IMG/VR virus record: IMGVR_UViG_3300047546_001246
Coordinates: 1 to 35,113 of that record
Source of the DNA: a virus
Length of the DNA: 35,113 bases
Reading direction: 5' to 3' (one strand)
Shown: positions 1 through 35,113 of the stretch, in pieces
Numbering within the stretch: the first letter of the stretch is position 1
Layout: every line of letters begins with the position of its first letter
Translations under genes and position numbers: made by a program
The notes under the pieces: model-generated
What the model was told of the DNA's origin: nothing
Database searches by the model: none
What the model saw: only the letters and a program-made list of their open reading frames with translations

Positions 1-2
1 CG

Positions 3-143
3 GATCAACGCGAAGCTTTGGACATGATCGCGCACAAGATTGGCCGCATCGTAAACGGCGATCCGGACTACGTCGACTCGTGGATAGACATTGCAGGCTA
101 CGCCAAGCTGGTGGCGGATCGTCTCAATGGGGTCGAGCGATGA
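3..143 (+). CDS. C-terminal part of DUF6378-like phage protein (5' truncated)
   Basis: The reading frame is open from the window edge to the TGA at 141-143, giving 46 residues. They include ALDMIAHKIGRIVNGDP and a NxDPDYVDSWIDIAGYAKLVADRL-type ending, with the key elements D-Y-V-D-S-W and D-I-A-G-Y-A. Tails of this kind end the phage proteins grouped as DUF6378, often near MazG-like nucleotide pyrophosphohydrolases; I know of no proven activity for them. The stop overlaps the next start (ATGA), so the two genes are translationally coupled. The N-terminus lies outside the window. The family call is from pattern memory only. Confidence 0.7.
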   Translation, partial: DQREALDMIAHKIGRIVNGDPDYVDSWIDIAGYAKLVADRLNGVER

Positions 144-340
144 AACCCCGTCAAGCTTTTCTGTACGCCGTGGCCGTTCTGACCTTGGCCCTATCCGGGT
201 GCCAAGAAGGTGCGAACAAACCGGACGAATCCGAAGCCCGCTATTGCGCCATGGTCGCGCGCTGGAACTCTGACGCCGCCGCAGGCGTGGCCCCGAAGAA
301 CCGAACCGGGTGGCCCCCGTATCAGGGGGAGTGCAAGTGA
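140..340 (+). CDS. Small predicted lipoprotein
   Basis: This 66-residue protein starts at the ATG that overlaps the upstream stop. A short basic start (MKPR) is followed by a hydrophobic stretch and the lipobox LALSGC, with the lipidated cysteine at about residue 21. The mature part is only about 45 residues and has two further cysteines (YCAM and GEC) and a GWPPYQGEC ending. The signal predicts export and lipid anchoring, probably to the outer membrane. Its place in the early operon, away from the lysis genes, argues against an outer spanin. Small phage lipoproteins can act in superinfection exclusion, but nothing here proves that. It ends in a TGATG overlap with the next gene. Confidence 0.7.
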   Translation: MKPRQAFLYAVAVLTLALSGCQEGANKPDESEARYCAMVARWNSDAAAGVAPKNRTGWPPYQGECK

Positions 341-984
341 TGACTTACTACACGACGCTGAATAAAATCCGAGAGCACTGCCCTTGCGAAAACGGATGGA
401 AAAAACTCTTGCGCAATCTTGGGAAAACTCAGGCAGACCATGAGCCGCTATCAATCATAACTATTTTGGACAGTAATGGTGTCAATGATGCGGCATGGTG
501 TTTGCGTGCAATAGACGACATCGACAAAGACGCGCGACTGTTTGCGGCGTGGTGCGCAAGACAAGTGCAGCATCTTATGACCGATCAAAGGTCTATTACG
601 GCATTAGATGTTGCCGATCGACATGCAACTGGAAATGCAACGGATGCCGAGTTGTCCGCAGCGTGGGCCGCAGCGTGGGCCGCAGCGGATGCCGCAGCGG
701 ATGCCGCAGCGTGGGCCGCAGCGTATACCGCAAATATGGCCGCAGCGAGGGCCGCAGCGAGGGCCGCAGCGAGGGACGCAGCGGTGGACGCAGAGTGGGC
801 AGCGAGGGACGCAGCGTGGGCCGCAGCGTGGGCCGCAGCTGGGGCCGCAGCGAGGGGCGCAGCGAGGGCCGCAGCGGTGGACGCAGCGTTGACCGCTGCG
901 GTAAACGCTCAAGGGGCAGAATTCAGACGTAGATTTGGGGGTGCTGACAGCGCCGCCATCGCTAAAGCGGAGGGGCAATCATGA
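340..984 (+). CDS. Alanine-repeat phage protein (possible Imm5-like)
   Basis: The 214-residue protein has two parts. Residues 1-105 are ordinary sequence (MTYYTTLNKIREHCPCENGW, then DDIDKDARLFAAWCARQVQH). Residues about 106-190 are a degenerate Ala-rich array of the type AAWAAAWAAADAAA. The chosen ATG at 340 overlaps the upstream stop and follows an AGGGGGAG ribosome-binding site at 324-331; an upstream in-frame codon at 310 lies inside the lipoprotein gene. Proteins with this layout are common in tailed phages, and similar Ala repeats occur in the Imm5 immunity family. That link is weak inference. The function is unknown. The first third is visibly more AT-rich than the repeat part. Confidence 0.7.
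   Translation: MTYYTTLNKIREHCPCENGWKKLLRNLGKTQADHEPLSIITILDSNGVNDAAWCLRAIDDIDKDARLFAAWCARQVQHLMTDQRSITALDVADRHATGNATDAELSAAWAAAWAAADAAADAAAWAAAYTANMAAARAAARAAARDAAVDAEWAARDAAWAAAWAAAGAAARGAARAAAVDAALTAAVNAQGAEFRRRFGGADSAAIAKAEGQS
655..900 (+). repeat. Degenerate GCAGCG-based tandem array
   Basis: The DNA repeats units built on GCAGCGTGGGCC, GCAGCGAGGGCC and GCAGCGGATGCC, 12 to 15 nt long, about 17 to 20 times. In the gene's frame they code A-A-W, A-A-R and A-A-D triplets. The same array is free of stops in the two other forward frames and in at least one reverse frame, which gives GRS, PQRG and CGPR repeats. These are by-products of the unit sequence. An array like this is expected to change length by slippage or recombination. 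Confidence 0.8.
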
Positions 985-1070
985 CACCAGAACTCGCAGC
1001 CGCGCTTGCCCGGTTACAGGCAATGATGGACCGGTTACGGCACAAGCTTGAAAACGGCACGATCCATTGA
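981..1070 (+). CDS. 29-residue small protein, paralog fragment of 1441-1623
   Basis: This short frame starts at an ATG that overlaps the previous stop (ATGA) and has a GGAGGGG site at 969-975. Its C-terminal segment MMDRLRHKLENGTIH closely resembles the end of the protein at 1441-1623 (TMDLLRHRLDGGHLQ). It could be a real micro-protein or the remnant of a duplicated gene whose N-terminal part was lost. The coupled start and good ribosome-binding site favour translation. Confidence 0.5.
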   Translation: MTPELAAALARLQAMMDRLRHKLENGTIH

Positions 1071-1081
1071 AGGAGGCAATC

Positions 1082-1438
1082 ATGAAAACCAAGATCATCG
1101 CATGTCTGTTGGCGGCGTTGTCTGTTTCCACTCCCGCGATGGCCGAACCGATGTTTGCGCAGGACAAAGCCAATCACTTTGCTGTGTCGGCGAGTTTGGC
1201 CGCGCTGACGACGAGGTCTTACGGGATGCCTGCGGGCATGGTGCTTGCAATGCTTCCTGGCGTTGCGAAAGAAGTCAGCGACATGGACGGCAGCGGCACG
1301 CCGTCAGTCAAGGACATGGTCGCGAACTTTGCCGGCGTGCTGGTTGGCGCAGCACTCCCTAAACAATACGTGATCGCGCCGATTGCACCCCGAGGCGTGG
1401 TCGAAGGCGTGAGTTTCTATTACCTGATGGAGCTGTGA
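1082..1438 (+). CDS. Exported YfiM/DUF2279-like protein
   Basis: A strong AAGGAGG at 1068-1074 sets the start at ATG 1082; the in-frame ATG at 1067 precedes it and is less likely. The 118-residue product begins with a clear signal peptide (MKTKIIACLLAALSVSTPAMA, cleavage likely after AMA). The mature part has DKANHF, a small-residue helix, then GVAKEVSDMDGSG, S-V-K-D-M and a final hydrophobic GVLVGAAL. This DKxxHF ... KExxD ... SxKD pattern resembles YfiM/DUF2279 envelope proteins. The role is unknown; the signal peptide places it in the periplasm or membrane. Confidence 0.65.
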   Translation: MKTKIIACLLAALSVSTPAMAEPMFAQDKANHFAVSASLAALTTRSYGMPAGMVLAMLPGVAKEVSDMDGSGTPSVKDMVANFAGVLVGAALPKQYVIAPIAPRGVVEGVSFYYLMEL

Positions 1439-1440
1439 AC

Positions 1441-1623
1441 ATGGACGCGAAGACCAAACAGAACGCTGACCTGATCGACGCCGCTGTCGACGGTTTGTCC
1501 GCGTCGTTGCAAACGGATCACGACAGCCCGGAATGGCTTGCGGATGTGTTGGAAGCGGCGCAACGCTTGCGCGCAACCATGGATCTGCTGCGCCACCGCC
1601 TCGATGGCGGTCATCTGCAATGA
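1441..1623 (+). CDS. Small helical hypothetical protein
   Basis: This 60-residue acidic, helix-rich protein (MDAKTKQNADLIDAAVDGL at the start, RLRATMDLLRHRLDGG at the end) has no recognised domain. ATG 1441 is preceded by GGAG at 1429-1432; a GTG at 1435 is an alternative. The stop overlaps the ATG of the next gene. Its C-terminus matches the 29-residue product at 981-1070, which suggests a local duplication around the exported protein gene. Confidence 0.6.
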   Translation: MDAKTKQNADLIDAAVDGLSASLQTDHDSPEWLADVLEAAQRLRATMDLLRHRLDGGHLQ

Positions 1624-1814
1624 ACGAAAACCCGAACCTGCCGGCCTACAGCGCGAAACCTGGGTCGGTGTACTGGCGCAACCCAGCACAGTACGCGCCG
1701 CCCGTCGGCCGAAAACTGCTGCTACTGACCGACGGTGGCGTGGCAGTGATTGGGCTGTGGGCCAAGGACGGCGGATTCCAGGCGTGGAGCCCTTTGCCAA
1801 AGAGGATCAAGTGA
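1620..1814 (+). CDS. Hypothetical protein, 64 aa
   Basis: The start ATG overlaps the upstream stop (ATGA). The product has a Pro-rich N-terminus (MNENPNLPAYSAKPGSVYW), then a likely small beta domain (KLLLLTDGGVAVIGLW) ending WSPLPKRIK. Short proteins with a TDGGVAVIGxW core are frequent in phage early operons and have no known function. The next gene starts within its stop codon (TGATG). Confidence 0.65.
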   Translation: MNENPNLPAYSAKPGSVYWRNPAQYAPPVGRKLLLLTDGGVAVIGLWAKDGGFQAWSPLPKRIK

Positions 1815-2239
1815 TGACTGATAAATGGTCCAGAGTGCTTAGCGCACACCCGGTCAACAGGCAGGCGGCCATCGCAGTTAGCCAGACTGGCTGCGAAGAC
1901 GAGCGCGGATTCTTAACTCGGACAGAGCTATTGCACTTGCTCTGCCGCATTCGCCGCAAACACCGATTGCTTAAGCGCGTGCTTGGTATTACCCAAAGAC
2001 GGCAGCACAAAAACATGATGCGAGCATTTGCGGAGCGCCGGCCGCACTACAAAGTGCAGAGCGAACCGCGGGCGTTCGCTGAATACATGCGCTGCGGTGT
2101 GGAAATAGCACGGCTCTCACAAGAGTTGGCAACTGATCGCAAGTGCCGGCAGCTCGCCGCTGTGTATAGCAACAAAGCAAAGGGGGAGGGAATGCCACGC
2201 GACGAAATCACTGTGCCATGCGACCTATTTGCAACCTGA
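1814..2239 (+). CDS. Basic hypothetical protein, 141 aa
   Basis: The gene starts at the ATG that shares a base with the previous TGA, after GAGGA at 1802-1806. The product is strongly basic and helical in the middle (LLCRIRRKHRLLKRVLGITQ), with RRQHKNMM and EIARLSQELATDRK following. I do not recognise a family; a nucleic-acid-binding role would fit the charge but is only a guess. The middle and end are more AT-rich than the replication genes downstream. Confidence 0.55.
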   Translation: MTDKWSRVLSAHPVNRQAAIAVSQTGCEDERGFLTRTELLHLLCRIRRKHRLLKRVLGITQRRQHKNMMRAFAERRPHYKVQSEPRAFAEYMRCGVEIARLSQELATDRKCRQLAAVYSNKAKGEGMPRDEITVPCDLFAT

Positions 2240-2265
2240 GAAACAAAGATTTATCGGAGCAATTT

Positions 2266-2748
2266 ATGGAAACTTTATACGAACAAGAAGCTCAAGATCT
2301 AGCAAGTTTGGGGGGCCGACTGGCGCTGGAACTGGAATGTCTACTGTTGGACAGCTCGGATATAGCAAGCGTCAGCAAATGGTGGGGCTCCGCTCACGAA
2401 GCGCTGGATGCATGGCGAAAGTATTTGTGGGGTATCAGCAATAGGCCCAGCGGCGAACTGATAGCGAACCAAATAGCGAATCAAGCCAAAACTTCTGGTT
2501 CGCCAATCGAAGGGCGCTGCAAATTGTGCGATGGCGCAACCCCGAATTCCGGTCGGTTAGACAGAACCGCAGAATGCAACTGCCAGCGGCAACCTTTGGA
2601 TGGCATAAACGTCTTCCGGCTGATCGAGGACAACGGCCTGACGTTGCACGGAGACATTGAACATTTCGCCTACCTTGTGGCCAACTCTGAACGAGAGCGG
2701 ATCAAGATGGAACAACAACGCTGCTATGTGGCCAAGGGCGGCTCATGA
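2266..2748 (+). CDS. Hypothetical protein with a Cys cluster
   Basis: ATG 2266 is preceded by GGAG at 2256-2259. An earlier in-frame ATG at 2218 would overlap the previous gene and lacks a good site. The 160-residue product has an acidic helical N-terminal half (EQEAQDLASLGGRLALELE), then a cluster GRCKLCDGA ... ECNCQ with four cysteines (CxxC and CxC) that could bind zinc, then a helical C-terminus. No family is recognised. Base composition is AT-richer than the neighbours, which suggests separate acquisition. Confidence 0.55.
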   Translation: METLYEQEAQDLASLGGRLALELECLLLDSSDIASVSKWWGSAHEALDAWRKYLWGISNRPSGELIANQIANQAKTSGSPIEGRCKLCDGATPNSGRLDRTAECNCQRQPLDGINVFRLIEDNGLTLHGDIEHFAYLVANSERERIKMEQQRCYVAKGGS

Positions 2749-2798
2749 TCACCATGCCATTTGAGACGACCTATATCCGCTCAAGGGGTAAAGCATGA
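2745..2798 (+). pseudogene. 17-codon frame, likely remnant of a duplicated gene end
   Basis: A coupled ATG (TCATGA junction) opens a 17-residue frame ending TYIRSRGKA. That ending matches the C-terminus of the next protein (AIRARGKA), and the DNA beneath is a 24-bp imperfect repeat. The simplest reading is a leftover 3' end of a second copy of the 2795-2986 gene, with the body deleted. Confidence 0.4.
2775..2798 (+). repeat. 24-bp gene-joint direct repeat, copy 1
   Basis: The 17-bp core CAAGGGGTAAAGCATGA (2782-2798) is identical to 2970-2986, with partial identity extending left to 24 bp. Each copy holds the end of one frame, a ribosome-binding site (AAGGGG) and the ATG of the next gene. Confidence 0.85.
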
Positions 2799-2986
2799 AG
2801 TGGATCAAAGACAAACTGTGTGACTGGTTTCATGCGGGCGGCGACATAAAACGAGACCGTAATGGGTGCATCAACTGGCAGTGCCGGACATGCGGCCGGT
2901 GGGCTGATCCAGTGGACGAGCGGACGGAAGAAAGGATTGTTGAAGCTGATATCAGAAAAGCCATTCGAGCAAGGGGTAAAGCATGA
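2795..2986 (+). CDS. Small zinc-finger-like phage protein
   Basis: A 63-residue product starts at the ATG after AAGGGG at 2783-2788. MKWIKDKLCDWFHAGGDI leads into NWQCRTCGRWADP, where a CxxC pair with nearby Cys and His could hold zinc. The C-terminus is a charged helix ending RARGKA. Proteins with DWFHxGGDI ... CRxCGRWADP recur in tailed phages next to small early genes; the function is unknown. The stop overlaps the next start within repeat copy 2. Confidence 0.65.
   Translation: MKWIKDKLCDWFHAGGDIKRDRNGCINWQCRTCGRWADPVDERTEERIVEADIRKAIRARGKA
2963..2986 (+). repeat. 24-bp gene-joint direct repeat, copy 2
   Basis: Partner of 2775-2798. It spans the codons for IRARGKA, the stop, the AAGGGG site and the ATG of the 2983 gene. 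The two copies could recombine to delete or duplicate the gene between them. Confidence 0.85.
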
Positions 2987-3696
2987 CCCCGTTTATCAAA
3001 GAATCCGTGAAGTGGTTTGCATCGGCCGGAGTCGATCCGACCGAGCTTGCATGGTTTGACGTTTCTGCGGTTCTTAATGCTCGCGGCGACGATGAATACA
3101 AGCAAAACGACTGGCTGATCGATTACCGGCCGCCGTTTGATCGCAACATTATCATCGGCAAGGCAGCGCGCACCGGCAAGGCATACGAGCTATTTGTTAC
3201 CGTGATTGGTTCTGATCCGCATCAAGGCATCGTGTTTAACTCGTGGGTCAGTACAAACGGCGGAAAGCCAAAGTCCAGCCCTTTGTATTTGTATTGCGTA
3301 GACGGTAGCGTCGTTCGGTACGGGCCATGCAAGGGCGAGGAAATAATGAGCGAGCACGATGTTAGGTGGTCGCTCGGGCTGATTGAGCTGTGGTTTGAGA
3401 GCTTGGCAAAGCAAGCCACCCAGGCGCATGTGCCATCAATCAAGCGCGGCCTAACGTCGGATCGGCTTATCAAGAAAGGACAGCCACCGCTTTATGACTG
3501 GCGCACCGTGATCGTTCAGCCGATCAAGCCAGTTAAACGCGAGCGCCTGGGCGGTACACACGCATCGCCGCGCCAGCACGACCGACGCGGGCATATGCGC
3601 CGGCTGCCGGGCGGCAAGCAGGTATGGGTTAAGCCGTGCCGGGTTGGTGACGCAGCGCGCGGCACCGTGTTCCACGACTATGAGGTGAGAGCATGA
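2983..3696 (+). CDS. Hypothetical phage protein, 237 aa
   Basis: It starts at the ATG in repeat copy 2. The N-terminal two thirds look like a mixed alpha/beta domain (VKWFASAGVDPTELAWFDV, YRPPFDRNIIIGKAARTGK, YCVDGSVVRYGP). The C-terminus is a distinct basic tail, GGTHASPRQHDRRGH followed by MRRLPGGKQVWVKPCRVGD, ending HDYEVRA. Such a His/Arg-rich tail is seen in several phage proteins and may bind nucleic acid or metal; this is inference. The function is unknown. The stop codon lies in a 25-bp repeat found again 50 bp downstream. Confidence 0.65.
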   Translation: MTPFIKESVKWFASAGVDPTELAWFDVSAVLNARGDDEYKQNDWLIDYRPPFDRNIIIGKAARTGKAYELFVTVIGSDPHQGIVFNSWVSTNGGKPKSSPLYLYCVDGSVVRYGPCKGEEIMSEHDVRWSLGLIELWFESLAKQATQAHVPSIKRGLTSDRLIKKGQPPLYDWRTVIVQPIKPVKRERLGGTHASPRQHDRRGHMRRLPGGKQVWVKPCRVGDAARGTVFHDYEVRA

Positions 3697-3697
3697 C
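3673..3697 (+). repeat. 25-bp gene-joint direct repeat, copy 1
   Basis: The element around ACTATGAGGTGAGAG (stop, GAGGTGAGAG ribosome site and start) occurs here and at 3723-3747 with 2 to 3 differences. Between the copies lies only an 11-codon frame (3693-3728), probably what remains after a deletion. Confidence 0.8.
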
Positions 3698-3722
3698 CAT
3701 CCCGAGCAAATCCTCGATATGG

Positions 3723-3747
3723 TCATGACTATGAGGTGAGAGTGTGA
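3723..3747 (+). repeat. 25-bp gene-joint direct repeat, copy 2
   Basis: Second copy of the 3673-3697 element. It supplies the ribosome-binding site for the GTG-started HTH gene at 3744. Confidence 0.8.
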
Positions 3748-4043
3748 CTAACAAACGATCAAGCAAAACCACTCCGGCTCCCAATGGTTACATCACGACT
3801 GAGGAAGCAGCAAAGATCATGTGTATCACGACGCGTGGGCTGCACAACATGCGGGCCGATGGGCGTGGTCCGAAGGCCGTCAAGATCAATGGTCGGTTCT
3901 ACTACGACGCAAAGACGGTGAATGCTTTCCCGAATAAGCAAAAGAGCGCGGCTTGCTGGGAAAACCGAGAGCCGATTGCCCTGAACTGGAAAGCACCGAA
4001 GGTGGTTCAAGCTACGACAAATGACGCGGAGAATGAATCATGA
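3744..4043 (+). CDS. HTH_17/MerR-type DNA-binding protein
   Basis: A GTG start follows GAGGTGAGAG at 3732-3741. Residues about 15-60 form a winged-helix excisionase/MerR-like domain: GYITTEEAAKIMCITTRGLH is the helix-turn-helix, then NMRADGRGPKAVKINGRFYY, with the wing and a final helix that places the DNA strand. The remaining C-terminus is Ala/Asn-rich and probably disordered. It may be a regulator of the early operon or a recombination directionality factor. A second HTH_17 protein next to attP (13993) is the better excisionase candidate, so a regulatory role is more likely here. Confidence 0.75.
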   Translation: MTNKRSSKTTPAPNGYITTEEAAKIMCITTRGLHNMRADGRGPKAVKINGRFYYDAKTVNAFPNKQKSAACWENREPIALNWKAPKVVQATTNDAENES

Positions 4044-4246
4044 TCAACGTCTTCTACCGCTACAACGCCCCGCAGTGCGCAGAACCAAAGCTGCACTGCC
4101 AGACTGTACCGATCAAAGAGGCCGCGCCTCTAGTTGATGCGCTTAAGCCGGTTACGTCAGAGATCCTGGTGGAGCATGTGACGCTCGACAGTCTGCGCAA
4201 CGTGACGCGGCCAGCCCCGACGCCGAACGCGGTGCGGATTAAGTAA
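4040..4246 (+). CDS. Hypothetical protein, 68 aa
   Basis: The ATG overlaps the upstream stop (ATGA). The product (MINVFYRYNAPQCAEPKLHC at the start) carries two cysteines and a VTSEILVEHVTLDSLRN segment that looks like a small alpha/beta fold. No family is recognised. Coupling to the HTH gene suggests co-translation. Confidence 0.55.
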   Translation: MINVFYRYNAPQCAEPKLHCQTVPIKEAAPLVDALKPVTSEILVEHVTLDSLRNVTRPAPTPNAVRIK

Positions 4247-4262
4247 CTAAGAAAGGATTGAT

Positions 4263-4646
4263 ATGGATAAGTGCTATAGCGCCAACGATGAGGACTTCAT
4301 ATACCAGGGCGTTGGAGAACTGTTTGACGCCCTGGATTCGTGCGGCGAACTGGTCGTCGGTCGGGTCTACTACGAGGCCGATTTTCGAAACTTATTGCCC
4401 TCTGACCTCATTAATAAGCATCGAATTGGATCAATCCTCGAGCAGTTCGACGATGACTTGTACGAGAAAATTGGAGAGATATCTGGCAACGATTTTTATA
4501 ACGTGACGGACGATGCCAAGGAAGAACTGCGCCAGCTACTCAACACCTGGATTGAAAAGCACGTAAATGTGTCGAAGTATTGGAAGATCGTCGGCAAATC
4601 GCGGGAGCGCGTGGTGACAGCCGAAGACCTTGAAACGATGCCGTGA
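4263..4646 (+). CDS. Acidic hypothetical phage protein, 127 aa
   Basis: A clear AAGAAAGGA site at 4250-4258 precedes ATG 4263. The protein is acidic and mixed alpha/beta: CYSANDEDFIYQGVGELFDA, then a GELVVGRVYYEADFRN strand region, then EELRQLLNTWIEKHVNVSKY and a VTAEDLE end. Phage proteins with DEDFxYxGVGELFDALD and a C-terminal LLNTWIEKH helix are widespread and unnamed. The function is unknown. Confidence 0.65.
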   Translation: MDKCYSANDEDFIYQGVGELFDALDSCGELVVGRVYYEADFRNLLPSDLINKHRIGSILEQFDDDLYEKIGEISGNDFYNVTDDAKEELRQLLNTWIEKHVNVSKYWKIVGKSRERVVTAEDLETMP

Positions 4647-4658
4647 GGATTAAATAAC

Positions 4659-4916
4659 GTGATTAAGACCGCCCGCGCCCGCACCGACACCTCAGAAATC
4701 GCCGCCGACATTGTTGCGGCCGTCAGCCGACTGCGCCCCGTCGCTTCGCAGACTGATGAAAGCGCATGGGCAGAGATCGAGACCTTCATCGCCATTGCGC
4801 TCAAGGTCTTTGCGAAGACCAATCCATCAAAACTGCGCGACGCTGCGCGGACGGTCGAGATTCACGCGCGGATCAACAACATCAAATGCCTAACTGATGA
4901 CGAGGAACTCAAGTGA
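4659..4916 (+). CDS. Helical hypothetical protein, 85 aa
   Basis: GTG start with GAGGA at 4645-4649, about 9 nt upstream. The protein is almost entirely alpha-helical and Ala-rich (TSEIAADIVAAVSRLRP, AWAEIETFIAIALKVFAK), ending in an acidic tail. No motif gives a function. Its end overlaps the GTG of the next small gene. Confidence 0.55.
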   Translation: MIKTARARTDTSEIAADIVAAVSRLRPVASQTDESAWAEIETFIAIALKVFAKTNPSKLRDAARTVEIHARINNIKCLTDDEELK

Positions 4917-5092
4917 CAGACGAACCGTTAAGCAGTGCTTACAAGTTGCATTCCTGCTCGTACTACTGCCACCACCCGGAGTGCATCAAGGCCCAACGCG
5001 ATTACTTGCGCGACAGAGTGTTGGAGCTGGAGTCGTCGCTGTCTGATCTTGAGCAGACCGACAAACCGCGCAACCTGATTGGTCTCGTCTAG
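4913..5092 (+). CDS. 59-residue Cys/His-rich small protein
   Basis: A GTG that overlaps the upstream stop (GTGA), with GAGGAA at 4902-4907, opens a frame to the TAG at 5090-5092. The product has HSCSYYCHHPECIKAQRDYL, a compact Cys/His cluster that could bind zinc, followed by a coiled-coil-like LRDRVLELESSLSDLEQ. It sits directly before the helicase. The function is unknown; a small zinc adaptor of the replication proteins is possible. Confidence 0.55.
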   Translation: MTDEPLSSAYKLHSCSYYCHHPECIKAQRDYLRDRVLELESSLSDLEQTDKPRNLIGLV

Positions 5093-5097
5093 CCTGT

Positions 5098-6477
5098 ATG
5101 AATATTGAGACGCCGTTTCCCTATCAGTACGAGGGCGCAGAGTGGTTGGCGAAAATGCCACAAGCGTTGCTCGCCGATGAGATGGGGTTGGGAAAGAGTG
5201 CGCAGGCGGTGATGGCATGCGATCTCGTGGCCGCGGATGACATCATCATCGTCTGCCCCGCGGCTGTGCGGATCAATTGGGCGCGGGAGTTTCAGCGGTT
5301 CAGCCCAATGGATCGCCGGATCACTTTGATCATGAACGGCAAGGTGAAGCCCACCTCGGGCGTCAACATCATCAGTTACGACCTATTGGCGGCTAACGAC
5401 AAGCTGTGCAAACAGATCAAGGCAGATCCGTGGGACGTGCTGGTGCTCGACGAAGCCCACTACCTCAAAGAGCGCTCAGCCAAACGCACGCGGGCATTGT
5501 ACGGCAACGCGAGGCATGTCGGGATCATCGGCAGCGCCAAACGTTGTTGGCGGCTGACAGGCACGCCGATGCCCAACAACGCATCCGAACTCTACACCCA
5601 CCTCAAAAGCGCGGGCATCGAACAGCGCTCGTACTGGGATTTTGTCTACGAGTTTTGCCAAGGGTTTGACTCTGAGTTTGGCCACAAGATCACCGGAGTC
5701 AAGAACGTTCCCCAATTGAAGAACTTGTTGGCGCAATTCATGCTGCGCCGCAAGAAGGATGAGGTTATGACGCAGCTACCCCCAATTACGTTCTCCGAAG
5801 TCACAGTGCAACGCAGCCCAGTGGATCTCGATCCATGGTTCTTCGAGAACTGGCAATCGATCGGCATTCCGGCGTTTCTTGATCAGCTCAAAGAGGTCGA
5901 TAGCTCGCTCAAGACTGCGATGCAGGTGGCTAAGCGTGGCCACCATCACAACTTTGACGACACCCTGCGTCTGGTGGACTCGTTCAGTAAATCGACCAGC
6001 ACGCTTCGCCGTTACATTGGATTGGCGAAACTGCCCAACGTGCTCGACATCATTGAAGAAGAGTTAGCCACCAAAGCGGTCGACAAGATCGTGCTCTTCG
6101 CCATCCATCAGCAGGTGATCGAGCTCACGCGCCTTCGCTTCAGGAAGTATGGCGCGGTGACGCTCTTTGGCGGCACCCCTGCCAAAAAACGTCAGGAGCA
6201 CATCGACAAGTTTCAAAACGACAAACGCTGCCGGGTGTTCATTGGGCAGATCGTGGCCGCAGGCACGGGGATTACACTCACCGCCGCGCACGAAGTGGCG
6301 TTTATTGAGTCTTCCTGGGTGCCCGCCGACAACGCGCAAGCGGCCATGCGCTGCCATCGCGTGGGCCAGATCAAGCCCGTGCGCGTGCGGTTCTTCACGT
6401 GTGAAGGGTCGGTGGACGAAGAAGTAATGAGCGTTGTTGTCCACAAGACGCGGAACATCACGAAAGTGATTGACTAA
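5098..6477 (+). CDS. SNF2-type DEAD/DEAH-box helicase
   Basis: A 459-residue superfamily 2 ATPase with both RecA-like lobes. Residues 24-37 hold motif I (LLADEMGLGKSAQAV), D118-E-A-H121 is motif II in VLVLDEAHYLK, and LTGTPMPN is motif III. The second lobe has FGGTPAKKRQEHIDKF, then motif V (AAGTGITLTAA) and motif VI (QAAMRCHRVGQ, R418 and R421). The length is that of compact phage SNF2 proteins, which lack the accessory domains of chromatin remodellers. It probably moves on double-stranded DNA to help replication or recombination. The ribosome site is weak, so translation may depend on coupling to the preceding small gene. It opens the replication module. Confidence 0.92.
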   Translation: MNIETPFPYQYEGAEWLAKMPQALLADEMGLGKSAQAVMACDLVAADDIIIVCPAAVRINWAREFQRFSPMDRRITLIMNGKVKPTSGVNIISYDLLAANDKLCKQIKADPWDVLVLDEAHYLKERSAKRTRALYGNARHVGIIGSAKRCWRLTGTPMPNNASELYTHLKSAGIEQRSYWDFVYEFCQGFDSEFGHKITGVKNVPQLKNLLAQFMLRRKKDEVMTQLPPITFSEVTVQRSPVDLDPWFFENWQSIGIPAFLDQLKEVDSSLKTAMQVAKRGHHHNFDDTLRLVDSFSKSTSTLRRYIGLAKLPNVLDIIEEELATKAVDKIVLFAIHQQVIELTRLRFRKYGAVTLFGGTPAKKRQEHIDKFQNDKRCRVFIGQIVAAGTGITLTAAHEVAFIESSWVPADNAQAAMRCHRVGQIKPVRVRFFTCEGSVDEEVMSVVVHKTRNITKVID

Positions 6478-6499
6478 GCCATTGCGATTACCGCAATAT
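6470..6499 (+). promoter_or_regulatory. Weak promoter-like sequence with 6-bp hairpin
   Basis: TTGACT (6470-6475) followed at 18 nt by CAATAT (6494-6499) is a poor sigma-70-like pair. It overlaps the inverted repeat ATTGCG/CGCAAT (6481-6497). It lies in the only gap between the helicase and the next gene. The evidence is thin. Confidence 0.2.
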
Positions 6500-6531
6500 T
6501 CGTTGCCATCTAAACATAACTGAGCATACTC

Positions 6532-7023
6532 ATGAACATCACATTCGACACCAACAACCCCAAAGACCTTGAATTCTTGGACAAATTCCTGTCGGTGGTC
6601 GCGCCAACGGTCGGCGCTGCCGTTGAGATCGTGCAGACCTCAGCCCCGGTCCCAGCCCCAGCCCCAGCCCCAGCGCAAGCACCGGCCCCAGTCGCTGAAC
6701 CCGAAGTCGAAGCCCCCGCGGCGAAGACCGAAGCGCCAAAGCGCGGTCGCAAGGCGAAGGCGGTTGAGACCGCAGTCGCCGAGCCTGAAGCCGCTCCACA
6801 GGTGGACGCGGAACTGGAACCCGAATTCGACAACGAAGCGGATCAACAGTCGGATTACGTCGCCGCTTTATCGCTCGACGAAGTGCGCTCAGCGCTGCAG
6901 CAATACACCGCCGCCAACGGCATAGTCGCTGGGCTGACCCTGTTGCGTAAGTACAACGCCGGCCGCGTGAGCGAGCTAGACGCCAAGGACTACGCAGCCT
7001 TTGCCGCTGAGTGCGCTGTATGA
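6532..7023 (+). CDS. Pro/Ala-linker protein of the replication module
   Basis: A 163-residue protein with three regions. The N-terminal domain is short (MNITFDTNNPKDLEFLDKFL). A long disordered linker follows, made of P-A repeats (PAPAPAPAQAPAPV) with a basic patch (KRGRKAK), then an acidic stretch. The conserved C-terminal helical domain holds LDEVRSALQQYTA, GLTLLRKYNAGRVSEL and YAAFAAECA. The layout is that of a flexible adaptor joining two folded ends. It lies directly before the DUF2800 nuclease (ATGA overlap) and probably works with it. The function is not known. Confidence 0.65.
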   Translation: MNITFDTNNPKDLEFLDKFLSVVAPTVGAAVEIVQTSAPVPAPAPAPAQAPAPVAEPEVEAPAAKTEAPKRGRKAKAVETAVAEPEAAPQVDAELEPEFDNEADQQSDYVAALSLDEVRSALQQYTAANGIVAGLTLLRKYNAGRVSELDAKDYAAFAAECAV

Positions 7024-8150
7024 GCACACACGCCAAACTCTCCCCGAGTGCGGCTGAGCGCTGGATGACGTGCCCGGGGAGCGTGGTGCTGTCCGAGGGC
7101 ATGCCGCAAAAGACCAGCGCGTTTGCCGAAGAGGGGACCAAAGCCCACGAGTTGGCCGAGCGGCTACTAAACCACGCCGAGCTGCATGCGGATGACGATC
7201 CCGAAATGGTGGCGCACGTCTCTATCTACACCAACCACGTGCTCAATCTCGCCGATCCGATATCCGGCGAGACGACTGCGCTTCACGTCGAGCAGCGCGT
7301 CAAGGTCAGTGATGAGGTGTATGGCACGGCCGATGCTGTGGTGTGGCAGCCGGAGCAAAAACATCTGCACATCGTTGACCTGAAGTATGGGGCAGGGGTG
7401 GCGGTAGAGGTGCACGGCAATCTTCAATTGAAGATCTACGCCTTGGCCGCATTGCTGACGTTCAAGTATCCGGCCACGCAAGTCACCGCCACCATCGTGC
7501 AGCCGCGCTGCCCGCACTCTGACGGCCCCGTGCGCTCTGTGACATTTGATGTGGTGGATCTGCTGGACTTCCACGCGGACCTTGAGGACGCGGTGAAGCG
7601 CGTCACCGAGTGCCGCGAAGAGTTTGGTGGATATTCAGATTATTGGTTGGGATACCTCACCCCCAGCGAGAAAGGCTGCCGCTGGTGCTTGGCCGCGCCC
7701 AAGTGCCCGAAGCTGAAATCGAAGGCGCAGACCTTAGCCAAGCAAGTGTTTGCACCGGGCTTGCCTTACGATCCCGTCGCGCTGGCCGAGACGCTGGATT
7801 TTCTGCCCATCCTGGAAGGCTGGATCAAGAACACGCGCGAGTTCGCCTACGAAGAAGCTGAGAAGGGCAAGGTGATCCCGCAGTGGAAGTTGGTGGAGAA
7901 GCGCGCAACGCGGAAGTGGCGTGACGACAGCATGGCCGAAGCCAAGTTGGGCGCGTTGCTTGGCGAAGCTGCATACAAGCCTGCCGAAGTCATAACCCCC
8001 GCCGCTGCTGAAAAGCTGCTGTCCAAAGATCAACGTGGCTTGCTGGATGAACTGACCGTCAAGGAAAGTTCTGGCCACACGCTTGTGCACGAAAGTGACA
8101 AACGTCCGGCGATCAAGGTGGGTGCTGCTTCGGCATTCGCAAACTCGTAA
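7020..8150 (+). CDS. DUF2800 protein, Cas4/AddB-like PD-(D/E)XK nuclease
   Basis: A 376-residue protein starting at the ATG in the TATGA overlap (MSTHAKLSPSAAERWMTCPG). It shows the PD-(D/E)XK nuclease layout: GTADAVVW supplies an acidic residue, D120-L-K122 is the D-x-K pair (HIVDLKYG), and GNLQLKIYALAAL is the following QxxxY-type helix. C18, then C220, C223 and C229 (GCRWCLAAPKC), give the one-plus-three cysteine pattern that holds a 4Fe-4S cluster in Cas4 and AddB. The expected activity is a DNA exonuclease in replication or recombination. It is encoded in one block with DUF2815 and the polymerase, an arrangement seen in other tailed phages. The cluster is inferred from spacing only. Confidence 0.85.
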   Translation: MSTHAKLSPSAAERWMTCPGSVVLSEGMPQKTSAFAEEGTKAHELAERLLNHAELHADDDPEMVAHVSIYTNHVLNLADPISGETTALHVEQRVKVSDEVYGTADAVVWQPEQKHLHIVDLKYGAGVAVEVHGNLQLKIYALAALLTFKYPATQVTATIVQPRCPHSDGPVRSVTFDVVDLLDFHADLEDAVKRVTECREEFGGYSDYWLGYLTPSEKGCRWCLAAPKCPKLKSKAQTLAKQVFAPGLPYDPVALAETLDFLPILEGWIKNTREFAYEEAEKGKVIPQWKLVEKRATRKWRDDSMAEAKLGALLGEAAYKPAEVITPAAAEKLLSKDQRGLLDELTVKESSGHTLVHESDKRPAIKVGAASAFANS

Positions 8151-8171
8151 CCCTGTAACTAGGAAATCACC

Positions 8172-8729
8172 ATGGCTGAAAAGCTCATCACCCCAGAATT
8201 TCGCGCCGCGTTTGTCGGCCTGTTCCGCGCCACCGCGCCAAGAGAAAACCCTGATGGCAAGAAGAAGTACAGCATGCGTGCGGTGTTCATGCCGGACGCG
8301 GATCTGTCGGGGCTGAAAGCGGCGGCCAAAGCCGCTGTGGCGGAGAAGTGGGGCAACAACCCACCCAAGACCATGCGGTCTCCGTTTCGCACCAACGAAG
8401 AACTCGACGACCCAATCCCCGGAGTCCCCGATGACGCTGTGGTCATGACGTTCAGCGCTAACGAAGACCGTCGCCCTGGGCTCGTCGACGCCAATCTCAA
8501 CGACATCATCGACGAGAGCGAGGTGTATTCGGGCGCGTGGTTTCGTGCGCAGATCCGCGCCTACCCTTACGAGCAGGCCGGCAACCGTGGCGTAGCGTTC
8601 GGGCTTGAGAACGTTCAGAAGCTGCGCGACGACGAGCCGCTTGGCAGCGGCCGTGTGCCTGCTTCCAAAGCGTTCGAGGCTTTTGGCGGCGGATCCAGCG
8701 GCAAGTCAGCCGGCAATCTCTTCGATTGA
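8172..8729 (+). CDS. DUF2815 ssDNA-binding-like protein
   Basis: AGGAAATCACC precedes ATG 8172. The 185-residue product has features of the DUF2815 family: an N-terminal KLITPEFRAAFVGLFRATAP, then KKKYSMRAVFMPDADLSGLK, a NPPKTMRSPFRTNEE loop, and GVAFGLENVQKLRDDEPLG near the end. The C-terminus finishes in a small-residue linker and an acidic/hydrophobic tip (NLFD), as in SSB proteins that recruit partners through their tails. DUF2815 is regarded as an OB-fold ssDNA-binding protein. It is the likely replication SSB of this phage. A terminator follows. Confidence 0.85.
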   Translation: MAEKLITPEFRAAFVGLFRATAPRENPDGKKKYSMRAVFMPDADLSGLKAAAKAAVAEKWGNNPPKTMRSPFRTNEELDDPIPGVPDDAVVMTFSANEDRRPGLVDANLNDIIDESEVYSGAWFRAQIRAYPYEQAGNRGVAFGLENVQKLRDDEPLGSGRVPASKAFEAFGGGSSGKSAGNLFD

Positions 8730-8749
8730 CGTGTTGAGATGATCACAAC

Positions 8750-8773
8750 AGCGGCCCTTCGGGGTCGCTTTTT
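8750..8773 (+). terminator. Rho-independent terminator with UUCG loop
   Basis: The 8-bp stem AGCGGCCC/GGGTCGCT (one G-U pair) closes on the stable tetraloop TTCG and is followed by TTTTT. It lies between the DUF2815 and polymerase genes, inside the early transcript, so it would act as a brake on polymerase expression unless read-through or antitermination occurs. Confidence 0.85.
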
Positions 8774-8784
8774 ATCGGCGCACC

Positions 8785-11640
8785 ATGACTACACTACACA
8801 TCGACCTCGAAACTTTTTCTGCTGCCGACTTGCCCAAGTGCGGGCTGGATAACTACGCCACCGATCCGACCACGGGCGTGCATTGCATGGCCTTTGCGTT
8901 TGATGATGAAAGTCCGTTTCTTTACGCTCCCACGCCCGGAACCGGGCTGAACCACAAGGTTGTTGAGCACGTGCGCAACGGCGGCGAAGTGGTCGCCCAC
9001 AACGCGGCCTTCGAACTGGCAATCTGGAACAAGGTCTGCGTGCCCAAGTACGGTTGGCCTATCCTCTCGCCCAAACAAATGCGATGCACCATGGCCCAAG
9101 CCTACGCCATGAGCTTGCCCGGCGCGTTGGAGAATGCGGCCAAAGCGCTTGGCATCACGCAGCAAAAAGACATGGCCGGCAGCCGCATCATGATGCAGTT
9201 GGCCAAGCCTAAAGCCGATGGCTCGTTCTGGAAACCAGAGGACGCGCCCGACAAGTTCAAGCGCCTGTACGACTATTGCAAGCAGGACGTGGAGGTCGAG
9301 CGCGAACTGGATCGGCGAATGATGCAGCTCTCGGACAAAGAGCAGCGCGTGTGGGTGCTCGATCAGATCATCAACCAGCGCGGGATCCGCGTCGATCTAC
9401 CCGCCATCGACAACGCCATCGCCATGGTGGAGATCGAGAAGGCGCGGCTCGACAAGGAAATGCTGCGCGTCACCGGCGGCGCGGTTGGCAAGTGCACCGA
9501 AGTCCAACTCCTGATCAAGTGGATCCGTACCCAAGGTGTGGAGCTCAAAGGCTTGGCCAAGGCGGACGTGCTCGACGCCTTGAAGATTGAGGACATGCCT
9601 TCCGTTGTCCGTAAGGCGTTACTGCTGCGCCAAGAGGCGGCCAAGTCGAGCACCGCCAAGCTCATCGCCATGAAGAACCGCGCCAGCCGGGATGGCCGTG
9701 TGCGTGGTTGCTTCCAGTACCACGGCGCATCGACTGGCCGCTGGGCGCATCGTGGCATTCAACCCGGCAACCTTCCGCGCCCGCGCAAGTTGACCAAGGA
9801 TGACGACGAGAACGTGCGCCTGATCCTGCACATCAATGAGTTGATCGCCCGCAATCAGCACCAACTCCTTGACATGATCTACGGCCCGACCATGGACGCC
9901 ATGGCCGACAGCATCCGAGGCATGATCATCGCAAGCCCTGGGCACGAGCTGGTGGCCATGGACTTTAGCGCTATTGAGGCGCGCGTGTTGGCGTGGCTGG
10001 CGGGCGAAGAAAAGGTGCTCGACATCTTCCGCACTCACGGCAAGATTTACGAACACGCGGCCAGCGGCATCTACCGCAAGGACATCCGCGAGGTCACCAA
10101 GGCGGAGCGCCAAATCGGCAAGGTGGCGTGTTTTGGCCCCCATACTCAAGTGCTAACCAATAACGGGATAAAGAGTATGATCGCGGTTACACAGCGGGAT
10201 TTGCTGTGGGACGGGGTGGAATGGGTCCAGCATGAAGGAGTGGTATGCCAGGGCAGCAAGCAAGTAATAAGCGTGGCCGGGTTGGAGGTAACTCCGGATC
10301 ATTTAATCAGAACGAATCAAACTTGGACGCGGGCGCGGGAACTCGCTTCAAGCGAAAGTATCCTCCGCCAAGCGCTGGAGACAGGTTCGGAGAACTTACC
10401 GTGCTTGGGATCGAGCGGCACAAGTATGGCGCGTGTCATCAGAACATGGTTCGCGTGCAATGTTCCTGTCAGGCTCCGCCGCATCTGGTCCTGGATTACA
10501 ACTTGCGTAAAGGGCGAAGCACTCGGTGCAACGTATGCGCCAAGAGGCAAGCGGGGCATTGGCGCAAAAATTTTTGGGCGTATGCAGACGTCGTTCCGGA
10601 CGACGGCCACAGGCGCAGACTTCTCAACCGCATCTCCGCGTGCATCAACAGGTGCCACAACCCCAACGACTCCGGATATGTCCATTATGGGGGCCGAGGC
10701 GTGTTTGTATACGAGCCCTGGCGCAAGAATAGACGGGAATTTCTGGCCCATATCGTCACGCTCGCGGGTTGGGATCAGCCGTCTCTTGAACTTGACCGCA
10801 TCGATGTTGATGGGGGCTACGCCCCCGGCAACCTTCGGTTTATCGGCCGAGCGGAAAACGCGGCGAACAAACGCCGAGTCGGCGCACTCCAGAAGCGAAT
10901 CCAGGAATTGGAGGCCTGTTTACGACGTTGTGAATGCGGGGCCGCGTCACCGATTCACGGTGATGACATCGAGAGGTCCGCTTCTTGTACATAACTGTCT
11001 TGCGCTGGGCTATGGCGGCGGTGTGGGCGCGTTCCAGAGCATGGCGCGTGTGTATGGCGTCAAGGTCGACGACACATTGGCCGACGAGATCAAGCGCGCT
11101 TGGCGCGAGAGCCACGCGAAGATCGTTCGGTATTGGTACGACCTGGAAAAAGCAGCGATCAACGCGGTCGAGCTAGGCGTCGTTTGCAAGGCCGGGCCCA
11201 TCGGGCGGCAAGTGGTCTTCAAGAAGTCCGGATCGTTCTTGTGGTGCCGTCTGCCGAGTGGCCGCGTGCTCTGCTACCCGTACCCCAGCGTCAAATCGAT
11301 CACGACGCCGTGGGGCGAAGACAAATCGGCGCTGCATTTCTGGAGCGTGAACGGCGTCACCAAGAAATGGGAAGAGACCAAGACTTACGGCGGGTCGCTG
11401 TCGGAGAACATCACCCAGGCGGTGGCGCGCGACCTGTTAGCGGAAGCCATGCTGCGGCTGCACGACGCCGGGTATCCGGTGGTCATGCACGTACACGATG
11501 AGGTTGTCACAGAGATCGCCGAGGACATTGGCGACGAAGTCATTACGGAGATCGAGGGGATCGTGTCCGTGGTTCCAGATTGGGCCACGGGGTTGCCACT
11601 CTCCGCCGAAGGCTGGCGGGGCTTTCGATACAGGAAATGA
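8785..11640 (+). CDS. Family A DNA polymerase precursor with intein
   Basis: The 951-residue precursor splices to about 662 residues, a normal size for phage PolA-type replicases. The 3'-5' exonuclease domain shows ExoI (D7-L-E9), ExoII (VAHNAAFEL, N73/F76) and ExoIII (Y164-CKQ-D168). The polymerase domain has motif A (MDFSAIEARV, D393), motif B split by the intein (RQIGKVA at 442-448, then CLALGYGGG at 738-746) and motif C (H904-D905-E906). After splicing, R442 and K446 align with E. coli Pol I R754 and K758, the Tyr of LGYG with Y766, and a Leu falls at the F762 position. It copies the phage genome. Precursor without splicing should be inactive because the O-helix is broken. The next small gene begins in its stop (ATGACCATG). 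Confidence 0.95.
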   Translation: MTTLHIDLETFSAADLPKCGLDNYATDPTTGVHCMAFAFDDESPFLYAPTPGTGLNHKVVEHVRNGGEVVAHNAAFELAIWNKVCVPKYGWPILSPKQMRCTMAQAYAMSLPGALENAAKALGITQQKDMAGSRIMMQLAKPKADGSFWKPEDAPDKFKRLYDYCKQDVEVERELDRRMMQLSDKEQRVWVLDQIINQRGIRVDLPAIDNAIAMVEIEKARLDKEMLRVTGGAVGKCTEVQLLIKWIRTQGVELKGLAKADVLDALKIEDMPSVVRKALLLRQEAAKSSTAKLIAMKNRASRDGRVRGCFQYHGASTGRWAHRGIQPGNLPRPRKLTKDDDENVRLILHINELIARNQHQLLDMIYGPTMDAMADSIRGMIIASPGHELVAMDFSAIEARVLAWLAGEEKVLDIFRTHGKIYEHAASGIYRKDIREVTKAERQIGKVACFGPHTQVLTNNGIKSMIAVTQRDLLWDGVEWVQHEGVVCQGSKQVISVAGLEVTPDHLIRTNQTWTRARELASSESILRQALETGSENLPCLGSSGTSMARVIRTWFACNVPVRLRRIWSWITTCVKGEALGATYAPRGKRGIGAKIFGRMQTSFRTTATGADFSTASPRASTGATTPTTPDMSIMGAEACLYTSPGARIDGNFWPISSRSRVGISRLLNLTASMLMGATPPATFGLSAERKTRRTNAESAHSRSESRNWRPVYDVVNAGPRHRFTVMTSRGPLLVHNCLALGYGGGVGAFQSMARVYGVKVDDTLADEIKRAWRESHAKIVRYWYDLEKAAINAVELGVVCKAGPIGRQVVFKKSGSFLWCRLPSGRVLCYPYPSVKSITTPWGEDKSALHFWSVNGVTKKWEETKTYGGSLSENITQAVARDLLAEAMLRLHDAGYPVVMHVHDEVVTEIAEDIGDEVITEIEGIVSVVPDWATGLPLSAEGWRGFRYRK
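10235..10240 (+). promoter_or_regulatory. Internal ribosome-binding site for nested endonuclease
   Basis: AAGGAG lies 4 nt before ATG 10245, inside the coding sequence of the intein. It is stronger than the site before the polymerase start itself and sets the start of the nested endonuclease gene. Confidence 0.75.
10245..10994 (+). CDS. HNH homing endonuclease nested out of frame in the intein
   Basis: A 249-residue protein in a different frame from the polymerase, wholly inside the intein. Residues 44-55 (AGDRFGELTVLG) begin the conserved part. C73, C75, C95 and C98 form a CxC...CxxC zinc-ribbon pattern. The HNH core has YVHYGGRGVFVYEPW (144-159), LELDRIDVDGGYAPGNLRFI (181-200) and ENAANKR (204-210), typical of phage HNH endonucleases. 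A possible coiled coil (GALQKRIQELEACLRR) follows. Residues 1-43 overlap intein block B and look unconserved, so a TTG at 10323 is an alternative start. AAGGAG precedes the ATG. The TAA (10992-10994) lies inside the intein's CAT AAC. It probably cuts intein-less polymerase alleles at the insertion site; that target is inferred. Confidence 0.9.
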   Translation: MPGQQASNKRGRVGGNSGSFNQNESNLDAGAGTRFKRKYPPPSAGDRFGELTVLGIERHKYGACHQNMVRVQCSCQAPPHLVLDYNLRKGRSTRCNVCAKRQAGHWRKNFWAYADVVPDDGHRRRLLNRISACINRCHNPNDSGYVHYGGRGVFVYEPWRKNRREFLAHIVTLAGWDQPSLELDRIDVDGGYAPGNLRFIGRAENAANKRRVGALQKRIQELEACLRRCECGAASPIHGDDIERSASCT

Positions 11641-11642
11641 CC

Positions 11643-11828
11643 ATGGACATCGCAGACAGCGCAGAGCAGCACGAAGAGAAGTCCCGACAGATCGCACTGC
11701 AACAGCGGCGCAAAAGCGGCCCTGAATTTACAGGCCATTGCGCGAATTGCGGCGACGATGTTGGGCCCATGATGCGTTGGTGTGACGCAGATTGCCGAGA
11801 CGATTGGGAAAGACGGGAGGGGCGGTGA
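11643..11828 (+). CDS. Small zinc-binding phage protein
   Basis: A 61-residue protein; AGGA at 11632-11635 suits ATG 11643 better than the ATG at 11637. An acidic helical N-terminus is followed by GHCANCGDDV ... RWCDADCRDDWERR: a CxxC and a CxxxC that can hold one zinc, as in a DksA/TraR-like or zinc-ribbon knuckle. Phage proteins ending WCDADCRDDWE are common beside replication genes. It is probably a small adaptor or transcription modulator. The stop overlaps the GTG of the next gene. Confidence 0.7.
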   Translation: MDIADSAEQHEEKSRQIALQQRRKSGPEFTGHCANCGDDVGPMMRWCDADCRDDWERREGR

Positions 11829-13990
11829 ACAGATTGCAACATGCGCTTGAGTTGGCCTCTCGCGGGTTTCACATTTTCCCCTGTGAACCCAACGGCAAGC
11901 TGCCACTCTTGAAGGATTTTCCCAACAGGGCCACGCGCGATCCTGAGCAGATCCGCAAGTGGTTCGAGGGGCGGGATTGCAACATCGGGATCAGCACGAC
12001 CAAGTTCGGAGACGACGCCGCGCTGGTTGTAGTGGATGTGGACAACAAGTCCGGGAAGCACGGCGACGCGCAGCTACTGGCGCTCGAACTTGAAGGGTGC
12101 GAATTGCCTGCCAGTTTTGAGCAGACCACGCCCAGCGGCGGCCGGCACATTGTTTACGTGGCGCAGCAGTCTTGCCGCCAGGGCGTCAACATTTTGGGAG
12201 AAGGCCTCGATGTGCGCAGCCGGGGTGGGTACATTGTTGGTCCGGGTAGCGAGATTGACGGCAAGTCGTATCGGCAAATTGACGGCCGCTGCTGCATCGC
12301 CAGTGCTCCTGGTTGGCTGGTTGATCGCCTTGGCGCTGATCGCGAGCGCCCTGCTGCTGGCGGCGTCGTGTTGGATGGCGTCAATGCTGATCGCGCACGC
12401 CATCGGGCGGTTGGTTATCTCGGCACCGCGCCGGTCTCAATCGAGGGGAACGCCGGCGACCAGACAGCGTACAAGGTGGCGGCGCGGCTGAAAGATCTAG
12501 GGTGCAACGAGAACCAAGCTTTTGACCTGCTGTGCCACTACTGGAATGATCGGTGCGAACCACCTTGGTCGCATGATGAACTGGTCGCCAAGGTCGCCCA
12601 CGCGTTCAAGTACGGCCGCGAACCGCAGGGCGTGGGCGCGCCCGAAGCCGTTTTTACGTCTTCCGTAAAGGATGAAGACGAGGCCTCCCACCCCGTGGAC
12701 GCGCTCAACAACGAGTACGCGTTCATCAAGTCGGGCGCTTTCGTTCTCCAGGAGACGACCGATCACAAGGGCCGCTTCACAACGATCAGACTCACGCCGT
12801 CCGACATGCACGCTTGGTTCTCCAACAAGACGCTGCAGGTCTCCACACCGCAGGGCAACAAGCCCGTGCCGTTGTCCAAGCTGTGGATGGCTCGGCCAAG
12901 CCGCCGCGAGTACGACAGTGTGGTGTTTAGCCCACTGAACAGGGTGCAAGGACGCTTCTACAACCTGTGGCGCGGCTTCTCAGTGGAGCCGGCTGCCACG
13001 GGCGAGCATCCTTCCGTCGACCAGTTTCTGGAGCACGCGTTGCAGAACGTCTGCAATAACGACGAAGCCCTGTACCGCTGGCTGCTGGGTTACTTTGCCC
13101 ACGCTATCCAACGCCCTTTTGAAAAACCGCTAGTCGCGTTGGTGTTCAAGGGCGACAAGGGCACGGGCAAGAACGCTTTGGTCGAACGGGTGGGGGCGCT
13201 TCTTGGTCCACACTTTCTGGTGGCCGACGACGAGCGGTATCTGCTTTCGAACTTCAACAGCCACCTCGAATCCAATCTGTTCTTCGTGCTGGACGAGGCG
13301 AGCTGGGCCGGGGACAAGCGGGCCGAAGGCAAGCTCAAGGGGCTGATCACCGGTAGCCGACACAACATCGAACGCAAGGGCCACGAGCCCTATCAGGTGG
13401 ACAACCTCACTCGGGTGGCGATCCTCGGCAACGAGAAGTGGCTGATCCCCGCCACCGTGGACGAGCGCCGGTTCGCCGTTTTCAACGTGGGCAACGGCCG
13501 CCGCCAGGACCGCAAGTTCTTTGAAGAAATGCGGCTTGGGATGGAGCGGGGCGGCTACGCTTGCCTGCTTCGGTTTCTGATGGACTACGATCTGTCGGGC
13601 GTTGACGTGAACGCTGCGCCTTGCACCCAAGGATTGATCGACCAGAAGCACGCCAGCTTGGCCCCGATCCAGGAATGGTGGCTCGACTGCATCACCAGCG
13701 ATTCGCTCGTGGGCAGCGATTGGGAAGGCGCGCTGCCGGCGTTGATTCCGACCAACCGGATCCGCTCAGCTTTCGAACAATGGGCCAAAGGCCGGAACAT
13801 TCGCAGCCGTCTGCCCGGGCGCAACGAGTTCATGGGCGACATCAAGACCATGGCCCCGTCGTTCACCAAGGTCAAAGCGCGACCCGAGGATCCAGAGGAC
13901 GCGACCTACTCATTCAAGAACCCCGGCGTGGCGGAGCTGCGCGGCGATTGGGACCGCTTCATTGGCGGTTCGCACGATTGGAGTAACTGA
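11825..13990 (+). CDS. Prim-pol / SF3 helicase replication protein
   Basis: A 721-residue protein from a GTG start (GGGAGGGG site just upstream, GTGA overlap). Residues 1-170 form a bifunctional primase-polymerase domain: GFHIFPCEPNGK, the metal-binding VVDVD (D71, D73), then SGGRH108 and a DVRSRGGYIVGPGS signature. The C-terminal half is a DUF5906/VapE-like superfamily 3 helicase, with Walker A GDKGTGKN (443-450), Walker B FFVLDEAS (D490, E491), RHNIERKGHEP as the likely arginine region, and ILGNEKW as sensor. It should unwind and prime the phage genome for the family A polymerase. A middle region (about 250-300) is a linker. It is the last large early gene before the recombination module. 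Confidence 0.92.
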   Translation: MNRLQHALELASRGFHIFPCEPNGKLPLLKDFPNRATRDPEQIRKWFEGRDCNIGISTTKFGDDAALVVVDVDNKSGKHGDAQLLALELEGCELPASFEQTTPSGGRHIVYVAQQSCRQGVNILGEGLDVRSRGGYIVGPGSEIDGKSYRQIDGRCCIASAPGWLVDRLGADRERPAAGGVVLDGVNADRARHRAVGYLGTAPVSIEGNAGDQTAYKVAARLKDLGCNENQAFDLLCHYWNDRCEPPWSHDELVAKVAHAFKYGREPQGVGAPEAVFTSSVKDEDEASHPVDALNNEYAFIKSGAFVLQETTDHKGRFTTIRLTPSDMHAWFSNKTLQVSTPQGNKPVPLSKLWMARPSRREYDSVVFSPLNRVQGRFYNLWRGFSVEPAATGEHPSVDQFLEHALQNVCNNDEALYRWLLGYFAHAIQRPFEKPLVALVFKGDKGTGKNALVERVGALLGPHFLVADDERYLLSNFNSHLESNLFFVLDEASWAGDKRAEGKLKGLITGSRHNIERKGHEPYQVDNLTRVAILGNEKWLIPATVDERRFAVFNVGNGRRQDRKFFEEMRLGMERGGYACLLRFLMDYDLSGVDVNAAPCTQGLIDQKHASLAPIQEWWLDCITSDSLVGSDWEGALPALIPTNRIRSAFEQWAKGRNIRSRLPGRNEFMGDIKTMAPSFTKVKARPEDPEDATYSFKNPGVAELRGDWDRFIGGSHDWSN

Positions 13991-13992
13991 AC

Positions 13993-14190
13993 ATGGAAAA
14001 CCCCATGAACCTCACGACCAAAGAGACGGCCAACCGTCTGCGCGTCCGCGTCACCACCTTGGCGAATTGGCGCGTGCGTGGCGATGGTCCGCGCTTCATC
14101 AAGATGGGGCGCAAGGTGCTCTACCCGATGGCCGAAATCGAAGCGTTCGAGCAGCGCCAGCTTCGCGCAAGCACCGCCGGCGCGGGGTGA
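13993..14190 (+). CDS. Excisionase-like HTH protein
   Basis: A 65-residue HTH_17/AlpA-type protein: LTTKETANRLRVRVTTLANW is the helix-turn-helix, then RVRGDGPRFIKMGRKVLYPM is the wing, with EIEAFEQRQ as the closing helix. GGAG at 13980-13983 precedes ATG 13993; an in-frame ATG at 14005 is an alternative. Its position beside attP and the integrase makes it the likely recombination directionality factor, bending DNA between arm sites and core to favour excision. It ends 27 bp before the first arm repeat. Confidence 0.8.
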   Translation: MENPMNLTTKETANRLRVRVTTLANWRVRGDGPRFIKMGRKVLYPMAEIEAFEQRQLRASTAGAG

Positions 14191-14216
14191 TGTTCGTACT
14201 CCAGAACCACTGGTGG

Positions 14217-14236
14217 CTGCGACCTATCTGCGACCT
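14217..14236 (+). promoter_or_regulatory. attP left arm-type site pair
   Basis: Two copies of CTGCGACCT, at 14217-14225 and 14228-14236, repeat 11 bp apart (one helical turn) in the same orientation as the pair at 14426-14445. All four copies are identical. Paired short direct repeats on each side of a tRNA-derived core are the standard layout of arm-binding sites for the N-terminal domain of tyrosine integrases. Confidence 0.75.
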
Positions 14237-14284
14237 GTGGTTTTTTCGCTACATCGTCCGGCGTTTGTAAGTGTTTGGTTTTGT

Positions 14285-14330
14285 TGGCTCCCCGAGTAGG
14301 ACTCGAACCTACGACCTAGCGATTAACAGT
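14285..14330 (-). other. attP: attP core: 3' part of tRNA-Asn(GTT)
   Basis: Read on the minus strand this is CTGTTAATC (anticodon loop with GTT), a variable region, the T-arm GGTTCGAGTCC and the acceptor strand ending GGGGAGCCA. It matches the last 46 nt of a bacterial tRNA-Asn, including CCA. The 5' half of the tRNA is absent: the sequence changes to a T-rich run after 14330. It is therefore not a functional tRNA but the phage copy that rebuilds the host gene's 3' end on integration. Confidence 0.9.
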
Positions 14331-14425
14331 CTTTTTTATGGGGGTATTTGTAGGTATCTGGTGATGTACCGACCCATCAAAAACAAGGGCTTGCATATTT
14401 CGACATACTCGACGATCATCCAGTT

Positions 14426-14445
14426 CTGCGACCTGACTGCGACCT
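14426..14445 (+). promoter_or_regulatory. attP right arm-type site pair, next to int start
   Basis: Two more identical CTGCGACCT copies, at 14426-14434 and 14437-14445, again 11 bp apart. The second ends just before the GGAG ribosome site (14446-14449) of the integrase gene, so bound integrase would cover its own translation-initiation region or promoter, suggesting autoregulation. Confidence 0.75.
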
Positions 14446-14457
14446 GGAGACTTCGAT

Positions 14458-15570
14458 ATGGAACTCAGCGAACGGAACATCAAAGCGGCCATGCCTGGGG
14501 ACGTGCTGCGCGACGCCACGATCAAGGGGCTGCACCTACGCGTGACCGCTTCCGGCAAATCCTTCTTGCTCTACTACCGGACCAAGGCCGGGCAGGAGCG
14601 CCGTCCCAAGCTGGGCGAATACGGCAGCATCACTTTGGCGCAGGCCCGCAAGGTGGCGCAGGAGTTGTTGACTGAGGTGGCGGCGGGGCGCGACCCGTCT
14701 CAGGCCCGCGCCGACGCCAGGGCTGAACCCACGGTGACGGATCTGTGGAGCGAATACTGGAAGCGCCACGCGAGCCGGATCAAAAGCGGCAGCACCTATG
14801 CCCGCCAATGGCGGATCCACGTCGAGCCAAGGTTTGGCCGGATGAAAGCGCGTGAAGTGACCTACGCCATGATCGCGGACATGCACGAAGCCATGGTCGA
14901 GACGCCCGCTGAAGCCAATCGCGTGTTGGCGTTCTTGTCGGGGATGTTCAACTTTGGCCGTCGGCCGTTGAAGTGGGTCTCAGAGAACCCGGTCGAAGGC
15001 GTCAAACGCTACCCCGAAGTCAAGCGCCGGCGCTACATGAAAGGCGAAGAGGCGGCCCGTATTGCGGAAGTGCTGGACGCCAGCGCCAAGGACAGCCCCG
15101 AGTCGGTGGCGTTTCTCTACCTACTCATCCTCACAGGGGCGCGCCGTGGCGAGATCGCCAACGCCAAGTGGGAGTGGCTACGCGGCAACGTGATCCATCT
15201 GCCGGACTCCAAGACCGGCGAGAAGCAAGTCTATCTGCCACCCGCGGCGCTCGACGTGCTCGACCGACTGCCCCGCACCAGCGGAACCATCACAGGCATT
15301 CTGACGCCGCAAAAGCTTTGGGAGCGGGTGCGCCGTGAGGCCGGATGCCCCGATCTGCGCATGCACGATTTGCGGCACTCGTTCGCCTCGGCGGCGCTGT
15401 CGGCGGGTCTATCGCTGTCGCAAATCGGCGAGTTGCTGGGTCACGCATCGACCCAGACCACCAAGCGTTACGCCCACCTAGTCGACGAGGTGGCCACAGC
15501 CGCAGCCACCGCAACGGCGGATCAGATCCTTGGCCAAATAAAAAAGGCCCGGGAAGAGACCCGAGCCTAA
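14458..15570 (+). CDS. int: Tyrosine integrase (P4-like)
   Basis: A 370-residue site-specific recombinase. The N-terminal arm-binding domain (about 1-85) has the DUF4102-type features TIKGLHLRVTASGKSFLLYY and RPKLGEYGSITLAQAR. A SAM-like core-binding domain follows (about 95-180). The catalytic domain shows Arg I in TGARRGEI (R229), the HxxR box H303-DL-R306 with H307, LGH329, and the nucleophile Y338 in TTKRYAHL. GGAG at 14446 precedes ATG 14458. It recombines attP with the 3' end of a host tRNA-Asn. The gene is on the plus strand and converges with the late genes; its 3' end contains the late transcript terminator. Confidence 0.95.
   Translation: MELSERNIKAAMPGDVLRDATIKGLHLRVTASGKSFLLYYRTKAGQERRPKLGEYGSITLAQARKVAQELLTEVAAGRDPSQARADARAEPTVTDLWSEYWKRHASRIKSGSTYARQWRIHVEPRFGRMKAREVTYAMIADMHEAMVETPAEANRVLAFLSGMFNFGRRPLKWVSENPVEGVKRYPEVKRRRYMKGEEAARIAEVLDASAKDSPESVAFLYLLILTGARRGEIANAKWEWLRGNVIHLPDSKTGEKQVYLPPAALDVLDRLPRTSGTITGILTPQKLWERVRREAGCPDLRMHDLRHSFASAALSAGLSLSQIGELLGHASTQTTKRYAHLVDEVATAAATATADQILGQIKKAREETRA
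15540..15567 (-). terminator. Late-transcript terminator inside int 3' end
   Basis: On the minus strand GGCTCGGG TCTCTT CCCGGGCC forms an 8-bp stem (one G-U pair) followed directly by TTTTTT. It ends the minus-strand late operon after the holin gene, and its sequence also encodes the last codons of the integrase. Confidence 0.85.
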
Positions 15571-15590
15571 TGGTGGCGGCGTGAACGGTA

Positions 15591-15764
15591 TTAAGGTTGG
15601 GCCCGGCGCTTGTCGTACACGGACCAGCCAACGCCGGCGGCTGCCGCTGCGCCGCCGATAATGGCGTCAACGGTAGCGCCGTCGACCCCGTAACGTACGG
15701 CAAACCCGCCGGCGATGGCGGTGAGGATGTGGCGCACAAGCGCCTGGATGACGATCGCGTTCAT
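15591..15764 (-). CDS. Putative holin (Pam3-gp28-like)
   Basis: A 57-residue membrane protein whose ATG overlaps the endopeptidase stop, with GGAAGAG upstream. There are two hydrophobic segments (about 3-22 with ALVRHILTAIAGGFAV, and 33-50 with AIIGGAAAAAGVGWSV) separated by a short loop around VDGAT, and a basic tail YDKRRAQP. This matches small holins of the Pam3 gp28 type, which end VDKRR or YDKRR. It would form the membrane lesion that triggers lysis. It is the last gene of the late operon, coupled to the endolysin. Confidence 0.75.
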   Translation of the reverse strand: MNAIVIQALVRHILTAIAGGFAVRYGVDGATVDAIIGGAAAAAGVGWSVYDKRRAQP

Positions 15765-16144
15765 GGGTAGCTCTTCCAAGGTAGTTGCCAATGGGGGCCG
15801 TCTTTGAAAGAAACCCAACGCCCGCCCCATTCTATAGGCACTTTGAGTTCTTGCGCCGCCGCGTCCATGGCGTCGGCAAGCTTGTGGAAGAGCGGCCAAT
15901 CCCAACGCACGACACCGCCCACGATTGGGGCTAGATCCACGGCGTGGCCGGTCAGGTGCCGCGAGCGCAGGGTCTTACTGGCCCCGGCCGCAACCAATTC
16001 CTTTTGCCGCGCGAGGCTGCGCAACCCTTCGACCACGGTGAAATCGACGCTTGATAGCTCCAGCGCCCGCCGCACCACGGATGCGAGCGCCGGGTGCACA
16101 CCCTGCAACCGTCGCTCGCTTCGTTCGCTCAGTGTGTTGGCCAT
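15761..16144 (-). CDS. M15-family endolysin (L-Ala-D-Glu peptidase-like)
   Basis: A 127-residue metallopeptidase. The zinc site is the family pattern SRHLTGHAVD (H63, D70) and DGPHWQL (H118), with VEGLRSLARQKELVAAG in between as in CwlK/T5-type peptidases. The size equals a single catalytic domain with no cell-wall-binding part. It should cut the peptide stem of peptidoglycan at lysis. There is no signal peptide, so it needs the holin. TTGAGGTAATCAC precedes the start. A 4-nt overlap couples it to the holin gene. Confidence 0.9.
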   Translation of the reverse strand: MANTLSERSERRLQGVHPALASVVRRALELSSVDFTVVEGLRSLARQKELVAAGASKTLRSRHLTGHAVDLAPIVGGVVRWDWPLFHKLADAMDAAAQELKVPIEWGGRWVSFKDGPHWQLPWKSYP

Positions 16145-16206
16145 GTGATTACCTCAACAGATGGTGTGACCACAGCATCACTGCATGTACGACTGCGCCG
16201 CACCTG

Positions 16207-16413
16207 TCAATTGAATTTCATGTGACTGACGATCCACGAAAAGATTGCCCCCACAGTGCTGGCGCACGTCATGCCCACAAGCAGGCCGCCCGCGGAACGG
16301 TTGGCCAGCTTCAGTAACAGCTTAACGTCCTTCTGAAGTTCGGAGACTTGGTCTTCAAGCACCTTGACCTGTCCCATCAGCAACCCGAACTTGATCGGAT
16401 CAATGTTATCCAT
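16207..16413 (-). CDS. XhlA-like coiled-coil/TM protein
   Basis: A 68-residue protein: MDNIDPIKF, then a coiled coil (GQVKVLEDQVSELQKDVKLL), then one hydrophobic segment (about 42-63, GGLLVGMTCASTVGAIFSW) and a short basic end. This is the XhlA hemolysin/holin-partner layout. Next to the endolysin it may be an accessory holin or antiholin, or a membrane anchor. No Rz/Rz1 spanin pair was found in the cassette. Confidence 0.6.
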   Translation of the reverse strand: MDNIDPIKFGLLMGQVKVLEDQVSELQKDVKLLLKLANRSAGGLLVGMTCASTVGAIFSWIVSHMKFN

Positions 16414-16435
16414 GGCTGGCCTGTGAGAGTTGGCG

Positions 16436-17326
16436 TTAGAGTTCGATGGATGCCGTGTAGCTTGCACCAGAAATCGCGGAGTTGGCTGCCAGGAAACCGC
16501 TGGGCGTAGCCGAAAGGCCGCTAATCGTGCCTGTTGTGGGCGTCACGACGACCGTAGGCGTTGCGCGCATAAACACAGGAAACTGGCAACTGTTGTAAGC
16601 CCCTGCGTTGAACACCACCGTACCGCCTGCGCCAAAGCAAAAATACCGCTGGCACAGCGCAAGTTCGGTCGAGAACGGCAAAAACTCAAAAGGCGTGGCG
16701 ACCGTACCGACTTCAAGCTGTACCCCAGTAATGTACACATTGTCGTCTGCGCCTGCCGTTCCTGTTGGGGTGTACGCGATGAGCACTGCCAACTGCGTCA
16801 CCGTTGAAGGTAATGTCGTGGTGAACGAATAACGCGCCCAAGACGTTGTGATGGCTTGCGTGAAGTTGACGCTGGTGCCACCAGTCCATCCGCCAACAAT
16901 AGTGATCGACTGATCGGTGCCGGTGCCGTAGTACAACGTGGGTACAAGGTTGGCCCCGCTGAAATTAGCACCGGCCTTGGCGTAGAACGACAGCGTGACG
17001 GTCTGCCCTTGCAACGGAATGGAGTTGATTGACTCCAGCGCTTGGCCCATCTGGAGCTGACCCAACTGCGTAGCGCCGCTATTACGCCCCAGCTTCAGCG
17101 CTGATTGAAACCCCGTCAGCCCCGCGGCTACTTGGTTGGCCACGCCGTTGGCCGACGTGGGTTGGACGAACGCCCAGCGATCAAGCGAGCCGTACACCCA
17201 CGATGTCGTCAGTGAGTACGTGGTGGCGCGTTGCACCATCCGCATACTGCCGTTAATGAGCCTGTTGCGAAAAGAAAACGCGCCGCCATCGAAGGCGACC
17301 ATGCTGTTTGGTACTTGTTGCGTCAT
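16436..17326 (-). CDS. Tail fibre/appendage protein, CBM-like
   Basis: A 296-residue protein. It begins with FRNRLINGSMRMVQRATTYS and continues with a beta-sandwich-like domain (QGQTVTLSFYAKAGANFSGA, FTTTLPSTVTQLAVLI, DNVYITGVQLEVG) and the signature TPFEFLPFSTELALCQRYF. This block is common in phage receptor-binding appendages with a carbohydrate-binding-like fold. The last 70 residues are Gly/Thr/Val-rich and likely trimeric. It is placed after the tailspike and before the lysis genes, as accessory tail genes usually are. Confidence 0.8.
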   Translation of the reverse strand: MTQQVPNSMVAFDGGAFSFRNRLINGSMRMVQRATTYSLTTSWVYGSLDRWAFVQPTSANGVANQVAAGLTGFQSALKLGRNSGATQLGQLQMGQALESINSIPLQGQTVTLSFYAKAGANFSGANLVPTLYYGTGTDQSITIVGGWTGGTSVNFTQAITTSWARYSFTTTLPSTVTQLAVLIAYTPTGTAGADDNVYITGVQLEVGTVATPFEFLPFSTELALCQRYFCFGAGGTVVFNAGAYNSCQFPVFMRATPTVVVTPTTGTISGLSATPSGFLAANSAISGASYTASIEL

Positions 17327-17389
17327 TCATCGGCCCTGCCTTTCTGTTAGAGGTTGCCTTCGGAGCCCCGGTTTACGGGTGCGTCGGTG

Positions 17390-19753
17390 TTAGTTGGAAA
17401 GCCTAAACCAGTTCGCAGCGCCACCAGACAAGGCGGACAGACCATTGATTTGAACCGTGACGCACGCCAGGACTTTGGTTATCGCGCCGTAGTTAGGGAT
17501 GGTGACGGAATTGAAGTTTGTTGCGAGCAAGTTGATGATCGCGCCAGACCGGCTAAGGTTAAAGGTCGGCGTGGCCGTGAACACTGGGACGGTTGACGCC
17601 GCGTATCTGCTGTCAACAACTTCGGACGTTTGCTGAAGGAAGTTAGAGATAACGCCTTTGACATCCCAGTACGTCGGACGCCCGAAGCCGTTTACAACAC
17701 CGCTACCATACGGCGACAGAAACACTTTGCAATCAAACGCGCATTCACCAAACACCAAACCGGCGGCGGTCATCGACTTCAATACCACTGACATATCAAG
17801 CACGCATCCGCGGTATGCGACAGATAGCGCGTCCGGAAGCAGTGTCAGTGAAGCAAACGTGAACGTGGTACCACTTAGGTTTGCGGCAAGTGACCGCTCA
17901 AGCACAGAACCTCGACTGTCAATCCCAGACTGCTGCGCCGAATTGGAAATTACGTAGTATTGCTCGCGCCTGGAATAATTCCCGTACACATTCAAAATAG
18001 GCGATACGGTGACGGCAGAGTTCGCCCAGTTTCCGGTTACTGTGACGGTGCTGTAACTACCGTTAATTTTGACCATGCCAAAATCAACATCGCTACGTTG
18101 AGACAACACGTCTTGGGACGAGTTGCCCTGTATGACCCACGTTGATGGATTTGATCCACCAACCGCCACGGTGTCGTAGGTCAAATCGAAATGGCACTTC
18201 CTCGTGCCAATGTCACCGTTTATATTGTCTTCCAAATAATTGCCGGAAATTGTTCCGGCAAGGGTGCTAGTTGCGGTAACGAAAACGCCGCCACCCTCAT
18301 ACAGATTGTTTGTCACGCGCAGCGTATTGACTGCATAAACATCAGTGCCGTTTATCGTGATCCCGCCTACGCAGTCCTCGCACTGGTTGCTGTCAAAAAC
18401 AACGTTGAAAGCGTTTTTCGCCATGATTATGTACTGCGATACCAGCGAAAAAACACAAGATCTGACAAACAACGATTGGATGTAACCGTTTGGAAACCCG
18501 GTCTTTGCGCGGCTAGACGTAAAGACCCTGTTTAACCCTTTAAAGTGGCACCGCTCAACAATCAGGTTGTAGATGTGATCGCAGTCAAAAACGCCGTCTG
18601 CGGCAGTCCCGATAAAATTTATTCCGCTAACGAAAACCTTGCCAGTGAATGGGTTTGTAGCAAGAGTTTGGTTTGCCGCCCATGACGCGGACGTAAACGG
18701 GGCCAGTGTAGCGTCGATCTTTACCGTAGCGCCATCACCCGTGATATAGAAAGCAGTGTCTGCGGCTAAGTTCTGATCAGGAATAGCTACAAAAGACGCG
18801 AGTCTGTAGGTTGATCCCGGACCCCCCAGATAGATCGACTTGCCCGCCGCCAAAGCTGCCGTAAAAGCGGGGCCATCATCGGTTACCCCGTCGCCCTTTG
18901 CACCGAAATCCATGACGCTTACAATCTCCCGCGCTTTATCGCGTACAGTGCGCGTCACTGCGCCCGTGCCTGCCTGGAGAAACGAAGAGCTGGCGCTGTC
19001 GGTGTACCCTTGCGGCAGCCCTTGCATATAGCGCACTTTGATGTTGTTCGTGCCCAATGGCGGCGCGCTCGTAAACGTAAGCGCCGTCCCGCCCGTCCAC
19101 GTGTAGTCGACCCCCGGACGCTGATCCACGCCACCGATCGAAATGTCCAGGCTGTACAACGCGCCAGGATTGGCGGACAAAGTAAAAACGGTTTGAACGC
19201 CGTTGCCGCTGAAAATATCGCAGCCGGACGTGCCATAGGCCACGATGGTGGCGAGTGTGGTGGGGTCGACGTTTTGCAAACCGGACGCGGTCTCATTCCA
19301 ACCAATCAGCTTATTGCCGGCCGGAGTGGGCAGCGAAGTGGATGCAGTCCCGGCGGGAGTGTTCGGCGAAAGCTGCAGCGCGCGACCAGCCACTTCGCTT
19401 ATCTGCTGCACTTCCATTGTCAACTGATCAAGCGCCCGTTCATGGCTGGCGGCGGGGAACGGATCGTTCTCGACGTAATGAATGAGCTGGGTCAGCGGGA
19501 CGTTGCGAAGGACGCTGAGCCGCTGGTCGCTGGTTGGCGCAGTGACGCACGTCACCGTGCCGCCCCCCGACACGCCTGCGCCCGTGACCGTGTAATCGGT
19601 GGTCAGCGCCAAGGTCGTCACCACGCCGCTGCTGATCTGTGTCCGAAGTACAGTCAGGTGCGTGTTGTCGAGAAAATAAAACGGCACCGTGAACGCGGTG
19701 GTCGTACCGTTACCGGTGTAGTCTGCTCTGGAAGTTGTCGTGCTGACCGTCAT
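17390..19753 (-). CDS. Tailspike with T7 fibre-like N-terminus and beta-helix
   Basis: A 787-residue protein. Residues 5-115 resemble the tail-attachment domain of T7 gp17-like fibres (RADYTGNGTTTAFTVPFYFL, LIHYVENDPFPAASHERALD), followed by helical EVQQISEVAGRALQLSP. Residues about 172-245 repeat the same fold (FSGNGVQTVFTLSANPGALY, DYTWTGGTALTF). From about 275, VMDFGAKGDGVTDDGPAF opens a pectate-lyase-type right-handed beta-helix to about 640, and the rest is a trimer or receptor domain. It should bind and perhaps degrade surface polysaccharide. AGAGGACGCC precedes the ATG. Confidence 0.88.
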   Translation of the reverse strand: MTVSTTTSRADYTGNGTTTAFTVPFYFLDNTHLTVLRTQISSGVVTTLALTTDYTVTGAGVSGGGTVTCVTAPTSDQRLSVLRNVPLTQLIHYVENDPFPAASHERALDQLTMEVQQISEVAGRALQLSPNTPAGTASTSLPTPAGNKLIGWNETASGLQNVDPTTLATIVAYGTSGCDIFSGNGVQTVFTLSANPGALYSLDISIGGVDQRPGVDYTWTGGTALTFTSAPPLGTNNIKVRYMQGLPQGYTDSASSSFLQAGTGAVTRTVRDKAREIVSVMDFGAKGDGVTDDGPAFTAALAAGKSIYLGGPGSTYRLASFVAIPDQNLAADTAFYITGDGATVKIDATLAPFTSASWAANQTLATNPFTGKVFVSGINFIGTAADGVFDCDHIYNLIVERCHFKGLNRVFTSSRAKTGFPNGYIQSLFVRSCVFSLVSQYIIMAKNAFNVVFDSNQCEDCVGGITINGTDVYAVNTLRVTNNLYEGGGVFVTATSTLAGTISGNYLEDNINGDIGTRKCHFDLTYDTVAVGGSNPSTWVIQGNSSQDVLSQRSDVDFGMVKINGSYSTVTVTGNWANSAVTVSPILNVYGNYSRREQYYVISNSAQQSGIDSRGSVLERSLAANLSGTTFTFASLTLLPDALSVAYRGCVLDMSVVLKSMTAAGLVFGECAFDCKVFLSPYGSGVVNGFGRPTYWDVKGVISNFLQQTSEVVDSRYAASTVPVFTATPTFNLSRSGAIINLLATNFNSVTIPNYGAITKVLACVTVQINGLSALSGGAANWFRLSN

Positions 19754-19792
19754 GGCGTCCTCTTAATCGGTGCGGTGCTCGGGGTACCGCAT

Positions 19793-22700
19793 TCACTCTG
19801 ACTGCGTTTTGGGCTGCATACGGCGCTGGAGTTCGGCTGCGATCTCTTGCGCTTTCTGCTGTATCTGTTCCGGCGGCACGGCGGCGTATTTGCCGACGCT
19901 CTTGGTCATCTCGAACACCTTGTTCATGACCTGTCGTTGCGCCATATCCGGCATTGTGTCCCACGATGGTTGGTTCACGATGCTGGACAGTATTTCGTGG
20001 GCTTTCTTGCCGGCCTTTTCGGCAAAAATATCGCGTTGCTCTGGCGTGAGCTCGATCTTGCCAAGTTTCTTGTCACGGCCAGCGGGCAGCTCGATGCTGT
20101 CCGGCGCTTTAGACACGCCAACGCCAAGCCTTGCCGCTTCGGTGCGAACCTTGTCTGTGCTGGGCGTAGCCACGGTGATCGGGCTGACCGCGCCAAGGCG
20201 ATCCTTGGCTTCGATCTTCTCGCCGTACACGTCGCGCTTGGGGAACAGACCTTCGCGCGCCCCAGGTATGCGGGATTGCACAGCGTCGAGAATGGAATAG
20301 ATCTCACGCTGATACGGATCCATCATCTGCGCGGTCTGGCCAACAATCGCCGGCACGGTGCTGCCAACCATGTTCTGCACGAATTTCGGGCCAAAGCGTT
20401 CCGGATCCGAAATCGCATTGACGAGATTGGTAATGCCCTGAAGAAACGTCTGGTTGGTGATGGCGTTGGCGAAAGCCGTAGCCAAGATTTTGGGGATCTT
20501 GTCGCTTTCTTCTTCGCCCGTATGATCCCACACGGTTGCGGCGTCGGCGGCCATGCCAATCAACGTGCCAACCGGCTGGAGGCGTTGGAAACTGTACCAA
20601 CTGTCACCGATTTTGATGGAATATGGTTGCCAACCACTGGCCATCTGCGTCGCCCGTTTCTTAGGGTCCGGATCGCCTTGCCCGCTAATCCCGCCGGTCA
20701 ACGCCAGGGAGAACACCGCGGTGCTCACCGCCGTGCCGATCACCATCTCGGCCACCGCTTTGTCTGCTTCGGGTCCGCCCTTGGCGATTGCGTCGCGCCA
20801 CTCTTTGACGATGGGCGCGGCGGGGGTCAGCCGCATCATCTCCTTGGCCACGTTGGCCGGGGTCTGCACGAACGGCACAGCCCATTCGAGGTGGAGCTTC
20901 TTGATCGTCTGCTGAATGGCGCGGCTTTTTTCGCCCAAGGGAGCGTTAAAGGTGAAGCGCACTCCGGCATCGCGGATCTGCTCGGCCATCTTCTCGGTCG
21001 GGTTGGCGGCCAGCTCAGCTACGCGCTCGCGAAACTCGCGGGTGGCGGGGTTGTAACCCTCCTTGACTGCTTCGCGAGTGGCCAAAGTGTACGCCTCGCC
21101 ACGCTCATTGGTGACGCGGAAGAACGCATCCGCTGCGCCCAGCAACCGGAACGGCGTGCGAATGGCTTCGCCCAACGTGCCCTCAATGGCTTTGCGATGC
21201 GTCTCCGTTTTGCCGGTCAGCTCGCCGGTTTTCATTACCGCGAACGCAGCCTTGGATCCATCGAGCACGCCGTGGATGTTTCCGGTGATGCGCGCCAAGG
21301 GTTCGACAACGGGCATCGCTTCCGGGCTACGACGGATCCCGCCAACAGCTACGGCCACGGCGTCCACCAACGGGCGGGTCGCCATGAATGTGGTGTTGCC
21401 CAGGATGTTGGCGACTTGAGTGATCGGGCCGGACACCAATCCCGCTTTCCACGCCTCCACCACCTTTTCCCATGTGGTGGCCCTGGACGCCTGCTCGGCA
21501 AATTTGGCCATGCCTTCGGCGGTGCCTAGCTCACCCACCATACGGGCAAGGGTTTCAGGATCTTCGCCGTATCGGGCCAACAGCTCGCCCGCTTCTTTTC
21601 CAAGCGCGTTTACGCTGCGCGCCGCTTTGCGCGCATTTAGCGCCCGAGCGATAGCCGCACCGTTGCCTTGGTCGACAGCGTGGAGCATGGCCAGCATTTC
21701 GATGGCGGCGACTTGGCGCATTGCCAATTCAGGCGAGGCTTTGCCGCCCGCCGCCCGGATCTCGGACGCCACCTGAGCAAGATCAAACGCGGCTCTCTGC
21801 GCCATGGCATGCTGCGCCATGGCTTCGGCCGCCAATTGGCTCATGTCCTTGCCCGCCAACTCTTCCGGCGTGCGATTGCGCAACAGCTCGGCGGCTTTCT
21901 CTTGGGTCTGCACCCAAGATTCGGTGCCGCGTTTCGCTTCGATCTCTGCCTGGAAGACTTCCGCGATCTTGGCCTGAACCGCCTTCACGTCTTCCGGGCC
22001 CTCCACGTAGCGGTAATTGACGTGGTTTGGCTCCTTACCCGGTGTGATCGCGCCATACGGGTTGGCCATCACATCCGCAATCTTCAGCGGCTGCTCACCA
22101 ATCGTGTTGCGCAACAGCTCTTCACGGGCCAGGCCTTGGTAGGCGCGGGGGATTTCAGTTTCGGGGAAGAGACTGAGTTGTTCGCCGGGTTTGCCCGCAG
22201 CGGCAGCGGCATTCTCAGAAACCCGCTTGATTTGCTCTCTGCTCGCCCGAAGTGCTCGCGCTTCATCGGAAATAATCACCCCGCTATCCACGGGAGAAAG
22301 TTTTCCGCCGGCGGCTTCCAAAGCGTCGTAAAGAATGGTCCCTACGCCGCGACGGCGATCCGCCTCTCTGACAAACACATCTATGGGACCGCCGTTCTGC
22401 ATGTACGTCAGCCTTCCGACTTCTTCGCCGGACGCGTTTTTGGCGATCAAAGACACCGGCTCTCCGTATTCCATACGGACTAAACCGGAAAACGCGTCTG
22501 GATTTGCTTCAGAACTGACGGTAATCTTGCCCCCGTCTTTTAAAACAAATTCAGCCGCGGGCGTTCCGGCTCTCAGATCCTCGACGATGGTCGGATCGGC
22601 CTTGGCGTCAGCCAGCACTTCCATCGGGGTCTTGCCGGTCTTAGCGTAGATTGCGCCAAGCTTCCTGCTTACCGCGCCAACGCCCTTCAAGCCGCCAAGC

Positions 22701-23350
22701 AATATCGCCGCGTCCATGAAGTCCTGCGGCTCGGGCATGCGGCCTTCAAGCGCAGCGGGGGCTACCACCAACGTCCCGCCTTCGGCAGTCAACGCCGCAG
22801 CCCCGGCGGCTTTAGCGCCCATGCCCGCCGCTTCAGCGCCGACACGGGCCAGCTTGCCCGCTCCAACCGTGGCCGCACCGATCAACGCTTCTTTGCCGGT
22901 CTGTTTGAGTACGATGGCCGCGCGGTTCAGAAAATCCGCGCTGCCAGCAATCTCACCCTTGCTGTACGCTTGGACGTAGCTCTCGCGGATAGCGGCAGGT
23001 ACGGCGAACGCTCCCGCGCCGCCGCCTAACAACGATCCGATAGGCCCCGCCACAGAACCCACAGCGCCGCCGGCAAGCATGCCCGCCAGTGACTCCGGGG
23101 TCTCGTGAAACATCTGTGAAGCCGTGGCCGCTGCGCGCTCGTACCACTTGCTGTGTTGCGGATCCAACACAATGTCGGGCAGTTTGCCGCGGTCGATCAG
23201 CCCGGGTACTGAGCTCTGATAGCCGGCCTGGATTGCTTCAGGGATACCCGACGCAATCTTCTTTTGCGCCGGATAGACGACAGCGTCCTTCTCCCACGGT
23301 TGTGGCTCCGGAGCGCCCGGCGAGACAATCGGATCGTCTTGCCAGCCCAT
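19793..23350 (-). CDS. Giant internal virion (ejection) protein with GNAT-like domain
   Basis: A 1185-residue protein in the position of T7 gp16. It has Gly/Ala-rich, membrane-active-looking segments at about 85-120 and 155-200. A domain at about 268-371 carries the GNAT acetyl-CoA motif R-R-R-G-V-G-T (332-338) in VREADRRRGVGTILYDALE, followed by SPVDSGVIISDEARAL. Long helical regions come next (VQTQEKAAELLRNRTPEELA), then a conserved part around GLVSGPITQVANILGNTTF, EWAVPFVQTPANVAKEMM and GDSWYSFQRLQPVGTLIGM. Such proteins are packed in the capsid and injected with DNA to form a channel through the envelope. The start overlaps the previous stop (TAATG). The acetyltransferase reading rests on one motif. 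Confidence 0.82.
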   Translation of the reverse strand: MGWQDDPIVSPGAPEPQPWEKDAVVYPAQKKIASGIPEAIQAGYQSSVPGLIDRGKLPDIVLDPQHSKWYERAAATASQMFHETPESLAGMLAGGAVGSVAGPIGSLLGGGAGAFAVPAAIRESYVQAYSKGEIAGSADFLNRAAIVLKQTGKEALIGAATVGAGKLARVGAEAAGMGAKAAGAAALTAEGGTLVVAPAALEGRMPEPQDFMDAAILLGGLKGVGAVSRKLGAIYAKTGKTPMEVLADAKADPTIVEDLRAGTPAAEFVLKDGGKITVSSEANPDAFSGLVRMEYGEPVSLIAKNASGEEVGRLTYMQNGGPIDVFVREADRRRGVGTILYDALEAAGGKLSPVDSGVIISDEARALRASREQIKRVSENAAAAAGKPGEQLSLFPETEIPRAYQGLAREELLRNTIGEQPLKIADVMANPYGAITPGKEPNHVNYRYVEGPEDVKAVQAKIAEVFQAEIEAKRGTESWVQTQEKAAELLRNRTPEELAGKDMSQLAAEAMAQHAMAQRAAFDLAQVASEIRAAGGKASPELAMRQVAAIEMLAMLHAVDQGNGAAIARALNARKAARSVNALGKEAGELLARYGEDPETLARMVGELGTAEGMAKFAEQASRATTWEKVVEAWKAGLVSGPITQVANILGNTTFMATRPLVDAVAVAVGGIRRSPEAMPVVEPLARITGNIHGVLDGSKAAFAVMKTGELTGKTETHRKAIEGTLGEAIRTPFRLLGAADAFFRVTNERGEAYTLATREAVKEGYNPATREFRERVAELAANPTEKMAEQIRDAGVRFTFNAPLGEKSRAIQQTIKKLHLEWAVPFVQTPANVAKEMMRLTPAAPIVKEWRDAIAKGGPEADKAVAEMVIGTAVSTAVFSLALTGGISGQGDPDPKKRATQMASGWQPYSIKIGDSWYSFQRLQPVGTLIGMAADAATVWDHTGEEESDKIPKILATAFANAITNQTFLQGITNLVNAISDPERFGPKFVQNMVGSTVPAIVGQTAQMMDPYQREIYSILDAVQSRIPGAREGLFPKRDVYGEKIEAKDRLGAVSPITVATPSTDKVRTEAARLGVGVSKAPDSIELPAGRDKKLGKIELTPEQRDIFAEKAGKKAHEILSSIVNQPSWDTMPDMAQRQVMNKVFEMTKSVGKYAAVPPEQIQQKAQEIAAELQRRMQPKTQSE

Positions 23351-25458
23351 TATCGTTTCACCCTCACGTTACCCTGCGGATCCGTGTAGCTCGCCCCGGA
23401 TTTGAGTGAATCGTATTCCTTGTACGTCGGAAGCTGCGAAGCCTGCGCGACGACGGCAGCGCCAGCCGCTTGCGACACTGTGTTGCCCGGGAAGAACTTT
23501 TTCAACGCGCCCGGTTTGAGAACGTAATCTTTGCTGTCTGGGTCCAGCAATACGCTCGGATCCTTGTTCTGTTTGCGCAACGCTTCGATCTTGGCTTCAA
23601 GATCACGGTCAAAACGATACGAAATGTCCGCCATCGTGCCGGGGTTCGCCATTTCCATGGCCTGCAACTCAACGTTCTGTTGCAGCGCACGAGCCACTTG
23701 ACCACGCGCGCTATTTACGTCCCGGCGGAACCCGTTCGTGCTCGAACTCTTCAGCTCCGTGACTTCACGGTTGAGATAGGCGAATTCATTTGTGCTGATC
23801 TTACCGTCGCTGAGCGCTTGGTAGATGGGTTCGTTGTTGTAAATCTTGCCAGGGTCATTGTCGGGAGCGTGGATGCGCAACATCAACTCGCGGACGTTCC
23901 CGGGGTTTGTCTTAGCTTCTTGGCCAGCCTGCTTTTCACGCGTGGATTGCGCAAGATACCCAAGCATGTGTTGCTTTTGCGCGGCATTGAGCAACGGGTT
24001 GCTGACAATCTCCACCTCGCTGATCTTCCCACCATTCTCCTTGTTCGGATTGACGATGCGCTGCGTGTAGTTGTCCATGGCCGCTTCCGCGGCGGCTTGC
24101 TGCTGGTGCTGCTGTTCGATCCGCGAACGCTCGGATTGAGCGTCGTAAGCGCGCTGATAGTGCTCGGCCTGCGTCAATACGCTGAAGTATTTGTCGGCCG
24201 GCAGATTGTCGATGAAACCAATCCCGGTCTTTGGTTTCACCCAACCTTGCGAGTCCCCGGCCTGCACAGTGTCGCTGGTGGCGAACTGTTCGGGCAACAC
24301 GCCTGTGCCAAGCCCCACAGCCACACGCGTAGCGGAGAGATTGGCCGCGTACTGCTTAGTGTTTGGCCCCCATGCTTTGCCGCTCTCGCCGCCGTAATAC
24401 ATCATGTCGACCTTCGACATGTCCCCACCGGCTTTCGTGCGGTAATCTGCAATGAGTTTTGCCGCGGCAAAGATCGACGCAACGGGGTCGTCTCGATTGA
24501 CGCCAAGGCGCGCAGCCGTTTCAGGCGTCAACTGCATGATGCCGCCAGCATTTTGGCTGCTCTTGGCCTTTGGGTCTAACCCCGACTCGGCCACGCCCCG
24601 CATCTTGAGTTCGCGCCAATCCAAGTTGTATAGCCGCGCAGCGTCCTGAAACGCTTTGTCGTACGGGCTCGGCTGCGCCACCCGTTTGGCCACCGTGTCT
24701 ATGCGGCCCTGATCGTAGGGTTTGACGGTGTCGGCTTTCAAATCCGGCGGTAGTCCGGGCGTAGGAGGCTTTGACACGCCTTCCTGGACTTTGGCCCGGA
24801 CTTCGCTCGGAACTTGGCCAAGCACCGCGTTGGGGAAACGCCGCGTGAAACCTTGCGCGGCGCTGTATTCGATTTCTTCTTTGATCGAACGGCGAAACGC
24901 TTCGCGCGTAGATTCCGGCACTCGGGCAAACCGCCCTTCGGGATCGTTGATGGCGTCCAAGCCCTGCTTGATGAGGCCATCAACTTGCGAGTGATCTTTT
25001 GCCGCCACGCTGCTCAGGCTCTTGCTGAGATCCGTGTATTGGTTCTTGGCAAACTCGCCGTTGAGGCGAGACTGAATGCCAATCGCCTCTTGCCCGAACA
25101 TCGAAGTCATGTCGGCCGATAAGCGCGCGAATGCCTGCTGACCTTGACGCGTCTTGACGGTTTCCGCCATCCCTTCGAATTCTTGCTGCATGGCGCTCAT
25201 TACACGCGGGACGAACGTATCGTCCCCCGGTTGCGCTTCATTCGCCATGTCAGTGAGCTTTTGTTGCCACGCGGCGCGCTGCTTCGCCATGGTGACGTGA
25301 ACGTTCGTCACGTCGCTCTGGATTTCGTTTTGCCGCAGCGTCTCCCCCAGGCCGGACACGGCTTGTCCCACATTCGCGCCGAACGCGTTGGGAGTGGCCC
25401 TTACGTCAAGGCCGCCCTGCGGTAAGACACCTTCTGTGTATTGACGTACGCCTGCCAT
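23350..25458 (-). CDS. Internal virion protein with SLT transglycosylase domain
   Basis: A 702-residue protein. The start at 25458 (MAGVRQYTEGVLPQGGLDVR) follows the previous stop by one base; an ATG at 25488 would overlap that gene. The N-terminal 230 residues are helical (AWQQKLTDMANEAQ, MQQEFEGMAETVKTRQGQQA). A soluble lytic transglycosylase domain lies at about 265-365: YNLDWRELKMRGVAESGLDP (catalytic E291) and NAGGIMQLTPETAARLGV. The C-terminal half is helical and structural. It should be ejected with the DNA to open peptidoglycan locally during entry. This corresponds to the T7 gp15/gp16 module with the lytic domain placed in this protein. Confidence 0.88.
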   Translation of the reverse strand: MAGVRQYTEGVLPQGGLDVRATPNAFGANVGQAVSGLGETLRQNEIQSDVTNVHVTMAKQRAAWQQKLTDMANEAQPGDDTFVPRVMSAMQQEFEGMAETVKTRQGQQAFARLSADMTSMFGQEAIGIQSRLNGEFAKNQYTDLSKSLSSVAAKDHSQVDGLIKQGLDAINDPEGRFARVPESTREAFRRSIKEEIEYSAAQGFTRRFPNAVLGQVPSEVRAKVQEGVSKPPTPGLPPDLKADTVKPYDQGRIDTVAKRVAQPSPYDKAFQDAARLYNLDWRELKMRGVAESGLDPKAKSSQNAGGIMQLTPETAARLGVNRDDPVASIFAAAKLIADYRTKAGGDMSKVDMMYYGGESGKAWGPNTKQYAANLSATRVAVGLGTGVLPEQFATSDTVQAGDSQGWVKPKTGIGFIDNLPADKYFSVLTQAEHYQRAYDAQSERSRIEQQHQQQAAAEAAMDNYTQRIVNPNKENGGKISEVEIVSNPLLNAAQKQHMLGYLAQSTREKQAGQEAKTNPGNVRELMLRIHAPDNDPGKIYNNEPIYQALSDGKISTNEFAYLNREVTELKSSSTNGFRRDVNSARGQVARALQQNVELQAMEMANPGTMADISYRFDRDLEAKIEALRKQNKDPSVLLDPDSKDYVLKPGALKKFFPGNTVSQAAGAAVVAQASQLPTYKEYDSLKSGASYTDPQGNVRVKR

Positions 25459-25459
25459 A

Positions 25460-25882
25460 TCAGCCAAACCCCGGAATTTTGCCTGCACCGCCGGCCATGT
25501 ACGCGTTTGCGGCTTGGTCTGCTGCTTGGAAATAGCTGGCCGTGCGCGCAGTCTTGGCGCTCATGGTGTCCATGACCGCGTTCTGTTCCAGCCCAATAGC
25601 TTTCAACTTGGCGTTGTACCCAATCGTCAATCTGTCGAGCTCCGCCATGCGCGCGCTGTCAGCCAACACGTCCAACGGCGACCCGGAATCGGATTGCACG
25701 CCAGACGCGCCATACGCCGCCAAGCCCGCTCCGACTGCGCGACGGTACGTGCGTTGTTGCGCCTCCATGGCGGCTTGGCCCTGCTGCTGCGCAATTGCTG
25801 CGTTCTGACGAGCGATCGAAGCGTTGTACTCCGACGACATCGCGCTCGCTTCGCCGCCCATCAGCGTACCGATAAAACTCAT
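25460..25882 (-). CDS. T7 gp14-like internal core protein
   Basis: A 140-residue protein: MSFIGTLMGGEASAMSSEYN, then a long amphipathic helix rich in Ala and Gln (AAIAQQQGQAAMEAQQRTYR), the conserved YGASGVQSDSGSPLDVLADS turn, and ELDRLTIGYNAKLKAIGLEQ followed by a C-terminal small-residue helix. Short virion core proteins with the SGVxxDSGSPLDVL signature occupy the gp14 place in many podoviruses; they insert in the outer membrane on ejection. It overlaps the gp13-like gene by ATGA. Confidence 0.8.
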   Translation of the reverse strand: MSFIGTLMGGEASAMSSEYNASIARQNAAIAQQQGQAAMEAQQRTYRRAVGAGLAAYGASGVQSDSGSPLDVLADSARMAELDRLTIGYNAKLKAIGLEQNAVMDTMSAKTARTASYFQAADQAANAYMAGGAGKIPGFG

Positions 25883-26304
25883 GATCGAATCCTCGCGTAG
25901 ATCGCGCTGTCGCCGCCATCCATCCGGTGGCCGCGCAACCTCTCCGCCTCAAGTTCGAACCCAAGCATCCGCGCCCATCGGTGCCCCTGTTCGAATTCGC
26001 AATCGACTTCGATCTCTAGGCGCTTGAATTTCAGATCGCGGATCAGCCGATTTGCAATCCTGGTGATCCCGACAAAATGCTTGCCTGCGGTCGTTGATAT
26101 GTACGTCCACAACAACGCCCTGGTGGGGTACAGCGCCAACCAACCAAAACAGACTACAGGCGATCCATCCGCCATGACGGTGAAGGAGCATTCTTTCTCA
26201 AGGCTCTCGATGTGTTGGGGCGTCACATAATCGGCGAGGTACGCCTGCGCCGGCTGCGGAACAATTGCCCAGAAATGCTCAGCTTTGTACGGAACCACGT
26301 TCAT
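25879..26304 (-). CDS. T7 gp13-like internal virion protein (GNAT fold)
   Basis: A 141-residue protein from the ATG overlapping the nozzle gene stop. MNVVPYKAEHFWAIVPQPAQ, SFTVMADGSPVVCFGWLALY, RALLWTYISTTAGKHFVGIT and EIEVDCEFEQGHRWARMLGF follow a GNAT fold (strands, alpha-1, then the HRWARMLGF C-terminal motif). The Q/RxxGxG/A acetyl-CoA loop is not clear (it reads TTAGKH), as in gp13-type proteins that are structural or assembly factors. It lies between tail tubular B and the gp14-like gene, as in T7. Confidence 0.78.
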   Translation of the reverse strand: MNVVPYKAEHFWAIVPQPAQAYLADYVTPQHIESLEKECSFTVMADGSPVVCFGWLALYPTRALLWTYISTTAGKHFVGITRIANRLIRDLKFKRLEIEVDCEFEQGHRWARMLGFELEAERLRGHRMDGGDSAIYARIRS

Positions 26305-28373
26305 CCGCCGTCCTGTGTATCGAGCTGCGCCACAACCATCAGGACGTTGGAAGGCAACGGATCGCTCTGCGTCCACGACACTTGGCCTTCCAACTCGTAA
26401 CTGCCGTCCCACGCCCACCGCTTGTCGCCAGTGTACAACGCAACGGGGTTGTCCATGAGGTCTGCGCTGCTGCGCCAGGGTTCCGGGAACGCCGCGCCAC
26501 TTGTCGACTGGACACTGAGACCAACGGATTGGAAGAACCGAAAGATGGCGCGGTGGATGCGCTTGATCTTGCCTTGCGACGTGCCATCGGCCGCGCCGGC
26601 TTCAATCCGCATCGTTTTGCCCGTGCTGCTGTAGCCAAGCCCAATTTGCACTTTGGACGCGCTGCGCTGCAGCGTGATCGCGCCAGCGCCGCTGACAACG
26701 CAGGTTGGGTGAACTGAGCCATCCGCCAAAACGCTTACCGTCTGACCCGCAAGCCACGTCAGCCCGCTGACCGTGGTTGTCGCCGCGCCGGAGTACGTCG
26801 CGCCACAGTCTACAAAATACGCGTCCGCCTGTACGTCTCCGTCCTCCCAGAACTTCTGCATGAGTTCAACCGTTCGTACAGTTGAACCGTTGATAGATCG
26901 TTGGACTGAGAGCCACACAGCATCACGGTCAGTGCCCGGCGATGGAATGACCGCAACGCTTTCGATAATCGGCGAAGCAGTCTGTCCCGCGTCCGAGTAA
27001 CCGCCCAGCGTGTGTCGATGCCACGCGAGAACTTCTTGATCTTTGTCGTAAGAGACGCCAACAAGTTGCCCATCATTTCTGACAATCCATACGTTAGGGT
27101 AGGGAGCCGGTTGACCGGCCATCTGCTTAATTCCGCTCTTGGTCAGGTGCTCAGACACCAACGAAATGTCCGGAGCCTGGAACGTTCCGAGCGTGAATTG
27201 GTACGTCATCTCGCGCAGCTTGCGTTTGGTGCGCTGCACGAAAAGCGTGGATTTTCCCATGCGTACCGGCGGCACGTTGGTGCCCCCGTAAGACGTGGTC
27301 ATCTTGGCGGTGACGTTGGTCGGCGTCACGGCGTTTTGTTGCGTTGATGCGGCGACGACCCATTCGCCACTCGCCGTGCCAGCCAACAGACCCCATTCGT
27401 CTGTGACCATCCAATTGACGACGTTGACCTTGGTCGAGTTCAACGAAAACGAAATTGCGTTGCTGTCGACCACCACGCCATCCGCGCCGCTGGGCGCGTA
27501 GTTTTCGTAGTCGGAAGTGTTCGATCCGTCGAGGCGGCTTGGGTATTGCGCGCTGCCGGCCCAGATCAATCGGTCTTGATTGAACACCACGCAGCGCGGG
27601 TAATTGGCCGTGGCCGACGATCCTTCGACGCCATACCACACTCCCAAGCGCCACACGCTCGACGCCGTGGTGCCGCCAACCGTTGTTTGCCAGGAAACCG
27701 TGACGCTGGTCGTGGAAGCTACTGCGGTGATCGACCCCCACGCCCAACTGCTGCCGACTTTGAGCCGCAGCGTGCGGCCGATATCGTTCGACGTGAACCC
27801 GGCCCCGCCGTTAATCCCCGTCGTGCTCGACGCCGTAACGGTCGCCGAACCCGTGGTCGCGCTCGACGTGAGCGTCGTCGCCGACGTATTCAGGAGAAGG
27901 TACGGGCCATCCAAAAACGAAATTGTGTTGAGCGACCACGACAACGCGCCGGCTCGCTGAAGCTTGCGCGGCTTGTAATTGGGGTGCGCGATGTAGAGAA
28001 CGTCCGCCGATTGCGTGAACGACAGGTCCCACAGATCCGCCGCGCCGTAGGGCGTGGCCACCTCATAGGGCGTTCCGCCGCTCAGAAGCTGGCCTTCGTT
28101 GGTGTAGAAGCGCACATAGCCCGCGCCAAACTCAATCACATAGGCTTGAGTGATCGAGAACTCGAAAGGGATAAGCCGAACGGATTGGCTGCTCTTGGTG
28201 TAGGCGACGAACTTCGTGCCAGGGCGTCGGGTCAACCCGCCCTGCGCCGTCGGCACGTAGTTCAGACACGTCGAAAGCGCGTTCTTGTACCGCGCGATGT
28301 CAGATCGGCCGTAGGTGAGCGGCGACCATTCCCCGCCGTTGAAGCTGTTCTGGATCCAGGATGAACGAGGCAT
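26301..28373 (-). CDS. Tail tubular protein B (T7 gp12-like nozzle)
   Basis: A 690-residue protein beginning MPRSSWIQNSFNGGEWSPLT at the ATG inside the TGATG overlap. It has the strong nozzle-family signature FNGGEWSPLTYGRSDIARYK, LNYVPTAQGGLTRRPGTKFV and FSITQAYVIEFGAGYVRFYT. Then come beta-propeller-like repeats (PRCVVFNQDRLIWAGSAQYP, NSTKVNVVNWMVTDEWGLLA, YDKDQEVLAWHRHTLGGYSD). A Ser/Thr/Gly-rich insertion (about 166-240) looks like an Ig-like domain. It forms the distal tail tube that carries the spikes. Confidence 0.92.
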   Translation of the reverse strand: MPRSSWIQNSFNGGEWSPLTYGRSDIARYKNALSTCLNYVPTAQGGLTRRPGTKFVAYTKSSQSVRLIPFEFSITQAYVIEFGAGYVRFYTNEGQLLSGGTPYEVATPYGAADLWDLSFTQSADVLYIAHPNYKPRKLQRAGALSWSLNTISFLDGPYLLLNTSATTLTSSATTGSATVTASSTTGINGGAGFTSNDIGRTLRLKVGSSWAWGSITAVASTTSVTVSWQTTVGGTTASSVWRLGVWYGVEGSSATANYPRCVVFNQDRLIWAGSAQYPSRLDGSNTSDYENYAPSGADGVVVDSNAISFSLNSTKVNVVNWMVTDEWGLLAGTASGEWVVAASTQQNAVTPTNVTAKMTTSYGGTNVPPVRMGKSTLFVQRTKRKLREMTYQFTLGTFQAPDISLVSEHLTKSGIKQMAGQPAPYPNVWIVRNDGQLVGVSYDKDQEVLAWHRHTLGGYSDAGQTASPIIESVAVIPSPGTDRDAVWLSVQRSINGSTVRTVELMQKFWEDGDVQADAYFVDCGATYSGAATTTVSGLTWLAGQTVSVLADGSVHPTCVVSGAGAITLQRSASKVQIGLGYSSTGKTMRIEAGAADGTSQGKIKRIHRAIFRFFQSVGLSVQSTSGAAFPEPWRSSADLMDNPVALYTGDKRWAWDGSYELEGQVSWTQSDPLPSNVLMVVAQLDTQDGG

Positions 28374-28936
28374 CAGTACCTCGCAATCCACCACAGATCA
28401 TCGGGGCCTGCTTCCGGACCGGATTCAAAACCGTTCATGCGACGAGCAAGTCGAACGTCCTCACGGTACTGTTCGACGAGCACCTGCTTTTTCGTGTTCG
28501 ACTGGGTGAGTTTCTCGCACAGGTCGACCGCAAGCGCGCCGGCAACAACGTTGTAGAACGTGCCATCCCATTGCGTGGGGTCCGTAATATCCGCCAAGTA
28601 GCGCACGTACAACGTTGTGTCGTTGTTGGTCAGGATCTTGCGACCCTCGATGCGCCAGTCAAGATTGTAATCCGCGGACCGTAGGACACGAAGACAATCG
28701 CTTGGTAACGTGAACTGGTAGTCGTAACCAAAAAGAGGGGCTGTGCTGTCGGGGGCCAACACAGCCCGAGTTATCGCAAAATTCCACGGGTGTTTGCGAA
28801 TTTCGTCGCGCCGATTGCTGTCATAAGCGACTGAACACGCCCGAGCCTCCGGACTGTTGTCCGAAAGGCTCAGAATCGTGGCGGCTCCAACGCGTTGTAA
28901 CGCGCTGTTGCAGCAGTCGATGACGGTTTGCGGCAT
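28373..28936 (-). CDS. Tail tubular protein A (T7 gp11-like adaptor)
   Basis: A 187-residue protein: TVIDCCNSALQRVGAATILS, then RRDEIRKHPWNFAITRAVLA, FTLPSDCLRVLRSADYNLDW and LTNNDTTLYVRYLADITDPT, with a helical end (ALAVDLCEKLTQSNTKKQVL). This order (short helix bundle, HPWNFA, LPxDCLRVL, VRYxxDITD) is diagnostic of gp11-type adaptors that join portal and nozzle. Both ends overlap neighbours by TGATG, so it is translationally coupled in the tail cluster. Confidence 0.92.
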   Translation of the reverse strand: MPQTVIDCCNSALQRVGAATILSLSDNSPEARACSVAYDSNRRDEIRKHPWNFAITRAVLAPDSTAPLFGYDYQFTLPSDCLRVLRSADYNLDWRIEGRKILTNNDTTLYVRYLADITDPTQWDGTFYNVVAGALAVDLCEKLTQSNTKKQVLVEQYREDVRLARRMNGFESGPEAGPDDLWWIARY

Positions 28937-29253
28937 CAGCCAAGACCAACCAAATGCGCGTTAACGCCTGACGGCGCTCCGCCGATGAGAGCGCATCGCA
29001 CGTCCCCGGCCGGAAGATCGATACCAGTCTGGGAAGCCGGTAAGTTAGTGTATTTCACGACGTTGTTGGTGAATACAGAAACGTCAACCCATTGACCCGA
29101 CGGCGATTGCACCTGAAGACTCACGGTAGCTCCACTGAGCGAACCATCAAAAAATACAGTGTACTCGCCACCCTTGATTGAAACGGCGGAACCTGTTGCG
29201 CTTCCGTTCACCAAAAGCGCATAAATAGAATCGTCTGCGCGACGTGCTGGCAT
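28936..29253 (-). CDS. Small beta-rich structural protein
   Basis: A 105-residue protein with GAGGAG 7 nt before ATG 29253. The sequence is Ser/Gly/Val-rich and beta-predicted (SATGSAVSIKGGEYTVFFDG, LQVQSPSGQWVDVSVF, GIDLPAGDVRCALIGG, ending VNAHLVGLG). It is probably a small decoration or head-tail joining factor, like others with LPAGxVRxxxxGG ends. The specific role is unknown. Confidence 0.65.
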   Translation of the reverse strand: MPARRADDSIYALLVNGSATGSAVSIKGGEYTVFFDGSLSGATVSLQVQSPSGQWVDVSVFTNNVVKYTNLPASQTGIDLPAGDVRCALIGGAPSGVNAHLVGLG

Positions 29254-29263
29254 GTCGCGCTCC

Positions 29264-29455
29264 TCACCAGTTCTTGGCGGCTTTACCGCTGATGTAATCA
29301 ACCAGTGCTTGCACCGCGATCATCAGTTGCGCCCGGTTCGGAACGTTAGCGTTGGTGTTGATGACAACTTCAACGTCCTTCGACGTGGTGGTTGAGTTTT
29401 CAGTCACTCCGTCGGTAACGCCTGCACCGACGTTTATACCAAAATAATACGGCAT
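29264..29455 (-). CDS. Small hypothetical virion-cluster protein
   Basis: A 63-residue protein with a strong GAGGAG site before the ATG. MPYYFGINVGAGVTDGVTEN, then DVEVVINTNANVPNRAQLMI and a short helix. Phage proteins starting MPYYFG and containing DVEVV recur next to capsid genes. The function is unknown; it lies between two structural genes and after a hairpin that may limit its transcription. Confidence 0.6.
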   Translation of the reverse strand: MPYYFGINVGAGVTDGVTENSTTTSKDVEVVINTNANVPNRAQLMIAVQALVDYISGKAAKNW

Positions 29456-29473
29456 TGCGCTCTCCTCGTGTGA

Positions 29474-29503
29474 CTAAAGGGCCGAATAGTATCGGCCCTT
29501 TAG
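29474..29503 (-). terminator. 12-bp hairpin after capsid/decoration genes
   Basis: CTAAAGGGCCGA (29474-29485) and TCGGCCCTTTAG (29492-29503) are perfect inverted repeats with a 6-nt loop. It lies 5 bp past the stop of the 29509-29952 gene. The following T-run is short on both strands, so it may be a partial terminator or a 3'-end stabiliser that lets capsid mRNA outnumber tail mRNA. Confidence 0.7.
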
Positions 29504-29508
29504 TTCTA

Positions 29509-29952
29509 TTAGCTTGGCATGCTGTAGTACAGATCAACAACCAAGGTACCGGACGCGGGGAGGGACGCGGTGGCGATGGTTACGAAAACCTGTTCTTCAG
29601 CGGCCAATGGCGTCGAGTTGGCCACCTGGGCAGCCGTCCCGAAGTCGGTCGGCGTATCCGTCGCGGTGAACACCGCAGCAGCACGGTATTTACCCGTAGT
29701 GCCGGTGATGCCAACCGCAATGGTGGACGTTCCAAGCGACACCGAAGACGTGAGCTTGCCAAAAGCAAACGTCGCGCCCGCTGGCAAGTTACCGATCACG
29801 AGCGTATCTGAAGTGGTCTGAGTGGCCAGAGTAAACGAGCCACGCAACCGTTTCAGGCGAGCGCCGTATACGGTGGCTGCGGGTTTGTAGCCGACGGGAA
29901 CCGAAGTCTGGTTCGCGCTACCGGTCAGATCAGTAGAAAGATAAGCTGGCAT
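29509..29952 (-). CDS. Capsid decoration-like protein
   Basis: A 147-residue protein with GGAG upstream of ATG 29952. MPAYLSTDLTGSANQTSVPV and ATVYGARLKRLRGSFTLATQ lead into an all-beta, Ala/Thr/Gly-rich body (TSDTLVIGNLPAGATFAFGK, TTGKYRAAAVFTATDTPTDF) and a closing strand DLYYSMPS. Position directly after the major capsid gene and the beta-rich composition support a head decoration or fibre-like capsid-surface role. It is inferred from context and fold bias. Confidence 0.7.
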   Translation of the reverse strand: MPAYLSTDLTGSANQTSVPVGYKPAATVYGARLKRLRGSFTLATQTTSDTLVIGNLPAGATFAFGKLTSSVSLGTSTIAVGITGTTGKYRAAAVFTATDTPTDFGTAAQVANSTPLAAEEQVFVTIATASLPASGTLVVDLYYSMPS

Positions 29953-29965
29953 TTAGCGTCACTCC

Positions 29966-30922
29966 TTATTTGCAGTTGATGATGACGCAGCGCTTTTCTT
30001 CCAAACGCGCACCGCCAAACGTACCTGTCACGTAAACCTGCCAGGAGTTCCGCTTGTCGGGACGACGATCGACTGACGCCTGCACATCGTTCCACATGCC
30101 GAGCGCTAAGCCGGATTTGGCGAATACAGGCACCATCCAGCGCGTGCCAGTCACATATGATCCATCGCTGTCGGCCGAGGTGAGTCCGGGGTTGATAGCG
30201 CTGTTGAAGCTGCCGCCACCCGGAATACGCTCCGAACGGATAAAGTTAAAACCCATGAAGCTGGAGATCTTGCCGTCGACCAACACGGGTTTGGTGTTGT
30301 AGTCGAGCGACACAGCCTGCGCTTCGTTCAGAAGATCGTCATGCTGTTTTGCGGTGATCACGCAGATCAACTGATCGTTGTCCACGTCAACTTCCGCCTC
30401 AAGGAGCTTCCGCTTGGCGGCGCGCAACTTGGCGATGTTCAACCCAGTGGCCGAAGCCGCGCCCGTCGTAGCTGGGACTGACTGGCTGTTGCTGTTGAAC
30501 GCGTACAAGCTGCTGGTCGACGTGGTGCCGTTCTCGCCAGTGTTGTTGGCGTTGAAGAAACCCGAGATGATCTCGTCATCGATCGCGCGACCCATCGCCC
30601 ACACACCAGCCATGGTGTAGGGACCGGACGGATCGATCAGCATACGGAGCTTGTCCTGATTGTCGATCAGGTCAGCCCAGTCGTAGTCGTTGGGGTAAAT
30701 CCAGCGCTTGTCCTGGGGCGTGCTGATCAGCGGGGTATCGCTGTGCCGCGACTGATTGCGGACAGGCGAGACGCTGCCGAACTGCTCGGCCATCGAAGCG
30801 GCCTTGCCCTGGAACGAATAGTTCATGACTGCATCGCGCAGTCGCGAGCCCTGCTGCTGCAGGAGCATCGTGATGTTTGTACTGTACTGTTGTACAAACG
30901 CCTTATTGACGTTGATGGACAC
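29966..30922 (-). CDS. Major capsid protein
   Basis: A 318-residue protein starting with GTG (ACT GTG TCC ATC), preceded by TAGGAGG. The N-terminus (VNKAFVQQYSTNITMLLQQQ, GSRLRDAVMNYSFQGKAASM) is followed by P-domain-like parts (IYPNDYDWADLIDNQDKLRM, GPYTMAGVWAMGRAIDDEII), a spine helix (LRAAKRKLLEAEVDVDNDQL) and a terminal beta region with RSERIP and RRPDKRNSW. This pattern is that of a HK97-fold capsid family common in temperate podoviruses. It lies between scaffold and decoration genes. The GTG start and the base-paired ribosome site are unusual for the most abundant virion protein. Confidence 0.93.
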   Translation of the reverse strand: MSINVNKAFVQQYSTNITMLLQQQGSRLRDAVMNYSFQGKAASMAEQFGSVSPVRNQSRHSDTPLISTPQDKRWIYPNDYDWADLIDNQDKLRMLIDPSGPYTMAGVWAMGRAIDDEIISGFFNANNTGENGTTSTSSLYAFNSNSQSVPATTGAASATGLNIAKLRAAKRKLLEAEVDVDNDQLICVITAKQHDDLLNEAQAVSLDYNTKPVLVDGKISSFMGFNFIRSERIPGGGSFNSAINPGLTSADSDGSYVTGTRWMVPVFAKSGLALGMWNDVQASVDRRPDKRNSWQVYVTGTFGGARLEEKRCVIINCK

Positions 30923-30927
30923 AGTGT

Positions 30928-31000
30928 CCTCCTACGAATAGTTGACGAAGATCGCTGCGGTTACAGGCCGCAACTCGCCTCGGCTTGTCCTCGTAGGAGG
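30928..31000 (-). promoter_or_regulatory. Capsid 5' leader: RBS within long-range hairpin
   Basis: On the minus strand CCTCCTACGA (complement of 30991-31000) can pair perfectly over 10 bp with TCGTAGGAGG (complement of 30928-30937), which contains the whole capsid ribosome-binding site. The loop is 53 nt. It could hide the site until translation, a protein or cleavage opens it. This is a sequence observation; the regulation is inferred. Confidence 0.5.
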
Positions 31001-31031
31001 GGCCCTAAAAACGTCTGTGCTGCGCGGGGCC

Positions 31032-31244
31032 TTAACTTAGGATGTCGACCGGTTTCGGTTTACGTCCGCGTGAAGACTTGTCCGCTATCTCCGCCGGTTG
31101 GTTATCCGGCGTCGACGCTTGACAAAAATTGTATAGCAGGCGTGCGATATTCACAACACCATCTGGAGAATAATCCCCGGACGGTCTTGCGATCTGCACG
31201 GCCAACTCCAGGCAACCTAGACGTATCTCGGCGTCACCGCTCAT
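31032..31244 (-). CDS. Small hypothetical protein between scaffold and capsid
   Basis: A 70-residue protein whose ATG shares a base with the scaffold stop (TGATG), with GGAGGG upstream. A helical N-terminus (MSGDAEIRLGCLELAVQIAR, DGVVNIARLLYNFCQA) is followed by a basic Pro/Lys tail (SSRGRKPKPVDIL). It may be an assembly cofactor. The family is not recognised. Confidence 0.6.
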   Translation of the reverse strand: MSGDAEIRLGCLELAVQIARPSGDYSPDGVVNIARLLYNFCQASTPDNQPAEIADKSSRGRKPKPVDILS

Positions 31245-32161
31245 CACGAGCCCTCCGGAAACGCGTAGCTGTGCAACTGCGCCATGCGGGTGCGCGCCGT
31301 CGAGTCGCCCTTCAGATACTTGTCGGTGAAGTCACGGTCTTGCATGAGCGACTGGATCTGCGCTTTCGCCTGCGCCGGGGTTAGTGCGGATCCAAAACCG
31401 GACGGCGAGTCGCTGGTGACCAAACTGTCTTCCCGCATCCCAGCGCCGACACGCTGGAGCAAGTTCATCGTGGCGCGATGCCCCAGAGCGTCAGACAGCT
31501 TGTCGATGGTGGCCGCGTCCAGGTTCAACCCACGCGCGCCGGCTTGAGCCTGCGCCAAGTTCTGAGTAAACGCCTGACCCCATTCCGACTTCAGCGCCAT
31601 GTCCTGCGCCTGGAAATCCGCTTGGCGCTGCGCCTCGGCGGCTTGGGTGCTTTGCTGGACCAGCCCGTTGTACCACCCGGCCAAAGCTTCGCCCTGCGTC
31701 TTCGTCAGCCCGAGCTCGTGGAACTTGGCCAACGACGCCTCGTGCACAGCCTTGTCGCCGCCTTGTGGAAGCTCTACCTTGTACCCATCCGGACCCGTGG
31801 GGCGGCCAAGGCGATCAAACACCGCGGCCCACTCTTTGGGATCTGCGTCGGCTTTCGGGATGACCACGGCGTTGCCGGCCTTGTCCGCGCCAAGCAGTTT
31901 TTCCAAATTGCGGTAGCCGTCCAACACCTGCCGCGGATCGTTCCAGCCTTTGTTTTGAACGTAGCCGATCGTGGTCTCGTCCGCGCCTTCCAACCAACTC
32001 GGGGCGGCGACGTTAGCCGGAGCCGCGGGCGGCGTCGTCACCTGTTGCCCGGTTGGCGCGCTTGGCGCAGCGGGAGCCGCTGACAACATTGCGCTGCTGG
32101 ATGAAACTGCGGACGGGGCTGCGCCTTGCCCACCGTCAGTGGAGGCGATCTGATCTGCCAT
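31244..32161 (-). CDS. Scaffold protein
   Basis: A 305-residue acidic, helical protein. The N-terminal 50 residues are Ala/Pro/Ser-rich and disordered. The conserved block SWLEGADETTIGYVQNKGWN, DPRQVLDGYRNLEKLLGADK and GYKVELPQGGDKAVHEASLA marks phage scaffolds of this type. It continues with long Ala/Gln helices (STQAAEAQRQADFQ, QAQAGARGLNLDA) and a basic C-terminus (RTRMAQLHSYAFPEGS) that would bind the capsid shell. Position before the major capsid gene fits. It guides procapsid assembly and then leaves. Confidence 0.85.
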   Translation of the reverse strand: MADQIASTDGGQGAAPSAVSSSSAMLSAAPAAPSAPTGQQVTTPPAAPANVAAPSWLEGADETTIGYVQNKGWNDPRQVLDGYRNLEKLLGADKAGNAVVIPKADADPKEWAAVFDRLGRPTGPDGYKVELPQGGDKAVHEASLAKFHELGLTKTQGEALAGWYNGLVQQSTQAAEAQRQADFQAQDMALKSEWGQAFTQNLAQAQAGARGLNLDAATIDKLSDALGHRATMNLLQRVGAGMREDSLVTSDSPSGFGSALTPAQAKAQIQSLMQDRDFTDKYLKGDSTARTRMAQLHSYAFPEGS

Positions 32162-32167
32162 AGTGGA

Positions 32168-32449
32168 TTACTCCTGGGGAGGGTTTTTGGAAACGACCAC
32201 GGGCCCGCCGTATGCGCGCCACAGGTCTTCTTCAGACAGGTTGAGGTGCTGCGCGATCCGCAGCCACACCTCTCTCCGCCCTTCAGCCACCGCATGAATA
32301 CGCGGGTCGGCATGAAACGTGCTCTCACGCGCACGGCAGAACTTGGCCAAATCGGCCAAGACCTTCGCCCCGTGCGGCGTGTCAAACGTTCGTATGTAAT
32401 CCGTCTGGCGTTCAGCCAGGAATGCGCGAGATTGGTTTGGTTTGTTCAT
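32168..32449 (-). CDS. Bbp19-like phage protein
   Basis: A 93-residue protein. It matches the family named from Bordetella phage Bbp19: an N-terminal DYIRTFDTPHGAKVLADLAK, FCRARESTFHADPRIHAVAE, GRREVWLRIAQHLNLSEEDL, and an acidic/Pro end. It is always found between portal and scaffold genes and is probably a head-assembly factor. It has a 4-nt overlap with the portal stop. The role is inferred from conserved position. Confidence 0.85.
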   Translation of the reverse strand: MNKPNQSRAFLAERQTDYIRTFDTPHGAKVLADLAKFCRARESTFHADPRIHAVAEGRREVWLRIAQHLNLSEEDLWRAYGGPVVVSKNPPQE

Positions 32450-34209
32450 GCGCCGTTAGGTTGTCCGGCATAGGGCGCTGTGCCTTCCGGATTAGCTGCT
32501 TTGGCCATTGCGGCCATGCCCGGCAACGCCTGGGTGAGTTGCTGCGCGGCCTGCGCCTGTTGCCGGTTTTGGCGGATCTGCTCGACTTGTTTCGGATCGC
32601 GCATGAACCTGAACGGCGCGCCATTGATCTGCATCAGCTCAGGGATGATGGCGTCCGTGTCAAAGAAGTCCATGACGCTGGGGTCTTGGGTCTGAGCGGC
32701 GATCTCGGCCGCCCACTGGAACGTGCGCATGGTGCCGGCCGCCTCATCCGAGCGCATCGCACGATTAAGCGGCGCGTCATACTCGACCATGTAGTTCGCC
32801 CCAGCTTCCACCAACGCTTGCGGGGGAGGGGGGATCAAACCCTGCCACACCAGCAAATCAAACTCGCGCTCGATCTGCGGACCAATGCTCTCCGACTGGA
32901 AGCGACCCATCGTCGGGCTGAGAAGCGCACCCTTTTCCCGGGCGCGTTCGAGCACTTCGGTGGCCGTCATCTGCGGCGTCTGCACCAAGATCTGGAAAAG
33001 CGTAACGAGGAAAGCGTCGTTGATGGCGAGCCTCTCGTCGTCCATCAGCTCTTTGCCAATCGCCAGATTGCCAACCGGCAAAGCGTGGACAAGAGCGCGA
33101 CCATCCGCATTCACGCCGCCGTAGTTGACCGCCCCCGGTTTCAGGCTGAACCCATCCAAGACGCCATCGTCGTGCGCCAACAACACCGGATCCACGGTCC
33201 GATGCCCTTGCTTGATGATGGTCTTCTTTTCCTCGTTGAGCACATTGATCGAGGGCAGCACGTTCATCGCCGGGCTGCGGCCGTACAGCTCCCCGGGCGC
33301 GGTGACGTAGCGCGCGGTGGAATACGGCATGCAACGATACCCACCCCTGTGCAAGAGGATCTGCGCCTCCCGCAACACGTAGTAACTGGCGTACCGATAC
33401 CCCTTCGCGTTGACAGCACGCGGGTCGTAGTCGGGATTGGGTTTGACGATGTGGATGATCTGGACTTCGTTTTCAGGCTTGTCCTTGAGCTGACTCGCGT
33501 AGCGCTCGCCCATCATCCCGGGCCACTTCTGCTCAATCTGACGCAAGGTCATCTTGAACCGGCGATACACCTTGTCCACCTGACCTTGAAAGTTGGTCGC
33601 AAAGAACAACTCGCCAAGGTGGATATTGCGATACCGCAACCCTTTCATCTGAGGACGCAAGGGGTCGCTGTATTCGTCCGTGAACAGACACGACGTGCCA
33701 AACGCCCCAATCCCCACATACCCATCATGCTGGTTTGCCTGATATCCGCTGTGAGGGCTGTAGCGGTAGTAAAACATCGCGTCATTGACCTGATCGAACC
33801 ACAACTGCACATCGCGGCGTTTCATCAGGTTCATGTCGGGATGGCGAAGCTTGTGCCACTTGTTGTTGGCTGGAGTTAGCATCGACTCCATAGCCGCAGC
33901 GAATTTCCACAGCGCGGCGTTGGCCGTCACGTCAAACTGCTCTTGATTGCGCTTGACGCCAGGGACCATGTTCCCTTGCTGGTAGAAGCTCGTCGAGTAG
34001 TACGGCAGCACTTTAAGCGCCACCTCTTCCCAATGCTTCTCCCAGATCCCGCGCCGGCTTTCGACAGTTTGGAACTCACGTAGAAGCGTCGCGGCCAACG
34101 CTTGCCCTTCGTCCCCTTTCGGCGTCTTGTCCTCGCGCTTAGGCGCGGTGGCGAACGGCGACTTCGGGGTCTTAGAGTCTTCGAGCGCGGCGCTTGACGT
34201 GGTGGCCAT
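32446..34209 (-). CDS. Portal (head-tail connector) protein
   Basis: A 587-residue protein of the podovirus head-to-tail connector family (PF12236-type). Signatures include VESRRGIWEKHWEEVALKVL, DVTANAALWKFAAAMESMLT, WHKLRHPDMN, YVGIGAFGTSCLFTDEY and RYRNIHLGELFFATNFQGQV, then SPAMNVLPSINVLNEEKKTI, QTPQMTATEVLERAREKGAL and LSPTMGRFQSESIGPQIERE. The Gln/Ala-rich C-terminus (QIRQNRQQAQAAQQLTQALP) would form a barrel into the capsid. It builds the dodecameric ring for DNA packaging and tail attachment. Confidence 0.95.
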   Translation of the reverse strand: MATTSSAALEDSKTPKSPFATAPKREDKTPKGDEGQALAATLLREFQTVESRRGIWEKHWEEVALKVLPYYSTSFYQQGNMVPGVKRNQEQFDVTANAALWKFAAAMESMLTPANNKWHKLRHPDMNLMKRRDVQLWFDQVNDAMFYYRYSPHSGYQANQHDGYVGIGAFGTSCLFTDEYSDPLRPQMKGLRYRNIHLGELFFATNFQGQVDKVYRRFKMTLRQIEQKWPGMMGERYASQLKDKPENEVQIIHIVKPNPDYDPRAVNAKGYRYASYYVLREAQILLHRGGYRCMPYSTARYVTAPGELYGRSPAMNVLPSINVLNEEKKTIIKQGHRTVDPVLLAHDDGVLDGFSLKPGAVNYGGVNADGRALVHALPVGNLAIGKELMDDERLAINDAFLVTLFQILVQTPQMTATEVLERAREKGALLSPTMGRFQSESIGPQIEREFDLLVWQGLIPPPPQALVEAGANYMVEYDAPLNRAMRSDEAAGTMRTFQWAAEIAAQTQDPSVMDFFDTDAIIPELMQINGAPFRFMRDPKQVEQIRQNRQQAQAAQQLTQALPGMAAMAKAANPEGTAPYAGQPNGA

Positions 34210-34464
34210 CTATTGCCCTAACAAGATTTTGGACGTGTACTTCTGGTCCTCGGTCGTGCCCGCGCCACCCGTCAACAGCGTCGACGTGCGACCACGTTGA
34301 ATGCCTGCGGCCGCCGTCTGCGCGGCAGCGTCGAGCTGTTGCTGCTGATCCGTATCCGTCGAACTGACCATGGGCGGGGGCGCTAATTGCGGCGTTTTAG
34401 GTGTGTCCGAAATGAGCCCGACAGCTTGCCCCACACCGCGCACGATTTTGCTCATGAAGGACAT
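34210..34464 (-). CDS. Small tail-assembly-like protein (gp7.3-like)
   Basis: An 84-residue protein: MSFMSKIVRGVGQAVGL, a Pro-rich linker (TPKTPQLAPPPM), a Gln/Ala helix (DQQQQLDAAAQTAAAG), and IQRGRTSTLLTGGAGTTEDQ before a KYTSKILLGQ end. The RGRxSTxLTGG motif marks a small protein found beside portal genes in T7-like and related phages, comparable to T7 gp7.3, which joins the tail during assembly. The relation is by position and motif only. Confidence 0.65.
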   Translation of the reverse strand: MSFMSKIVRGVGQAVGLISDTPKTPQLAPPPMVSSTDTDQQQQLDAAAQTAAAGIQRGRTSTLLTGGAGTTEDQKYTSKILLGQ

Positions 34465-34487
34465 AGCGTGACCCCATTATGGTGCGA

Positions 34488-35113
34488 TTACCTCAATATA
34501 GCATAGTCAATATCGCGAGCCACACGATTTCGCAAGCTGCTGTTGTTACGGGAGTGCTTGGCGTCGACGCGGGCCACGGGTTGTGCAAACGTCAACGCCA
34601 ACGCCTCGGCGCTGTCTGGTGAGGCCAACCCCCGTGATTTCATGTGGTCCTTGCCCTCCAACTGCAGCTTGTTGCTGCTCGGATGGTAGTTGTATTCGGG
34701 GCTGATGAGGTCCGTCACCAGATCGCTGTCGCTCTCGGGAATGGCTCCGGTCATGAGCCAATCCCGCATTCGACCCCATATCTCCACCCGCTTGTTGTAG
34801 TAAGTGCTCGCGTCGCTGGCGCTTGCCCCCGCCTGCACTTCGATGACCTTGTACCCCCAAGCTTTCAGGTTATCGACCACGCCGCCGCCGACCCCGTTGC
34901 CGTCCACAAAGATGGCGTGCACCTTGTACTTCACGGCCATATCGGCCACGGTTGAGGCCAATTGCACAGTGTCCACACCCTTGAATTTCTGCCACGGGAT
35001 GGAACGCGCATCGCGCCCCTTGCGAAACGCAATGACGCTTTTGTCTTCCCCAAACCTTGCGACATCCACACCCATCACCAAGGGACTGCCAGGATCCGGG
35101 ATGACCTCGCGGG
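34488..35113 (-). CDS. terL: Terminase large subunit, nuclease domain (5' truncated)
   Basis: The minus-strand frame is open to the window edge and covers the C-terminal 208 residues, including REVIPDPGSP before the first listed Met. The RNase H-like nuclease shows MGVDVARFGEDKSVIAF (first Asp), AIFVDGNGVGGGVVDNL (second Asp) and SPDSAEALALTFA (third Asp), plus YYNKRVEIWGRMRDWL. The ATPase half is outside the window. It cuts and packages the genome through the portal. As the first late structural gene seen here, it fixes the direction of the head module. Confidence 0.93.
   Translation of the reverse strand, partial: REVIPDPGSPLVMGVDVARFGEDKSVIAFRKGRDARSIPWQKFKGVDTVQLASTVADMAVKYKVHAIFVDGNGVGGGVVDNLKAWGYKVIEVQAGASASDASTYYNKRVEIWGRMRDWLMTGAIPESDSDLVTDLISPEYNYHPSSNKLQLEGKDHMKSRGLASPDSAEALALTFAQPVARVDAKHSRNNSSLRNRVARDIDYAILR

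Follow-up and report, generated by a model that had tools for sequence, protein, structure and literature searches.

The window, by which we mean the whole 35,113-nucleotide stretch of the viral record IMGVR_UViG_3300047546_001246 that was analysed, carries a major capsid gene on its minus strand, preceded by a scaffold-like gene and a small open reading frame (Table 1). The scaffold-like gene scores 23.7 bits against PF05396, under the Pfam cut-off of 27.1, and also matches PHROG 3742, a family of function unknown, together with weaker protease families; the genes in this position in relatives are annotated 'capsid assembly protein'. The small ORF occupies most of the interval from scaffold to capsid, which leaves a capsid leader proper of 109 nt. 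Elsewhere in the window, a family A DNA polymerase ORF (8785-11640, plus strand) is seemingly split by an intein-like insert, the polymerase matches stopping at residue 451 and resuming at about 739-766, with PHROG 93 'endonuclease' covering residues 466-778; an HNH endonuclease ORF (10245-10994, plus strand; PHROG 374) is nested within it in another frame. An integrase with an arm DNA-binding domain is encoded at 14458-15570 (plus strand) and the phage may therefore be temperate. An ORF at 310-984 (plus strand) specifies a long Ala/Trp-rich repeat (AAWAAA, ARAAARAAA).

Table 1. Features of the scaffold-capsid region of the window.
Feature	Position	Strand	Basis
Scaffold / capsid-assembly gene	31244..32161	-	sub-threshold PF05396, position, relatives' annotation
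Scaffold-start hairpin, GCC-T-CCACT-GAC-GGTGG-G-CAA-GGC	32123..32146	-	model R2
Scaffold hairpin: U.G wobble; CAA bulge	32143/32129; 32128-32126	-	sequence
Small ORF, 70 aa, between scaffold and capsid	31032..31244	-	ORF reading
H1 5' strand, GCGG-A-CAA-GTCTT, inside small ORF	31073..31085	-	module scan
H1 3' strand, AAGGC-C-CCGC, begins in small-ORF stop codon	31024..31033	-	module scan
H2 hairpin, GGC-C-CCTC-CTAC-GAGG-A-CAA-GCC	30982..31004	-	models R1, R2
H2: CAA bulge; C.A wobble	30987-30985; 31001/30988	-	sequence
P2 5' arm (anti-Shine-Dalgarno), CCTCCTACGA	30991..31000	-	sequence; covariation
P2 3' arm, TCGTAGGAGG, holds AGGAGG (30933-30928)	30928..30937	-	sequence
Capsid GTG start codon	30920..30922	-	sequence
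Major capsid gene	29966..30922	-	Pfam PF19821, E 9e-79; PHROG 3437

A tblastn search returned 79 phage records, all below 60% identity, and a nucleotide search of phage records with 3 kb gave no match. A scan of viral contigs yielded 262 relatives; the analysis went on with the best 80, and 75 of these loci possess the capsid start and some upstream DNA (L030, L047, L062, L073 and L079 were dropped). Forty-six relatives were found among genome contigs; they include Zavarzinia and Phyllobacterium loci and an Ensifer adhaerens ST2 contig. Gene order in the relatives is for the most part conserved: portal, small gene, scaffold, small ORF, leader, capsid.

An earlier note on this DNA had described a perfect 10-bp complement placing all of AGGAGG in a stem ahead of a GTG start, with a loop of 53 nt, and had taken the downstream gene to encode the capsid. 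The description is correct to the base and the Pfam match identifies the gene as that of the major capsid protein. On the minus-strand RNA the arms CCTCCTACGA and TCGTAGGAGG, which together form the stem P2, are perfect complements; the loop runs from 30990 to 30938 (minus strand) and a 5-nt spacer separates AGGAGG from the capsid GTG. The minimum free energy fold of 31010-30900 includes P2: the energy is -39.8 kcal/mol, compared with a mean of -30.15 (sd 3.53) for shuffled sequences (z -2.73), and 2 of 200 shuffles were equally good. The plus-strand fold of the same region gave no signal (z -0.01). When the 90 nt upstream were shuffled with their composition kept, a Watson-Crick match of at least 10 bp to the ribosome-binding region arose once in 3000 trials. 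Read from the sequence, the 3' arm of P2 is followed by ACACTGTGTCC and lacks the U run of an intrinsic terminator.

Comparison between phages confirms that this pairing has been maintained. For 45 leaders with less than 85% identity to each other, this cut being the sole control for kinship in the permutation tests, the best duplex between a leader and its own ribosome-binding region has a mean energy of -17.7 kcal/mol, versus -13.9 (sd 0.38) when the partners are permuted between phages, and none of 5000 permutations was as low as the real mean. This set includes L082 and L086 and excludes L065, which has 36 nt upstream. For 41 distant leaders the corresponding values are -14.3 and -11.1 kcal/mol (sd 0.37), with none of 10,000 permutations as low; here L291 and L292 (near duplicates of earlier loci), L299, L303, L307, L330, L334-L336 and L091 were omitted, as were L082 and L086, already counted in the set of 45. 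The two arms co-vary (CTACGAG/CTCGTAG, CCACG/CGTGG, CCAAGAG/CTCTTGG, CTATGAG/CTCATAG), and leaders of type A, the class to which the window belongs, contain 23-24 distinct P2 arm pairs, with the variation lying within the loop of the alternative hairpin H2. At the four H2-loop positions of the window, a set of 31 type A leaders (23 distinct arm pairs) presents the P2 pairs C-G, A-U and U-A, and G-C at one of the positions, in a listing that leans towards pairing because the partner was drawn from the best helix. MAFFT misaligned the arms of whole type A leaders and the counts were therefore made on motif-anchored or equal-length alignments. P2 is thus kept by covariation in near and distant relatives, and the note's proposal, which a lack of conservation of the upstream complement could have overturned, survives in both sets.

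The 5' arm of P2 falls inside H2 (31004-30982), and since the inner stem and loop of H2 take up 31000-30989 the two structures are mutually exclusive. Hairpins of the general form GGC-C-(stem)-loop-(stem)-A-CAA-GCC lie upstream of nearly every near-relative capsid start, in 71 of 75 near leaders with the window included and L065 omitted. The alternative fold that the earlier note had thought possible therefore exists as a specific, conserved hairpin that excludes the stem. Among the four leaders that lack it, L042, L043 and L048 carry GGTCAAGCC and L080 has diverged. The covariance model R1, constructed from ten H2 hairpins of relatives that do not include the window, matches the window hairpin with 32 bits (E 1.1e-8), and the model R2 matches it with 28.2 bits (E 2.8e-5). 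In type B leaders (e.g. L014, L016) the arm complementary to the Shine-Dalgarno sequence is found immediately 3' of the CAA bulge, where it overlaps the outer stem, so that type B is a different platform from type A, yet the same exclusion of a P2-type helix by H2 holds. What is conserved upstream of the capsid gene is thus an element that is mutually exclusive with a helix sequestering the Shine-Dalgarno sequence. Three tandem H2 hairpins are present in L191, L192, L220, L231 and L241, which have one common sequence, and in L201 and L301; the inner stems of these copies differ within one leader.

P2 is the more stable of the two structures, by a median of 8.4 kcal/mol and by 10.9 in the window. 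When H2 was forced in the energy model, the accessibility of the Shine-Dalgarno sequence rose in 37 of 43 leaders, but the rise exceeded 0.3 in only 7, and in the window it went from 0.11 to 0.17. Because this gain is small, H2 alone does not open the site cleanly in the energy model; to be held, H2 would require a binder or kinetic trapping. The RNA switch proposed in the earlier note is therefore supported in part: the complement covaries and an exclusive fold exists, and the switch itself stays a candidate.

A simpler view is that P2 merely keeps capsid initiation low or timed, as in gene e of T4, with H2 a by-product of the P2 5' arm and with release provided by a downstream promoter or by RNA processing. 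The Shine-Dalgarno sequence is paired to the H2 segment with a median probability of 0.83 over 43 leaders, as this view would have it, and T4 e, soc, 49 and I-TevI hold the Shine-Dalgarno sequence and/or the AUG in an RNA helix (PMC3014915). In the present leaders, however, and in this they differ from T4 e and soc, the sequestering arm itself belongs to a conserved alternative hairpin, and the bulge-wobble hairpin covaries without P2 as well, in the scaffold gene and in H1. We consider plain masking unlikely.

H1 is the same bulge and wobble module with its strands exchanged, situated upstream of H2 in the capsid leader. It was found in 52 of 56 distinct leaders, in 50 of them with an A.C wobble, whereas 230 of 290 shuffled leaders contained no copy and A.C was the best once, under a score that favours A.C and G.U in real and shuffled leaders likewise. 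Scanning up to 2.6 kb per locus for strict swapped modules gave 28 distinct ones, of which 23 fall in an interval 114-145 nt ahead of the capsid start; among the remaining five, L067 and L021 have theirs near scaffold starts. The presence of two modules in most near capsid leaders and of three H2 copies in some, together with platforms that differ between subgroups, could be taken to mean that H1 and H2 form the aptamer of a small-molecule riboswitch and P2 its expression platform. However, the scaffold and tail-fibre sites described below are apparently single hairpins (as assessed by eye for the tail-fibre leaders), bulged hairpins of 24 nt are more often sites for proteins, and no Rfam family matches the window and nine loci. 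A riboswitch ranks below plain masking in our estimation.

The product of the small ORF is fast-evolving, with a conserved RLECLKLA-type helix and, in many type A relatives, a basic C-terminal tail (such as DKPRRGRP); L085, L087, L088 and L090 have no annotated small ORF. Against Pfam G1RFP it scores 17.5 bits (threshold 22.6), and 4 of 25 relatives match this family at E 0.05. A search of the PDB gave no convincing relative, the best profile match being 7ue2_A (E 0.0012), which to judge by its name is probably a designed protein. The AlphaFold model of the first 69 of the 70 residues shows two helices plus a tail of low confidence (mean pLDDT 74.5, pTM 0.50). These searches and the model neither name the product as an RNA-binding factor nor exclude it as one, and the small ORF is a candidate both for encoding such a factor and for translational coupling. 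Were coupling at work, ribosomes on the small ORF would open the leader and set the output of capsid, with the hairpins tuning the process. It speaks for coupling that the type B small ORF runs through H1 and H2 and ends shortly before the capsid start, mostly by 21-41 nt (5 nt in L038), and that H1 of the window straddles the small-ORF stop codon. In type A, however, the window included, the ORF stops before H2 and P2, so that there could be no direct opening of P2, and coupling also leaves the scaffold copy of the module unexplained. Its probability appears to us low, beneath that of a riboswitch.

That scaffold copy came to light through R1, which in relatives detects a further site some 1.1-1.5 kb ahead of the capsid gene's start, corresponding to the first codons of the scaffold gene. 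In the window it occupies +16 to +39 (codons 6-13) and scores 31.8 bits (E 3.1e-6) against R2, being one of the 21 hairpins that trained this model. Of the 62 loci with a readable scaffold ORF, 52 have a strict form of the hairpin that begins between +4 and +22, L056 and L057 being doubtful members of the 52, and the other 10 lack it; across phages the copy spans about +4 to +46. A short hairpin with a conserved bulge is thus located in the translation initiation region of the scaffold gene. It does not sequester the scaffold Shine-Dalgarno sequence, since over 48 loci its pairing with its own Shine-Dalgarno sequence is weaker than with permuted partners (-7.5 versus -8.6), which suits a docking site better than a mask that acts by itself.

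When any base was allowed at the wobble position, with the CAA or TAA bulge, three outer pairs, a C-G as first inner pair and a minimum of four inner pairs fixed, 69 distinct hairpins comprised 45 with C.A, 23 with U.G and one with C.U. The 36 distinct near hairpins of capsid leaders account for 35 C.A and the single C.U, never U.G, and the 33 from scaffold starts for 10 C.A and 23 U.G; a control region yielded 4 hairpins, in four different classes. Exchange between C.A and U.G occurs within scaffold sites, between scaffold and capsid, and in distant leaders. As the two wobbles are alike in geometry, this preference points to selection on RNA shape. In alignment A5, which combines 21 hairpins of both genes, all 147 canonical cells pair and 6 of 7 pairs show double changes, the complete pairing in A4 and A5 being partly a matter of choice because the hairpins were picked by motif and equal length. 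The covariation score of A5 is 0.654 compared with 0.137 for shuffled alignments, and 0 of 500 shuffles reach the real value. Alignments A3 and A6, which were misplaced in the stem, were kept out of the models.

A priori, the repeats might function as DNA or might simply follow from conservation of the coding sequence, and the scaffold copy and the type B leader copies do lie inside reading frames. At the scaffold, 30 loci, with the outer stem GGG, have the bulge in frame 2 and 20, with GCC or ACC, have it in frame 0, figures that count loci without deduplication. Because the bulge frame differs between loci, and between subgroups, it is the RNA and not the protein sequence that is conserved there, and compensatory changes, wobble exchange among them, are independent of the reading frame. 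Further, the exchange of C.A for U.G is meaningful only in single-stranded RNA, and the type A H2 lies outside the small ORF. An origin in DNA or coding constraint is very improbable.

The module is rare elsewhere. A strict structural scan, designed once the motif was known, covered 380,517 bases in ten genomes (the window and almost the whole of nine other phage contigs, picked from records with matches) and gave 18 matches, compared with 0-2 in ten shuffles. Seventeen of these are at scaffold starts, in capsid leaders or in a tail-fibre leader and one is elsewhere (window 26680-26701, plus strand); the scan misses sites with shorter or interrupted inner stems, for example the tail-fibre sites of L337 and L338. 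R2 matched 32 of 36 records, some of the sequences searched having also trained it, and four named phage records had no R2 match at E 0.5. In the 25 records with a tabulated capsid position, the capsid leader was matched in all 25 and the scaffold in 9, one of these being a match in G021, 1469 nt upstream, that the script had binned as 'other'; scaffold sites are under-counted because R2 lacks the GGG/CCC type. Five further R2 matches occur elsewhere in these records and include the tail-fibre site of G021. In three phages, L337, L338 and L339 (G021, G029 and G031), the leader of a tail-fibre-like gene contains the bulged hairpin, and in L337 the GGACAAG of this hairpin can be seen to be complementary to CTTGTCC adjoining the ATG. 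By eye, the three hairpins sit behind promoter-like GATAAT sequences. Inspection of the window's own tail-fibre leader by eye did not find a CAA-bulge hairpin, and a model match at 18837-18874 of the window (14.1 bits), inside the tail-fibre coding sequence, was dismissed as chance.

Further out, the strict Watson-Crick module is found in 14 of the 41 distant leaders (8 C.A, 5 U.G and 1 U-A), compared with a mean of 0.4 and at most 2 in 40 shuffled sets, and the outer stems vary (GGA/TCC, AGG/CCT, GCC/GGC, ACG/CGT, GAG/CTC, AAGG/CCTT). With E up to 10, R1 recovers the capsid leaders of no more than 5 among 50 distant loci (L082, L301, L304, L310, L316) and the scaffold start in L304. Because the distant matches are few, the module must be described as clear in the near group and patchy beyond it. 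Leaders of Pelagibacter phages and Pelagibacteraceae contigs (L083, L084, L089, L092, L093, L313-L315, L321, L322, L324) are structured, with hairpins like GAT-C-CGC..GCG-GAAA-ATC that may represent a diverged module written in other letters; they are left uncounted because the strict scan accepted none of seven (L083, L084, L092, L313, L321, L322, L324). Among the matches listed from a pattern scan of viral contigs (L094-L250), a capsid gene lies no more than 1.2 kb downstream for 73 of the 81 of type A and for 56 of the 87 of type B. The 8 type A exceptions include three contig ends; L096, L097/L147 and L138/L143 look like chance, the last pair falling inside the scaffold-like ORF of another phage. 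Chance matches should also be expected among the 31 type B exceptions, the pattern being looser.

Searches for a known counterpart were negative. None of the 4227 families of Rfam 15 reached its gathering cut-off over the window and nine loci, the five matches from a permissive Rfam search of L001, L003 and L005 were all below cut-off and outside the capsid leader, and we found no description of such an RNA element in the open-access literature. The scaffold gene of P22 is subject to post-transcriptional self-control, which resembles the control proposed for the present scaffold site. We know of no bulged hairpin operator common to scaffold and capsid in P22, and found no account of its scaffold autoregulation in the open-access literature. 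The Mu-gpT-DE motif, linked to gpT genes, is likewise a conserved RNA named after a phage head gene. It is named as Rfam RF03012 in PMC7657543, and the gathering score of this family is not reached in the window and the nine loci. The autogenous operators of T4 gp43 and gp32 are also translational operators of a dsDNA phage with RNA structure upstream of the start; theirs is self-control of replication proteins, whereas the genes here are scaffold, capsid and, in three phages, tail fibre. In MS2 a 19-nt hairpin in the replicase gene is the operator and the coat protein dimer the translational repressor (PMC12356212). The likeness is that of a short hairpin in a region of translation control and, for our element, of a putative protein binder that would link expression to assembly. 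In contrast to MS2, the phage here is a dsDNA podovirus, the bulge is a 3-nt CAA accompanied by a C.A or U.G wobble, several genes are involved, and the capsid-leader hairpin competes with a helix that hides the Shine-Dalgarno sequence. In mode of action the MS2 coat operator, the T4 gp43 and gp32 operators and the masking of T4 gene e come nearest to this proposed operator with a switchable Shine-Dalgarno helix, and neither Rfam nor the open literature supplied a counterpart.

As a whole, what was computed, namely two folds, their covariation and mutual exclusion, a module at both genes and its rarity elsewhere in ten genomes, probably reflects an RNA-made translational operator system common to the assembly genes of a podovirus family. 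Recurrence of the hairpin at the scaffold start suggests that one factor controls both head proteins via their mRNA, and the guess in the earlier note that scaffold is involved fits unexpectedly well, since the same hairpin is found there. The default fold of the capsid leader would be P2, hiding the whole Shine-Dalgarno sequence. A single RNA-binding factor, presumably a protein, would read the bulge-wobble module; it would most likely be a phage head-assembly protein or the 70-residue product, with scaffold, capsid or a host protein as further candidates. By holding H2 this factor would stop P2 from forming, leaving the capsid Shine-Dalgarno sequence freer and turning capsid translation on, and on the scaffold hairpin, near the leading edge of the ribosome, it would block or probably damp scaffold initiation. 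These directions of control are the ones that we infer for the two genes. It is possible, and we put it forward tentatively, that an assembly protein (perhaps scaffold or the 70-residue product) reads the module to turn scaffold down and capsid and some tail fibres up, as a post-transcriptional assembly clock of tailed DNA phages, retained across a very diverse group of them. To our knowledge, the ratio of scaffold to capsid and the order of their synthesis have been worked out in only a few models of tailed phages. Here a compact, strongly covarying RNA module marks the two genes in a large phage group, for the most part uncultured, and from it sites, bases and a binding factor can be predicted; if a protein binder is found, the hairpin would be a new tool of the MS2 type.
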